From the NCBI GenBank assembly GCA_019247795.1, contig JAFBAK010000122.1, positions 1-40,496 of the forward strand: 40,496 nt of DNA, given 5' to 3'. The DNA is from Hyphomicrobiales bacterium. GTDB lineage: Bacteria; Pseudomonadota; Alphaproteobacteria; Rhizobiales; Beijerinckiaceae. Of this stretch, positions 1-40,496 are shown piece by piece; the stretch's first letter is position 1, and each line of letters opens with the position of its first letter. The notes under the pieces were generated by a model, which made no database searches, was not told where the DNA came from, and saw nothing but the letters and a program-made list of their open reading frames with translations. The position numbers were made by a program, and so were the translations under genes.

Positions 1-1107
1 GCGGTGCTGGTTCATCGCGTCTTGCGGACCGATCAGGTTGCGCACGAAGCCGTAATGGTCGCCGGCCTCGTCGACATGGACCGCGAAGGCGTCATAGCGC
101 GAGACCGTCTTGCCCTTCTCGTCGAAGAAGGGCGAGAGGCCGGCGCGCAAAAGCTCGGCGCCGGCGTAGAAAGCGAAGCGCCATTCGCCCTTGGCGCGAT
201 ACCAGTGCTCGACGAGACGAAGGCGCGTGCGCCCTTGCGACCAGAGATAGGCGCGGTCGAGATCGAACTCGGTCTCTCCCGTATCGTCGAGCGAGGAGAG
301 CGCCTCGTCCCATTTGCCGGGAAAGAGCTCGTCGAACTCGTCTTGCGTCACGAGCTTCGAGACGCCCATGTAGCGCGCGTCCGAGAAATCGAGCTTCAGC
401 GAACGCGGATCGTAGAAGAAGGTCGTGGCGTCGACGCTCGCGACATCGATGTCGGGATCGAGCTTGTCGCCCGCGACGATGCCGAGTTCAGCGATGACGA
501 TGCCGGTGCAGGCGCCCTTGCGCAAAGCCTCGGTCTCTTGCGCCGCGAAGCGCGACATGTCGAGGGCGTAGCGGATGCATTGCGTCGAAAGCTCGGCGCC
601 CTGCTCGTCATTCTCGACGCGTCCGACCGCCTTCGGATCGCCGCGCAGCTTCTCGAGAACGCCGACGAGGCCATCGATCTTGCGACCGATCCGGTTGAAG
701 GTGATGGCGGGCTGGCCGCGCGCCTGCAAGGTGTCGAGCTGCTCCTTCGTCCATTGATCGCCATGGTAGTAGCGCAAGGCGTTCCGCGCCTCGCGGATCT
801 CCGCCTGCTTGATCGCCACATAGTCGCTGAATTGCTTGCGCAGCTCGGTGATGTCGAGGGCGCCGTCGTCCTCGGGCGAGGGCGCATCCCCCGCATAATC
901 GTCATCATCGGGGAGCGGCGCTCGTGCCTGCGGCGAAGCTGCCTTCGCGCCGGCGGTTGCGGCAAGCCCCGTTCCGGCCAGCCCCGCGGGCGAGAGAGCC
1001 GGGGCCTGCCCGGCGGCCGAGAGCATCGCCATGCCGAGCAACGATGAGCCCGGCTGGCGAAGTCCCGGCGCGCCGAAGGGCAGGGCAGGTGTCGAGGGCA
1101 TGACCAT
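1..1107 (-). CDS. Phage portal protein, P22-like (N-terminal part, runs off left edge)
   Basis: Reading the minus strand from ATG at 1107 gives an uninterrupted frame to base 1, so about 369 codons are present and the C-terminus is outside the window. After a low-complexity Ala/Pro-rich start of about 60 residues, the protein has the P22-type portal pattern: a YYHGDQW segment, ITFNRIGRKIDGLVGVLEK, and near the window edge RNLIGPQDAMNQHR. Portals of this family form the dodecameric DNA-entry ring at the capsid vertex and dock the terminase. The start lies 8 bp past the stop of the terminase large subunit gene, with GAGAAG just upstream as ribosome binding site; the terminase-then-portal order is standard for tailed phages. 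The opposite strand carries a long overlapping open frame that I regard as a shadow. The portal call is strong from motifs and position; the exact subfamily is less sure. Confidence 0.85.
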   Translation of the reverse strand, partial: MVMPSTPALPFGAPGLRQPGSSLLGMAMLSAAGQAPALSPAGLAGTGLAATAGAKAASPQARAPLPDDDDYAGDAPSPEDDGALDITELRKQFSDYVAIKQAEIREARNALRYYHGDQWTKEQLDTLQARGQPAITFNRIGRKIDGLVGVLEKLRGDPKAVGRVENDEQGAELSTQCIRYALDMSRFAAQETEALRKGACTGIVIAELGIVAGDKLDPDIDVASVDATTFFYDPRSLKLDFSDARYMGVSKLVTQDEFDELFPGKWDEALSSLDDTGETEFDLDRAYLWSQGRTRLRLVEHWYRAKGEWRFAFYAGAELLRAGLSPFFDEKGKTVSRYDAFAVHVDEAGDHYGFVRNLIGPQDAMNQHR

Positions 1108-1115
1108 TCGGCTTC

Positions 1116-2612
1116 TCACAAGGTGTTGATGCTGACGCGCGGCTTTCGGCCGAAGCTCGAATAGCCGCGCATCGGCTGCGGCTCGGGAGGGGCCGGGCGC
1201 GCCGGCACATAGGGGCGCGACAGGCACGCGTAGCGAAGCTCGTCGGCCGCATGATCCTCCATGGTGGTGTCGAGGTCCTCCGGCCGATCGGGGTCGTGCT
1301 GCAGGAGCGGCAAGGTGCGGATGAGCGCGACGCAAGTCGAGAACACGAAGAGCATCGGGTGGGCGCCATCGCCCTTGAGCCGCGCGCGCACCGCCATCCA
1401 TCCCGACATCGCGCCGCGTTGGCCGACGCGGCTATTGTCCGCGGCGCGGAAACGCGGCCCCGTGTTGTTGTCGATCCGGCGCATCATCTCGGCGATCGAT
1501 GGCCCGCCGTTGTGCGCGAAGGCCGAAGGATCGAGCACGCCATAGGCGATCGTCTCGCCCTTCTCGCGCTCCTTGATGCCGTGCGCCACCTCCTCGGCCG
1601 AAAGCTTGAGGCCGGTGTTCGGAAAAGAAGCGCCATACCATTCGCGGTAGCGCACGAGCGCGCCGCGCGGGATCACGCGCTTCCCGCCAAGCGGATGCTC
1701 GTCACCGGCGACCGCCCACCAGCCGACCGAGAAGGGCGAGGCCGAGCCCCAATCCATGGCGCGCAAGCGAAGCCAATCGCGCGGCAGAGCGAAGGGCTCG
1801 ACCACATGGCGCGCCTCGCTCCATTCGTCGAAGAAGGCGCCCTCGACCGCATTCCAATCGCCGTCGAGCCAGGCGCGCACGAGCGCCTCCTTCCCGACGA
1901 GCTGCAGGCGATGCACGTAATTCGGATCGAGCTCGAGAAGCAGCTTGTTGTCGGATAGGCGCGAGGGGATCACGGCGAGCCTGTGAGGCGAACCGTCCGG
2001 CAGCGTCTTCGTCAGCACCCGCGGCGATTTCGGAAACGGCACCATCTCGTAGCGATCGCGGATCCAGCTTTGTCCGGGACCGCCCGGGTTGCCGGTGAGC
2101 ACGAGCTGCGTCGGCACGCCCGCCGAGGAGCGCAGCGCCCCGAAGAGGCGGAAGATCGGCTCAGGCGTCGGATATTGTCCGGCTTCCTCGATCCAGGCAT
2201 CGGTGAGGTTTCGGCCTTGGTATTCTTGCGCGTCGGCGACGCTGTCGAGATAGCCGAAGCCGATCCGCCCGCCATTCGGCATGCGCCAGACGAGCTTCGA
2301 TTGATTGAACTTGGCCCCGAGCGGCCCATAGATCTCTCTTGAGCGCTCGACCGCATCGGTGCTCGACACGGCGGTCCGCCGAAACATCATGGCGCTGAAG
2401 GCCGCGCCATAGCGCGCTTCCTTCAGGGCCCATTTGCCGAGCATCCCATCCGTCTTGCCGCCGCCGCGCGAGCCGCCGAAGAACACCTCGGCGAAGGGGC
2501 AATCGACGAGCGCTTTTTGCGGGCCGGGTTGCGGCTGCCAGACGATCTCAACGGGCTTTGGCGTATCGCTCTTCCCACTTCGCTTCCGTGATCGGTTCGC
2601 CGCTGACGACAT
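1116..2612 (-). CDS. terL: Phage terminase large subunit (packaging ATPase/nuclease)
   Basis: This is the motor that cuts concatemeric phage DNA and pumps it through the portal into the prohead. The 498-residue product has the classic arrangement. The Walker A loop GGSRGGGKT is at residues 46-54 and the Walker B with catalytic Glu in LTDAWIEEA at 136-144. The RNase H-like nuclease half shows Asp in AMDWGS (D287), Asp in VLDPSA (D361) and acidic residues near 453-457 in MEDHAADEL. The GDWNAVEGAFFDEW segment (251-264) between the halves is typical of the family. The length is normal. The annotated start overlaps the terS gene by 65 bp; residues 1-20 are basic and weakly conserved, so a later non-ATG start is possible. 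It lies between terS and the portal gene on the same strand. Confidence 0.93.
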   Translation of the reverse strand: MSSAANRSRKRSGKSDTPKPVEIVWQPQPGPQKALVDCPFAEVFFGGSRGGGKTDGMLGKWALKEARYGAAFSAMMFRRTAVSSTDAVERSREIYGPLGAKFNQSKLVWRMPNGGRIGFGYLDSVADAQEYQGRNLTDAWIEEAGQYPTPEPIFRLFGALRSSAGVPTQLVLTGNPGGPGQSWIRDRYEMVPFPKSPRVLTKTLPDGSPHRLAVIPSRLSDNKLLLELDPNYVHRLQLVGKEALVRAWLDGDWNAVEGAFFDEWSEARHVVEPFALPRDWLRLRAMDWGSASPFSVGWWAVAGDEHPLGGKRVIPRGALVRYREWYGASFPNTGLKLSAEEVAHGIKEREKGETIAYGVLDPSAFAHNGGPSIAEMMRRIDNNTGPRFRAADNSRVGQRGAMSGWMAVRARLKGDGAHPMLFVFSTCVALIRTLPLLQHDPDRPEDLDTTMEDHAADELRYACLSRPYVPARPAPPEPQPMRGYSSFGRKPRVSINTL

Positions 2613-3003
2613 GATGGGTGTTCACGCTCTCGTTTCTTTCGACGAACAGGCCAAGCTCCTTGCCCAGCAATTCCAGGGCACGGTTCGCGACGCTGCCTTC
2701 GTAGCGAAAATCGCCGGTCGGCGTCCCGCGCAACGTCACGGGCTCGATCTGCATGGCACGGCGCACATTCTCGGTGAGACGCTCGAGCACCCATTCCCGC
2801 GTCGCCGGCTTCGCGGGTGTTCCTCGACGCTTCGTCTTCGAGAGCACCGGCAGCGCCATCGCCTCAGGCGCTGCGGCCGCTTCACGGTGAGCCTTGGCTC
2901 GAAGCTTCGGCTTCTGGTTCGCGCGAATCTTTTTCGCGCTCTTCACCCGCGCCGCTTTGGGCATCCGTGCTCTCCCCACTTCGCTTCGCGCAGGCTTCAT
3001 CAA
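2548..3003 (-). CDS. Phage terminase small subunit
   Basis: The 151-residue product starts with a Lys/Arg/Ala-rich tail of about 60 residues, followed by a compact helical region: WVLERLTENVRRAMQIEP at about 70-87 and then VANRALELLGKELGLFVER near 105-125. That second segment is the recurrent signature of small terminase subunits that recognise packaging-site DNA and recruit the large subunit. The 3' end overlaps the terminase large subunit gene by 65 bp and the start overlaps the preceding small Cys-rich gene by 4 bp, so the genes look translationally coupled. A second Met at codon 14 (2964) could be the true start, because the first residues are unremarkable. The family assignment rests on the C-terminal signature plus position. 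Confidence 0.78.
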   Translation of the reverse strand: MMKPARSEVGRARMPKAARVKSAKKIRANQKPKLRAKAHREAAAAPEAMALPVLSKTKRRGTPAKPATREWVLERLTENVRRAMQIEPVTLRGTPTGDFRYEGSVANRALELLGKELGLFVERNESVNTHHVVSGEPITEAKWEERYAKAR

Positions 3004-3197
3004 GCGCGCGTCCTCGGCTTCGATGCGCCCCTATGCTCGCCGCAAGTGAACTGATCGCGCACCGGCGGAAACAACGTGCGGAAATCCTGCTCCATGAGGA
3101 AGACGGTCGGCGGGTAGCGATGACAAAAGCCGCTCTTCGCCTCGGGAAGAGCCTCGTCCTTCTTGAAAAAGGCGCAAGACGCACAAGGCTTCATCAT
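3000..3197 (-). CDS. Small Cys-rich phage-associated protein, function unknown
   Basis: This 65-residue product begins MMKPCASCAFF and carries a CxxC pair near the start, a further Cys in GFCHRYPP and a last one in FTCGEH. A CxxC...C...C arrangement of this kind suggests a structural zinc site. Start choice: ATG at 3197 has GGAGAAAG about 5 bp upstream. The open frame extends 30 codons further up, but with no ribosome site and a low-complexity sequence. It is the first gene of the minus-strand packaging run and overlaps terS by 4 bp. I recognise the type from phage late-gene neighbourhoods but cannot assign a function. Confidence 0.6.
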   Translation of the reverse strand: MMKPCASCAFFKKDEALPEAKSGFCHRYPPTVFLMEQDFRTLFPPVRDQFTCGEHRGASKPRTRA

Positions 3198-3391
3198 GGG
3201 GCTTTCTCCGTTGACGGGTGATGGCGACACGGCATGCATGCCGCCGCCGGAAAGAGCGGCTATTTCCGCGAAACTGGACTTATCCAAACTCGCCGAATGG
3301 ATGCCCGTTGAGAGGCCTTCCTCCTCGACGTGCGCCTACGCCTCTTCCGCATTCTTCGCAGTCAGAAGGAGAAGGGGCGTGTCACCCCCGG

Positions 3392-3530
3392 CGAGGCTCG
3401 CGAGGCGAGCCTCGGGAAGGGGGTCCATGAAACGGCGGGGTCATGGGTTTTCCTTCCCCTCGCGGCCTTCGGCCGCTCGGCCGGGAATGACACGTAGCCG
3501 TATTCCGCTCGTTCCCGCGAAAGCGGGAAC
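3392..3530. repeat. Cluster of three REP-like perfect hairpins
   Basis: Three perfect inverted repeats occur within 140 bp. The first is CGAGGCTCGC / GCGAGCCTCG at 3392-3401 and 3405-3414 (3-nt loop). The second is GCGGCC / GGCCGC at 3462-3467 and 3471-3476 (ttc loop). The third is GTTCCCGC / GCGGGAAC at 3511-3518 and 3523-3530, with a GAAA tetraloop. Elements like the third, with a conserved loop, recur in intergenic DNA of many Rhizobiales genomes and behave as REP-like mobile palindromes. Copy number in this genome cannot be judged from one window. Confidence 0.6.
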
Positions 3531-3599
3531 CAGAATCGCGATACAGCGCGTGAAAATCTGGGTCCGCGCTTTTGCAAAACGCAAAGCCCCAAAAGCAAA

Positions 3600-3629
3600 G
3601 CGCCCGGCGGCTTGTTCAGCTCCGGGCGC
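3600..3629 (-). terminator. Possible rho-independent terminator, minus strand
   Basis: The arms GCGCCCGG (3600-3607) and CCGGGCGC (3622-3629) pair perfectly around a 14-nt loop. Read on the minus strand, the hairpin is followed by TTTGCTTTTGGGG, a broken T tract. No minus-strand gene clearly ends here, so it may instead insulate the phage module from transcription coming from the right. Confidence 0.35.
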
Positions 3630-3922
3630 AAAGTGGGTGTCTATCCACTAGGCAGGCATTTTTTCAGAAATCCCGGAAAAGGTCAAGCGGGTTTTTTGGC
3701 GTCCGCTAATTTTTTTTTTGCGCGCGATGAGCGTGCGCTTTGTGATTGCGCTCATTTTGTGCGAGCGTTCTAATCGGCCTGCTTGCGAACTCGTCATGAT
3801 CATGCCCGGCGATGCTCCTTGCGAGACGTCGCCATGCGGCCAGGGCGTCTCATTGGTGGCGTCGATCATCCCGGTTGCAGGCGGACACAAACGAACAGGA
3901 TACAAATGAGGGAGCACGTTCG

Positions 3923-4972
3923 ATGAGGCTGAAATTCGGTTCACGGCTGACGCTCGGAGGCGCGATCTTCGCCGCCGCGTTCGGCTTTTGCGCGCAAGCC
4001 TTTGCGCAATCCACGGTGAAGAGCCCGACGCTCGACGCGATCAAGAAGCGCGGCGAGCTGAGCTGCGGCATCGACACGGGCATTCCGGGTTACGCGTACC
4101 AAGACTCTTCCGGCAAATGGCAGGGGCTCGACGTCGCCTTCTGTCGGGCGATCGCGGCGGCCGTGCTCGGCGATTCGGAGAAGGTGAAGTTCACCGGCCT
4201 CACCTCGAAGGTGCGCTTCACGGTTCTCGCTTCCGGCGAGATCGACGTCCTCATTCGCGATTCGGAGCTCACCTTCGCGCGCAACACGCAGCTCGGCCTC
4301 GCCGAGCCGGCCGTGAACTTCTACACCGGGCAGACCTTCATGGTGCGCAAGAGCCTCGGCGTCTCGCATGTGAAGGAGCTCAACGGTGCGACCATCTGCG
4401 TCGAGACCGGCACGACGCTCGAGACCAACATCGCCGACTATAATCGCGCCAACAACATCAAGATCGGCACCTTGCTTTTCGAGCGCCCGGAGGAGGCCTT
4501 CGCGGCCGTCGAGGCCGGGAGGTGCGACGGCTACACGGATGATGGCGGCTCGGTCGCGGCGGCGCGCTCCACCATGAAGAATCCGAACGACTGGGTCTTC
4601 CTTCCCGAGACCATCGGGCGCGAGCCGCTCGGCCCTTATGTCCGCCAAGGGGACGAGGCTTGGTTCAACATCGTGAAGTGGACGCATTTTGCCATGCTCG
4701 AAGGCGAGGTTCTCGGCCTCACGCGCGACAACATCGACGAGGCGAAGAAGAATCCGACCAATCCGGATCTTCGCAAATTCCTGGGCGTCGAGGGCGATCT
4801 CGGCAAGTTCCTCGGTCTCGACAATGATTGGTCCTACCGCGTCATCAAGCAGGTCGGCAATTACGCCGAGGTCTATGAGGCGACTTTCGGCGCGAAGGGC
4901 CTCGGCTTCCCGCGCGGCATGAACAATCTGTGGACCAATGGCGGGCTGATGATGCCCTATCCCTGGTACTGA
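3923..4972 (+). CDS. aapJ: General L-amino-acid ABC transporter, periplasmic binding protein
   Basis: The 349-residue product has a signal peptide (basic MRLKFGSR start, hydrophobic core, cleavage probably after AQAFAQ). A SBP_bac_3-type fold follows: GELSCGIDTGIPGYAYQD, WQGLDVAFCRAIAAAVLG and GATICVETGTTLETN. The C-terminus NNLWTNGGLMMPYPWY region is typical of AapJ/BztA proteins, which bind a broad range of L-amino acids and hand them to AapQM. Start choice: ATG at 3923 follows GAGGGAG at 3908-3914. A longer frame upstream lacks a ribosome site and would mask the signal peptide. It is the first gene of aapJQM. In rhizobia the operon is aapJQMP and is nitrogen-regulated; I see no clear control site here. 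Confidence 0.93.
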   Translation: MRLKFGSRLTLGGAIFAAAFGFCAQAFAQSTVKSPTLDAIKKRGELSCGIDTGIPGYAYQDSSGKWQGLDVAFCRAIAAAVLGDSEKVKFTGLTSKVRFTVLASGEIDVLIRDSELTFARNTQLGLAEPAVNFYTGQTFMVRKSLGVSHVKELNGATICVETGTTLETNIADYNRANNIKIGTLLFERPEEAFAAVEAGRCDGYTDDGGSVAAARSTMKNPNDWVFLPETIGREPLGPYVRQGDEAWFNIVKWTHFAMLEGEVLGLTRDNIDEAKKNPTNPDLRKFLGVEGDLGKFLGLDNDWSYRVIKQVGNYAEVYEATFGAKGLGFPRGMNNLWTNGGLMMPYPWY

Positions 4973-4999
4973 GCGGGCCGGTCAAAAGAGGACCATGAC

Positions 5000-6118
5000 T
5001 TGGTCAGGCGGCCCTCGCGTCGCGCCCGCATCGCCCAGTGGGTGTTCCTTCTGGCGATGCTGGGGGCCGCCTTGTTCCTCGCCTCCAATGCCGCCGACAA
5101 TCTCGGTCGGCGGCATCTCGCTTTCGGCTTCGGTTATCTCGTCAACACGGCGAATTTCGACATCCCGTTCCGGCTCATCGATTTCGGCCCGGACGACAGC
5201 TATGCGCGCGCGCTCCTCGTCTGCGTGCTCAACACCTTGCTCGTCTCGGCGATGGGAATCGTCGCCGCGACGCTCATCGGTCTTCTCATCGGCTTGATGC
5301 GGCTCTCGAGCAATTGGCTCATCCGCAACATGGGGCTCGTCTATATCGAGCTCGTGCGCAACACTCCGATCCTGGTGCAGATCATCTTCTGGTACGTGGC
5401 GGTGCTGCACAATCTGCCGGGGCCGCGACAGAGCCTGCATTTGCCGGCCGGCATCCTGCTCAATGTGCGCGGCTTCTATCTTCCCATGCCGGTGCTCGGG
5501 CCATGGGGCACGGTGACGAGCCTTTTCGCGCTCGCGCTTCTTGTGGCGTCGCCCTTCGCCGCCCGGCTCACGATCGCCGGCAAAAGCCTCGGCAAGCTCG
5601 CGCTTGCGCTGCCAGTCCTCGCGGTTCTCCTCTTCGCCCTCGGCGTCGAGAGCATCGATGCGCCGTCGCTCAAGGGGTTCAACATCAGCGGCGGCGTCCA
5701 GCTCCCGCCCGAGCTCGCCGCGCTTTGGGCCGGGCTCTCGATCTATTCCGGCGCCTTCATCGCGGAGATCGTGCGCAGTTCCGTTCAGGCCGTCTCCGAA
5801 GGCCAGCGCGAGGCGGCGCGCAGCATCGGCCTCAAGCCGCGTCTCGTCCTGTCCCTCGTGGTGATGCCGCAGGCGCTGCGCATGATGGTGCCGCCGCTCA
5901 CGAGCCAATATCTCAACCTCATCAAGTCGAGCTCGCTCGGCGCCGCGGTCGCCTACCCCGAGATCTTCCAGATCTTCGCCGGCACCGTGCTCAACAAGTC
6001 GGGCCGCGAGATCGAAACCTTCGCGATCGTGATGGCGATCTTCCTCTCGATCAACCTCTCCGTATCGGCGGCGATGAACGCCTATAACCGGCGCGTCATG
6101 CTGGTCACCGCGAGATGA
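5000..6118 (+). CDS. aapQ: General L-amino-acid ABC transporter, inner-membrane permease AapQ
   Basis: The 372-residue hydrophobic protein matches the HisM/GlnP-like permease AapQ. The motif VRNTPILVQIIFWY at 119-132 is characteristic of the polar-amino-acid permease domain. The cytoplasmic EAA loop that contacts the ATPase is at about 266-290 (SEGQREAARSIGL, then MPQALR). Family members are about 390-400 residues, so it is near full length. The start appears to be TTG at 5000: AGAGGA at 4987-4992 is correctly spaced, and the nearby ATG at 4995 is in another frame. It follows aapJ by 27 bp and overlaps aapM by 4 bp. Confidence 0.9.
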   Translation: MVRRPSRRARIAQWVFLLAMLGAALFLASNAADNLGRRHLAFGFGYLVNTANFDIPFRLIDFGPDDSYARALLVCVLNTLLVSAMGIVAATLIGLLIGLMRLSSNWLIRNMGLVYIELVRNTPILVQIIFWYVAVLHNLPGPRQSLHLPAGILLNVRGFYLPMPVLGPWGTVTSLFALALLVASPFAARLTIAGKSLGKLALALPVLAVLLFALGVESIDAPSLKGFNISGGVQLPPELAALWAGLSIYSGAFIAEIVRSSVQAVSEGQREAARSIGLKPRLVLSLVVMPQALRMMVPPLTSQYLNLIKSSSLGAAVAYPEIFQIFAGTVLNKSGREIETFAIVMAIFLSINLSVSAAMNAYNRRVMLVTAR

Positions 6119-7236
6119 GCGAAGTGAGCACGGTCGCCCCCGTTGCCGGCCCCGATCCTCGGGCGACCTCGGCCTCGGCTTCGCTCCGGCGCATGGCGCG
6201 CTGGTTGCGTCGCAACCTCTTCAATTCGCCCGGCAACAGCTTTCTGACCGTCGCGGCGCTCGTCTTTCTCGCGCTCGTCTTGCCCGCCGCGTGGGAATGG
6301 GCGGTGTCGCAAGCCGATCTTTGGGGCGACAGCAAGGGCGCGTGCATCGACCAGGGCGCTTGCTGGGTGTTCGTGCGCGTTCGCCTGCCGGTCTTCATCT
6401 TCGGGCAGTATCCGCCCTCGCAGCAATGGCGCGTGCTTCTTGCCTTCGCTCTCCTCGTCGGCTTTGCGGTTCCGGCGTTGCGCGACGGCACGCCGCATCG
6501 GGCCTTATGGGTCGTGCTCCTTCTCACGCTCTTCCCGCTTCTCGCGGGCTTGCTCCTCGTCGGCGGCGTTGCGGGCCTGCCTTTCGTCGACACCACGCTC
6601 TGGGGCGGGCTCATGCTCGACGTGGTCATCTCCTTCGTCACCATGGCGGGCTCGCTCCCGCTCGGCGTGCTCCTCGCCTATGGCCGGCGCTCGCAGCTTG
6701 CCGGCATCCGCACCGTCTCGATCGCCTTCATCGAGCTTTGGCGGGGCGTGCCGCTCCTCACCGTGCTTTTCATGGCAGCGGTGCTGCTGCCGCTCTTCCT
6801 GCCGAGCGGCGTGACCGTCGATCGGCTCCTGCGCGCCATGGGAGCGCTCGTGCTCTTCAACGCCGCCTACATGGCGGAGGTGGTTCGCGGCGGCCTGCAA
6901 GGCGTGGACGTCGAACAGGAAGAGGCGGCGCAATCGCTCGGCATCGGCTGGTTGCAAACCCAGACGCTCGTCGTGCTGCCGCAGGCGATGCGCATCATCG
7001 TGCCAGGCATCATCAACACGGCGGTCGACTTCTTCAAGGACACGACGCTGGTGACGATCGTCGGCCTCTCGGACCTCCTCGGCGCCGTCAATCAAGCCTT
7101 GAAGGATCCGGCTTGGCTCGGGCTGGCGCCGGAAGGCTATGTGTTCGCGGCGGTCGTGTTCTTCGTCTGCTGCTTCGCCATGTCCGCCTATGGGCGAAGC
7201 TTCGAGCGGCGCCTCGCGCGCGGGCAGGGGCGGTGA
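6115..7236 (+). CDS. aapM: General L-amino-acid ABC transporter, inner-membrane permease AapM
   Basis: This 373-residue permease is the partner of AapQ. Hydrophobic segments begin at about residue 43. The motif FIELWRGVPLLTVLFM (205-220) and the EAA loop at about 262-291 (VEQEEAAQSLGIGWLQ, then VLPQAM) are diagnostic of this family and mark the ATPase docking site. The start ATG overlaps the aapQ stop (ATGA), implying coupled translation. In known aap/bzt operons the next gene encodes the ATPase AapP. Here the next gene, 50 bp on, is a GNAT acetyltransferase, and no HisP/GlnQ-type ATPase is found elsewhere in the window. Confidence 0.9.
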   Translation: MSEVSTVAPVAGPDPRATSASASLRRMARWLRRNLFNSPGNSFLTVAALVFLALVLPAAWEWAVSQADLWGDSKGACIDQGACWVFVRVRLPVFIFGQYPPSQQWRVLLAFALLVGFAVPALRDGTPHRALWVVLLLTLFPLLAGLLLVGGVAGLPFVDTTLWGGLMLDVVISFVTMAGSLPLGVLLAYGRRSQLAGIRTVSIAFIELWRGVPLLTVLFMAAVLLPLFLPSGVTVDRLLRAMGALVLFNAAYMAEVVRGGLQGVDVEQEEAAQSLGIGWLQTQTLVVLPQAMRIIVPGIINTAVDFFKDTTLVTIVGLSDLLGAVNQALKDPAWLGLAPEGYVFAAVVFFVCCFAMSAYGRSFERRLARGQGR

Positions 7237-7286
7237 CGCGGCGACGGGGCGAAGTGCCGCAAAGGCGAACTAGATGGAGCTCAGAC

Positions 7287-8027
7287 GTGAAGCTCACGCC
7301 CGACGATTTGCGGCGCATGGAACGCGCCCATGTCAAAGCCTGGCCGGCACTGCGGACGATGCGCGTCGATGGCTGGCTCTGGCGTTCGTCGGGCGGCGGG
7401 TCGCAGCGCGCGAATTCGGTGTCGACGGTCGATTACGAAGGTGACGATCCCGCGCGTTCGCTCGAGAAGGTCGAGGCGCTCTATCGCGAAAAGGGCGCGC
7501 CCGCGCGTCTGCAAAGCTTTTCCGAAAGTCGCCCCCGCGATCTCGCGACGTTCCTCTCCGCTCGTGGCTACACCGAAGGCGAGGCAACCATGACGATGGT
7601 GAAAGCGCCCGAAGGCTTTCCACGAGCTGCGGAAGTCGAGATCAACGAGGAGGCGACGCCGGACTGGCTCGAGGTCTATCTCGGAGCGATCACCGAGAAT
7701 CGGCGCAATGTGAACACCAGGATCATCGAAGCCATCCCGGACCCGCGCGCTTTTTTCGCGCATCGCCATGAAGGCCGCCTCATCTCGACGGCGCTCTGCG
7801 TGGTGCACGAGGATTGCGCCGTGATCGAATGCGTGGCGACGCGCGCCGAGGTGCGCGGGCGCGGCGGTGCGACGAGCGTGCTTCGTGCGCTTGAGAGTTG
7901 GGCGCATGGTCAAGGCGCCCGGCTTCTTTGCCTCCAGGTGAGCGACGGCAATACGCCGGCGCTCGCGCTTTATCGGCGCCTCAGCTTCGAGACGGTTGAT
8001 CGCAACCGCTTTTGGCTCCGCGATTGA
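7287..8027 (+). CDS. GNAT-family N-acetyltransferase
   Basis: The 246-residue product has an N-terminal segment (RRMERAHVKAWPALR ... DGWLWRSSGG) seen in a two-lobed GNAT subfamily. The acetyl-CoA-binding lobe is at the C-terminus: ECVATRAEVRGRGGATSVL carries the R-G-R-G-G pyrophosphate loop, followed by LCLQVSDGNTPALALYRRLSFE. These enzymes move an acetyl group from acetyl-CoA to an amine; the substrate cannot be read from sequence. The start is taken as GTG at 7287 because GGAG at 7276-7279 is well spaced and the N-terminal family motif requires it; ATG at 7317 is the alternative. It lies 50 bp after aapM on the same strand, so it may be co-transcribed, and is convergent with the Nramp-like gene. 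Confidence 0.82.
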   Translation: MKLTPDDLRRMERAHVKAWPALRTMRVDGWLWRSSGGGSQRANSVSTVDYEGDDPARSLEKVEALYREKGAPARLQSFSESRPRDLATFLSARGYTEGEATMTMVKAPEGFPRAAEVEINEEATPDWLEVYLGAITENRRNVNTRIIEAIPDPRAFFAHRHEGRLISTALCVVHEDCAVIECVATRAEVRGRGGATSVLRALESWAHGQGARLLCLQVSDGNTPALALYRRLSFETVDRNRFWLRD

Positions 8028-8064
8028 TCTCGCGCATCGGCGCATTACCAGCGAACGCAACGCC

Positions 8065-9363
8065 TCAACCCCCGATTCCCGCAATTGCGGTAAAGAGCGC
8101 GACGAGCCCCGTGCAGGCGAGAAGCATCGCCACGGTACACGCATAGATGCCTTCGAGCCGATAAGGGCGCGGCAGGCGGCGTGCCAAGAGGAAGAGGAAG
8201 CCGAGCACGAGCGGCAGGAAGAGCGCGTTCATCACCTGGACGGCGACGCTGAGATTCACGAGATCGATGCCGGAGGTGACGAAAACCGCGGCCGCAATCA
8301 GCATCGCCGTATAGCTCGCGTAGAACCACGGCGCTTCGCGCGGCTTGCGCTCCAGAAGGTGATCGAAGCCGAGCATGTCCGCGATCGTCCGCGCCGCCGC
8401 GAGCGTCACCACGATCGTGGCGACAATGGCGGACCCCGTGATACCGAGCGCGAAGATGATCGTCCCCGCGGCTGTTCCGAGAAAGGGAGTGAGAGCTCCC
8501 GCGATCTCACCCACGGAAGTGAGTGATGCCCCGCCGCGCTCAGCTCCGATCGTCGCGGCGGTGCCGACGAGCACGGCGGCCGTGACGAGCTGGGTCAGGA
8601 TGGCTCCGAGCGCGGTGTCGAGGCGCGCCGCCGGAAGATCGTCGAGGTCGAGCTTTTTCTCCACCGCGGCCGATTGTTGGTAGAAGATCATCCAGGGCAT
8701 GACTGCCGCGCCGATATTGGCCGCGAAAAGATAAAAGTAGCGCGGCTCGGATGCGGGAACGTCGATGGCGTCCCTCATGATCGCGGTGAGATCGGGCTTC
8801 GCCTCGAGCGCCACCCAGAGGAAGACGAGCTCGAAAGCGCCGATGGCGATCGCGATCCGCTCGACCGTGAGGTAAGAGCCGAAATACGCCATGACCGAAA
8901 GCGCGGCGACGATGAGCGTCATCGTCAACGGGACCGGCACGTGGAAGAGGGCGCTCACGCCGGCAAGCCCGCTGAATTCGGTAAGCAGAGCGCCAAGGCT
9001 CGCCACGAGGAGCGCCGTCGTCGCGGCCACGGCCCACCCGGTGCCGAAATTTTCGCGGATCAGCCGGGCTTGGCCCTTCCGGCTCACCACGCCGAGGCGA
9101 ACGGAGAGCTCCTGCACGACGTAAAGCAGCGGCACCAGGAGAAACTGCAAGGGCAAGAGCCGGTATCCCCATTCGGCGCCGCTTTGCGCCGCGGTGATCA
9201 TGCCGCCGGCATCGCTGTCGGCGAGCATCACGACGATGCCGGGCCCGGCCACGGCAAGGAAGCGGCGAAGCCTCGGGCGATTTTTCGGCGATTGTGGGCT
9301 CGGGCGAGGCTCGGCCATGCCGCCTTCGTCACCGGCGGTCGGCCGCGTCACCCCATCGTCCAT
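8065..9363 (-). CDS. Divergent Nramp-family divalent metal transporter
   Basis: The 432-residue polytopic membrane protein has the Nramp (SLC11) layout of about 11 helices. At the first metal-site helix the usual DPGN is replaced by DSDAGG (49-54, in VMLADSDAGGMITAAQ). At helix 6 the usual MPH is MPW (222-224, in AAVMPWMIFYQQS). The ion-binding residues are therefore altered, so manganese/iron specificity should not be assumed. The Met start at 9363 overlaps the livF end by 16 bp; an in-frame GTG at 9351 overlaps the livF stop by exactly 4 bp (GTGA) and is the more operon-like choice. Either way it is the last gene after livKHMGF. Its role beside an amino-acid-type ABC transporter is unclear. 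Confidence 0.82.
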   Translation of the reverse strand: MDDGVTRPTAGDEGGMAEPRPSPQSPKNRPRLRRFLAVAGPGIVVMLADSDAGGMITAAQSGAEWGYRLLPLQFLLVPLLYVVQELSVRLGVVSRKGQARLIRENFGTGWAVAATTALLVASLGALLTEFSGLAGVSALFHVPVPLTMTLIVAALSVMAYFGSYLTVERIAIAIGAFELVFLWVALEAKPDLTAIMRDAIDVPASEPRYFYLFAANIGAAVMPWMIFYQQSAAVEKKLDLDDLPAARLDTALGAILTQLVTAAVLVGTAATIGAERGGASLTSVGEIAGALTPFLGTAAGTIIFALGITGSAIVATIVVTLAAARTIADMLGFDHLLERKPREAPWFYASYTAMLIAAAVFVTSGIDLVNLSVAVQVMNALFLPLVLGFLFLLARRLPRPYRLEGIYACTVAMLLACTGLVALFTAIAGIGG

Positions 9364-10070
9364 TCCTCGGCGCTCGCGCCCGCCAGCGCCTGGACGCGCG
9401 CTTCATCGGCCGCAAGCTCGCCCGCGGGTCCGCCATGGACGATCGCGCCATCATCGAGCACATAGGCGAAATCGGCGATCTCGAGGCTCATGCGCGCATT
9501 CTGCTCGACGAGCAGGACAGAGATGCCTTCATCGCGCATCCTCGACACGATGGCGAACACCTCCCGCACGATCAGAGGCGCGAGGCCTTGCGAAGGTTCA
9601 TCGAGGATGAGCAGCTTGGGATTGAGCAGGAGCGCGCGGCCGATCGAGAGCATCTCCTGCTCGCCGCCCGAGAGCTGGCGGCCCCGATTCTCCTTGCGCT
9701 CGGCAAGTCTCGGGAAAAGCGCGTAAATGCGCTCGGGTGTCCAGGGTCCGTCGTGCTCGCGCGGCACTTTGAGATTTTCGTCGACGCTGAGATTGGCGAA
9801 GATGCGCCTTCCTTCGGGCACGTAGCCGACGCCGCTCGCCGCAATACGATAGGGTGGCCAGCGTGTGGTATCGACGCCGAAGATGGTCACTCGTCCTTCG
9901 CGTGCGGGGGTGAGGCCCATGAGGCTTCGCAAGGTCGTCGTCTTGCCGGCTCCGTTGCGACCGAGCAGCGCGGTGATCTTGCCCTCCGCGACCTCGAGGC
10001 TCACGCCGTGCAGGATGTGGCTCTTGCCATAATAAGTGTGCAGGCCTTCGGCCTTAAGCGACGCATTCAT
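9348..10070 (-). CDS. livF: Branched-chain/amide-type ABC transporter ATPase (LivF-like)
   Basis: The 240-residue ATPase shows Walker A GRNGAGKTT at 37-45, the ABC signature LSGGEQ at 133-138 and Walker B LLILDEPS at 153-160, followed by GLAPLIV, a typical LivF/UrtE feature. It powers import together with LivG. The start overlaps the livG stop by 4 bp; the end overlaps the Nramp-like gene. Substrate class is that of the HAAT family (branched-chain amino acids, amides, urea, short peptides) and cannot be narrowed from the ATPase. Confidence 0.92.
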   Translation of the reverse strand: MNASLKAEGLHTYYGKSHILHGVSLEVAEGKITALLGRNGAGKTTTLRSLMGLTPAREGRVTIFGVDTTRWPPYRIAASGVGYVPEGRRIFANLSVDENLKVPREHDGPWTPERIYALFPRLAERKENRGRQLSGGEQEMLSIGRALLLNPKLLILDEPSQGLAPLIVREVFAIVSRMRDEGISVLLVEQNARMSLEIADFAYVLDDGAIVHGGPAGELAADEARVQALAGASAEEWTMG

Positions 10071-10816
10071 GCGGCTTTGCCCAGATAGGCTTCCTGCACC
10101 GCATGGTTTGCCGCAATGCTTTGCGGCGTGCCTTCGGCCAGCAGACGGCCTCGGTCGAGCACGGTGATCTTGTCGGCGAGGTGGAACACCACTCGCATAT
10201 CGTGCTCGATGAGGACGATGGTGAAATTCCCGCTCTGGTGGAGTCGCCGGATCAGCTTCGTGACCTCGAAGGTCTCCTGGTCGCCCATGCCGGCAGTGGG
10301 CTCGTCGAGCAGGATGAGATGCGGGCGCAACGACAAGGCCATGGCGATCTCGGCGGCCCGCTGATCGCCGTGCGACAACTCTCCCACGAGGCGGTAGGCC
10401 TTGGCGCGAAGGCCCACGAGCTCGAGCGTCTCATCGACGAGGCGCTCGATCTTCAGATTTTGCTCGCGGCTCATCCAGAAACGCAGGCGGCAGCCATTCG
10501 CCGCTTCGGTCGCGATGCGCAAATTGTCGAATACCGTGAGCTCGGGAAAAATCTCCGTCACCTGAAACGTGCGCGCCATACCGAGTTCGACGCGCCGGTG
10601 CGCGGGAAGCAAGGTCGCGTCCACGCCGTCGAAGACGATCTTCCCCGTGGTGGGCGGGAAAAAGCCGCTGATCAGATTGAAGAAGGTCGTCTTGCCGGCA
10701 CCGTTCGGCCCGATGATGGCGCGCAATTCGCCTTTCGCCACCGAAAGAGAGACGCCGCCCACCGCCACCAGGCTGCCGAAACGCTTGCTGATGTTGTCGA
10801 TCTCGAGCGCGTTCAT
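10067..10816 (-). CDS. livG: Branched-chain/amide-type ABC transporter ATPase (LivG-like)
   Basis: The 249-residue ATPase has Walker A GPNGAGKTT at 36-44, a slightly variant signature LSHGDQR at 147-153 and Walker B LILLDEPTAGM at 167-177. The variant signature (SHGDQ in place of SGGEQ) is common in LivG/UrtD proteins. It overlaps livM upstream and livF downstream by 4 bp each, so the ATPase pair and permeases are translationally coupled. Confidence 0.92.
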   Translation of the reverse strand: MNALEIDNISKRFGSLVAVGGVSLSVAKGELRAIIGPNGAGKTTFFNLISGFFPPTTGKIVFDGVDATLLPAHRRVELGMARTFQVTEIFPELTVFDNLRIATEAANGCRLRFWMSREQNLKIERLVDETLELVGLRAKAYRLVGELSHGDQRAAEIAMALSLRPHLILLDEPTAGMGDQETFEVTKLIRRLHQSGNFTIVLIEHDMRVVFHLADKITVLDRGRLLAEGTPQSIAANHAVQEAYLGKAA

Positions 10817-11772
10817 GCGGCGCTCCTGCGCGCAAGCACGCCGAGAAGGCCGCGCGGGAAGAACAGCACCATGGCGACGAAGAGCATCCCGACGAAGGAC
10901 ATCCAGTTGACCGTGATGCTCGAGAGATAATCCTGCAGCACGACGAACACCGCGGCGCCGAGCAAGGGGCCCCAGAAATTGCGCATGCCGCCCATGACCG
11001 CCATCATCACGAAATCTCCGGACTGGCTGTAGTGCAGTCCGCGCGGATCGGCGAAGTTGTTGAGGAGAGCGTAGAGGGCGCCCGCAAACCCCATGAAGAA
11101 GCAGGAGAGGGTGAAAGCGATCCAGATATGGCGTTCGATCGGAATGCCGAGGAAGCGGGCCCGCCGTTCATTCTCGCGAATGGCGATCATGCTGCGCCCG
11201 AAAGGGGAGCCCAGAATGAAGCCCATGACGGCGACCGCCACCGCGAAGCAGAAGAGCACGAAGTAATAGAACGCGTCGGTGTTCGAGAGGATGTCGACGG
11301 AGAAAAGGCCGAAATCGAGAGGCTGCCGCGAAAAGCCGCGCAAGCCGTCATCCCCACCGGTGAGCGAGCTCCATTGGAAGGCGATATAGTAGAACACCTG
11401 GCCGAACGCGATGGTCACCATGGCGAAATAGACGCCGCGCCGGCGCACGATCAGGGCCCCGAGAACCGCGCCGGCGAGCCCGCCGAGCAGCGTGCCGCAG
11501 ATCAGCGAAAGCGGCGTCGAGGGGGCGAGGAATTTCAGCGCGAACCCCGCACCATAGGCGCCGAGGCCGAAATAGGCGGCATGCCCGAACGAAAGGACGC
11601 CAGTGAAGCCGAGCAGGAAATTCACCGACATGGCCGCGAGCGCCAGCACGAGGACGCGCGTGCCGAGCGCCGTGTAGCCTCCGAGCGGCGGCATCCAGAA
11701 AGGCGCCAGCAGGAGCGCCGCCCAGATCAGGGCGAGCGCGAGGAGCTTGCGCGAATTCTCCCCGGCCTTCAC
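10813..11772 (-). CDS. livM: Branched-chain/amide-type ABC transporter permease (LivM-like)
   Basis: The 319-residue hydrophobic permease carries the LivM hallmarks NFLLGFTGVLSFGHAAYFGLGAY near residues 51-73 and the cytoplasmic coupling region SMIAIRENERRARFLGI near 194-210. About nine membrane helices are expected. It pairs with LivH to form the transport channel. It overlaps livH and livG by 4 bp each. Confidence 0.92.
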   Translation of the reverse strand: MKAGENSRKLLALALIWAALLLAPFWMPPLGGYTALGTRVLVLALAAMSVNFLLGFTGVLSFGHAAYFGLGAYGAGFALKFLAPSTPLSLICGTLLGGLAGAVLGALIVRRRGVYFAMVTIAFGQVFYYIAFQWSSLTGGDDGLRGFSRQPLDFGLFSVDILSNTDAFYYFVLFCFAVAVAVMGFILGSPFGRSMIAIRENERRARFLGIPIERHIWIAFTLSCFFMGFAGALYALLNNFADPRGLHYSQSGDFVMMAVMGGMRNFWGPLLGAAVFVVLQDYLSSITVNWMSFVGMLFVAMVLFFPRGLLGVLARRSAA

Positions 11773-12638
11773 GTCAGCATGCCTTCTTCGCCGAGCAGCC
11801 CGCGCGGTCGGATGAGGAGGATCACCGCCATCAGCACGAACATCACCGCCTCGCTCGCAGCGGGGAGGAACACGGCCGTGATCCCGGACGCAACACCGAT
11901 CAGCAAGCCGCCGATCAGCGTGCCGGGCAGGCTGCCGACGCCGCCGACGATGATGGCGATGAAGCTCGGCATCAAGAGCGACGTGCCCATCGTCGGCTCG
12001 AGCCCGAGCTGTCCGGCGGCGAGCACGCCGCTGAGGCCCGCGAGGAAAACCCCGCCGGCGAAATTCAGCGAGCGCAGCATGCGCACATTGATGCCGAGCG
12101 CTGCGACGGTCTCGAGATCGAGCGTGCCGGCGCGAATACGGATGCCGAGGCGAGTGTAGCGCAGCACGAAGAAGAGAAGCGAGACGGAAATCACGACCAT
12201 CGCCACCATGAAAAGGCGATAGCCGGTGATGAAGAACATCTCATTGCTCAAGGGCTGCGACAGGATCGCCGGGACGGTCACGGGCTTGCCTTGGGCACCC
12301 CAGATGAAACGGGTGCCGTCCTCGATCATGAAGGCAAGCCCGAAGGTGAGAAGCAGACTGTAGAGCGGGTCGCGCCCGTAGACGCGCGAAATCAAGAGCC
12401 GCTCGACGATGAGGCCGAGCGCCGCGGTCAGGAAGGGTGCAAGCACGAGCGCGCCCCAGAAGCCGACATAGGGCGTGATGGTGTAGGCGATATAGCCGCC
12501 GATGACGAGAAAACCGCCATGGGCGAAGTTGATCACGTTGCTCAAATTGAGGATGAGCGACAGCCCGAGCGCCATCAGCACATAAAAAGCGCCGATGATC
12601 AGGCCGTTGGTGATGTTGAAGAGGAGGAGTGTCGTCAT
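11769..12638 (-). CDS. livH: Branched-chain/amide-type ABC transporter permease (LivH-like)
   Basis: The 289-residue permease has the LivH pattern: an N-terminal helix NGLIIGAFYVLMALGLSLI, then VINFAHGGFLVIGGYIAY. The coupling loop GIRIRAGTLDLETVAALGIN lies near 170-190, and the C-terminal IIVGGVGSLPGTLIGGLLIG is typical of the family. It follows livK after a 113-bp gap in which I see no clear terminator, so a single transcript from livK through the Nramp-like gene is likely. Confidence 0.92.
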   Translation of the reverse strand: MTTLLLFNITNGLIIGAFYVLMALGLSLILNLSNVINFAHGGFLVIGGYIAYTITPYVGFWGALVLAPFLTAALGLIVERLLISRVYGRDPLYSLLLTFGLAFMIEDGTRFIWGAQGKPVTVPAILSQPLSNEMFFITGYRLFMVAMVVISVSLLFFVLRYTRLGIRIRAGTLDLETVAALGINVRMLRSLNFAGGVFLAGLSGVLAAGQLGLEPTMGTSLLMPSFIAIIVGGVGSLPGTLIGGLLIGVASGITAVFLPAASEAVMFVLMAVILLIRPRGLLGEEGMLT

Positions 12639-12751
12639 CCTTGAGCTCTCGTCGGCCGCGGCGAAGCAGGGTCGAGCGGAAGGCCATCGACGCTATCGCG
12701 TCAAGGCCCGTCACTCATCCGGGTTGCGAAATCAGCGCGCGAGCTTGCGCA

Positions 12752-14014
12752 TCAGGCCGGCCATTGCAGCTTGCAGCCGGTTTGATTCTCAGGCGGGGCG
12801 GTTTTGTCGCCGGGGATGACGTCATCGACCCGGAACAGATCCTGCGGATCGTCCTTGCCCTCGGCCAAGGCTTCCCCGACGAAGGCCGATGTCATGAGCT
12901 GATGGTCGCCGGCGCGGTAATAGCACTTGTTCGGCTGCAGCTTGATTTCGGGCGCCAGCTCGAAATTGCCGAGCGCTTTCGCGAGCGCCAAGGAATCCAA
13001 GGTCTTTTCCTGATTGGCCACGCCCGCGAACGTCTGCACGGACGTGTAGCCGAACCAGTGGCGGGCCGTCGGCACCTTGCCGCCATTGACCTTGCGGATA
13101 TCGGCGACGAATTTCTCGACGCCCGGGACGCCCGGCTGCTTCCAATACCATTCGAACATCCAGATGCCGACGCGAGCCTCCGGCGGCATCGCCTCGAGCG
13201 ACTCGAGCTCCTGCTGCAGGCCCGCGACGTGTACCTGCTTGTTGAGGCCGAATTGCACGATCTGCTTGAGGCAGTTCACCATGTCCCCACCTTGCGGCAG
13301 GACCAGGATGACGTCCGGGTTGGCGGCCCGCGCCTTGATCAGATAGGCGGAGAAATCCGTCGTGCCGAGCGGCGTAAGCTCGTTGCCGGTCATCGTACCG
13401 CCGAGCTTCGAGAGATCGGCCGAGGCCGCCTGCTGCAAGGTGTGGCCGAAGGCGTAATCCGGCGTGATGAAATGCCATTTCTTTCCATATTTTTTGAACA
13501 GCAGTTCGGAGATGGAATTGGCCTCCATGCTCGTGGTGTTGCACACGCGATAGACATTCCACTTGCAGTCCGATCCGGTGATCGTGTCCGTGTGTCCGCC
13601 CGAGACGATGTGCAGGATCCGCTTCTCATTGGAGACCTGCGCGATCGCTTGCGCCACCGCCGAATTCACGTCCCCGATGATGAAGCTCACCTGATCGCGC
13701 TCGATGAGCTTGCGCGCCTTCTGCACGCCGGTGCCGACATCATTGGCGGAATCTTCGACGAGAAGCTCGATTTGTCGACCGAGAATGCCGCCTTTCGCGT
13801 TGATTTCCGCGGTCGCGAGCCTGGCTCCCATCACTTCGTTCTGGGCCGGCGCGGCGTAGACGCCTGTCAGCGGGTCGACCATGCCAATCTTGATCGTGCC
13901 TTCGGCGCGCGCTTTGACGATGAACGGAGAGGCGATCTGAAGCGCGCCGGCCGCCGCCGAGGCCTTGAGCAGGGTGCGGCGGTCGAGCCGTGATATTCCA
14001 ACCGGCCTTGGCAT
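12752..14014 (-). CDS. livK: Periplasmic substrate-binding protein of the Liv-type transporter, Tat signal
   Basis: The 420-residue type I periplasmic binding protein begins with a twin-arginine signal (SRLDRRTLLKASAAAGA). After it come the Peripla_BP_6 landmarks: IKIGMVDPLTGVYA, AEINAKGGILGRQIEL and VSFIIGDVNSA. Start choice: ATG at 14014 follows AGGAGGAA. The frame extends ten codons further up, but that stretch contains the ribosome site itself. Tat export of a binding protein suggests folding before export. A close paralogue lies at 38418-39668. The ligand is not evident; relatives bind amides, urea and branched-chain amino acids. Confidence 0.9.
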   Translation of the reverse strand: MPRPVGISRLDRRTLLKASAAAGALQIASPFIVKARAEGTIKIGMVDPLTGVYAAPAQNEVMGARLATAEINAKGGILGRQIELLVEDSANDVGTGVQKARKLIERDQVSFIIGDVNSAVAQAIAQVSNEKRILHIVSGGHTDTITGSDCKWNVYRVCNTTSMEANSISELLFKKYGKKWHFITPDYAFGHTLQQAASADLSKLGGTMTGNELTPLGTTDFSAYLIKARAANPDVILVLPQGGDMVNCLKQIVQFGLNKQVHVAGLQQELESLEAMPPEARVGIWMFEWYWKQPGVPGVEKFVADIRKVNGGKVPTARHWFGYTSVQTFAGVANQEKTLDSLALAKALGNFELAPEIKLQPNKCYYRAGDHQLMTSAFVGEALAEGKDDPQDLFRVDDVIPGDKTAPPENQTGCKLQWPA

Positions 14015-14348
14015 GAGTTCCTCCTGGATCTGTCGAGTTTCCATTCTTCTCGTTTGCGAGTGGTCTGAAAGCCATCGACAGGGCGATCAAATAATCGTGA
14101 TCGGGTTCCCTCGATGAACCAAAACCTCGAAAAGCCGCCCGCGAATTCGTCTGCCGTCGGCGATCTTGGCGGCATCGAACCGTCTCCGCAAGCAATACTA
14201 AAATCCAAGCAATACTAAAATCTAAGAGGCCGGCCTTTTTCGGCTTTACCCGCAGGCACCCGGTCGTGCGGGAGGCGCTTGCGCGAAGTGGTGGAGCTTC
14301 GCCTCGGGCGAGCGTATATTTGACATGAGAGCAAGGGAGCCCCACCCC
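14015..14348. promoter_or_regulatory. Divergent control region livK / nfeD with 17-bp tandem repeat
   Basis: This 334-bp region separates the minus-strand liv operon from the plus-strand nfeD operon. It holds two head-to-tail copies of AAGCAATACTAAAATC(C/T) at 14190-14206 and 14207-14223, in an AT-rich patch within GC-rich surroundings. The patch is followed by GGCCGGCC at about 14228-14235. The repeat is about 175 bp upstream of livK and 125 bp upstream of nfeD. It could be a regulator site or a replication-slippage product; no clear promoter boxes were identified. Confidence 0.4.
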
Positions 14349-15728
14349 GTGAATCCGGCGCGCCTCGCTTTTCTGACGCTGCTTCTCGCGGCCGGAATGG
14401 CTTGCGAGCCGGTCGCCGCTCAAAATTCGGGAAAAGGTCCGGCGCTGATGATCGCGATCGACGGGGCGATCGGCCCGGCGACCGCAAGATACGTCAAGGA
14501 TGGGCTCGCCGTTGCGGCCGAGAAGGGCGCGGAGGTGGTCATCTTGCGCCTCAACACTCCCGGCGGCCTTGTCACGAGCATGCGGGAGATCATCGCCGAT
14601 CTCCTCGTCTCGACGGTTCCCGTGATCGGTTTCGTCGCCCCTTCGGCCGCGCATGCGGCGAGCGCCGGCACTTATATCTTGTACGCGACGCATATCGCCG
14701 CGATGGCGCCCGGCACCAATCTCGGCGCCGCGACGCCGGTTGAGCTCGGCGGTCTTTCGCCCGGGCTACCGGAACCGGCGAAGGACAAGAAGGAGGGCGC
14801 AAGCGAACCTGCACAAGGCGACACGATGGCGAACAAGGCCACGAACGATGCGGTCGCCTTCATCCGCAGCCTCGCCGAGCTTCGCGGGCGCAACGCCGAT
14901 TGGGCCGAAGAAGCGGTGCGCAAAGCCTCGAGCCTTTCGGCAAGCGCGGCGCTCGATGCGCATGTGATCGATCTTCTGGCGCGCGATCCCGCCGAGCTTC
15001 TCCAGAAGATCGACGGACGCAAGGTCGACGTGGCGGGCAAGGAGCAGGTCCTCGCCACCAAGGGATTGAGCATCGAAACGCTGAGGCCCGGATGGTTCAT
15101 CCGGCTGCTCTCGGTGATCACCGATCCGAACATCGCCTTGATCCTCATGCTGATCGGTGTCTATGGCCTGATCTTCGAGTTCTCTGCGCCCGGCATGGTC
15201 GCGCCCGGCACGATCGGCGCCATCTGCCTATTGCTCGGGCTCTACGCGCTCAACCTCTTGCCGATCGATTATGCCGGATTTGCTCTGATGCTTCTTGGGC
15301 TCGGGCTTTTGGCGATCGAGGCTTTTCATCCGACCTTCGCAGTCGGTGTCGGCGGCATCATCGCGTTCCTCCTCGGCGTCGCCATGCTCTTCAAGTCCGA
15401 GGGGCCCGGCTTCGAGCTTTCCTGGACGGTGATCGACATCGTGGCGGCGCTTGTCTTCGCACTCACCTTCCTCGTTGGCCGCTACGCCTGGAACGTTCGC
15501 AAACGCCCGCCGCGCGTGGGTGCCCAGGCGATGTTCGGCACGAGGGCGTGCGTGCTCGACTGGTCCGGCGGCGCTGGCCACGTTCTCGCCCAAGGCGAGC
15601 GCTGGCGCGCGCATGGGCCGGAAAGCTTCGCACCGGGAGAGATCGTCGAAGTCGATTCGATTCAGGGGCTCGTTCTCAACGTCCGGCACGCGCCTGTGCC
15701 GGCAGCCATCGGCGGAGAGGCTCGATGA
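14349..15728 (+). CDS. NfeD-family membrane-bound serine protease (ClpP-like)
   Basis: The protein (about 459 residues from GTG 14349) has a signal-like hydrophobic N-terminus and a ClpP-class protease domain. Numbered from the upstream ATG at 14325, the nucleophile is Ser113 in HAASAGTYI, with LNTPGG at 76-81 and a likely catalytic Lys171 in [11 protein letters not shown]. Several membrane helices follow (about 255-400), and a C-terminal NfeD OB-fold comes after [10 protein letters not shown]. Relatives such as PH1510 cleave the C-terminus of their stomatin partner and act in membrane quality control. GTG at 14349 is preferred because AAGGGAG (14333-14339) is well placed for it, while ATG 14325 has none. 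The stop overlaps the slipin start by 4 bp. Confidence 0.88.
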
Positions 15729-16489
15729 TTTTCGGTTACGTTGCCTATCTGCTGCTCGCGCTCATCATCATCTTTTTCCTGTTGGCCTCGATCCGCGTTC
15801 TTCGCGAATATCAGCGCGGCGTCATCTTCACCCTCGGCCGCTTCAGCGGCGTCAAGGGTCCTGGCCTCATCATCCTCATCCCGTTCGCGCAGCAGATGGT
15901 GAAGGCCGATCTGCGCGTCGTCGTCCAGGTGGTTCCGGCTCAGGACGTGATTTCGCGCGACAACGTGTCGGTCAAGGTGAGCGCGGTTCTTTATTTCCGC
16001 ATCGTCGATCCGGAAAGGGCGATCATTCGGGTCGAGGATTTCATGGCGGCCACCAGCCAGCTCGCCCAGACGACGCTGCGCTCCGTCCTCGGCAAGCATG
16101 AGCTCGACGAAATGCTCGCCGAGCGTGACAAGCTCAACGCGGACATCCAGGAGATCCTCGATCAGCAGACCGATGCCTGGGGCATCAAGGTCACCGGGGT
16201 CGAGATCAAGGATGTCGACCTCAACGACAGCATGGTGCGGGCCATCGCCAAGCAGGCCGAGGCCGAACGCTTGCGGCGCGCCAAGGTGATCAACGCGGAA
16301 GGTGAGCAGCAGGCGGCCGAGAAGCTCGTCGAGGCGGGGCACATCCTGGCACGCGAGCCTCAAGCGATGCAGCTTCGCTATTTCGCCGCCCTTCACGATG
16401 TGGCAGGGGACCGTTCCTCGACCGTGGTTTTTCCGTTGCCGATCGACTTGCTGGCCCATCTCGGACGGGGGAAAGGCACTACCGAATAG
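15725..16489 (+). CDS. Slipin / stomatin-like SPFH-domain protein
   Basis: The 254-residue product has one N-terminal membrane helix (about 4-24), then an SPFH/band 7 domain beginning [14 protein letters not shown] with [10 protein letters not shown]. It continues with [17 protein letters not shown], and a helical tail ([23 protein letters not shown] region) ends it. Such proteins oligomerise in membrane microdomains. The ATG overlaps the nfeD stop (ATGA); this fixed NfeD-slipin pairing is widespread and supports both calls. An 11-bp hairpin lies 36 bp after the stop. Confidence 0.93.
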
Positions 16490-16518
16490 CCGGCGCTCGG
16501 CAACCAGCCGTCGCTCGC

Positions 16519-16552
16519 AAAAAAAGCCCCGAGCACTTTGCGTGTTCGGGGC
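16519..16552 (-). terminator. Strong hairpin with U-run on the minus strand
   Basis: GCCCCGAGCAC (16526-16536) faces GTGTTCGGGGC (16542-16552) around a 5-nt loop. On the minus strand it is followed by seven T (16519-16525), a textbook rho-independent terminator apart from one A-C mismatch. The plus-strand RNA pairs fully through G-U but lacks a T tract. It could end the CGNR gene transcript (stop at 16796) or a separate short minus-strand RNA from 16560-16790, a stretch where I see no convincing gene. Confidence 0.65.
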
Positions 16553-16795
16553 AGGTTGCGGCCACGGATCGTGAGCGGGGAGACCTGGCCGGTGAAGGCA
16601 CGGTATTTTGCCGACATGACAGTTTTATTGCGATCGCGAGATTCCGCAGCGAATTCACCGGCCCCTTCGCGCCAGCGCGAGCGTTGTCCACAGAAATAAA
16701 ACAGGGATTGCAAAAAAGGCCCGAGCCGAAAAGTCTAGTCTAAAGGAACCGGCGCCTCGCCCAGTCTTCAGCGCAAACTTTGGTGTGGCCGCCGG

Positions 16796-17440
16796 TCAGG
16801 CATTTGAATTCTGCTTCTTGCGCAAAGAGTGGCGCTTGGCCTTGGCGCGATTTCCGCAATCGCCCATGGAGCACCAGCGGCGATTATTGAGGCGACTCTG
16901 ATCCAGGAACATGGCGCCGCAACCTCGCTCGTCGGCGCATTGGCGAACTCGCATCGCCCGGGCACCGGTCAGGAGCCCGGCCGCCGACCAGGCGATGGGC
17001 GCGAGAATCTCGTTCGCGCTGTCCCCGGACGGCAAAAGGCGCCAAGTCTGCCCCGGGGCCGCGACGACCCCTTTTGCGAGCGCAGCGATCCGCGGTTTGC
17101 TCTCGGCCAAAATGCGATTGAGCACGTGCAGATCCTCGGGCGACGGCGCCAGGCCTTGCATCCGCGCCATAAAAAGCCGGGATAGAGCCTCGCGCAGCAC
17201 GAGCGCTTGGCGGTGAACCTTTCCCGCTTCGGCTTCTTGACGGTTGCTGCGCTTGCGAAGGCGGCGGGCGCTTTGCGGCGAGATGACTTCTGCAGCCACA
17301 AGCCAACCGATGAGGGCCTCGGCGTCCGAAAGGCGCTCCTCGGGGCTTGCCGCTTTGCGCCAGGCCAACGTGTTCACGAAACGGAGTGCGAGTTCCTCGC
17401 TGCTGGCCGCGACACGATGATCTCGATCGATTCTTGCCAA
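16796..17440 (-). CDS. CGNR zinc-finger protein, probable transcriptional regulator
   Basis: The 214-residue product has the ABATE-type N-terminal helical region (ELALRFVNTLAW near 16-27) and the C-terminal CGNR zinc finger. The finger reads RQCADERGCGAMFLDQSR, then RWCSMGDCGNRAKAKRH (about 165-206), with four Cys available for zinc. Family members are proposed DNA-binding regulators of uptake or efflux genes. The start appears to be TTG at 17440, with AGCAGG about 7 bp upstream; no ATG gives the conserved N-terminus. It is divergent from the EamA exporter gene, with an 84-bp spacer holding two identical-format inverted repeats, one almost touching this start codon. This context suggests autoregulation plus exporter control. 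Confidence 0.85.
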   Translation of the reverse strand: MARIDRDHRVAASSEELALRFVNTLAWRKAASPEERLSDAEALIGWLVAAEVISPQSARRLRKRSNRQEAEAGKVHRQALVLREALSRLFMARMQGLAPSPEDLHVLNRILAESKPRIAALAKGVVAAPGQTWRLLPSGDSANEILAPIAWSAAGLLTGARAMRVRQCADERGCGAMFLDQSRLNNRRWCSMGDCGNRAKAKRHSLRKKQNSNA

Positions 17441-17452
17441 AATGGAACCTGC

Positions 17453-17500
17453 TAACCGCCTAAAGGGTTACCTGATGGTGAATAACCTGATATATGGTTA
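17453..17500. promoter_or_regulatory. Twin operators TAACC-N8-GGTTA
   Basis: Two inverted repeats of identical format occupy the CGNR/EamA divergent spacer. TAACC at 17453-17457 pairs with GGTTA at 17466-17470, and TAACC at 17483-17487 pairs with GGTTA at 17496-17500. Both have an 8-bp spacer and they are exactly 30 bp apart (about three helical turns, same DNA face). The left site lies 13 bp before the CGNR start; the right site ends 24 bp before the exporter ATG. Confidence 0.7.
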
Positions 17501-17524
17501 CTGCGCTTTCGAGACGAGGTCGTC

Positions 17525-18472
17525 ATGCGGCTTCCCGCAAAGGCAAGGATGTTCGCGGCTTTCGCCGCCGTCTACTTTATCTGGGGATCGACATATCTCG
17601 CGATCGCGCTTGGGATCGAATCGATCCCTCCCTTCCTGTTGATGGGGCTGCGCTCGTTTGTCGGGGGCGCGCTCCTCTTCGGTTGGGAGAGTTTGGGACC
17701 GAACGCCCTCTCGCCGTCGGTGTCGCGCCGATCTTGGCCGGGTGCTCGTGCCTGGAGCCATGCCGCGATTTGCGGCCTTTTGTTCTTTGTCGGTTGCCAC
17801 GGCGTGCTCGCCTATGCGGAAAAACAGGTTCCCTCCGGAATTGCTGCCGTCGTGCTTGCCACGATTCCGTTCTTCATCGTGATGTTGAACCGCATCGTGC
17901 CGGGCGCGCACCGGCCACAGGGACTCACTCTCCTGGCCTTGGTGCCCGGGTTTGCGGGCGTCGCCTTGATCGCCTGGCGCGAGGCCGCCCGCCCCGATCA
18001 CCCGCTCGATCCGTTGCTCATCCTTGCCTTGCTCGCGAGCGCCTTCTCCTGGGCACTCGGGTCGGTGATATCGCAGCGGCATTCCTCTTCGCTTTCGGCG
18101 CCCACCCTGTCGGGAATGCAATTGCTCTGTGGCGGCGCCGCGCTCCTCCTGTGCAGCCTCGTCTCCGGGGAGCTCACGGGGTTCTCGCCCGTCGATGTCA
18201 CCGCAAGGTCATTTCTCGGCCTTGCCTATCTGGCGCTTGCAGGCACGGTGCTCGGCTTTGCCTCATATATCTGGTTGCTGGATCATGTTCCGGCGCCGCT
18301 CGTCTCGACCTATACTTTCGTCAATCCGATCATCGCCATCGTCCTCGGCTGGCTCATCTTGGGCGAGCCGTTGACCTTCGAGATGTTTCTGGGCGCAGCG
18401 CTCGTGGTCGCGTCGGTGATCGCGGTCAGCGTCTTCGATATCTCTCGGCGCGCCGAGGTCGCGCGCGCCTGA
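17525..18472 (+). CDS. EamA/DMT-family exporter (YedA-like)
   Basis: The 315-residue protein has about ten predicted membrane helices in two EamA repeats. Repeat one starts FAAVYFIWGSTYLAIALGIE (residues 12-31) and repeat two has LALAGTVLGFASYIWLL and FVNPIIAIVLGWLILGEPLT, all classic DMT-superfamily motifs. Relatives export amino acids or other small metabolites; the substrate is unknown here. It is divergent from the CGNR regulator gene and probably controlled by the twin operators. ATG at 17525 follows GAGG; the end is convergent with the aminotransferase gene. Confidence 0.9.
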   Translation: MRLPAKARMFAAFAAVYFIWGSTYLAIALGIESIPPFLLMGLRSFVGGALLFGWESLGPNALSPSVSRRSWPGARAWSHAAICGLLFFVGCHGVLAYAEKQVPSGIAAVVLATIPFFIVMLNRIVPGAHRPQGLTLLALVPGFAGVALIAWREAARPDHPLDPLLILALLASAFSWALGSVISQRHSSSLSAPTLSGMQLLCGGAALLLCSLVSGELTGFSPVDVTARSFLGLAYLALAGTVLGFASYIWLLDHVPAPLVSTYTFVNPIIAIVLGWLILGEPLTFEMFLGAALVVASVIAVSVFDISRRAEVARA

Positions 18473-18503
18473 CCGCCTAAATCAAGCTCGAGGCACCGAC
18501 AAT

Positions 18504-19754
18504 TCAAGCGCCGACGGGCGCCTCGATCTTTTTGGTCGTCGAGCGAGGCTTTCGCGCAGCGACGTTGGGCTTGCGGGCGGTTGACCGGGCGAGGTAGTCG
18601 ATCGCGGCGCCAACCCCTCCTTGCCCGTGCGGCACGGAAAGCGCCCCCAGCGCGGTCTCGATCACACCCAATGTTCCCAAGATCGTCGCCGCGGTGATGT
18701 CGCCCATATGCCCGATGCGAAAGCCCTCCCCGGAAAGCTCGCCGATATTTACGCCAAGCACCACGCCGCACACATTGCGGCAGAAGTCCATCAGGCGCTC
18801 GGCGTGCTTGCCCTCGAGGCGAATGACCGTCACCGAGTCGGAACGTTCGCTCGGCATCTCGGCATTCAGCGACAGCGCGCCGCCCTCAGCCCATACGGCA
18901 ACGGCGCGGCGTGTGGCTTCCGCGAGCAGATGATGGCGGTGGTGGACGGCATCGAGCCCCTCCGCCTTGATCAGGTCGAGCGATTTACGCAAGCCGAAAA
19001 CGAGATGCTCCGGACAGGTGCCGCAGTACTTCTTGTAATGCTCGGTTCCGTCCCGGAATTGCCAATCCCAATAGAGCGTGCGCAGCCCGGCCGTTCGGTT
19101 CACGGCCTTCGCCCGCGCATTCGCTGCGACGAAGCCGAGGCCCGGCGTCATCATTAAGGCCTTTTGCGACGCGCCCACGGCGACATCGACCCGCCACGCA
19201 TCCATCTCGAAAGGAATGGCGGCGAGCGACGCGATCACGTCGACCATCAGAAGGGCCGGGTGCGAGGCGGCATCGATCGCGCCGCGTATGGCGGCGATAT
19301 CGTTGCGAACGCCCGATGCGGTATCCACTTGGACGACGAGAACGGCCTTGATCTTGTGGCCCTTGTCGGCCTTCAGCTTGTCGCGAACCTGATCGGGGTT
19401 GACCGCACGGCGCCAGTGACCCGGTAAGGTCTCGACCTGAAGACCGAGCATCCTCGCCATTTCGCCCCAACCCTTGGCGAATTGCCCGGATTCAAGGACC
19501 AGGACAGTCTCGCCCCGCGACAGCGTATTGGAGAGAGCGCCTTCCCAGGCCCCGTGCCCGTTCGCGGGATAGATGTAGACGTCACCCGACGTCCGGAAGA
19601 TCGATCGGAGATCCTCGAGGCACGAGAGCGTCACTTCGTGCAACGATTCCGAATAGAGGTCGACGGTCGGCCGATGCATCGCACCAAGCACCTCGTCGGG
19701 GATCATGGTCGGGCCCGGCGTGACCACAATTTCTCGGCTCGTTCTCAGCGACAT
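18504..19754 (-). CDS. Class V PLP aminotransferase (alanine/serine-glyoxylate type)
   Basis: The 416-residue protein has the AGXT/SGAT fold: VTPGPTMIPDEVL near the start, YPANGHGAWEGAL at 62-74 for phosphate and ring contacts, Asp172 in LMVDVIASLA, and the PLP Schiff-base Lys198 in VGASQKALMMTPG. It would move an amino group to glyoxylate or a similar 2-oxo acid. Serine-glyoxylate, alanine-glyoxylate and ureidoglycine-glyoxylate enzymes all share these motifs, so the donor is not settled. A basic C-terminal tail (about 395-416, ARKPNVAARKPRSTTKK) is longer than usual. Beyond the phage immunity module on its right lies an Ldh2-family dehydrogenase, possibly once a neighbour. Confidence 0.88.
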   Translation of the reverse strand: MSLRTSREIVVTPGPTMIPDEVLGAMHRPTVDLYSESLHEVTLSCLEDLRSIFRTSGDVYIYPANGHGAWEGALSNTLSRGETVLVLESGQFAKGWGEMARMLGLQVETLPGHWRRAVNPDQVRDKLKADKGHKIKAVLVVQVDTASGVRNDIAAIRGAIDAASHPALLMVDVIASLAAIPFEMDAWRVDVAVGASQKALMMTPGLGFVAANARAKAVNRTAGLRTLYWDWQFRDGTEHYKKYCGTCPEHLVFGLRKSLDLIKAEGLDAVHHRHHLLAEATRRAVAVWAEGGALSLNAEMPSERSDSVTVIRLEGKHAERLMDFCRNVCGVVLGVNIGELSGEGFRIGHMGDITAATILGTLGVIETALGALSVPHGQGGVGAAIDYLARSTARKPNVAARKPRSTTKKIEAPVGA

Positions 19755-19880
19755 CGGTTTTCGTCCTTCATCGACAAATGTTCATCCCGGCCGGTGGGTC
19801 GGTACCCAAAAGGGTCATGGTTCGGTGGAAGACGGGCGCCGCATTGCCAAGCTTGGCACCCCTCGAGGCGGAGCATAGGT

Positions 19881-19995
19881 AGCGCCCGTATTGGGCGCTT
19901 CTTGGACCTTCCGACTAGCGACTTAGGGCACCCAGAGTTATTCTTCCATGGCTTTCGATGCCGCGCCAACCTTGAAAAGCATAGGCTTTTTCAAG
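19881..19995. terminator. Two hairpins between the aminotransferase and phage immunity genes
   Basis: AGCGCCC / GGGCGCT (19881-19887, 19893-19899; 5-nt loop) is followed by tcttgg. A second element, 19971-19995, has CTTGAAAA facing TTTTTCAAG around a short loop and is A/T-rich on both sides, so it could act as a bidirectional terminator. They lie in the 288-bp gap and would stop leftward phage transcription from reaching the aminotransferase gene. Confidence 0.4.
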
Positions 19996-20042
19996 AAAGA
20001 GTGATCATCGGCTTGAGAAAACGCGGTTTTCTCGTCGCATTT

Positions 20043-20711
20043 TCAATATTTGATGAATTTTTCCGCAAGCGCGTGCCCATCGTCCCATGGTCGTCCCTTG
20101 AACATCCAGCCGATGCCGTCGATCCACAGCTTGCCAGGCAGGAGCGTGCCCTCCTTCAACTCGGTCGGCCTTTCCGCAAGATGAGCGCGCATGCGCGGGT
20201 CGTGGCGTGCCTTTTCCTCGATCACCGGCGGTTCGGCATCCATGTCGCCGAAGGTCTTGAGCACGGCGTTGAGGCTGCGATCGATCCGGTTCGTGATGGT
20301 GCGTTCCGAGCAGCCTTCGCGCCTTGCGATTTGCCAAAGCGGCACGCCCATCGACCAGCCGATGATGCGCTTCAACGCGAGCTCTCCCTCCACGCGTCGA
20401 AGCCAGGCCATCCACCCCATCACGATCTCCATGCGCGAGACATCCTCAGGGGAGGGTTGAAAGCCGCGCGCCTGAGCCGACGAGTAGCCATAGGCCTGGT
20501 TCATGTCGTGGATCACGGAAAACAACCACCCGCCACGCCTGAAGAAATGCAGGTCCGGATCGCGAAGCACCGACAGCGTTTGCCAGGCGCGCCGCACCAC
20601 CTCACGCAAGGAAGCGAGCATGGACTTGGGATCGATCGCGGGAAGGTTCGGCGCGGGTGGATTGGCGCCGGGCGTCGGGATCGGCTTGCGATTGGCTGTG
20701 CGTGAGATCAT
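20043..20711 (-). CDS. Phage-associated HTH protein resembling DUF6362
   Basis: This 222-residue product has a Pro-rich start and a central helical region ending in a helix-turn-helix like sigma region 4: MGWMAWLRRVEGELALKRI, then VPLWQIARREGCSERTITNR. I recognise the layout (AYGY, a PSPEDVSRME segment, a WLRR segment, then HTH) from DUF6362 proteins, usually found just before terminase genes in Rhizobiales prophages. The C-terminal 65 residues (KLWIDGIGWMFKGRPWDDG) have no assignment I know. ATG at 20711 is chosen; an in-frame TTG at 20726 is possible. It is transcribed leftward from a promoter embedded in phage operators. Confidence 0.6.
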   Translation of the reverse strand: MISRTANRKPIPTPGANPPAPNLPAIDPKSMLASLREVVRRAWQTLSVLRDPDLHFFRRGGWLFSVIHDMNQAYGYSSAQARGFQPSPEDVSRMEIVMGWMAWLRRVEGELALKRIIGWSMGVPLWQIARREGCSERTITNRIDRSLNAVLKTFGDMDAEPPVIEEKARHDPRMRAHLAERPTELKEGTLLPGKLWIDGIGWMFKGRPWDDGHALAEKFIKY

Positions 20712-20745
20712 TTTCAACGGTTCCAATATTCAGCAATGACACGCA

Positions 20746-20787
20746 ATCATTTCCCGGAAAGGGGAAGATCTCAACCCCTATTAGGGG
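20746..20787 (-). promoter_or_regulatory. Leftward phage early promoter with two operators
   Basis: On the minus strand: operator CCCC-TAATA-GGGG (20775-20787), then -35 TTGAGA (20774-20769). A 17-bp spacer follows that contains a second operator, CCCC-TTTCC-GGGA, centred at 20758. The -10 is AATGAT (20751-20746). The two operator centres are 23 bp apart. The layout aligns without gaps to the rightward promoter at 21404-21448. It should drive the HTH gene at 20711. Confidence 0.7.
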
Positions 20788-20811
20788 AATACAATTGAAT
20801 CGAAGATGTGG

Positions 20812-20834
20812 CATTATTCCCCTGCATGGGAAAT
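20812..20834 (+). promoter_or_regulatory. Operator overlapping the repressor start, likely PRM-like
   Basis: TTCCCC-TGCAT-GGGAAA at 20817-20833 has the same format as the other operators and covers the repressor ATG at 20826. CATTAT at 20812-20817 could be a -10 box with a poor -35 (ATACAA at 20789-20794), giving a transcript that begins almost at the ATG. A leaderless repressor mRNA from a weak maintenance promoter, shut by its own product, is the lambda PRM pattern; here it is an inference. Confidence 0.5.
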
Positions 20835-21395
20835 AATTTGAAACGGCTTCGGGCCGAGCACGGCTGGACGCACGAACAAGCGGCGCAAGCCATGGGCATC
20901 TCGCGCGGGCAATTCATCAAGCTCGAGCGGGGAGAGCGGCATCTCACCGAGCGCACGATCGGGCTTGCGGCGAAAGCCTTCGAGGTGAGCGAGGGAGACG
21001 TCATCGCCGACCGCGGCAGCGTGCCGCTCATCGGCCATGTGGGCGCCGGCGCCGAGGCCCATTTCTACGAGCAAGGGCAGGGGCCATTCGACGAGGTGCA
21101 GGCGGTCGAGGGCTCGAATGACGGGACGGTGGCGGTCGAGGTTCGAGGAGACAGCCTCGGCACGCTCTTTGACCGGGCGCTCGTCTATTATGACGATGTC
21201 CGCCGACCGGTTACGCCCGATCTCGTCGGCAAACTGTGCGTCGTCGGGCTTCCGGACGGGCGTGTCCTCGTGAAGAAGATCGCCAGGAGCAAAACCGGAC
21301 CCGATCTTTTTCACCTCGCGGGCCAATACGGAGATCCAATTCTCGACACGCCGATCGAATGGGCCGCGCGCGTCAAATTGATGGTTCCCCGTTGA
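20826..21395 (+). CDS. CI-like phage repressor, HTH plus S24/LexA-like domain
   Basis: The 189-residue protein has an XRE helix-turn-helix at about 4-58 (LKRLRAEHGWTHEQAAQAMG, then ISRGQFIKLERGER). An S24 peptidase-like domain starts near 67 and includes VPLIGHVGAGAEA, which offers an Ala-Gly bond as a possible self-cleavage site. Ser110 in EVRGDSLG and Lys150 in RVLVKKI match the Ser-Lys dyad. In LexA/CI relatives RecA-stimulated self-cleavage causes induction. The dyad context is variant (GDSLG rather than GDSM), so activity is likely but unproven. ATG 20826 is chosen over an upstream in-frame GTG because the HTH starts immediately. It sits between two outward-facing promoters with matched operators. 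Confidence 0.85.
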   Translation: MGNNLKRLRAEHGWTHEQAAQAMGISRGQFIKLERGERHLTERTIGLAAKAFEVSEGDVIADRGSVPLIGHVGAGAEAHFYEQGQGPFDEVQAVEGSNDGTVAVEVRGDSLGTLFDRALVYYDDVRRPVTPDLVGKLCVVGLPDGRVLVKKIARSKTGPDLFHLAGQYGDPILDTPIEWAARVKLMVPR

Positions 21396-21403
21396 GCTTT
21401 CTG

Positions 21404-21448
21404 TTTCCCCTATCAGGGGTTGACATATTGCCCTAATAGGGGAAATAT
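21404..21448 (+). promoter_or_regulatory. Rightward phage early promoter with two operators
   Basis: Operator CCCC-TATCA-GGGG (21407-21419) abuts -35 TTGACA (21420-21425). A second operator, GCCC-TAATA-GGGG (21430-21442), fills the 17-bp spacer, and the -10 is AAATAT (21443-21448). The operator centres are 23 bp apart, as in the leftward promoter. Repressor bound at either site would block polymerase. Transcription would start near 21455, before the small genes at 21490 and 21716. Confidence 0.75.
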
Positions 21449-21489
21449 CGCCCCAACGCCGCTTTCCTGCGGCGATGGGAGTGGATTCA

Positions 21490-21714
21490 ATGGCTCATAT
21501 TCATCTCACCGGAGCGCTCGACGCTCGCGCCGAGGAGGACGCTTTCACGCGCTCCTCGAGCTTCTATGTGCGCCTGACCGACGGTCAGGCGACCCGCATC
21601 TATCTGCCGGCGCGCGATGCCGCGCACGCACGGGCGATGGCTGCGGCGATCAATGGAACGGGTCGACCGGAACGGGCGAAAACCTTGGCCTCCTCTGGTT
21701 CGAAGGGGCGGTAG
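21490..21714 (+). CDS. Small phage early protein, unknown function
   Basis: A 74-residue product beginning MAHIHLTGALDARAEED, with a short beta-rich start (FYVRLTDGQATRIYLPARD) and an Ala-rich helix (HARAMAAAING). I do not recognise a family. ATG at 21490 has GGGAG about 10 bp upstream. It is the first gene behind the operator-controlled rightward promoter, the position held by cro or an early regulator in lambdoid phages, but no HTH is visible. It ends 1 bp before the next gene. Confidence 0.55.
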   Translation: MAHIHLTGALDARAEEDAFTRSSSFYVRLTDGQATRIYLPARDAAHARAMAAAINGTGRPERAKTLASSGSKGR

Positions 21715-21715
21715 A

Positions 21716-22114
21716 ATGGCCCGGCGTTTTCGGACCCGCTCGCTTGCAGCGAGCGGCTGGCTTCGACCTCGCGTCGAGGAACGCATTCGGCGCCACCCCT
21801 CCTCGGCGCGCATCACTGTGCAAATGGAGCGCGCCGCGCTCAAGCTGATGCGCGATATCGGCAAGCGACGCGCTCGCGCCATGCTCGCGGAACCCGGCCA
21901 GCTCGAGATGATCGCGCCCGGCCTTTCGCAAATGCCGTCCGGGCCCATGGTCGCGAGGCTCGAGGCTTTGTCTCGCGCCGCCCGCTCCTTGAGGCAGAAG
22001 CGGGACCCTTTGGCCGGACGCATCGATGCACATAACCTCAACGCCGCGCTGCTTCTTGCCCGCTGGCGGCGCCGCGCCGATTTGCGGCTGTCCCTTACGC
22101 GCGAAGCCGCGTAG
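21716..22114 (+). CDS. Small basic phage early protein, unknown function
   Basis: A 132-residue, Arg-rich product (MARRFRTRSLAASGWLRPR at the start) with predicted helices around LKLMRDIGKRRARAMLAE and ARLEALSRAARSLRQKRD. The charge suggests nucleic-acid binding, but I cannot place it in a family. ATG 21716 follows AAGGGG and lies 1 bp after the stop of the preceding gene, so the two are co-transcribed. The Ldh2-family gene starts only about 35 bp downstream with no terminator visible between, so phage-promoter transcripts could continue into it. Confidence 0.55.
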   Translation: MARRFRTRSLAASGWLRPRVEERIRRHPSSARITVQMERAALKLMRDIGKRRARAMLAEPGQLEMIAPGLSQMPSGPMVARLEALSRAARSLRQKRDPLAGRIDAHNLNAALLLARWRRRADLRLSLTREAA

Positions 22115-22151
22115 GGGGCAGCGAATTCAACTCCTTGAGAAGGTCGAGGTG

Positions 22152-23210
22152 ATGATGCGCGACGATTTGGCAATCGGTCCCGAGAAGCTTCTCGACTTCG
22201 CGACCAGGGTTTTCGCCGCGCATGGCGTGCCCATCGAGGACGCGCACCTTGCCGCCGATACGCTCGTCCAGGCCGATCTCTGGGGCCACCAGTCGCACGG
22301 CGTGATGCGCCTGCCATGGTATGTCGGGAGGCTTCGATCGGGCGTCATGAGAACGGTGGCCGAGCCGCGCATCGTCACCGACGCGGGCGCCTTGGCGGTC
22401 ATCGACGGCCGCGACTCGATGGGACAGGTGCTTGCCGCGCGCGCTGCCGATGAGGCGGTGCGCCGCGCCAAGGCGCATGGCGTCGGCGTCGTCGGGGTGC
22501 GCAATTCGAATCATTTCGGCACGGCGATGTATTTCACGTTGCAGGCCGCGCGAGCCGGATGCGTCGCCTTTCTTTCGACTAACGCGAGCCCGGCGATGGC
22601 GCCTTGGGGCGGCCGCGAAAAGCGGGTCGGCAACAATCCTTGGTCGATCGCCGTCCCCGCCGGTCGACATGCTCCGATGGTGCTCGACATCGCCAACACG
22701 GTGGTGGCGCGAGGCAAGGTCTATCTTGCGCGGCAAAAGGGGGAGAGGATACCGCTCGGTTGGGCGATCGACCACAAGGGCGATCCGACCACCGATCCCA
22801 TCGCGGCGCTGAGCGGCATCATCCTGCCCATGGCCGAGCACAAAGGCTATGGCATCGCCGTGATGATGGACGTGCTCTCGGGCGTCCTCACCGGAAGCGC
22901 TTTCGGGTCGGGCGTTCACGGCCCTTACCAAGCCGCGCAAAAGAGCGGTGCCGGTCATTTGATCATCGCCCTCGACATCGCGGCCTTCCAGCCCCTGGCG
23001 GAATTCGAGACGCGAATGGAAAGGCTCATCGCCGAACTGAAATCGGCTCCGCTCGTGAAGAACGCCACCGAGATCTTCTATCCCGGCGAGCTCGAGGCGC
23101 GAAACGAGATGAACAACCGCGCCAGCGGACTCTTGCTTCCGCAAGATACCTTGACGAGCTTGCGCCAGCTCGCGGAAGAGGCGCGGCTCGAGGCACATCT
23201 ACCGTTCTGA
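22152..23210 (+). CDS. Ldh2-family NAD(P)-dependent 2-hydroxyacid dehydrogenase
   Basis: The 352-residue protein belongs to the malate/sulfolactate/ureidoglycolate dehydrogenase (Ldh_2) family. Landmarks are DLWGHQSHGVMRLPWYV, with the catalytic His in the SHG motif, VRNSNHFGTAMYFTLQAA, and MAEHKGYGIAVMMDVLSG. Such enzymes oxidise 2-hydroxy acids with NAD(P). Malate, (S)-sulfolactate, ureidoglycolate and 2,3-diketogulonate enzymes all look alike, so the substrate is open. ATG 22152 has GAGAAGG about 10 bp upstream; in-frame GTG 22149 is possible. It is directly downstream of phage early genes and may have been captured by their promoter. Confidence 0.88.
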   Translation: MMRDDLAIGPEKLLDFATRVFAAHGVPIEDAHLAADTLVQADLWGHQSHGVMRLPWYVGRLRSGVMRTVAEPRIVTDAGALAVIDGRDSMGQVLAARAADEAVRRAKAHGVGVVGVRNSNHFGTAMYFTLQAARAGCVAFLSTNASPAMAPWGGREKRVGNNPWSIAVPAGRHAPMVLDIANTVVARGKVYLARQKGERIPLGWAIDHKGDPTTDPIAALSGIILPMAEHKGYGIAVMMDVLSGVLTGSAFGSGVHGPYQAAQKSGAGHLIIALDIAAFQPLAEFETRMERLIAELKSAPLVKNATEIFYPGELEARNEMNNRASGLLLPQDTLTSLRQLAEEARLEAHLPF

Positions 23211-23643
23211 TTTCGCCGCCAATCCGGACTCTCCGGAATCGTGAAACGAGGTGACAGAGGGGTTCGGCGAACCTATCTTGCGGCGCCAACCACGAAGCTT
23301 CGGACAAGGACGCCAGCCATTCTCCTCAACCGTCTCATGGCTGCGCTTTTGCTCATCGCCATCGTCGCGGTGGCGCTTCTTATCGGCGTCTTGCTCGCGA
23401 GGACCGGCCATTCCTTGTTCAACGAGGAAAGAACTCCGCACTCGAGCAGCAAGAGCTAGACGCCATGCCGCTGACAACGGCGTAAACTTCGTTCGCCATC
23501 CGAGGCCAGCTGCCCGCAGCGATCGGTCGAGATCGTACACGGAACTAAAACCGTATTCCGCGCCATCATCGCTCCGCTCCGAGCGGGTGAGCCGGAAGAC
23601 GAACCTGGAGCGCGCCGAGCGGGCTCCCTCGTCGAGGCGCGAC
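23211..23643. other. Mostly non-coding gap after the Ldh2 gene
   Basis: Apart from one possible small membrane protein (next entry), I see no supported gene, repeat or clear terminator in this 433-bp stretch. Overlapping frames on both strands lack ribosome sites. Confidence 0.5.
23241..23459 (+). CDS. Possible small single-pass membrane protein
   Basis: The frame encodes 72 residues from GTG, or 40 from ATG 23338. It has one strongly hydrophobic helix (AALLLIAIVAVALLIGVLLA) followed by a polar tail ending in HSSSKS. The hydrophobic run is unlikely to be chance, but no good ribosome site precedes either start and I know no family. It is 30 bp after the Ldh2 gene on the same strand. Confidence 0.3.
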   Translation: MKRGDRGVRRTYLAAPTTKLRTRTPAILLNRLMAALLLIAIVAVALLIGVLLARTGHSLFNEERTPHSSSKS

Positions 23644-24129
23644 TCAGCGGCGGCGTTTGCGCGCAAATCGCGAATGGATGACGATCTCGATATCCGATCC
23701 CTTCGCGCGTTTGCCGCCTTCGTCGACGAGCGCGACCGAAAATTTCTGCCCGGTCGATTTCGAGCGCAAAGTCAGAGGTGAGATTCCGTCCGCCAGCCAC
23801 TTGTCGCCCCATGCGGTCATGGCCATGAACGGCAGCCCGAGCGCCTGTCCCATTCGGGTCAGCGGGTACTCGATCCGCGCACGCTGACCTGCCTCGCGGT
23901 ACTCGCGCCGCTCCATGATGCCGCTCTCGACCAGGGCGGCCAGCCGATTGCTGAGCACGCTGCGCGGTACGTCGATGTCCGCCTGGAAATCGTCGAAGCG
24001 CCGCAGGCCCCAGAATGCCGATCTGAGGATAAGGAGGGTCCAGCGGTCGCCGATGAGCTCGAAGCTCTTCGACAGATTGCAGTCGCGCAGCGATACCGGC
24101 GAGCGGTGTCTGAGCGGAATTTCGGCCAT
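23644..24129 (-). CDS. HxlR-family winged-helix regulator
   Basis: The 161-residue protein has the HxlR signature. A Cys near the start (Cys17 in LRDCNLSKSFELIGDRW) is followed by TLLILRSAFWGLRRFDDFQ, then the recognition helix SVLSNRLAALVESGIMER and wing REYREAGQRARIEYPLT. HxlR proteins bind as dimers, and several respond to aldehydes or electrophiles through the N-terminal Cys. The basic C-terminus is ordinary. It is divergent from the dienelactone-hydrolase-like gene, and a perfect palindrome in the 81-bp spacer is its likely target. Confidence 0.88.
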   Translation of the reverse strand: MAEIPLRHRSPVSLRDCNLSKSFELIGDRWTLLILRSAFWGLRRFDDFQADIDVPRSVLSNRLAALVESGIMERREYREAGQRARIEYPLTRMGQALGLPFMAMTAWGDKWLADGISPLTLRSKSTGQKFSVALVDEGGKRAKGSDIEIVIHSRFARKRRR

Positions 24130-24180
24130 GGCAGTCGCGGACTTCCGAGTTGTAATTCCAGATCCAGTGTGATTTCCTGA

Positions 24181-24195
24181 GTCTAGAATCTAGAC
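24181..24195. promoter_or_regulatory. Perfect 7-1-7 palindrome, likely HxlR operator
   Basis: GTCTAGA-A-TCTAGAC is a perfect inverted repeat with a one-base centre, 15 bp before the hydrolase ATG and 51 bp before the HxlR start. HxlR dimers commonly bind such compact palindromes. Its location suggests repression of the hydrolase gene. Confidence 0.6.
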
Positions 24196-24210
24196 CTAGA
24201 TGACGCAACC

Positions 24211-25074
24211 ATGCCGACGCGAAGCATCAAACAGGACGATCCCTTGGAGGATTTCACTCCTCGCGAAATCGCTTTACACGGCGTGACCCGGCGGGTGTAC
24301 GTCGCTGGCCGCGGACCGGCGGTCATTGTCATGAGCGAGATGCCGGGAATCAGCCCGGAGGTCGCGCGCTTCGCCCGTTGGGTGCGAAACACGGGTTTTA
24401 CGGTCTACATGCCGTCGCTTTTCGGACGCGACGGCGCCGTGCCGCGCTCCGCGGAAGGCATCGCGATCTTCAAGAAAGCCTGCGTCAGTGCCGAGTTCAG
24501 CGCGCTCGCGTCCGGCCGATCGAGCCCGGTGACGCATTGGTTGCGCGCGCTCGCGCGCCTTGGCCATCGGGAGTGCGGCGGACCGGGCGTCGGCGCCATC
24601 GGCATGTGCTTCACCGGGAACTTCGCGCTCACGATGATGCTCGAGCCCGCGATGCTGGCGCCGGTGCTCTCCCAGCCCTCGCTGCCGCTCAACGATCCTG
24701 CCGGGCTCGAGATCGGCGCAGACGAAATGAAGGCGGTGCGCCACCGGCTTGAGCAGGAGGACCTCACGGTGCTCGCCTACCGCTTCGCCGGGGATCGTTT
24801 CTGCCGCGCCGAGCGCTTCGCCGCCTATGCGGCGGCGCTCGGCGACCGCTTTGTCGGGCGTGTGCTCCCCGACAGCGCGGCCAACACCCATGTGGCGCCC
24901 TTCTTCGAGGAGCGCGTCGCCTGCCCGCACAGTGTTGTGACGGCCCATCTGATCGACGTAGCTGGCGAGCCGACCATCGAGGCGCGCGACGAGATCCTGG
25001 CGTTCTTCAGGCAACGCCTCGTTCCGGATGCCGGCCCGGCTCGCGCGCCGGGTAGCCATGGCGAAACTCGATAG
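24211..25074 (+). CDS. Dienelactone-hydrolase-family alpha/beta hydrolase
   Basis: The 287-residue product has the DLH fold. The nucleophile elbow GAIGMCFTGNFAL places Cys133 as catalytic residue. Glu43 in MSEMPGIS matches the glutamate that controls the Cys in DLH. Asp195 in FAGDRF and His227 in NTHVAPF are suitable triad partners. DLHs open lactones or hydrolyse small esters in aromatic degradation and detoxification; the substrate here is unknown. The ATG at 24211 has no strong ribosome site. It is divergent from the HxlR gene and likely its target. Confidence 0.83.
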   Translation: MPTRSIKQDDPLEDFTPREIALHGVTRRVYVAGRGPAVIVMSEMPGISPEVARFARWVRNTGFTVYMPSLFGRDGAVPRSAEGIAIFKKACVSAEFSALASGRSSPVTHWLRALARLGHRECGGPGVGAIGMCFTGNFALTMMLEPAMLAPVLSQPSLPLNDPAGLEIGADEMKAVRHRLEQEDLTVLAYRFAGDRFCRAERFAAYAAALGDRFVGRVLPDSAANTHVAPFFEERVACPHSVVTAHLIDVAGEPTIEARDEILAFFRQRLVPDAGPARAPGSHGETR

Positions 25075-25323
25075 CAATCGCCAGAGAGGCACAGGGGTCG
25101 CAGGACTGCGCGCGAAGTCACCCGCCTTTTGCCCTTCGGCTTCGAAGGGGCAGCCTTCGCTCTCTTCCTATTAACGTTTCGTCGCGGTCGGATGCCACAG
25201 CGGCCGACCTGCTGATGCGTGAGGGTGGCCGAATGCCCGTATTCGCATCACTCTCTTCCATCGTGAGCGTAAAACCTTGCTACTCTGGACACAGGAACCT
25301 CTGCGCCGTCATCAGGAGGCAGC

Positions 25324-26094
25324 GTGACAAGACTTGGCGTCATCGGAACGGGACATTTCGCCGCCTATTTCATCGCAGCCCTTCGTCACGGCGGATATGA
25401 AGGGGAGATCTTTTTATCGCCGCGCAACGCCGGCATCGCGGCTCAACTGAAGCGCGATTTTCAGTGCCGCGTGGCGAATTCAAACTCCGATGTACTCGAG
25501 CACGCGGATCTGATCCTCCTCAGCGTGCGTCCGCAGCACGCGGCCGAGGCTCTGCAGCCGTTGCGCTTCGGCCGCAAGCACACCGTGCTCTCGGCCATGG
25601 CCGGCATACCTGTCGGTCGCATCCGAGAGCTTGTTCGGGGCGTGGACGCCGTGCACCGAATCATGCCGAGCAGCTTTATCGAGGCGGTGCGAGGTCCGAT
25701 ACCTCTCTATCCGGCCGCGCCGGCTCTCATGTCGTTCCTCGCGTTCGCCGGCGAAGTCGTGACGCTGCCGAGCGAGCTCGCTTTTGAAATGGCGATGATA
25801 ACGGCTTGTTTTTCGACATGGGTCTACGATCTGGCTGAAGCTGTCACGGACGAGCTTTGTCGTCATGGGCTTGACCCCAAGTCGGCTCGCGCGCTCACTC
25901 TCGGCAACATCGCAGGCCCTGCTGGATTTGCGCTGGCCAATCCGAAGGTCTCACTCGCTGCGATATCCGCCAGCATCGCCACGGAGGGCACTTTTACGAA
26001 GCTCGGCCTTGAGCACCTGAAGAGCCGCGGCTTCGATGGGCCGTGGCGCGAAGCAATCGCTTTGCTCAGCGCCAAATTGCGGCAGACCGCGTAA
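25324..26094 (+). CDS. Pyrroline-5-carboxylate-reductase-like oxidoreductase
   Basis: The 256-residue protein starts MTRLGVIGTGHFAAYFI, with the dinucleotide loop GTGHFA at 8-13. It continues with LILLSVRPQHAAEAL and VLSAMAGIPVGRIRE, motifs of the ProC / F420-oxidoreductase-like fold. The C-terminal helical part (about 160-256) matches the P5CR dimerisation region loosely. ProC makes proline from pyrroline-5-carboxylate using NAD(P)H; this relative is divergent enough that another imine or keto substrate is possible. GTG 25324 has AGGAGG 5 bp upstream, an excellent site. It is convergent with the Rieske gene. Confidence 0.75.
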   Translation: MTRLGVIGTGHFAAYFIAALRHGGYEGEIFLSPRNAGIAAQLKRDFQCRVANSNSDVLEHADLILLSVRPQHAAEALQPLRFGRKHTVLSAMAGIPVGRIRELVRGVDAVHRIMPSSFIEAVRGPIPLYPAAPALMSFLAFAGEVVTLPSELAFEMAMITACFSTWVYDLAEAVTDELCRHGLDPKSARALTLGNIAGPAGFALANPKVSLAAISASIATEGTFTKLGLEHLKSRGFDGPWREAIALLSAKLRQTA

Positions 26095-26144
26095 CGTACG
26101 CTTGGCCAAAGTCTGATCGATATTGATCAAGTGACTCGCTTTTC

Positions 26145-26187
26145 GCGTCATGGCCGGGTTTCGCCTGACCAAGTGCGGCCATGACGC
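26145..26187. repeat. REP-like inverted repeat
   Basis: GCGTCATGGCC (26145-26155) and GGCCATGACGC (26177-26187) form a perfect 11-bp stem with a 21-nt loop between two convergent genes, so it may also work as a terminator. A 23-bp stretch including the right arm (26169-26191) is repeated identically at 35531-35553. Confidence 0.6.
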
Positions 26188-26194
26188 TTGAGTA

Positions 26195-27439
26195 CTAGGC
26201 GACGCTCCGGAGCCTTCCCTGCTGACCACCACCTAATCGCGGTTCGATGAATGCGACGTACCAATCGACGAACTGAACGACGCCGTCCTCGTAGAGTTCG
26301 GAATAAGGCCCAGGCTCGTAAGCCGGAGATGCCACGCCACGCGCATTCTCCTCGACGACCCGACGATCCTGATCATTGGTTTCGGTCCAGACATGGGTCA
26401 ATTCAGGTATCTTGTAGTCGACACCCTCGACCGCGTCCCTGTGAACCAGCCATTTGGTCGTGAGTGCGGTCTCGTCGACGCTGATGGGCGTAACTCGGAA
26501 CGTAATGGCATGATCCCTCAGGAAATGGTTCCACGTTGAAGGATAGTGATACAGCAACAGCGCACCTATGCCGTCCTTGGCCAGGCCATCGGATATCGGT
26601 CGACTGACGGCGGGCTTGCCGCTCAACGTGTAGCTCGAAAGCCCATCCACCAACGCTGTCCGGACAGTCCGAAACTGAAATGACGGATCGGCCTTGAACC
26701 GACTGGGAAGGCCCGCCCGTTCGCATTCGCTCCAAAGCGATGTCAATTCGGGATTGGCGACGCCCGCGTGCCCTGTGGCGGCCGGCTTTTCCGGAAAAGT
26801 CTTGCACAGTTGCGGGTGGTTGGCCGCGCAATGATAGCACTCGCGGTTGTTCTCCCAGACGAGCTTCCAATTTCCTTTTTCTACGACCGTCGTTTCGAAC
26901 GCCACTTTGGCGTTCTTCAAATCGTAAGGCGCGAGGTAGGGTGCAACAAGCTCGCGCACTGGAGCAAAACTTCCCGGATCATCGGACAGGTTGATGAAGA
27001 TGAAACCTTCCAGGACTTCACACGCCACGCTCTTCAGGCCGAATTTGGACTTGTCGATTTCGGAGTTCATGTGTCGCGCGTGCATGAGACTGCCGTCGTG
27101 ATCGTAAACCCATTGATGATAAGGGCACACAAGGCGGATCGCCTTCCCGCGAGGCTCGGTGCACACCCGGCTTCCGCGATGGCGGCAAGTATTATGGAAG
27201 GCGCGGATCCGGCCGCCTTTGTCTCGAATGATGAGGATCGGATAGTCGCCAATTTGAAGCGTGACGTAGGATCCAGCTTCTCGCAATTCGCACTCGTGAG
27301 CTACGAACAACCACTCGCGATACCAGAGCAACTGCATGTCGAGGTTGAAGAACTCGGCGTCCGTATAAAACAGTCGAGGAAGAGTGTACCCAGCTTTTCG
27401 TTGCTGAAGAGAGGCAAGCATATCGTCGCGGGTGATCAT
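26195..27439 (-). CDS. Rieske non-heme iron oxygenase, Stc2/GbcA-type betaine demethylase
   Basis: The 414-residue oxygenase subunit has a Rieske [2Fe-2S] site: Cys85-X-His87 in TCRHRGS and Cys105-X2-His108 in VCPYHQW. The mononuclear iron site has His203 and His208 in NNRECYHCAANHP, with an Asp near 355-357 in TNDQDRRVVEEN. Spacing and the VEKGNWKLVWENNRECYHC segment are those of glycine-betaine (GbcA) and stachydrine (Stc2) demethylases, which remove one N-methyl as formaldehyde. GGAG lies 8 bp before ATG 27439. Its reductase partner is not nearby. Two 14-bp direct repeats and an element shared with the transporter promoter lie upstream. Proline betaine versus glycine betaine cannot be decided here. 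Confidence 0.88.
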   Translation of the reverse strand: MITRDDMLASLQQRKAGYTLPRLFYTDAEFFNLDMQLLWYREWLFVAHECELREAGSYVTLQIGDYPILIIRDKGGRIRAFHNTCRHRGSRVCTEPRGKAIRLVCPYHQWVYDHDGSLMHARHMNSEIDKSKFGLKSVACEVLEGFIFINLSDDPGSFAPVRELVAPYLAPYDLKNAKVAFETTVVEKGNWKLVWENNRECYHCAANHPQLCKTFPEKPAATGHAGVANPELTSLWSECERAGLPSRFKADPSFQFRTVRTALVDGLSSYTLSGKPAVSRPISDGLAKDGIGALLLYHYPSTWNHFLRDHAITFRVTPISVDETALTTKWLVHRDAVEGVDYKIPELTHVWTETNDQDRRVVEENARGVASPAYEPGPYSELYEDGVVQFVDWYVAFIEPRLGGGQQGRLRSVA

Positions 27440-27463
27440 TGTTCAGCTCCATGAATCGACGCC

Positions 27464-27503
27464 CTGAACAGGAGTTCTCTTCGGTCCCTCTGAACAGGAG
27501 TTC
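27464..27503. promoter_or_regulatory. Two 14-bp direct repeats upstream of the Rieske gene
   Basis: CTGAACAGGAGTTC occurs at 27464-27477 and again at 27490-27503, 26 bp apart. Each contains the small inverted repeat GAAC-N4-GTTC. They lie 25-64 bp upstream of the Rieske start, where an operator or activator site would be expected. The divergent LysR product or the cluster's GntR product are candidate binders. Confidence 0.5.
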
Positions 27504-27569
27504 CCTTGGGGGTCCCGGAGCGCGATCAGATGTACGTCGGTATTGTCGGATAAGTTGCCACCCCGCGGT

Positions 27570-27614
27570 CAGCGAAATAAATTCACCTGCCACATAAGTT
27601 TTCCCGACGTCCGG
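27570..27614. promoter_or_regulatory. 45-bp element shared with the transporter promoter (copy 1)
   Basis: This stretch matches 33945-33990 at 41 of 46 aligned positions with a single one-base gap. The best-kept core is TTCACCTGCCAC. It lies 131-175 bp upstream of the Rieske gene (minus) and 23-67 bp upstream of the LysR gene (plus). A common regulator site is the simplest reading. Confidence 0.65.
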
Positions 27615-27636
27615 TCCCGGCACTCGTGCGCAGGAA

Positions 27637-28566
27637 TTGTCGATCGTGGTCCGTCGCTTCTACGATCTGCCCTCACTCACGGCGCTCGCGATTTTCGAGG
27701 CTTCCGCCCGCCATCGCAGCTTCAAGCTGGCGGCCGGGGAGCTTAACGTGACACCCAGTGCAGTGAGCCGGCAGATCAGGGCGCTCGAGTGCGAATTCGA
27801 TGTTCCCCTGTTCTCTCGGCAACCGAACGGAGTTGAACTGACGCCCGAAGGGCAGGATCTCTACGAGGTTCTCTCCAGCGGTTTTGCTCGCGCATCGGCA
27901 GTGGTCCATCGGATCAAGATGAGAGATCGCGTGCAGAACGTTACAATCGCCTGCACGAACGCGGTCGCTACGATGTGGCTCATGCCTCGCATGTGCGAGT
28001 TCTGGAGAGAGAATCCGGACCTGCAAATAGATCATCTCATTTCGGATAATATGCGCGACTATCGACGCGCCGATATCGACCTCAGGATCCGCTACGGCGG
28101 CGGCGTCTGGCCTGACGAGACCGCAGAGCCTCTGCTCCGAGAATGGATTTATCCGGTTGCCAGTCCGGCATTCGCCCGCGCACGGGCCAAAGCGCGAGCG
28201 GCCGATATTCCATCGTTACCGCTTTTACATGTCGATTGGCTCGAGCCGGATTGGACCGGCTGGGATGAGTTCCTCAAGCGTGCGGCTATCGCCCACGGAT
28301 GGCTGGGAGGTCGGCGCTTCAGCAGCCTCGCCGTAACGTTTCAGGCCGCACAGGATGATCAAGGGGTCGCACTTGGATGGCACCAGTTGGTACGGCCTCT
28401 GATCGTCGAGCGACGGTTGGTGCGCTTCACCGAGCTGGTCCAGCCCGCACCCGGAGGATATTACCTCACCTGGAACGACCATCGAGAGCTCTCGAAAGCA
28501 GCCACGACGCTCAAGCATTGGTTGCTGGACGTTGCGGAGAGAACCGAATTGTCCGCGCCGAGCTGA
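27637..28566 (+). CDS. LysR-type regulator (GcvA-like)
   Basis: The 309-residue protein has an N-terminal winged HTH (SLTALAIFEASARHRSFKLA, then LNVTPSAVSRQIRALE; about 12-55). The co-inducer domain carries GcvA-like features: TIACTNAVATMWLMPRM, and VALGWHQLVRPLI near 240-252. It is divergent from the Rieske gene and convergent with the flavoenzyme gene, so it probably controls the cluster. The frame starts with TTG 27637, but AGGA at 27632-27635 is better spaced for in-frame GTG 27646. Confidence 0.87.
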   Translation: MSIVVRRFYDLPSLTALAIFEASARHRSFKLAAGELNVTPSAVSRQIRALECEFDVPLFSRQPNGVELTPEGQDLYEVLSSGFARASAVVHRIKMRDRVQNVTIACTNAVATMWLMPRMCEFWRENPDLQIDHLISDNMRDYRRADIDLRIRYGGGVWPDETAEPLLREWIYPVASPAFARARAKARAADIPSLPLLHVDWLEPDWTGWDEFLKRAAIAHGWLGGRRFSSLAVTFQAAQDDQGVALGWHQLVRPLIVERRLVRFTELVQPAPGGYYLTWNDHRELSKAATTLKHWLLDVAERTELSAPS

Positions 28567-28665
28567 TCTGATGATTCAGCTCACTCAGCCAGAGGCGCGA
28601 TTGAGGCGGGTCAAATCGGAAGGTTCCGTGCTCCAGCCCAGTTGGGCCGCCCGCCAGTGCTGGTC

Positions 28666-30708
28666 TTAAAAAGCTTTTGCAAACCGAAGCCCGTCGTAAA
28701 CGGCGGCATGGATATTTCGGGAGGCAACCGCGTCCCCGATGCGGAAGAGCTGGTAAGCGCCCGCTTGGTTGGTGCGCAGCGCCTGTTTGCGGCCGGCAAT
28801 AAGCGCCGGATAATCGACCTCGCCACGGTTCACCGAACCCTCCTTCAGCTCGAAGTAGAGGTCGTCGAGAGGAGCGGTTCCATTTTCCACGACCACGAGA
28901 TCCACGATTCTCTCGCCACAATCGGCCATCGTGAACGGGCTCCAAAGCTTGACCTTGATCCGGTTGTTGTGCCGTTCCAACTTGCTCACGCCAGTCATGG
29001 TTGTGATCTTCACTCCGCGCCGCACGAAGTTCCGCATATAGGGGACGATGTTGGTGCCGCCGGCGTCGGGTGCGAAATTCCGCTCAGGCGTCACGAATTC
29101 GACGGCGACGCCCTGGTCGGCGAGGAACTCGGTGCAGACGAGGGCGGGATGGCTGCCGTTCTCGTCGAGCACGAGCGCATCTCCCGCAGGCTTCACGTCG
29201 CCTGACAAGATGTCCCAGCTGGACTTGGCGTGCTCGGCTCCAAATCGAATGGCTTCATTTTGAGGAAGCCCTCCTGTCGCGATCACAACGATGTCCGGCT
29301 TCAGCGCCAGCACGTCATCGGCCTCGGCATAATGGTTGAAGCGGAACTCGACGCCAAGCCGCTCGCATTCGCCGAGGCGCCATTCGATGATGCTCATCAT
29401 CTCCGCGCGCCGCTTGAGATTGGCGGCGAGGCGCATTTGCCCACCTGCTTTGGGCGCCGCCTCGAAGACCACGACCTCATGGCCGCGCGCCGCCGAAACG
29501 CGTGCCGTTTCGAGCCCACCCGGCCCGGCCCCGACAATGACGACCTTCTTGCCCGGCGACTCGCTTCTCGCCACCACATGCGGCTCGGAGGCTTCACGCC
29601 CGGTGGCCGGGTTGTGAATGCAGGTCGCGCTGGCATTTTCGTAGATCCGGTCGAGGCAGTAGGTGGCGCCGACGCACGGACGGATCTGATCTTCCCGGCC
29701 TTCCATGATCTTCTTGATGATATGCGGCTCAGCGATATGGGCGCGGGTCATGGCGACCATATCGAGCTTGCCGGCAGCGATCGCATGACGGGCCGTGGCG
29801 ACGTCGGCGATCCTTGCCGCATGGAATGTCGGGAACTTCGTTTCCGCGCGGATCTCGCCTGCAAAATCGAGATGGGGACTGCTCCTCATCCCGGTCACCG
29901 GGATCATGTCCACCATCGGCGAGTCGTGCTCGTTATGGCCCCTGATGATGTTCAGGAAATCGATTAGGCCTGAGTCTTTGAAGCGTTTGCAGATTTCGAC
30001 TCCTTCCTTGCGAGAGAGCCCGAATTCCCAGTCTTCGTCCGCCGCAATTCTCAATCCGACGATCGGCTTGTCGCCGATGCGCTCGCGAATTGCTTTCAGG
30101 ACACGCATGCCGAAACGCATCCGATTCTCGAGCGAGCCTCCGTAGTCGTCGGTCCGGCGCGCCGTCACGGGGGCCCAGAAATTGTCGATCAAATGCCCGT
30201 AACATTCGAGCTCGAATCCATCGAGATTGGCGGCCACCATCCTTTCCGCTGCGTCCGCGTAATCCTTGATGACGCGCTCGATGTCCCATTCTTCCATCTG
30301 TTTCGGAAACGAGCGATGCGCAGGCTCCCTGATACGGGAAGACGAAATCACGGGAAGCCAGTCCGCCTGCGCAAAGCTCGTGCGGCGCCCGAGATGCGTG
30401 AGCTGAATCATGACCGCACAGCCGTAGCCGTGGCACTCATCGGCGAGTTTCTTCAACCAGGGAACGATTTCGTCATTGTAAGCGTGGAGATTGCCGAAGG
30501 CCGGAGGGGAATCGGCCGATACGATCGCCGAACCGGCGGTCATCGTCAGCGCAACGCCGCCCTTCGCCCGTTCGACATGGTAGAGCCGGTATCGGTCCTT
30601 GGGCAGACCGTCTTCGTGGTAGGACGGCTCATGCGACGAGATCATGAGCCGGTTCTTCAGCGTCAGATGCTTGAGCTGAAAAGGTTGCAGGAGCGGATCA
30701 TTCGACAC
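28666..30708 (-). CDS. StcD/DgcA-type NADH:flavin oxidoreductase (N-methyl amine demethylase)
   Basis: The 680-residue protein joins an Old Yellow Enzyme-type FMN barrel (1 to about 340; QLKHLTLKNRLMISS, DGFELECYGHLIDNFWAP, YGGSLENRMRF) to an Fe-S region and an FAD/NAD half starting VVIVGAGPGG (389-398). This is the trimethylamine-dehydrogenase layout used by DgcA and StcD, which oxidatively demethylate dimethylglycine and N-methylproline. In the Fe-S motif Cys345, Cys351 and Cys363 are present, but position 348, a Cys in trimethylamine dehydrogenase, is Ala. The start is GTG 30708, the last three bases of a triple 16-bp repeat. It follows the ATPase gene by 47 bp in the same operon. Confidence 0.88.
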   Translation of the reverse strand: MSNDPLLQPFQLKHLTLKNRLMISSHEPSYHEDGLPKDRYRLYHVERAKGGVALTMTAGSAIVSADSPPAFGNLHAYNDEIVPWLKKLADECHGYGCAVMIQLTHLGRRTSFAQADWLPVISSSRIREPAHRSFPKQMEEWDIERVIKDYADAAERMVAANLDGFELECYGHLIDNFWAPVTARRTDDYGGSLENRMRFGMRVLKAIRERIGDKPIVGLRIAADEDWEFGLSRKEGVEICKRFKDSGLIDFLNIIRGHNEHDSPMVDMIPVTGMRSSPHLDFAGEIRAETKFPTFHAARIADVATARHAIAAGKLDMVAMTRAHIAEPHIIKKIMEGREDQIRPCVGATYCLDRIYENASATCIHNPATGREASEPHVVARSESPGKKVVIVGAGPGGLETARVSAARGHEVVVFEAAPKAGGQMRLAANLKRRAEMMSIIEWRLGECERLGVEFRFNHYAEADDVLALKPDIVVIATGGLPQNEAIRFGAEHAKSSWDILSGDVKPAGDALVLDENGSHPALVCTEFLADQGVAVEFVTPERNFAPDAGGTNIVPYMRNFVRRGVKITTMTGVSKLERHNNRIKVKLWSPFTMADCGERIVDLVVVENGTAPLDDLYFELKEGSVNRGEVDYPALIAGRKQALRTNQAGAYQLFRIGDAVASRNIHAAVYDGLRFAKAF

Positions 30709-30753
30709 TTGGCTTGCTCTTCACTTGGCTTGCTCTTCGCTTGGCTTGCTCTT
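30706..30753 (-). repeat. Three tandem 16-bp repeats spanning the intercistronic gap
   Basis: On the minus strand AAGAGCAAGCCAAG(C/T)G occurs three times back to back (30753-30738, 30737-30722, 30721-30706), filling the gap between the ATPase and flavoenzyme genes. Each copy carries a purine-rich AAGAG able to act as a ribosome site, and the third copy ends in the GTG start codon itself. Copy number changes would alter leader length by 16 nt. Confidence 0.75.
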
Positions 30754-30755
30754 CG

Positions 30756-31832
30756 CTATGCGCCGGCACCAACCGAGGCCGGCGCTGCCTCCAGGGGGAC
30801 TTCCGGGTTCGAGGACAAGGAAGCCGTGATGAGCCGAAGGGTGATCGCCCCAATCGGCCGAGAGCCACGGTCCGTGATGATGGCCCTGTCGAACGTGCTG
30901 TTGGTCAGCGCCTTTGCGGCAGTTTCGAGCGTGGCTCCGGATTGAATCCTCGGCAGCGATCCGTCGGGTTTTTGCGGAGCCGGCTGCATGACGGCATCGA
31001 CTTTGATGACGCGCCCGCGATTGACGTCCTTGACGAACCTCGCGATGTAATCGTCGGCCGGTCTCAGCACGATGTCTTGGCTATCGCCCTGCTGCACGAT
31101 CGATCCGTCGCGCAATATCACGATGCGATCGCCGAGCCTCAGCGCTTCGTCGAGGTCGTGGGTGATGAAGACGATGGTCTTCTTCAATTCCGATTGCAGT
31201 TCGAGAAGCATGGTCTGCATATCGGTTCTGATGAGCGGATCGAGCGCCGAATAGGCTTCGTCCATAAGAAGGATCGAAGCGTCGTTGCTGAGAGCGCGCG
31301 CCAGACCGACGCGTTGCTGCATGCCGCCCGAGAGTTCGTGCGGATAACGGGCATGGAACCCGTGCAGACCCACGCGCTCGATCCAGCTCATCCCAATCTC
31401 GCGCGCCTTGGCCCATTTGATTCCACGCAGCTCGAGACCGAAGGTCACGTTCTCGATCACCGTCCGGTGCGGGAGAAGAGCGAACTTCTGGAACACCATC
31501 GCGGTCCGATTTCGTCGGAATTGGCGAAGCTCCTGTTCCCTCATCCTGAGGATGTCGAGCCCATCGATGACGATCGAGCCCGATGTCGGCTCGACCAATC
31601 TGTTGATGTGCCTGATGAGCGTCGATTTGCCGGAACCGGACAGGCCCATGATGACCTGGATCTTGCCCGCCGGCATCGAGATGCTGATGTTGTTCAGCGC
31701 GAGCACCTGCCCGTGAAGCCGCTGAAGTTCCGGCTTCGACAAGCCGTCCTTGATGGCGTCGATGTATTTGGCTGACGAGCGGCCGAAAATCTTGAAGAGT
31801 TCTCGAATTTCGATCGACTCGCCCTCAGACAT
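30756..31832 (-). CDS. Glycine-betaine/proline-betaine-type ABC transporter ATPase (ProV-like)
   Basis: The 358-residue ATPase has the ProV/OpuAA extension before the core (IEIRELFKIFGRSSAKYID). It then shows Walker A GLSGSGKST (63-71), the Q-loop in MVFQKFALLPHRTV, signature LSGGMQQR (167-174) and Walker B ILLMDEA (187-193). A C-terminal CBS-like region lies at about 280-345. ATG 31832 overlaps the permease gene end by 8 bp; the frame extends upstream, but only inside the permease gene. It energises betaine import with the two genes upstream. Confidence 0.92.
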   Translation of the reverse strand: MSEGESIEIRELFKIFGRSSAKYIDAIKDGLSKPELQRLHGQVLALNNISISMPAGKIQVIMGLSGSGKSTLIRHINRLVEPTSGSIVIDGLDILRMREQELRQFRRNRTAMVFQKFALLPHRTVIENVTFGLELRGIKWAKAREIGMSWIERVGLHGFHARYPHELSGGMQQRVGLARALSNDASILLMDEAYSALDPLIRTDMQTMLLELQSELKKTIVFITHDLDEALRLGDRIVILRDGSIVQQGDSQDIVLRPADDYIARFVKDVNRGRVIKVDAVMQPAPQKPDGSLPRIQSGATLETAAKALTNSTFDRAIITDRGSRPIGAITLRLITASLSSNPEVPLEAAPASVGAGA

Positions 31833-32742
31833 GCGCCTCGCCCCGGTGCTTCTGCAGGCGCCGCCCATAGGCTTGGCTGATACGGTCGAAGATGATCGCG
31901 ATTCCGACGATCGCAAAGCCGTTGAAAATGCCGAGTGTGAAATACTGGTTCGCGATGGCTTGCAGCACGTTGAGGCCAAGTCCCTGCACGCCGATCATCG
32001 CAGCAATGACGACCATGGCGAGCGCCATCATGATCGTCTGGTTGACCCCAGCCATGATGGTCGGCAGCGAGAGCGGCAGCTGCACCTTCCACAGCTTCTG
32101 CCAGCGCGAGCAGCCATAGGCATCGGCCGCCTCGAGCACTTCCCTGTCCACCAGCCGGATTCCAAGGTCGGTGAGGCGGATGATGGGCGGCACGGCGTAG
32201 ATGACCACGGCGATGAAGCCGGGCACCCGACCGATCCCCAATAGCATGACGACCGGAATGAGATAGACGAAGGGAGGCATGGTCTGCGCAACATCCAGGG
32301 TGGTCTGCACGACCGCGCTGAATCGGCTGAAGCGTGACATGAGAATCCCGATCGGGATGCCGATGCCGACCGAGAAGATGGTGGCGGCGAAGACAAGCGA
32401 CACCGTCTTCATGGCATCCGTCCACAGCCCGATGAAGCCAATGGCCAGCAATGTGCCGACGGCCGCCGCCACGACAGACCAGCGACGCGACGCGAACCAC
32501 GCGAAGGCGCCGATGGCGAGCACGATGATCGGCCAAGGTGTGCCGGTGATCAGCCCTTCGAAGAAGACAAGCGTTTTGTTGAGAGGGGTGAAGAAGGCTT
32601 CGATACCGTCGCCATAAGCTCGTATGAAGGCCCTGAAGGATCCATCGACGGATTTCTTGAACGCCAGAAGGGTTTCGTCGCTCAACTGGGGAAATTTCCA
32701 GAGCCAGTCCATGACGATCAACGGCGCCTCATCGATGTTCAT
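31825..32742 (-). CDS. Betaine-type ABC transporter permease (ProW-like)
   Basis: The 305-residue permease has a long N-terminal part and the ProW/OpuAB coupling region DREVLEAADAYGCSRWQKLWKVQLP, in which the EAA-like motif contacts the ATPase. MAGVNQTIMMALAMVVIAAMIG and LGLNVLQAI follow, all typical for betaine permeases. ATG 32742 has GGGGAG about 10 bp upstream; the longer frame begins without one. It follows the binding-protein gene by 135 bp, a gap that holds a GC-rich hairpin. Confidence 0.92.
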   Translation of the reverse strand: MNIDEAPLIVMDWLWKFPQLSDETLLAFKKSVDGSFRAFIRAYGDGIEAFFTPLNKTLVFFEGLITGTPWPIIVLAIGAFAWFASRRWSVVAAAVGTLLAIGFIGLWTDAMKTVSLVFAATIFSVGIGIPIGILMSRFSRFSAVVQTTLDVAQTMPPFVYLIPVVMLLGIGRVPGFIAVVIYAVPPIIRLTDLGIRLVDREVLEAADAYGCSRWQKLWKVQLPLSLPTIMAGVNQTIMMALAMVVIAAMIGVQGLGLNVLQAIANQYFTLGIFNGFAIVGIAIIFDRISQAYGRRLQKHRGEAHV

Positions 32743-32771
32743 ATGCTGCGCTCCCCGATTTGGGGCGCATT

Positions 32772-32795
32772 CCCGGCCGAAGTGCAACGGCCGGG
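32772..32795 (-). promoter_or_regulatory. Intercistronic hairpin between binding-protein and permease genes
   Basis: CCCGGCC (32772-32778) pairs with GGCCGGG (32789-32795) around a 10-nt loop, with no T run. Such structures after a binding-protein gene often protect its mRNA and reduce expression of the downstream permease genes, which would keep binding protein in excess. Confidence 0.45.
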
Positions 32796-32877
32796 CCGAT
32801 CTCCTTCAAGTCCAGCGAAGCAACGAAGGCCGGCGACTTCGAGGCAAGCCTGCAAGCCACCCGCAAACGTGACCGCG

Positions 32878-33870
32878 CTAAAGCGCCGCTTTGACCTTGG
32901 TGGCGACGTCGGCCGGGACCCATTTGGTCCAGAGATCCGGCATGTTCTTCAGAAACCATTTGGCGCCGTCTTGACCGGTCGCCTGATTGTCCGTCATCCA
33001 AAGCATGACCTTGCCGACGGTGTTCTGGTCCCAGTTCCTCGTCTTCAAGTAATCCATGACCGGACCGACATCGCTGCGCTTTGCGAATTTGCCTGTCACC
33101 AGCGTGGTCATGTCGGACACGCCCCAATAGTTCGGTTTCGGATCGGGGCATTCCTGAACGGTGGTGCACCGCTTCCACTCGACGGGGTCGTGCGCCATCT
33201 CCAGGCGCTTCATCGGATATTTCTGAAGCAGGGAAGTCGGCGCCCAATAGGACGCAATGAAGCCCTGCTTGTGTTCATATCCCTTGGCGATCTCGCCATC
33301 GAGTGCTGCCGCCGAACCGCTCGGAACCAGCACGAAGCCCTTGCCAGCGGCATTGAGAGCCTTGAAGAGCTGTGCCGTCACCACGGTATCGCCCCATCCC
33401 TGCGGCCCCTGAAAGACCACGCCCTTCGAGGGATCTTCGGGCGCAGGAAAGAGCTCCGGGTGCTTCATGGCGTCGTCGACGGTCTTGATCTCCGGGTGCG
33501 CATCGGCCACGTATTTCGGAATATACCAACCCGACGTCTCGCCATCGCTGATGGCCGGCCCCACCTTCACCAGTTTTCCCTCGGCGACGGCTTTATTCAC
33601 GATTTCAGGCAGGAGATCCGTCGTCGTTTCGGAGGATAGGTCCGGCTGCCCCTTCTCCGCCATCGACGTGATCGTCGGAACGGTATCTCCGGCGACCGTG
33701 GTGGCGTTGCAGTCATAGCCGTTCTTGAGAATGAACTGATCGACATAGTCCAGCGCTTCGGCCGACTGCCAGCTGAACACTGCCAGCGTGACGTCCCCGC
33801 ACGCGGCGCGCGCGGCGCCGGCGCTCAAAAGCGCGCTGACGGCCACTGCGGAAAATAGCAGACGCCTCAT
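32878..33870 (-). CDS. Periplasmic betaine-type binding protein (ProX/OpuAC-like)
   Basis: The 330-residue protein has a Sec signal peptide (MRRLLFSAVAVSALLSAG, cleavage near ARA-ACG). A type II binding fold follows: VTLAVFSWQSAEALDYVDQF, PSGSAAALDGEIAKGYEHKQ and FIASYWAPTSLLQKYPM. The Trp/Tyr-rich segments are consistent with an aromatic box for quaternary ammonium groups. ATG 33870 follows AGGGAGAAAG; the 20 extra upstream codons are not signal-like. It is first in the minus-strand operon running through the permease, ATPase and demethylase genes. The exact ligand (glycine betaine, proline betaine or another) is not determined. Confidence 0.9.
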   Translation of the reverse strand: MRRLLFSAVAVSALLSAGAARAACGDVTLAVFSWQSAEALDYVDQFILKNGYDCNATTVAGDTVPTITSMAEKGQPDLSSETTTDLLPEIVNKAVAEGKLVKVGPAISDGETSGWYIPKYVADAHPEIKTVDDAMKHPELFPAPEDPSKGVVFQGPQGWGDTVVTAQLFKALNAAGKGFVLVPSGSAAALDGEIAKGYEHKQGFIASYWAPTSLLQKYPMKRLEMAHDPVEWKRCTTVQECPDPKPNYWGVSDMTTLVTGKFAKRSDVGPVMDYLKTRNWDQNTVGKVMLWMTDNQATGQDGAKWFLKNMPDLWTKWVPADVATKVKAAL

Positions 33871-33944
33871 GTGACTTTCTCCCTGGTTGCACCGCCTCCG
33901 GCTGAAATTACCGCGGCAAATATCGAACAAGTCGTTCGAGTCGG

Positions 33945-33990
33945 CAGCGAAATAATTTCACCTGCCACGTAAGTTTTTCCTGCCGTCCGG
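33945..33990. promoter_or_regulatory. 46-bp element shared with the Rieske/LysR promoter (copy 2)
   Basis: Matches 27570-27614 at 41 of 46 aligned positions, in the same orientation. It lies 75-120 bp upstream of the betaine-binding protein gene. Both copies stand upstream of minus-strand genes of the same catabolic cluster. Confidence 0.65.
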
Positions 33991-34083
33991 ACGCCATCGG
34001 TATCGTTTTGAAATACGCTACGCTCGTCGATCGGCTATTTATCACTTCATAAACGCATATTGCATGCGCAACGTCAAGCATAT

Positions 34084-34100
34084 TGTATTTTGAAAATACA
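34084..34100. promoter_or_regulatory. Perfect 8-1-8 palindrome, candidate GntR operator
   Basis: TGTATTTT-G-AAAATACA is a perfect inverted repeat, extended by the flanking AT...CAAT into near-symmetry. AT-rich GTAT...ATAC cores are common in operators of FCD-type GntR regulators, and the GntR gene starts about 200 bp downstream. Confidence 0.5.
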
Positions 34101-34304
34101 CAATGTAGCCTCACCATGAGGGTGCGTTGCCGTAATCGTGCTGAGGGCTCGCTTCGAAAACGAGTATTCGGCAGCGTTGTTAAGTCGACGCGAAAAGATG
34201 CTCAGTGGAACGCGAGAATTTGATGGGGCAACAATCTGATGCGCGGGCAAGTTTTTCTAGGCAAAGAGAGCTGGAATCGGAACCAAAGGGGCAAGTCTCG
34301 CCAA

Positions 34305-35015
34305 ATGAAAAACGGCAAGTCGTCACTTTATGAAACCTTGAAGCGCCATATCCTGACGCTGGAGCTGGCGCCGGACCAGGACCTCGACGAAGCGAGCCTC
34401 AGCGAGGAATACGGAATTTCTCGCACGCCGGTGCGCGACGTTCTCCGCCGGCTCGCGGGAGAAGGATATGTCGCAATTCGCGAGAACCGAGGGGCGCGCG
34501 TCATTCCGATGAATCTCGCGACACTGCGGGATTTTTTCCTCGTGGCCCCGATCATCTATGAAGCCGTCGGCCGGCTCGCTGTGCAGAATTTCAAGCCGAG
34601 CCAGCTTGCCGAGCTCAAGGAGTGTCAGAAGCGGTTTCGATCCGCGTTGAAGGCGCAAGACAGCGAAGCCCTGAACCTCGAAAACAACCGCTTTCACGCG
34701 ATCATCGGCGAGATGGCGAACAGCTTGTTCCTCAAGCCCAGCTTCGAGAAACTCCAGATCGATCACGCGCGGATCGGGCATACGTTTTTCGATCCGACAG
34801 ACGATCGAATGGAGGCCAATCTTCAGAAGGCGTGCACGCATCATGATCTCTTCATCGAAGCCATCGCCGAGCGAGACGACGCCACGATGATCAAACTGGT
34901 GTTCGAGCATTGGGAGCTGTCGCGGAAGAACATGGAGCTCTACGTCGCGCCCAAAGAACTGAAGAACGAGGCGGTCGCAAAAATATCGAGGGCGCGCCAC
35001 AAGCAGGTGGCTTGA
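34305..35015 (+). CDS. GntR-family regulator with FCD ligand domain
   Basis: The 236-residue protein has an N-terminal winged HTH (SSLYETLKRHILTLELAPDQ, then LSEEYGISRTPVRDVLRRLAGEGYV) and an all-helical FCD domain. The FCD metal/ligand residues are probably in ENNRFHAIIGEMANS and HHDLFIEAIAERDD. FCD regulators bind small carboxylates. ATG 34305 starts directly at the HTH; an upstream in-frame ATG at 34239 would add 22 unremarkable residues. It is divergent from the betaine transporter operon and upstream of the cupin gene on its strand. Confidence 0.85.
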   Translation: MKNGKSSLYETLKRHILTLELAPDQDLDEASLSEEYGISRTPVRDVLRRLAGEGYVAIRENRGARVIPMNLATLRDFFLVAPIIYEAVGRLAVQNFKPSQLAELKECQKRFRSALKAQDSEALNLENNRFHAIIGEMANSLFLKPSFEKLQIDHARIGHTFFDPTDDRMEANLQKACTHHDLFIEAIAERDDATMIKLVFEHWELSRKNMELYVAPKELKNEAVAKISRARHKQVA

Positions 35016-35111
35016 GCGGCGACACTCCGGGAGACTTGCCGATGATTGAGCATCTGATCGCGGCAGCGATCGAGTTTAGACAGGTGAGTGGACAGATCGA
35101 GGAGAATTGAC

Positions 35112-35489
35112 ATGAGTGATGCATCAGCCTGGCGCATCGGCAATGCACCCGAGAAAGGCATCGTTGGGCCCGTGGTCCAATCGATGTATCACACGTCGAA
35201 CAACGCCGAATGGCAGCCGACCGAAGCCGAAGGCTTCTGGATCAAGCCCTTGTTCGAAGACGCCGAGCGCGGCGAGAAGACGATATTGATGAAGGTCGAT
35301 GGCGGCGCCTGGTCGCCGATGCATACGCATCCTGGCGAGCTCGAGCAGATCTATGTGCTACAGGGAAGCTTCTATGACCAGGACAAGACGTTAGGCCCTG
35401 GAGATTTCTGCTGCCGCGCGCCGGACGCGGCGCACGAGGCAGGCTCGAAGGAAGGCGCCATCGTTCTGCTCATCTATACGAGGCGATAG
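35112..35489 (+). CDS. Single-domain cupin protein
   Basis: The 125-residue product carries cupin motif 1 as PMHTHPGELEQIYVLQGSF and motif 2 in LGPGDFCCRAPDAAHEAG, with His residues suited to bind one metal ion. It resembles ChrR-type cupins. Function is unknown; small cupins next to catabolic genes are often dioxygenases, isomerases or ligand sensors. ATG 35112 follows GAGGAGA. It lies 96 bp after the GntR gene, probably in one transcript. Confidence 0.75.
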   Translation: MSDASAWRIGNAPEKGIVGPVVQSMYHTSNNAEWQPTEAEGFWIKPLFEDAERGEKTILMKVDGGAWSPMHTHPGELEQIYVLQGSFYDQDKTLGPGDFCCRAPDAAHEAGSKEGAIVLLIYTRR

Positions 35490-35496
35490 CATGGCG

Positions 35497-35553
35497 GGGA
35501 TTGAAGCGTAAATGGCCGCCCCAAGTGACCCCAAGTGCGGCCATGACGCTTGA
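35497..35553. repeat. Degenerate REP-like element
   Basis: The 23-bp stretch 35531-35553 (core AAGTGCGGCCATGACGCTT) is identical to 26169-26191. Its left partner arm here is degraded (GGCGG at about 35493-35497, CCGCC at 35516-35520), so the clean 11-bp stem of the other copy is lost. Confidence 0.5.
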
Positions 35554-35622
35554 TGATGGTGTCCAACTATAATTCGAAGTATTGGCCAACTTGCTCGGCC
35601 CGGGGAGTTGTTATCGATTGAT

Positions 35623-35690
35623 GACATTTCTCATTGTCATCGATCGTTGACATCTGCTAATGTCGATGATCGACGACATGTGGATTTGTC
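35623..35690 (+). promoter_or_regulatory. Three hipB operators GACA-N8-TGTC, 26-bp period
   Basis: Identical-format inverted repeats GACA-N8-TGTC lie at 35623-35638, 35649-35664 and 35675-35690. They are exactly 26 bp apart and the last touches the hipB ATG at 35691. TTGACA at 35647-35652 could be the -35 box, which the middle operator would cover. E. coli HipB also binds multiple N8-spaced palindromes (TATCC-N8-GGATA), so this is the expected autoregulatory region with a different half-site. Confidence 0.75.
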
Positions 35691-35975
35691 ATGCTCATCC
35701 GTACTCCTGCCGACCTCGGCGCCGTCATCCGCGACCGGCGCAAGCAACTCAAGCTCGATCAGGCAGCTTTCGCCAAGCGCGTGGGCGTCAGCCGCCAATG
35801 GGTCATCGGGATCGAGCGCGGCCGCCCGCGTGCCGAACTCGCTCTGGTGCTGCGCGCCATCGATGTTCTCGGTATCCGGCTCGACGCGAGCATCGCGCCA
35901 ACGCCTCATCGTCCCCGGTCGGCGAGCGTGGACATTGATGCGATCGTAACGAAAGCCAGAGAGCCGAAGCCGTGA
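35691..35975 (+). CDS. hipB: HipB-like antitoxin, XRE family
   Basis: The 94-residue protein is one XRE helix-turn-helix (LGAVIRDRRKQLKLDQAAFA, then VGVSRQWVIGIERGRPRAE; about 9-50) with a short tail. HipB binds its own operators and holds HipA inactive. It overlaps hipA by 4 bp (GTGA), typical for toxin-antitoxin pairs. Confidence 0.9.
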   Translation: MLIRTPADLGAVIRDRRKQLKLDQAAFAKRVGVSRQWVIGIERGRPRAELALVLRAIDVLGIRLDASIAPTPHRPRSASVDIDAIVTKAREPKP

Positions 35976-37249
35976 ACGACGAGCTTGTGGCCCTTCTTGG
36001 CGGAACCGAAATCGGCCGCGTGCACCGCGACACACGCGGTCGCATCAGGTTCTTCTACGATGACGCATGGCGAACGGCCGCGGACGCCTATCCTCTCTCT
36101 TTGTCAATGCCACTGGGCGCCAAAGAGCATAGCCGCGCCATTGAGGCGTTCCTTTGGGGCCTCTTACCGGATAACGAACAGGTGCTCTCGCGCTGGGCCG
36201 CGCAATTCCAGGTCTCCGCGCGCAACGTCTTCGCGCTCATCTCGCGCGTCGGGCAGGATTGCGCCGGCGGGGTGCAGTTCGTTACGCCCGAACGCCTCGA
36301 CGCGATCCGAAACGGGAAGGAAGACAAGGTCGAATGGCTTGATGAAGTCGACATAGCGAAGCGCCTCGAAGTTTTGCGCCAGGATCACGCCGCATGGCGG
36401 CTACCGAGCGATACGGGGCAGTTCAGCCTGGCCGGCGCTCAGCCCAAGACGGCCCTGCTTCTGCAAGATGGGCGATGGGGCATCCCCTCAGGCCGCCTGC
36501 CGACGACCCACATCCTCAAGCCGCCGACCGGGCACTTCGACGGTCATGCCGAGAACGAGCATATCTGCCTCAAGCTGGCGCGAAGCTTCGGTCTGCCGGC
36601 CGCGGAATCAAGCGTCATGAAGTTCAAGAAGGAAGTCGCCATCACCGTTGAGCGCTACGATCGCCAACGCAAAGGCAATGACATTATCCGCGTGCACCAG
36701 GAAGATATGTGTCAGGCCCTTGGTATTCCGCCAACCAAGAAGTATCAGAATGAGGGCGGCCCGAGCGCCTTGGACATCGTGCGGCTTCTGCGCACCTACT
36801 CGACGAACCGCGAGACCGATATAGATACCTTCATCGATGCCCTTGGCCTCAACTGGCTCATCGCCGGCACGGATGCGCACGCCAAGAATTACTCGCTGCT
36901 CCTGGGCGGCGGCCGCATCCGTCTCGCGCCGCTTTATGACGTGGCGAGCATCGTTCCTTACGGCGAGTTTGACCTGCGCAAGTCCAAGCTCGCCATGAAG
37001 CTCGGCGGCGAATACAAACTCAGCCTCATCGGACTGCATCAATGGCAAAAGCTCGCACGCGAGATGCGCGTCGATGCCGAGGCGCTGATTGATCGGCTCG
37101 CAGGGATGGCCTCAAGGCTTCCCGACGAGGTGAACGCTGCTCGCGTACGGGCGCGTAAGGAGGGGCTCAACGCGCCGATCATCGAACGGCTGGCGGAGCG
37201 GTTGATCGAGCGCGCCAGGGCATGCCGAAAGTCTCTCGGATTAGCGTAG
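35972..37249 (+). CDS. hipA: HipA-like serine/threonine kinase toxin
   Basis: The 425-residue protein has the HipA N-terminal domain (1 to about 105) and kinase core. The loop FSLAGAQPK (151-159) includes the Ser that HipA autophosphorylates. Lys183 in THILKPP is the ATP-binding lysine. Asp301 and Asn306 in GTDAHAKNYS form the catalytic loop, and Asp323 in APLYDVAS binds the metal. E. coli HipA phosphorylates glutamyl-tRNA synthetase, causing growth arrest and persistence; this target is assumed only by homology. All key residues are present, so the toxin looks active. The start is GTG 35972, coupled to hipB. Confidence 0.92.
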   Translation: MNDELVALLGGTEIGRVHRDTRGRIRFFYDDAWRTAADAYPLSLSMPLGAKEHSRAIEAFLWGLLPDNEQVLSRWAAQFQVSARNVFALISRVGQDCAGGVQFVTPERLDAIRNGKEDKVEWLDEVDIAKRLEVLRQDHAAWRLPSDTGQFSLAGAQPKTALLLQDGRWGIPSGRLPTTHILKPPTGHFDGHAENEHICLKLARSFGLPAAESSVMKFKKEVAITVERYDRQRKGNDIIRVHQEDMCQALGIPPTKKYQNEGGPSALDIVRLLRTYSTNRETDIDTFIDALGLNWLIAGTDAHAKNYSLLLGGGRIRLAPLYDVASIVPYGEFDLRKSKLAMKLGGEYKLSLIGLHQWQKLAREMRVDAEALIDRLAGMASRLPDEVNAARVRARKEGLNAPIIERLAERLIERARACRKSLGLA

Positions 37250-37353
37250 CGCGCTCTAAACAGGGTGGCTGCTCGATTGGCCGTCGAATGGCAGCTGAGT
37301 ACCAGGTCATTGATCTTGATTGGCCGATCTCATGCTCGGGTTCTGGACCAAGC

Positions 37354-38148
37354 TCAATGTTCGACCCGGTACAGGCGCCATCGCTCTGGCAGGCCTTTGA
37401 GTTGGTGGACGCCGCGATCCTCGAAGCCGATTCCGGATTGCGACATCAGCTCCTTGACCGCGCTCGAGACAAGGACTTCGCCGGCGCGCGCCTTAGCGGC
37501 AACGCGCGCGCCGATGTGAAACGCGAGACCGAAGACCTCCGCTCCGCTCACCTTGTATTCGCCCGCATGCAGCCCCACCCTGATCTCCAGCCCCAGCGTG
37601 CGCACCGCCTCGCGAATCGCGGTCGCGCAACGGACCCCGGCAGCCGGCGTGCCGAATGTCGCCAGCAGTCCATCTCCCGTCGTTACGACCTCTCTTCCCC
37701 GTAAAGCCTTCAGCTCTCTGCGGACGGCGGCGTAATAGAGATTCATCACCTGCGTCCAACGAGAATCGCCAAGGCGCGCGGCCTTTTCGGTAGAGCGTAC
37801 GATATCGACAAAGAGGATCGTGGCGAGGGCTTGTTCGAGCTCGGCGCTGCGCTCGGGGGATCGACGCCTTATCGAAATTCTTCCAGCCAGTATTTCGTAG
37901 CGATGGTTGCGTCGTCGCGCGATTGCGGTCTTTGCGTAGAGTTTGGCGTGTTGGACCGTGCCGAAACCAATCGATTTGGCTCTTGGGGGAAACGTCCAGT
38001 AAACCCGTCGCTCATCGCCGACGCCGAGGACCTCCACGGCGCCCCACTTCAGGAAAACCGTCGGCCCGACCCGTCGAACGCACCATGCCTTTGACGTGTA
38101 TCCGGAGACGTTCGACTGATGGACACCGATGCGAAGGAATTTGGGCAT
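37354..38148 (-). CDS. Class III nucleotide cyclase with an uncharacterised N-terminal domain
   Basis: The 264-residue protein has a class III adenylate/guanylate cyclase domain from about 105. The metal-binding Asp115 is in ILFVDIVRST and Asp159 in TTGDGLLATF, followed by VGLHAGE and GARVAAKARAGEVLVSS. It would make cAMP or a related nucleotide. The first 90 residues (KFLRIGVHQSNVSGYTSK, WCVRR and VFLKWGAVEV segments) form a separate basic domain. The layout vaguely recalls WGR domains, but I cannot assign it. The protein has no membrane segment. It is convergent with hipA and divergent from the orphan binding-protein gene. Confidence 0.8.
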   Translation of the reverse strand: MPKFLRIGVHQSNVSGYTSKAWCVRRVGPTVFLKWGAVEVLGVGDERRVYWTFPPRAKSIGFGTVQHAKLYAKTAIARRRNHRYEILAGRISIRRRSPERSAELEQALATILFVDIVRSTEKAARLGDSRWTQVMNLYYAAVRRELKALRGREVVTTGDGLLATFGTPAAGVRCATAIREAVRTLGLEIRVGLHAGEYKVSGAEVFGLAFHIGARVAAKARAGEVLVSSAVKELMSQSGIGFEDRGVHQLKGLPERWRLYRVEH

Positions 38149-38417
38149 GAACGTGCGGCCGATGACCGTTTGGGCCTACTAGCGGTAAAGCGTAGTCATA
38201 CATTCCAGTGCTGGCAACAGGGGCAACTTGCACGAAAGCATTGTCGAGCAGTCCTCCGTCGAGAACCAATATTTCTGATTTGCGCGCTTTTCAAAACGCC
38301 ACGCCGCAACATGGGTTTACATTCCAGGAACAGCACCCAAAGAATTGCCATCGACTCGAAGTGGCCGTTACGACAAACTCAAAGAAAGTTTGTACACGCC
38401 CTAAGCAGGATGGCGCC

Positions 38418-39668
38418 ATGAAGGCCAAGGCAGGTATTACGGTTGATCGGCGCAGTATTCTCAGGACCGGTGCTGCGATCGGCGCGCTCCAGATGGTGCC
38501 GCCCGTCATCATCGCGGCGCGGGGCGAAACCCCGGTGAGAATCGGCATGGTCGATCCCATCACGGGAGTCTACGCGGCCATTGCGCGAGGCGAGGTGGAC
38601 GGGGCACAGCTTGCGACGGAGGAGCTCAACAAGAATGGTGGCATTCTCGGCAGACCCGTAGAGCTGCAAATCGAGGATTCCGCCAATGACGTGGGCACCG
38701 GCGTGCAAAAGACCCGCAAGCTGATCGAGCGTGACCAGGTGAGCTTCATCATTGGTGATGTGAATTCCGGCATCGCTCTCGCCATGACGCAGGTGACTAA
38801 GGAAAAAAGGATTGTCCACATTGTCTCCGGCGGCCACACCGACCCGATCACCGGGTCGAATTGTGCCTGGAACGTCTTTCGTGTTTGCAACACGACGACC
38901 ATGGATGCCAACGCAATCGCGATGACCTTGATCGAGCGACTCGGCAACAAATGGTACTTTTTCACACCCGATTATGCTTACGGGCATTCGCTTCAGGCAG
39001 GGTTTGAAAAAATCCTGAAGGCGCATGGCGGCAGCTTTGCGGGCGATCTCATTCCGCTCGGCACCGCGGACTATTCCGCCTATCTCATCAAGGCCAGGGC
39101 TTTCGAGCCCAAGGTGCTTGTCAACAACATGGGCGGTGGCGATCAGGTGGCGAGCCTGAAGCAATTCGTGCAATTCGGACTCGACAAGCAGATGGGCGTG
39201 GGCGGCGCCCTCTTCGAACTTGAAAGCCTGCGCGCCGTCCCGGATGATGCGCGCATCGGCTGGTGGACCATGGAATGGTGGTGGGATCAGCCCGGCGTGC
39301 CTCATGTGCGGGAATTCTCCGCCGCGATGAAACAGCGCACGGGCCAGCAGGCGAGCGCGAGAAATTGGTTCGGCTATGTGTCGGTAAAGACTGCGGCGCT
39401 CGCCGCTAACCAAGCGAAATCTCTCGATGCGGTAAAGCTTGCGCGCGTTCTCTCGGACTTCAAATTGCCGCCGGAAGTGGCGCTTCAACCGGGAAGCCCG
39501 CGCTTTCGTTCGGGCGACCATGAGCTGATGAGTTCGGTTTTCGTGGGCCAGGCGCACAGACCCGAGGGTGATCCCGACAACATGTTTACCGTGCAGGATT
39601 TGGTCCCGGGCGAAAAGGCGGCGGGTCCTGTGGAAGAAGCGGGCTGCAAGCTCGAGTGGCCGACCTGA
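38418..39668 (+). CDS. Orphan LivK-like periplasmic binding protein, Tat signal
   Basis: The 416-residue protein is a close paralogue of the binding protein at 12752-14014. It has the same twin-arginine start (VDRRSILRTGAAIGA), the same IGMVDPxTGVYA segment and long shared runs such as KLIERDQVSFIIGDVNS, through to a matching C-terminus (GCKLEWP). ATG 38418 follows AGGA at 38407-38410. No permease or ATPase gene accompanies it in the window; it lies between two nucleotide cyclase genes. It may lend a second ligand specificity to the Liv-type transporter, or act as a sensor. Confidence 0.88.
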   Translation: MKAKAGITVDRRSILRTGAAIGALQMVPPVIIAARGETPVRIGMVDPITGVYAAIARGEVDGAQLATEELNKNGGILGRPVELQIEDSANDVGTGVQKTRKLIERDQVSFIIGDVNSGIALAMTQVTKEKRIVHIVSGGHTDPITGSNCAWNVFRVCNTTTMDANAIAMTLIERLGNKWYFFTPDYAYGHSLQAGFEKILKAHGGSFAGDLIPLGTADYSAYLIKARAFEPKVLVNNMGGGDQVASLKQFVQFGLDKQMGVGGALFELESLRAVPDDARIGWWTMEWWWDQPGVPHVREFSAAMKQRTGQQASARNWFGYVSVKTAALAANQAKSLDAVKLARVLSDFKLPPEVALQPGSPRFRSGDHELMSSVFVGQAHRPEGDPDNMFTVQDLVPGEKAAGPVEEAGCKLEWPT

Positions 39669-39940
39669 CCATTCCTGGAGACTGCAAGACCGTCGACGAG
39701 ATGAGAGGCCGCAGGCTGGCGTTACGTGGCGTCGGCTGTGGGCGCGGTCGGGGTGTCGATCTTCCACAAATCCGCGGTTCTGACCGGACGCCTACATGCA
39801 CAATAAGGCGTCGCTGGTCGATTGCCGATGAGCTTACCCTGACGCGGACGCAAAGAGCCGCAGTTTTGTCGCCACCCAAGTCAATGTCTGCATCGGGCGA
39901 GAAGTCGTCTTGATCGGAAAGTCGCCGCTGGAATGAGCCC

Positions 39941-40496
39941 TCATGGCGAGGCTGCGAATAGCTCCATTGGTTCGAGGAGCCCTTTGAGTGCGTGGCTCCC
40001 TCGGTCTTCGAACTGAAGACCAGAGCCTGCGACAAGGTCTTTCACCGTTCGTGATACCAGGATCTCGTCAGCACCTGCGAGGGCGGAAACGCGTGAAGCA
40101 ATGTGAACCGCAATGCCGTGAACATCATTGTCGGTTATTTCGATCTCGCCGGTGTGCAGGCCGCAACGGACCTGAAGTTCAAGCGGACGGACGGCCTCAG
40201 CAATCGCACAGGCACAACGCACCGCGCGCGCAGGGCCGTCGAATGTGGCCAGAAATCCGTCTCCGAGCGATTTGACCTCGTTACCCCGGTACCTTGCGAG
40301 TACGTGCCGCACACTCGCGTGATGAGCGGCGAGCAGATCACGCCAGCGAAGGTCGCCGATCTGCTCTGCGCGCGTGGTCGATCCGACGATGTCCGTGAAC
40401 AGGACAGTCGCCAGCACGCGATCACTATCCGCCACCGAGACCGAACCGGTGATGAACCTCTCGATGCAATCGCCGATTTGCCCGTGGATGAAGAAG
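39941..40496 (-). CDS. Class III nucleotide cyclase domain, C-terminal part (runs off right edge)
   Basis: From the right edge the frame is open (FFIHGQIGDCIERFITGS) and leads into a class III cyclase domain. The metal ligands are Asp in ATVLFTDIVGST and Asp in VKSLGDGFLATF, followed by CGLHTGEIEITDNDVHGIAVH and DEILVSRTVKDLVAGSG. It ends ALKGLLEPMELFAASP. The IERFITG linker before the domain is typical of alpha/beta-hydrolase-cyclase fusions common in Rhizobiales, so the missing N-terminal half is probably a hydrolase. An internal GTG at 40435 is not likely to be the real start. It is related to the cyclase at 37354-38148. Confidence 0.8.
   Translation of the reverse strand, partial: FFIHGQIGDCIERFITGSVSVADSDRVLATVLFTDIVGSTTRAEQIGDLRWRDLLAAHHASVRHVLARYRGNEVKSLGDGFLATFDGPARAVRCACAIAEAVRPLELQVRCGLHTGEIEITDNDVHGIAVHIASRVSALAGADEILVSRTVKDLVAGSGLQFEDRGSHALKGLLEPMELFAASP

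Follow-up and report, generated by a model that had tools for sequence, protein, structure and literature searches.

A probable lambda-like repressor switch of phage ancestry in the chromosome of an alphaproteobacterium

In phage lambda, the repressor gene lies between promoter/operator clusters that are read away from it, the operators are spaced by ~23 bp and one site lies at the repressor start. For Rhizobium phage 16-3 we take the operator word to be of the ACAA/TTGT type. This alphaproteobacterial temperate phage is described in one report (PMC12429752) as having a repressor with left and right operators, oL1, oL2, oR1 and oR2. From Caulobacter, two papers (PMC9632790, PMC11150451) describe RogA, a LexA/CI-like repressor of the gene transfer agent (GTA) regulators GafYZ, one of which is an antiterminator, together with two inverted repeats at the promoter; PMC9632790 presents RogA as being without the key cleavage residues and gives the promoter repeats as GGAA-N4-TTCC. 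Among the phage records searched, the closest in repressor sequence to the locus discussed here is the Mesorhizobium phage vB_MseS-P1 (PP232116.1), an inducible prophage with RcGTA-like genes. The available text of the literature searched on operators and immunity regions does not describe the layout that we report below, which is not proof of its absence. How does the present locus compare with these systems, and what could it be doing in a bacterial chromosome?

The locus lies in a window of 40,496 nucleotides (the whole stretch of DNA that was analysed) from a Hyphomicrobiales bacterium of the Beijerinckiaceae, whose genome is a 431-contig assembly with an estimated contamination of 3.8%. 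A sequence-only reading had proposed that a CI-like repressor of 189 aa (20826-21395, plus strand) sits between two operator-filled promoters, with 3+2 sites and one of them on the ATG, and the present analysis supports this arrangement. A pattern search recovered the five CCCC-N5-GGGG sites, to which no strand is assigned, at the centres claimed for them, with both outer pairs 23 bp apart. The promoters, each with one operator abutting its -35 box and a second one in its 17-bp spacer, were likewise found as described. On the left, the operator at 20752-20764 (centre 20758, one mismatch) lies within the spacer of the putative promoter TTGAGA-N17-AATGAT (20746-20774, minus strand) and the operator at 20775-20787 (centre 20781, no mismatch) abuts its -35 box. 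This PR-like promoter points towards the gene for a DUF6362 protein; its -35 (20774-20769) and -10 (20751-20746) boxes are 17 bp apart, and a consensus scan also picks it. The third operator of this cluster, at 20819-20831 (centre 20825, one mismatch), covers the repressor ATG and the codons Met-Gly, a position from which a near-leaderless repressor message, autoregulated through this site, may be supposed. On the right, the operator at 21407-21419 (centre 21413, no mismatch) abuts the -35 box of the PL-like candidate promoter TTGACA-N17-AAATAT (21420-21448, plus strand), directed towards P4 and P3, and the operator at 21430-21442 (centre 21436, one mismatch) lies in its spacer. The -35 (21420-21425) and -10 (21443-21448) boxes, again 17 bp apart, were read from the sequence; the consensus scan missed this promoter, its -10 being too weak for the scan. 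The gapless alignment claimed for the two 29-bp promoters is borne out, with 19 of 29 positions identical as counted by eye, and a repeat search found the repressor to be flanked by a 47-nt inverted repeat, 72% complementary.

Could an ordinary XRE regulator in GC-rich DNA simply have such palindromes around it by chance? Allowing at most one mismatch, the CCCC-N5-GGGG pattern occurs 20 times in the 40-kb window and 25.2 occurrences are expected, so that it is not over-represented, and at least five sites in 690 bp were present in 50 of 300 dinucleotide shuffles. Both figures favour chance, and because of them the number and density of sites alone prove nothing; site density was rejected as proof. 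It is the geometry, not the count, that goes beyond chance: one of 1500 shuffles had two pairs within 700 bp with a spacing of exactly 23 bp, and two of 1500 had two equally spaced pairs at any spacing of 20-26. Taken with the conservation of the sites in a sister species and the recurrence of the layout in the majority of 63 related loci (both described below), this spacing refutes the chance reading for practical purposes, and we regard it as scarcely credible. The 26-bp word formed by operator, -35 and operator, in which an operator half and TTGA precede an operator, has zero-mismatch matches in the 4.95-Mb assembly (G000) only at the two places in the window, and in the sister species (G002) only at the two orthologous places. 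Zero-mismatch matches are absent from the two other genomes of the genus (G001 and G003); among the matches listed for G001, fewest mismatches first, the best has one. Elsewhere in G000, the promoter-plus-operators word matches only with 1-2 mismatches (38 matches in the whole of G000, against 13 for the control). A regulon elsewhere in the genome was also considered and rejected: CCCCTANTAGGGG, with one mismatch, matches this locus only (3 forward matches against 13 for the reversed control). A looser palindrome gave 429 forward matches in the genome against 235 for its reversed control.

The repressor has, to judge from its predicted structure, the two-domain CI/LexA fold, with an N-terminal helix-turn-helix (HTH) domain (residues 1-63) followed by a LexA/CI (S24) domain. 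Pfam finds HTH_31 (E 1.5e-10) and HTH_3 in it, with Peptidase_S24 slightly below the cut-off. In the AF2 model (pLDDT 87), residues ~1-64 match the P22 c2 and 434-type HTH at Z 9.4-10.8, other HTH proteins reaching up to 11.2, and residues ~60-189 match the C-terminal domains of lambda CI and LexA at Z 9.3-10.4. What about cleavage? A74, G75, S110 and K150 are invariant across 32 aligned sequences. We take A74-G75 to be the cleavage site expected for the S24 family, and S110 and K150 to be the catalytic pair. As these residues are present and invariant, self-cleavage after DNA damage would be expected of this protein.

Is the locus a phage immunity region, as had been claimed? Phage ancestry holds up: the repressor is 56% identical to that of vB_MseS-P1, in which operators stand at corresponding places, some of them degenerate. 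An ordinary prophage it is not. The first leftward gene is DUF6362 and not cro, the neighbours are chromosomal, synteny and purifying selection are seen in the sister species, and the locus belongs to a divergent repressor/DUF6362 unit present in other genera. The DUF6362 protein (222 aa; 20043-20711, minus strand) matches PF19889 at E 2.3e-13, and four other minus-strand open reading frames in the place where cro would be expected matched no regulator family. Among the window proteins scanned, which do not amount to a systematic search, there is no integrase or replication gene. To the right of the repressor follow P4 (21490-21714, plus strand), a small open reading frame of 74 aa whose first 43 codons are conserved in the sister species, and P3 (21716-22114, plus strand; ~132 aa); neither belongs to a Pfam or NCBIfam family. 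The nearby genes on either side are chromosomal (aminotransferase, EamA, Ldh_2). Further along the window, at 35691-37249, a HipB-like HTH protein is followed by a HipA-like one (HipA_C, Couple_hipA), an ordinary HipBA toxin-antitoxin pair.

What would the leftward promoter control? The AF2 model of the DUF6362 protein is good in the core only. In one fold comparison with VIA-align, the top four entries are all phage 21 Q (Z 9.4-10.1 over 103-122 residues, rmsd 2.3-4.5), values that helical models can reach without kinship, and the next rows are sigma region 4 at Z of 7.0 or less. Foldseek returned nothing with E below 0.001, a viral fold library likewise; the profile gave a probability of 0.2% against K-12 QuuD, and the best match of the sequence to PDB chains (E 0.011) is not Q. 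The modelled likeness to the phage 21 antiterminator Q is thus suggestive only. The gene lies before a terminase in four genomes, that of the window not being among them; this place fits a late regulator, and we give about even chances to the DUF6362 protein being an antiterminator or similar late activator. Neither it, nor its homologue in G043, nor P3 has a match in the phage collection searched, and DUF6362 is not mentioned in the literature searched.

Comparison with the sister species G002 offers a view of what selection has kept. Over 4.9 kb the two loci are colinear, and 77% of their nucleotides are identical. All five operators are retained, with one of 40 arm positions changed against seven of 25 core positions (Fisher p 0.004); the sole arm difference gives G002 the symmetric form of that site, and the outermost left operator (centre 20758) keeps its arms and changes its core. 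The leftward -35 reads TTGACA in G002, and the rightward promoter is conserved. The repressor is 95.8% identical and has the lowest dN/dS of the 13 genes compared, 0.026, a value that is low partly because dS is high (1.04); its dN of 0.027 is also low, and only one transporter gene is lower (0.021). Within the repressor, the HTH domain is the more constrained part (98% identity, dN/dS 0.015; 94% and 0.033 for the remainder). The DUF6362 gene has a dN/dS of 0.072 at dS ~1, the terminase 0.106, P4 0.042 over 43 codons and P3 0.33; the eight other genes compared range from 0.040 to 0.148. DUF6362 is present in all four genomes of the genus searched. The search for an empty site in G003 ran into contig breaks within the locus: DUF6362 is at the edge of one contig and P3 at the edge of another. 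A scan of genome contigs with P0001 matched the G002 locus only. By these sequence comparisons, the locus is syntenic and under purifying selection in the sister species. This bears on the idea that it is the decaying and now functionless remains of an integrated phage. Such a remnant would account for the terminase and portal genes of phage type that share its contig, for the phage-like repressor and for the weak constraint on P3; the dN/dS values of the repressor and DUF6362, the five sites kept, the synteny with G002 and the presence of DUF6362 in all four genus genomes searched all speak against it. Because of this constraint, we consider a functionless remnant improbable.

Where else does this layout occur? 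The repressor matches five of 50,697 records of the phage collection at E 1e-5, the best, over its full length, being vB_MseS-P1. A scan for paired sites around CI genes elsewhere, suggested by the sequence-only reading, was run and came out positive. A profile scan of viral contigs gave 147 relatives, the best 80 of which were examined with nine further loci. Of these 89, the N-terminus was covered in 75, and the upstream regions were distinct in 63, mainly from viral contigs. Among these 63 loci, 44 have a leftward TTGAC at the expected place, and in 51 a single palindromic word accounts for three or more upstream sites; in 54 the word score was reached by at most one of 20 shuffles. Enough sequence was present in 56 loci to look, with the word learnt upstream only, for a pair spaced by 22-26 bp within 1.5 kb after the stop codon; 31 have one, whereas trials with foreign words gave 98 in 2384 (4.1%). 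Of these 31 pairs, 25 enclose a TTGAC (counting L034, seen in sequence). Words in the survey include CCCC, ATGCA, TGCCC, TACCA, GCACA and others. In sites and pairs, the window and G002 match this surveyed alphaproteobacterial 3+2 family; the leftward -35 of the window has TTGAG. On a 53.8-kb plasmid of Rhodoplanes serenus (L039:3986-4597), a repressor of 50% identity has GTACCC-type sites and, by annotation, phage-like neighbours.

Twelve of the 63 loci share the CCCC operator type: the window, L005, L006, L034, L120, L121, L125, L127, L129, L171, L185 and L195. All 12 have a protein that starts Met-Gly-Asn and a third operator whose centre falls at -1.5 to 0 relative to the ATG; that protein start is found in none of the 51 other loci. 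The first codons may thus double as an operator half-site. In the nine CCCC-type loci with three sites scored, the second and third operators are 42-45 bp apart, and the first and second are spaced by either 23-24 or 33-34 bp, two values that differ by about one helical turn. The word score was reached by more than one of 20 shuffles in L034 (2/20), L121 (16/20) and L185 (2/20). The survey found the downstream pair in nine of the 12, and a tenth, L006, has it at 25 bp; none was found in L120 and L121. Nine of the surveyed CCCC-type loci come from viral contigs or phage records, as would suit a stand-alone superinfection immunity in which the host keeps the repressor to silence incoming phages with CCCC operators; the higher conservation of the HTH domain would suit it too. 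This proposal leaves unexplained the conservation of DUF6362 and the divergent arrangement with other operator words in other genera, and we think it unlikely.

This divergent arrangement is not confined to the genus. DUF6362 matches with E below 1e-20 occur in 11 of 100 related genomes, and in 10 of the 11 a repressor match lies within ~1 kb, divergent from DUF6362; the eleventh is G003, with its contig break. In G043, G038 and G024, the module comprises a GcrA-like gene (a weak match, below the Pfam cut-off), DUF6362, the repressor and P3; the repressor is preceded by three GGTA-N4-TACC-like sites and P3 by two (by eye). P3 homologues come after the S24 repressor in these three genomes and lie elsewhere in G047. 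G012 and G052 have three sites before the repressor, no P3 and no site found after it (by eye). In G006 and G047, the sites are of the TGCCCA type (by eye), and the repressor frames are shorter (175 and 150 aa) and have a window-like HTH (52 and 49% identity over 63 residues). G001 has TAGCG-type sites (by eye). Repressor and operators thus differ together across these genomes, as read by eye, and the layout stays. Several details can be added. In G001 (L064:7708-9672), the repressor next to DUF6362 is another S24 protein, with sites of the TAGCG type, and there is an additional gene of 150 aa; TRAP-transporter-like genes are adjacent (by eye) and P3 is 25 kb away. Second DUF6362-type genes, with no adjoining repressor match, occur in genus g4 (L117, G006:C25:23000-35000; L116, G047:C3:3615000-3627000). 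GcrA-like genes recur beside such switches (L034:4251-4571, L075:7995-8336), being annotated in vB_MseS-P1 and weakly matched in G038 and G043.

Are there genes left for the switch to control? About 17 kb from it, the window holds a phage terminase large subunit (1116-2612, minus strand; PF04466 E 1.7e-6, phrog_979 E 3.9e-30), a putative target of the switch, and the N-terminal part of a P22-like portal protein (1-1101, minus strand; PF16510 E 2e-51, phrog_156 E 7.2e-46), which runs off the contig edge. Genes of the ABC transporter, Nramp, NfeD, EamA and aminotransferase kinds separate the terminase from DUF6362. At the terminase cluster there is no zero-mismatch copy of the CCCC-type promoter word, so control of that cluster by the switch could only be indirect. 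The terminase is found in three of the four genus genomes (92% identity in G002, 75% in G001) and not in G003, and has weak matches in two of 96 other genomes. In G001, at a distance of 46 kb from DUF6362, it is the first in a run that includes portal (phrog_156), capsid (phrog_334), head closure and ejection-like genes; this cluster carries transposase-like open reading frames (by eye). A second terminase, at least 60% identical to that of L205 (61-75%), is present in seven of the 100 relatives, 72 others having only a weaker match, and in none of the four genus genomes (G000-G003). These seven are exactly the non-genus genomes with a DUF6362 match at E below 1e-20. It lies within ~2.5 kb downstream of DUF6362 in G012, G024, G043 and G052, and elsewhere in G038, G006 and G047. 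The cluster continues in G043 with portal (PF04860), protease-like, head-tail adaptor and endolysin-like genes, and that of G012 has a tail protein.

Such distributions recall a domesticated GTA-like element with dispersed parts, in which the repressor would restrain a Q-like activator of a distant head-gene cluster, as RogA does with GafYZ. This would be a stronger form of the explanation that we prefer. It draws on the coincidence of the L205-type terminase with strong DUF6362 matches in the same seven genomes, on the other terminase shared by three of the four genus genomes, with its fuller head cluster in G001, and on the logic of RogA/GafYZ as given in PMC9632790 and PMC11150451. The transposase-like frames of the G001 cluster point the other way, and the cluster could be an old prophage. 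We hold the GTA-like form to be a real possibility, if short of probable.

Our preferred reading is that a phage-type CI switch has been captured and kept by the host chromosome, where it would act by the steps set out next, and we hold it with good though not full confidence. The sequence feature is real and would in all likelihood work like the lambda immunity region. We see in it a likely case of a phage switch that has become fixed in the chromosome and governs a phage-derived element with dispersed parts, possibly GTA-like; it probably represses genes that a virus left behind. In the mechanism that we envisage, a repressor dimer would bind one operator that is present five times. To the left it would fill the spacer and block the -35 of the DUF6362 promoter; on its own start codon it would repress its own, probably near-leaderless, message; on the right it would likewise block the P4/P3 promoter. 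After damage, activated RecA would stimulate self-cleavage of the repressor (A74-G75, S110, K150) and both promoters would be released. The next step would fall to DUF6362, possibly a late regulator resembling Q21, which would activate phage-derived late genes, for example the terminase/portal cluster ~17 kb away. What the sequences themselves show are the sites, promoter-like sequences, a predicted fold, conservation, a layout shared with phage loci, and linkage; binding, cooperativity, RecA cleavage, antitermination and structural-gene control are steps that we infer.

More speculatively, several genera of this Hyphomicrobiales family may share a stripped-down lambda circuit in which a CI-like repressor directly restrains a Q-like antiterminator, with no cro, within domesticated GTA-like elements whose parts are scattered, and in which repressor and operators are swapped as a unit between lineages (CCCC, TGCCC, GGTA, TAGCG), the layout being kept. 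We offer this generalisation tentatively and are inclined to doubt it; if true, it would be a second GTA control circuit, parallel to RogA/GafYZ, with direct induction by damage. The locus is of interest as a copy of a widespread alphaproteobacterial phage switch that is fixed in a chromosome and has phage-derived genes linked to it. It also connects this repressor and operator word with a wide family of such switches. As the layout is kept and the operator word changes with the DNA-binding domain, specificity may be readable from sequence, and the surveyed loci provide a ready set of heteroimmune pairs for learning how repressors change operators. If chromosomal copies control linked phage genes, they would offer a testable route to damage-induced particles, of which we found no report in these bacteria.

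How, then, does the switch stand among known systems? With lambda, it shares the OR/OL layout, in which operator clusters and outward-reading promoters flank the repressor gene, an operator spacing of ~23 bp, a site at the start of the repressor and, as far as the models go, a repressor with a CI-type HTH and a C-terminal domain of the cleavable type. Unlike lambda, it has 3+2 sites, DUF6362 and not cro, the CCCC-N5-GGGG word, and operators that abut the -35 and fill the spacer; because a cro gene is absent, we do not count it as a lambdoid member. Like phage 16-3, it has an alphaproteobacterial phage-type repressor with left and right operators, and 16-3 differs in having two right operators. 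It differs from RogA in its invariant S110 and K150 and in its neighbours, DUF6362, P4 and P3; the likeness to RogA/GafYZ would lie in a repressor holding down regulators. The score of vB_MseS-P1 comes from two upstream sites only and is reached by two of 20 shuffles. Its record is that of a complete phage, with genes annotated as CII-like and integrase and a small HTH gene in the cro position (gp12); small HTH genes stand in the place of cro in vB_MseS-P1 and L006, unlike in the window. The two also share several features: the repressors align over their whole length, an operator of the same type covers the ATG, the leftward promoter region has TTGACG with a degenerate operator in its spacer, and after the repressor stop a TTGACA abuts one operator and has a degenerate second one in its spacer (by eye).
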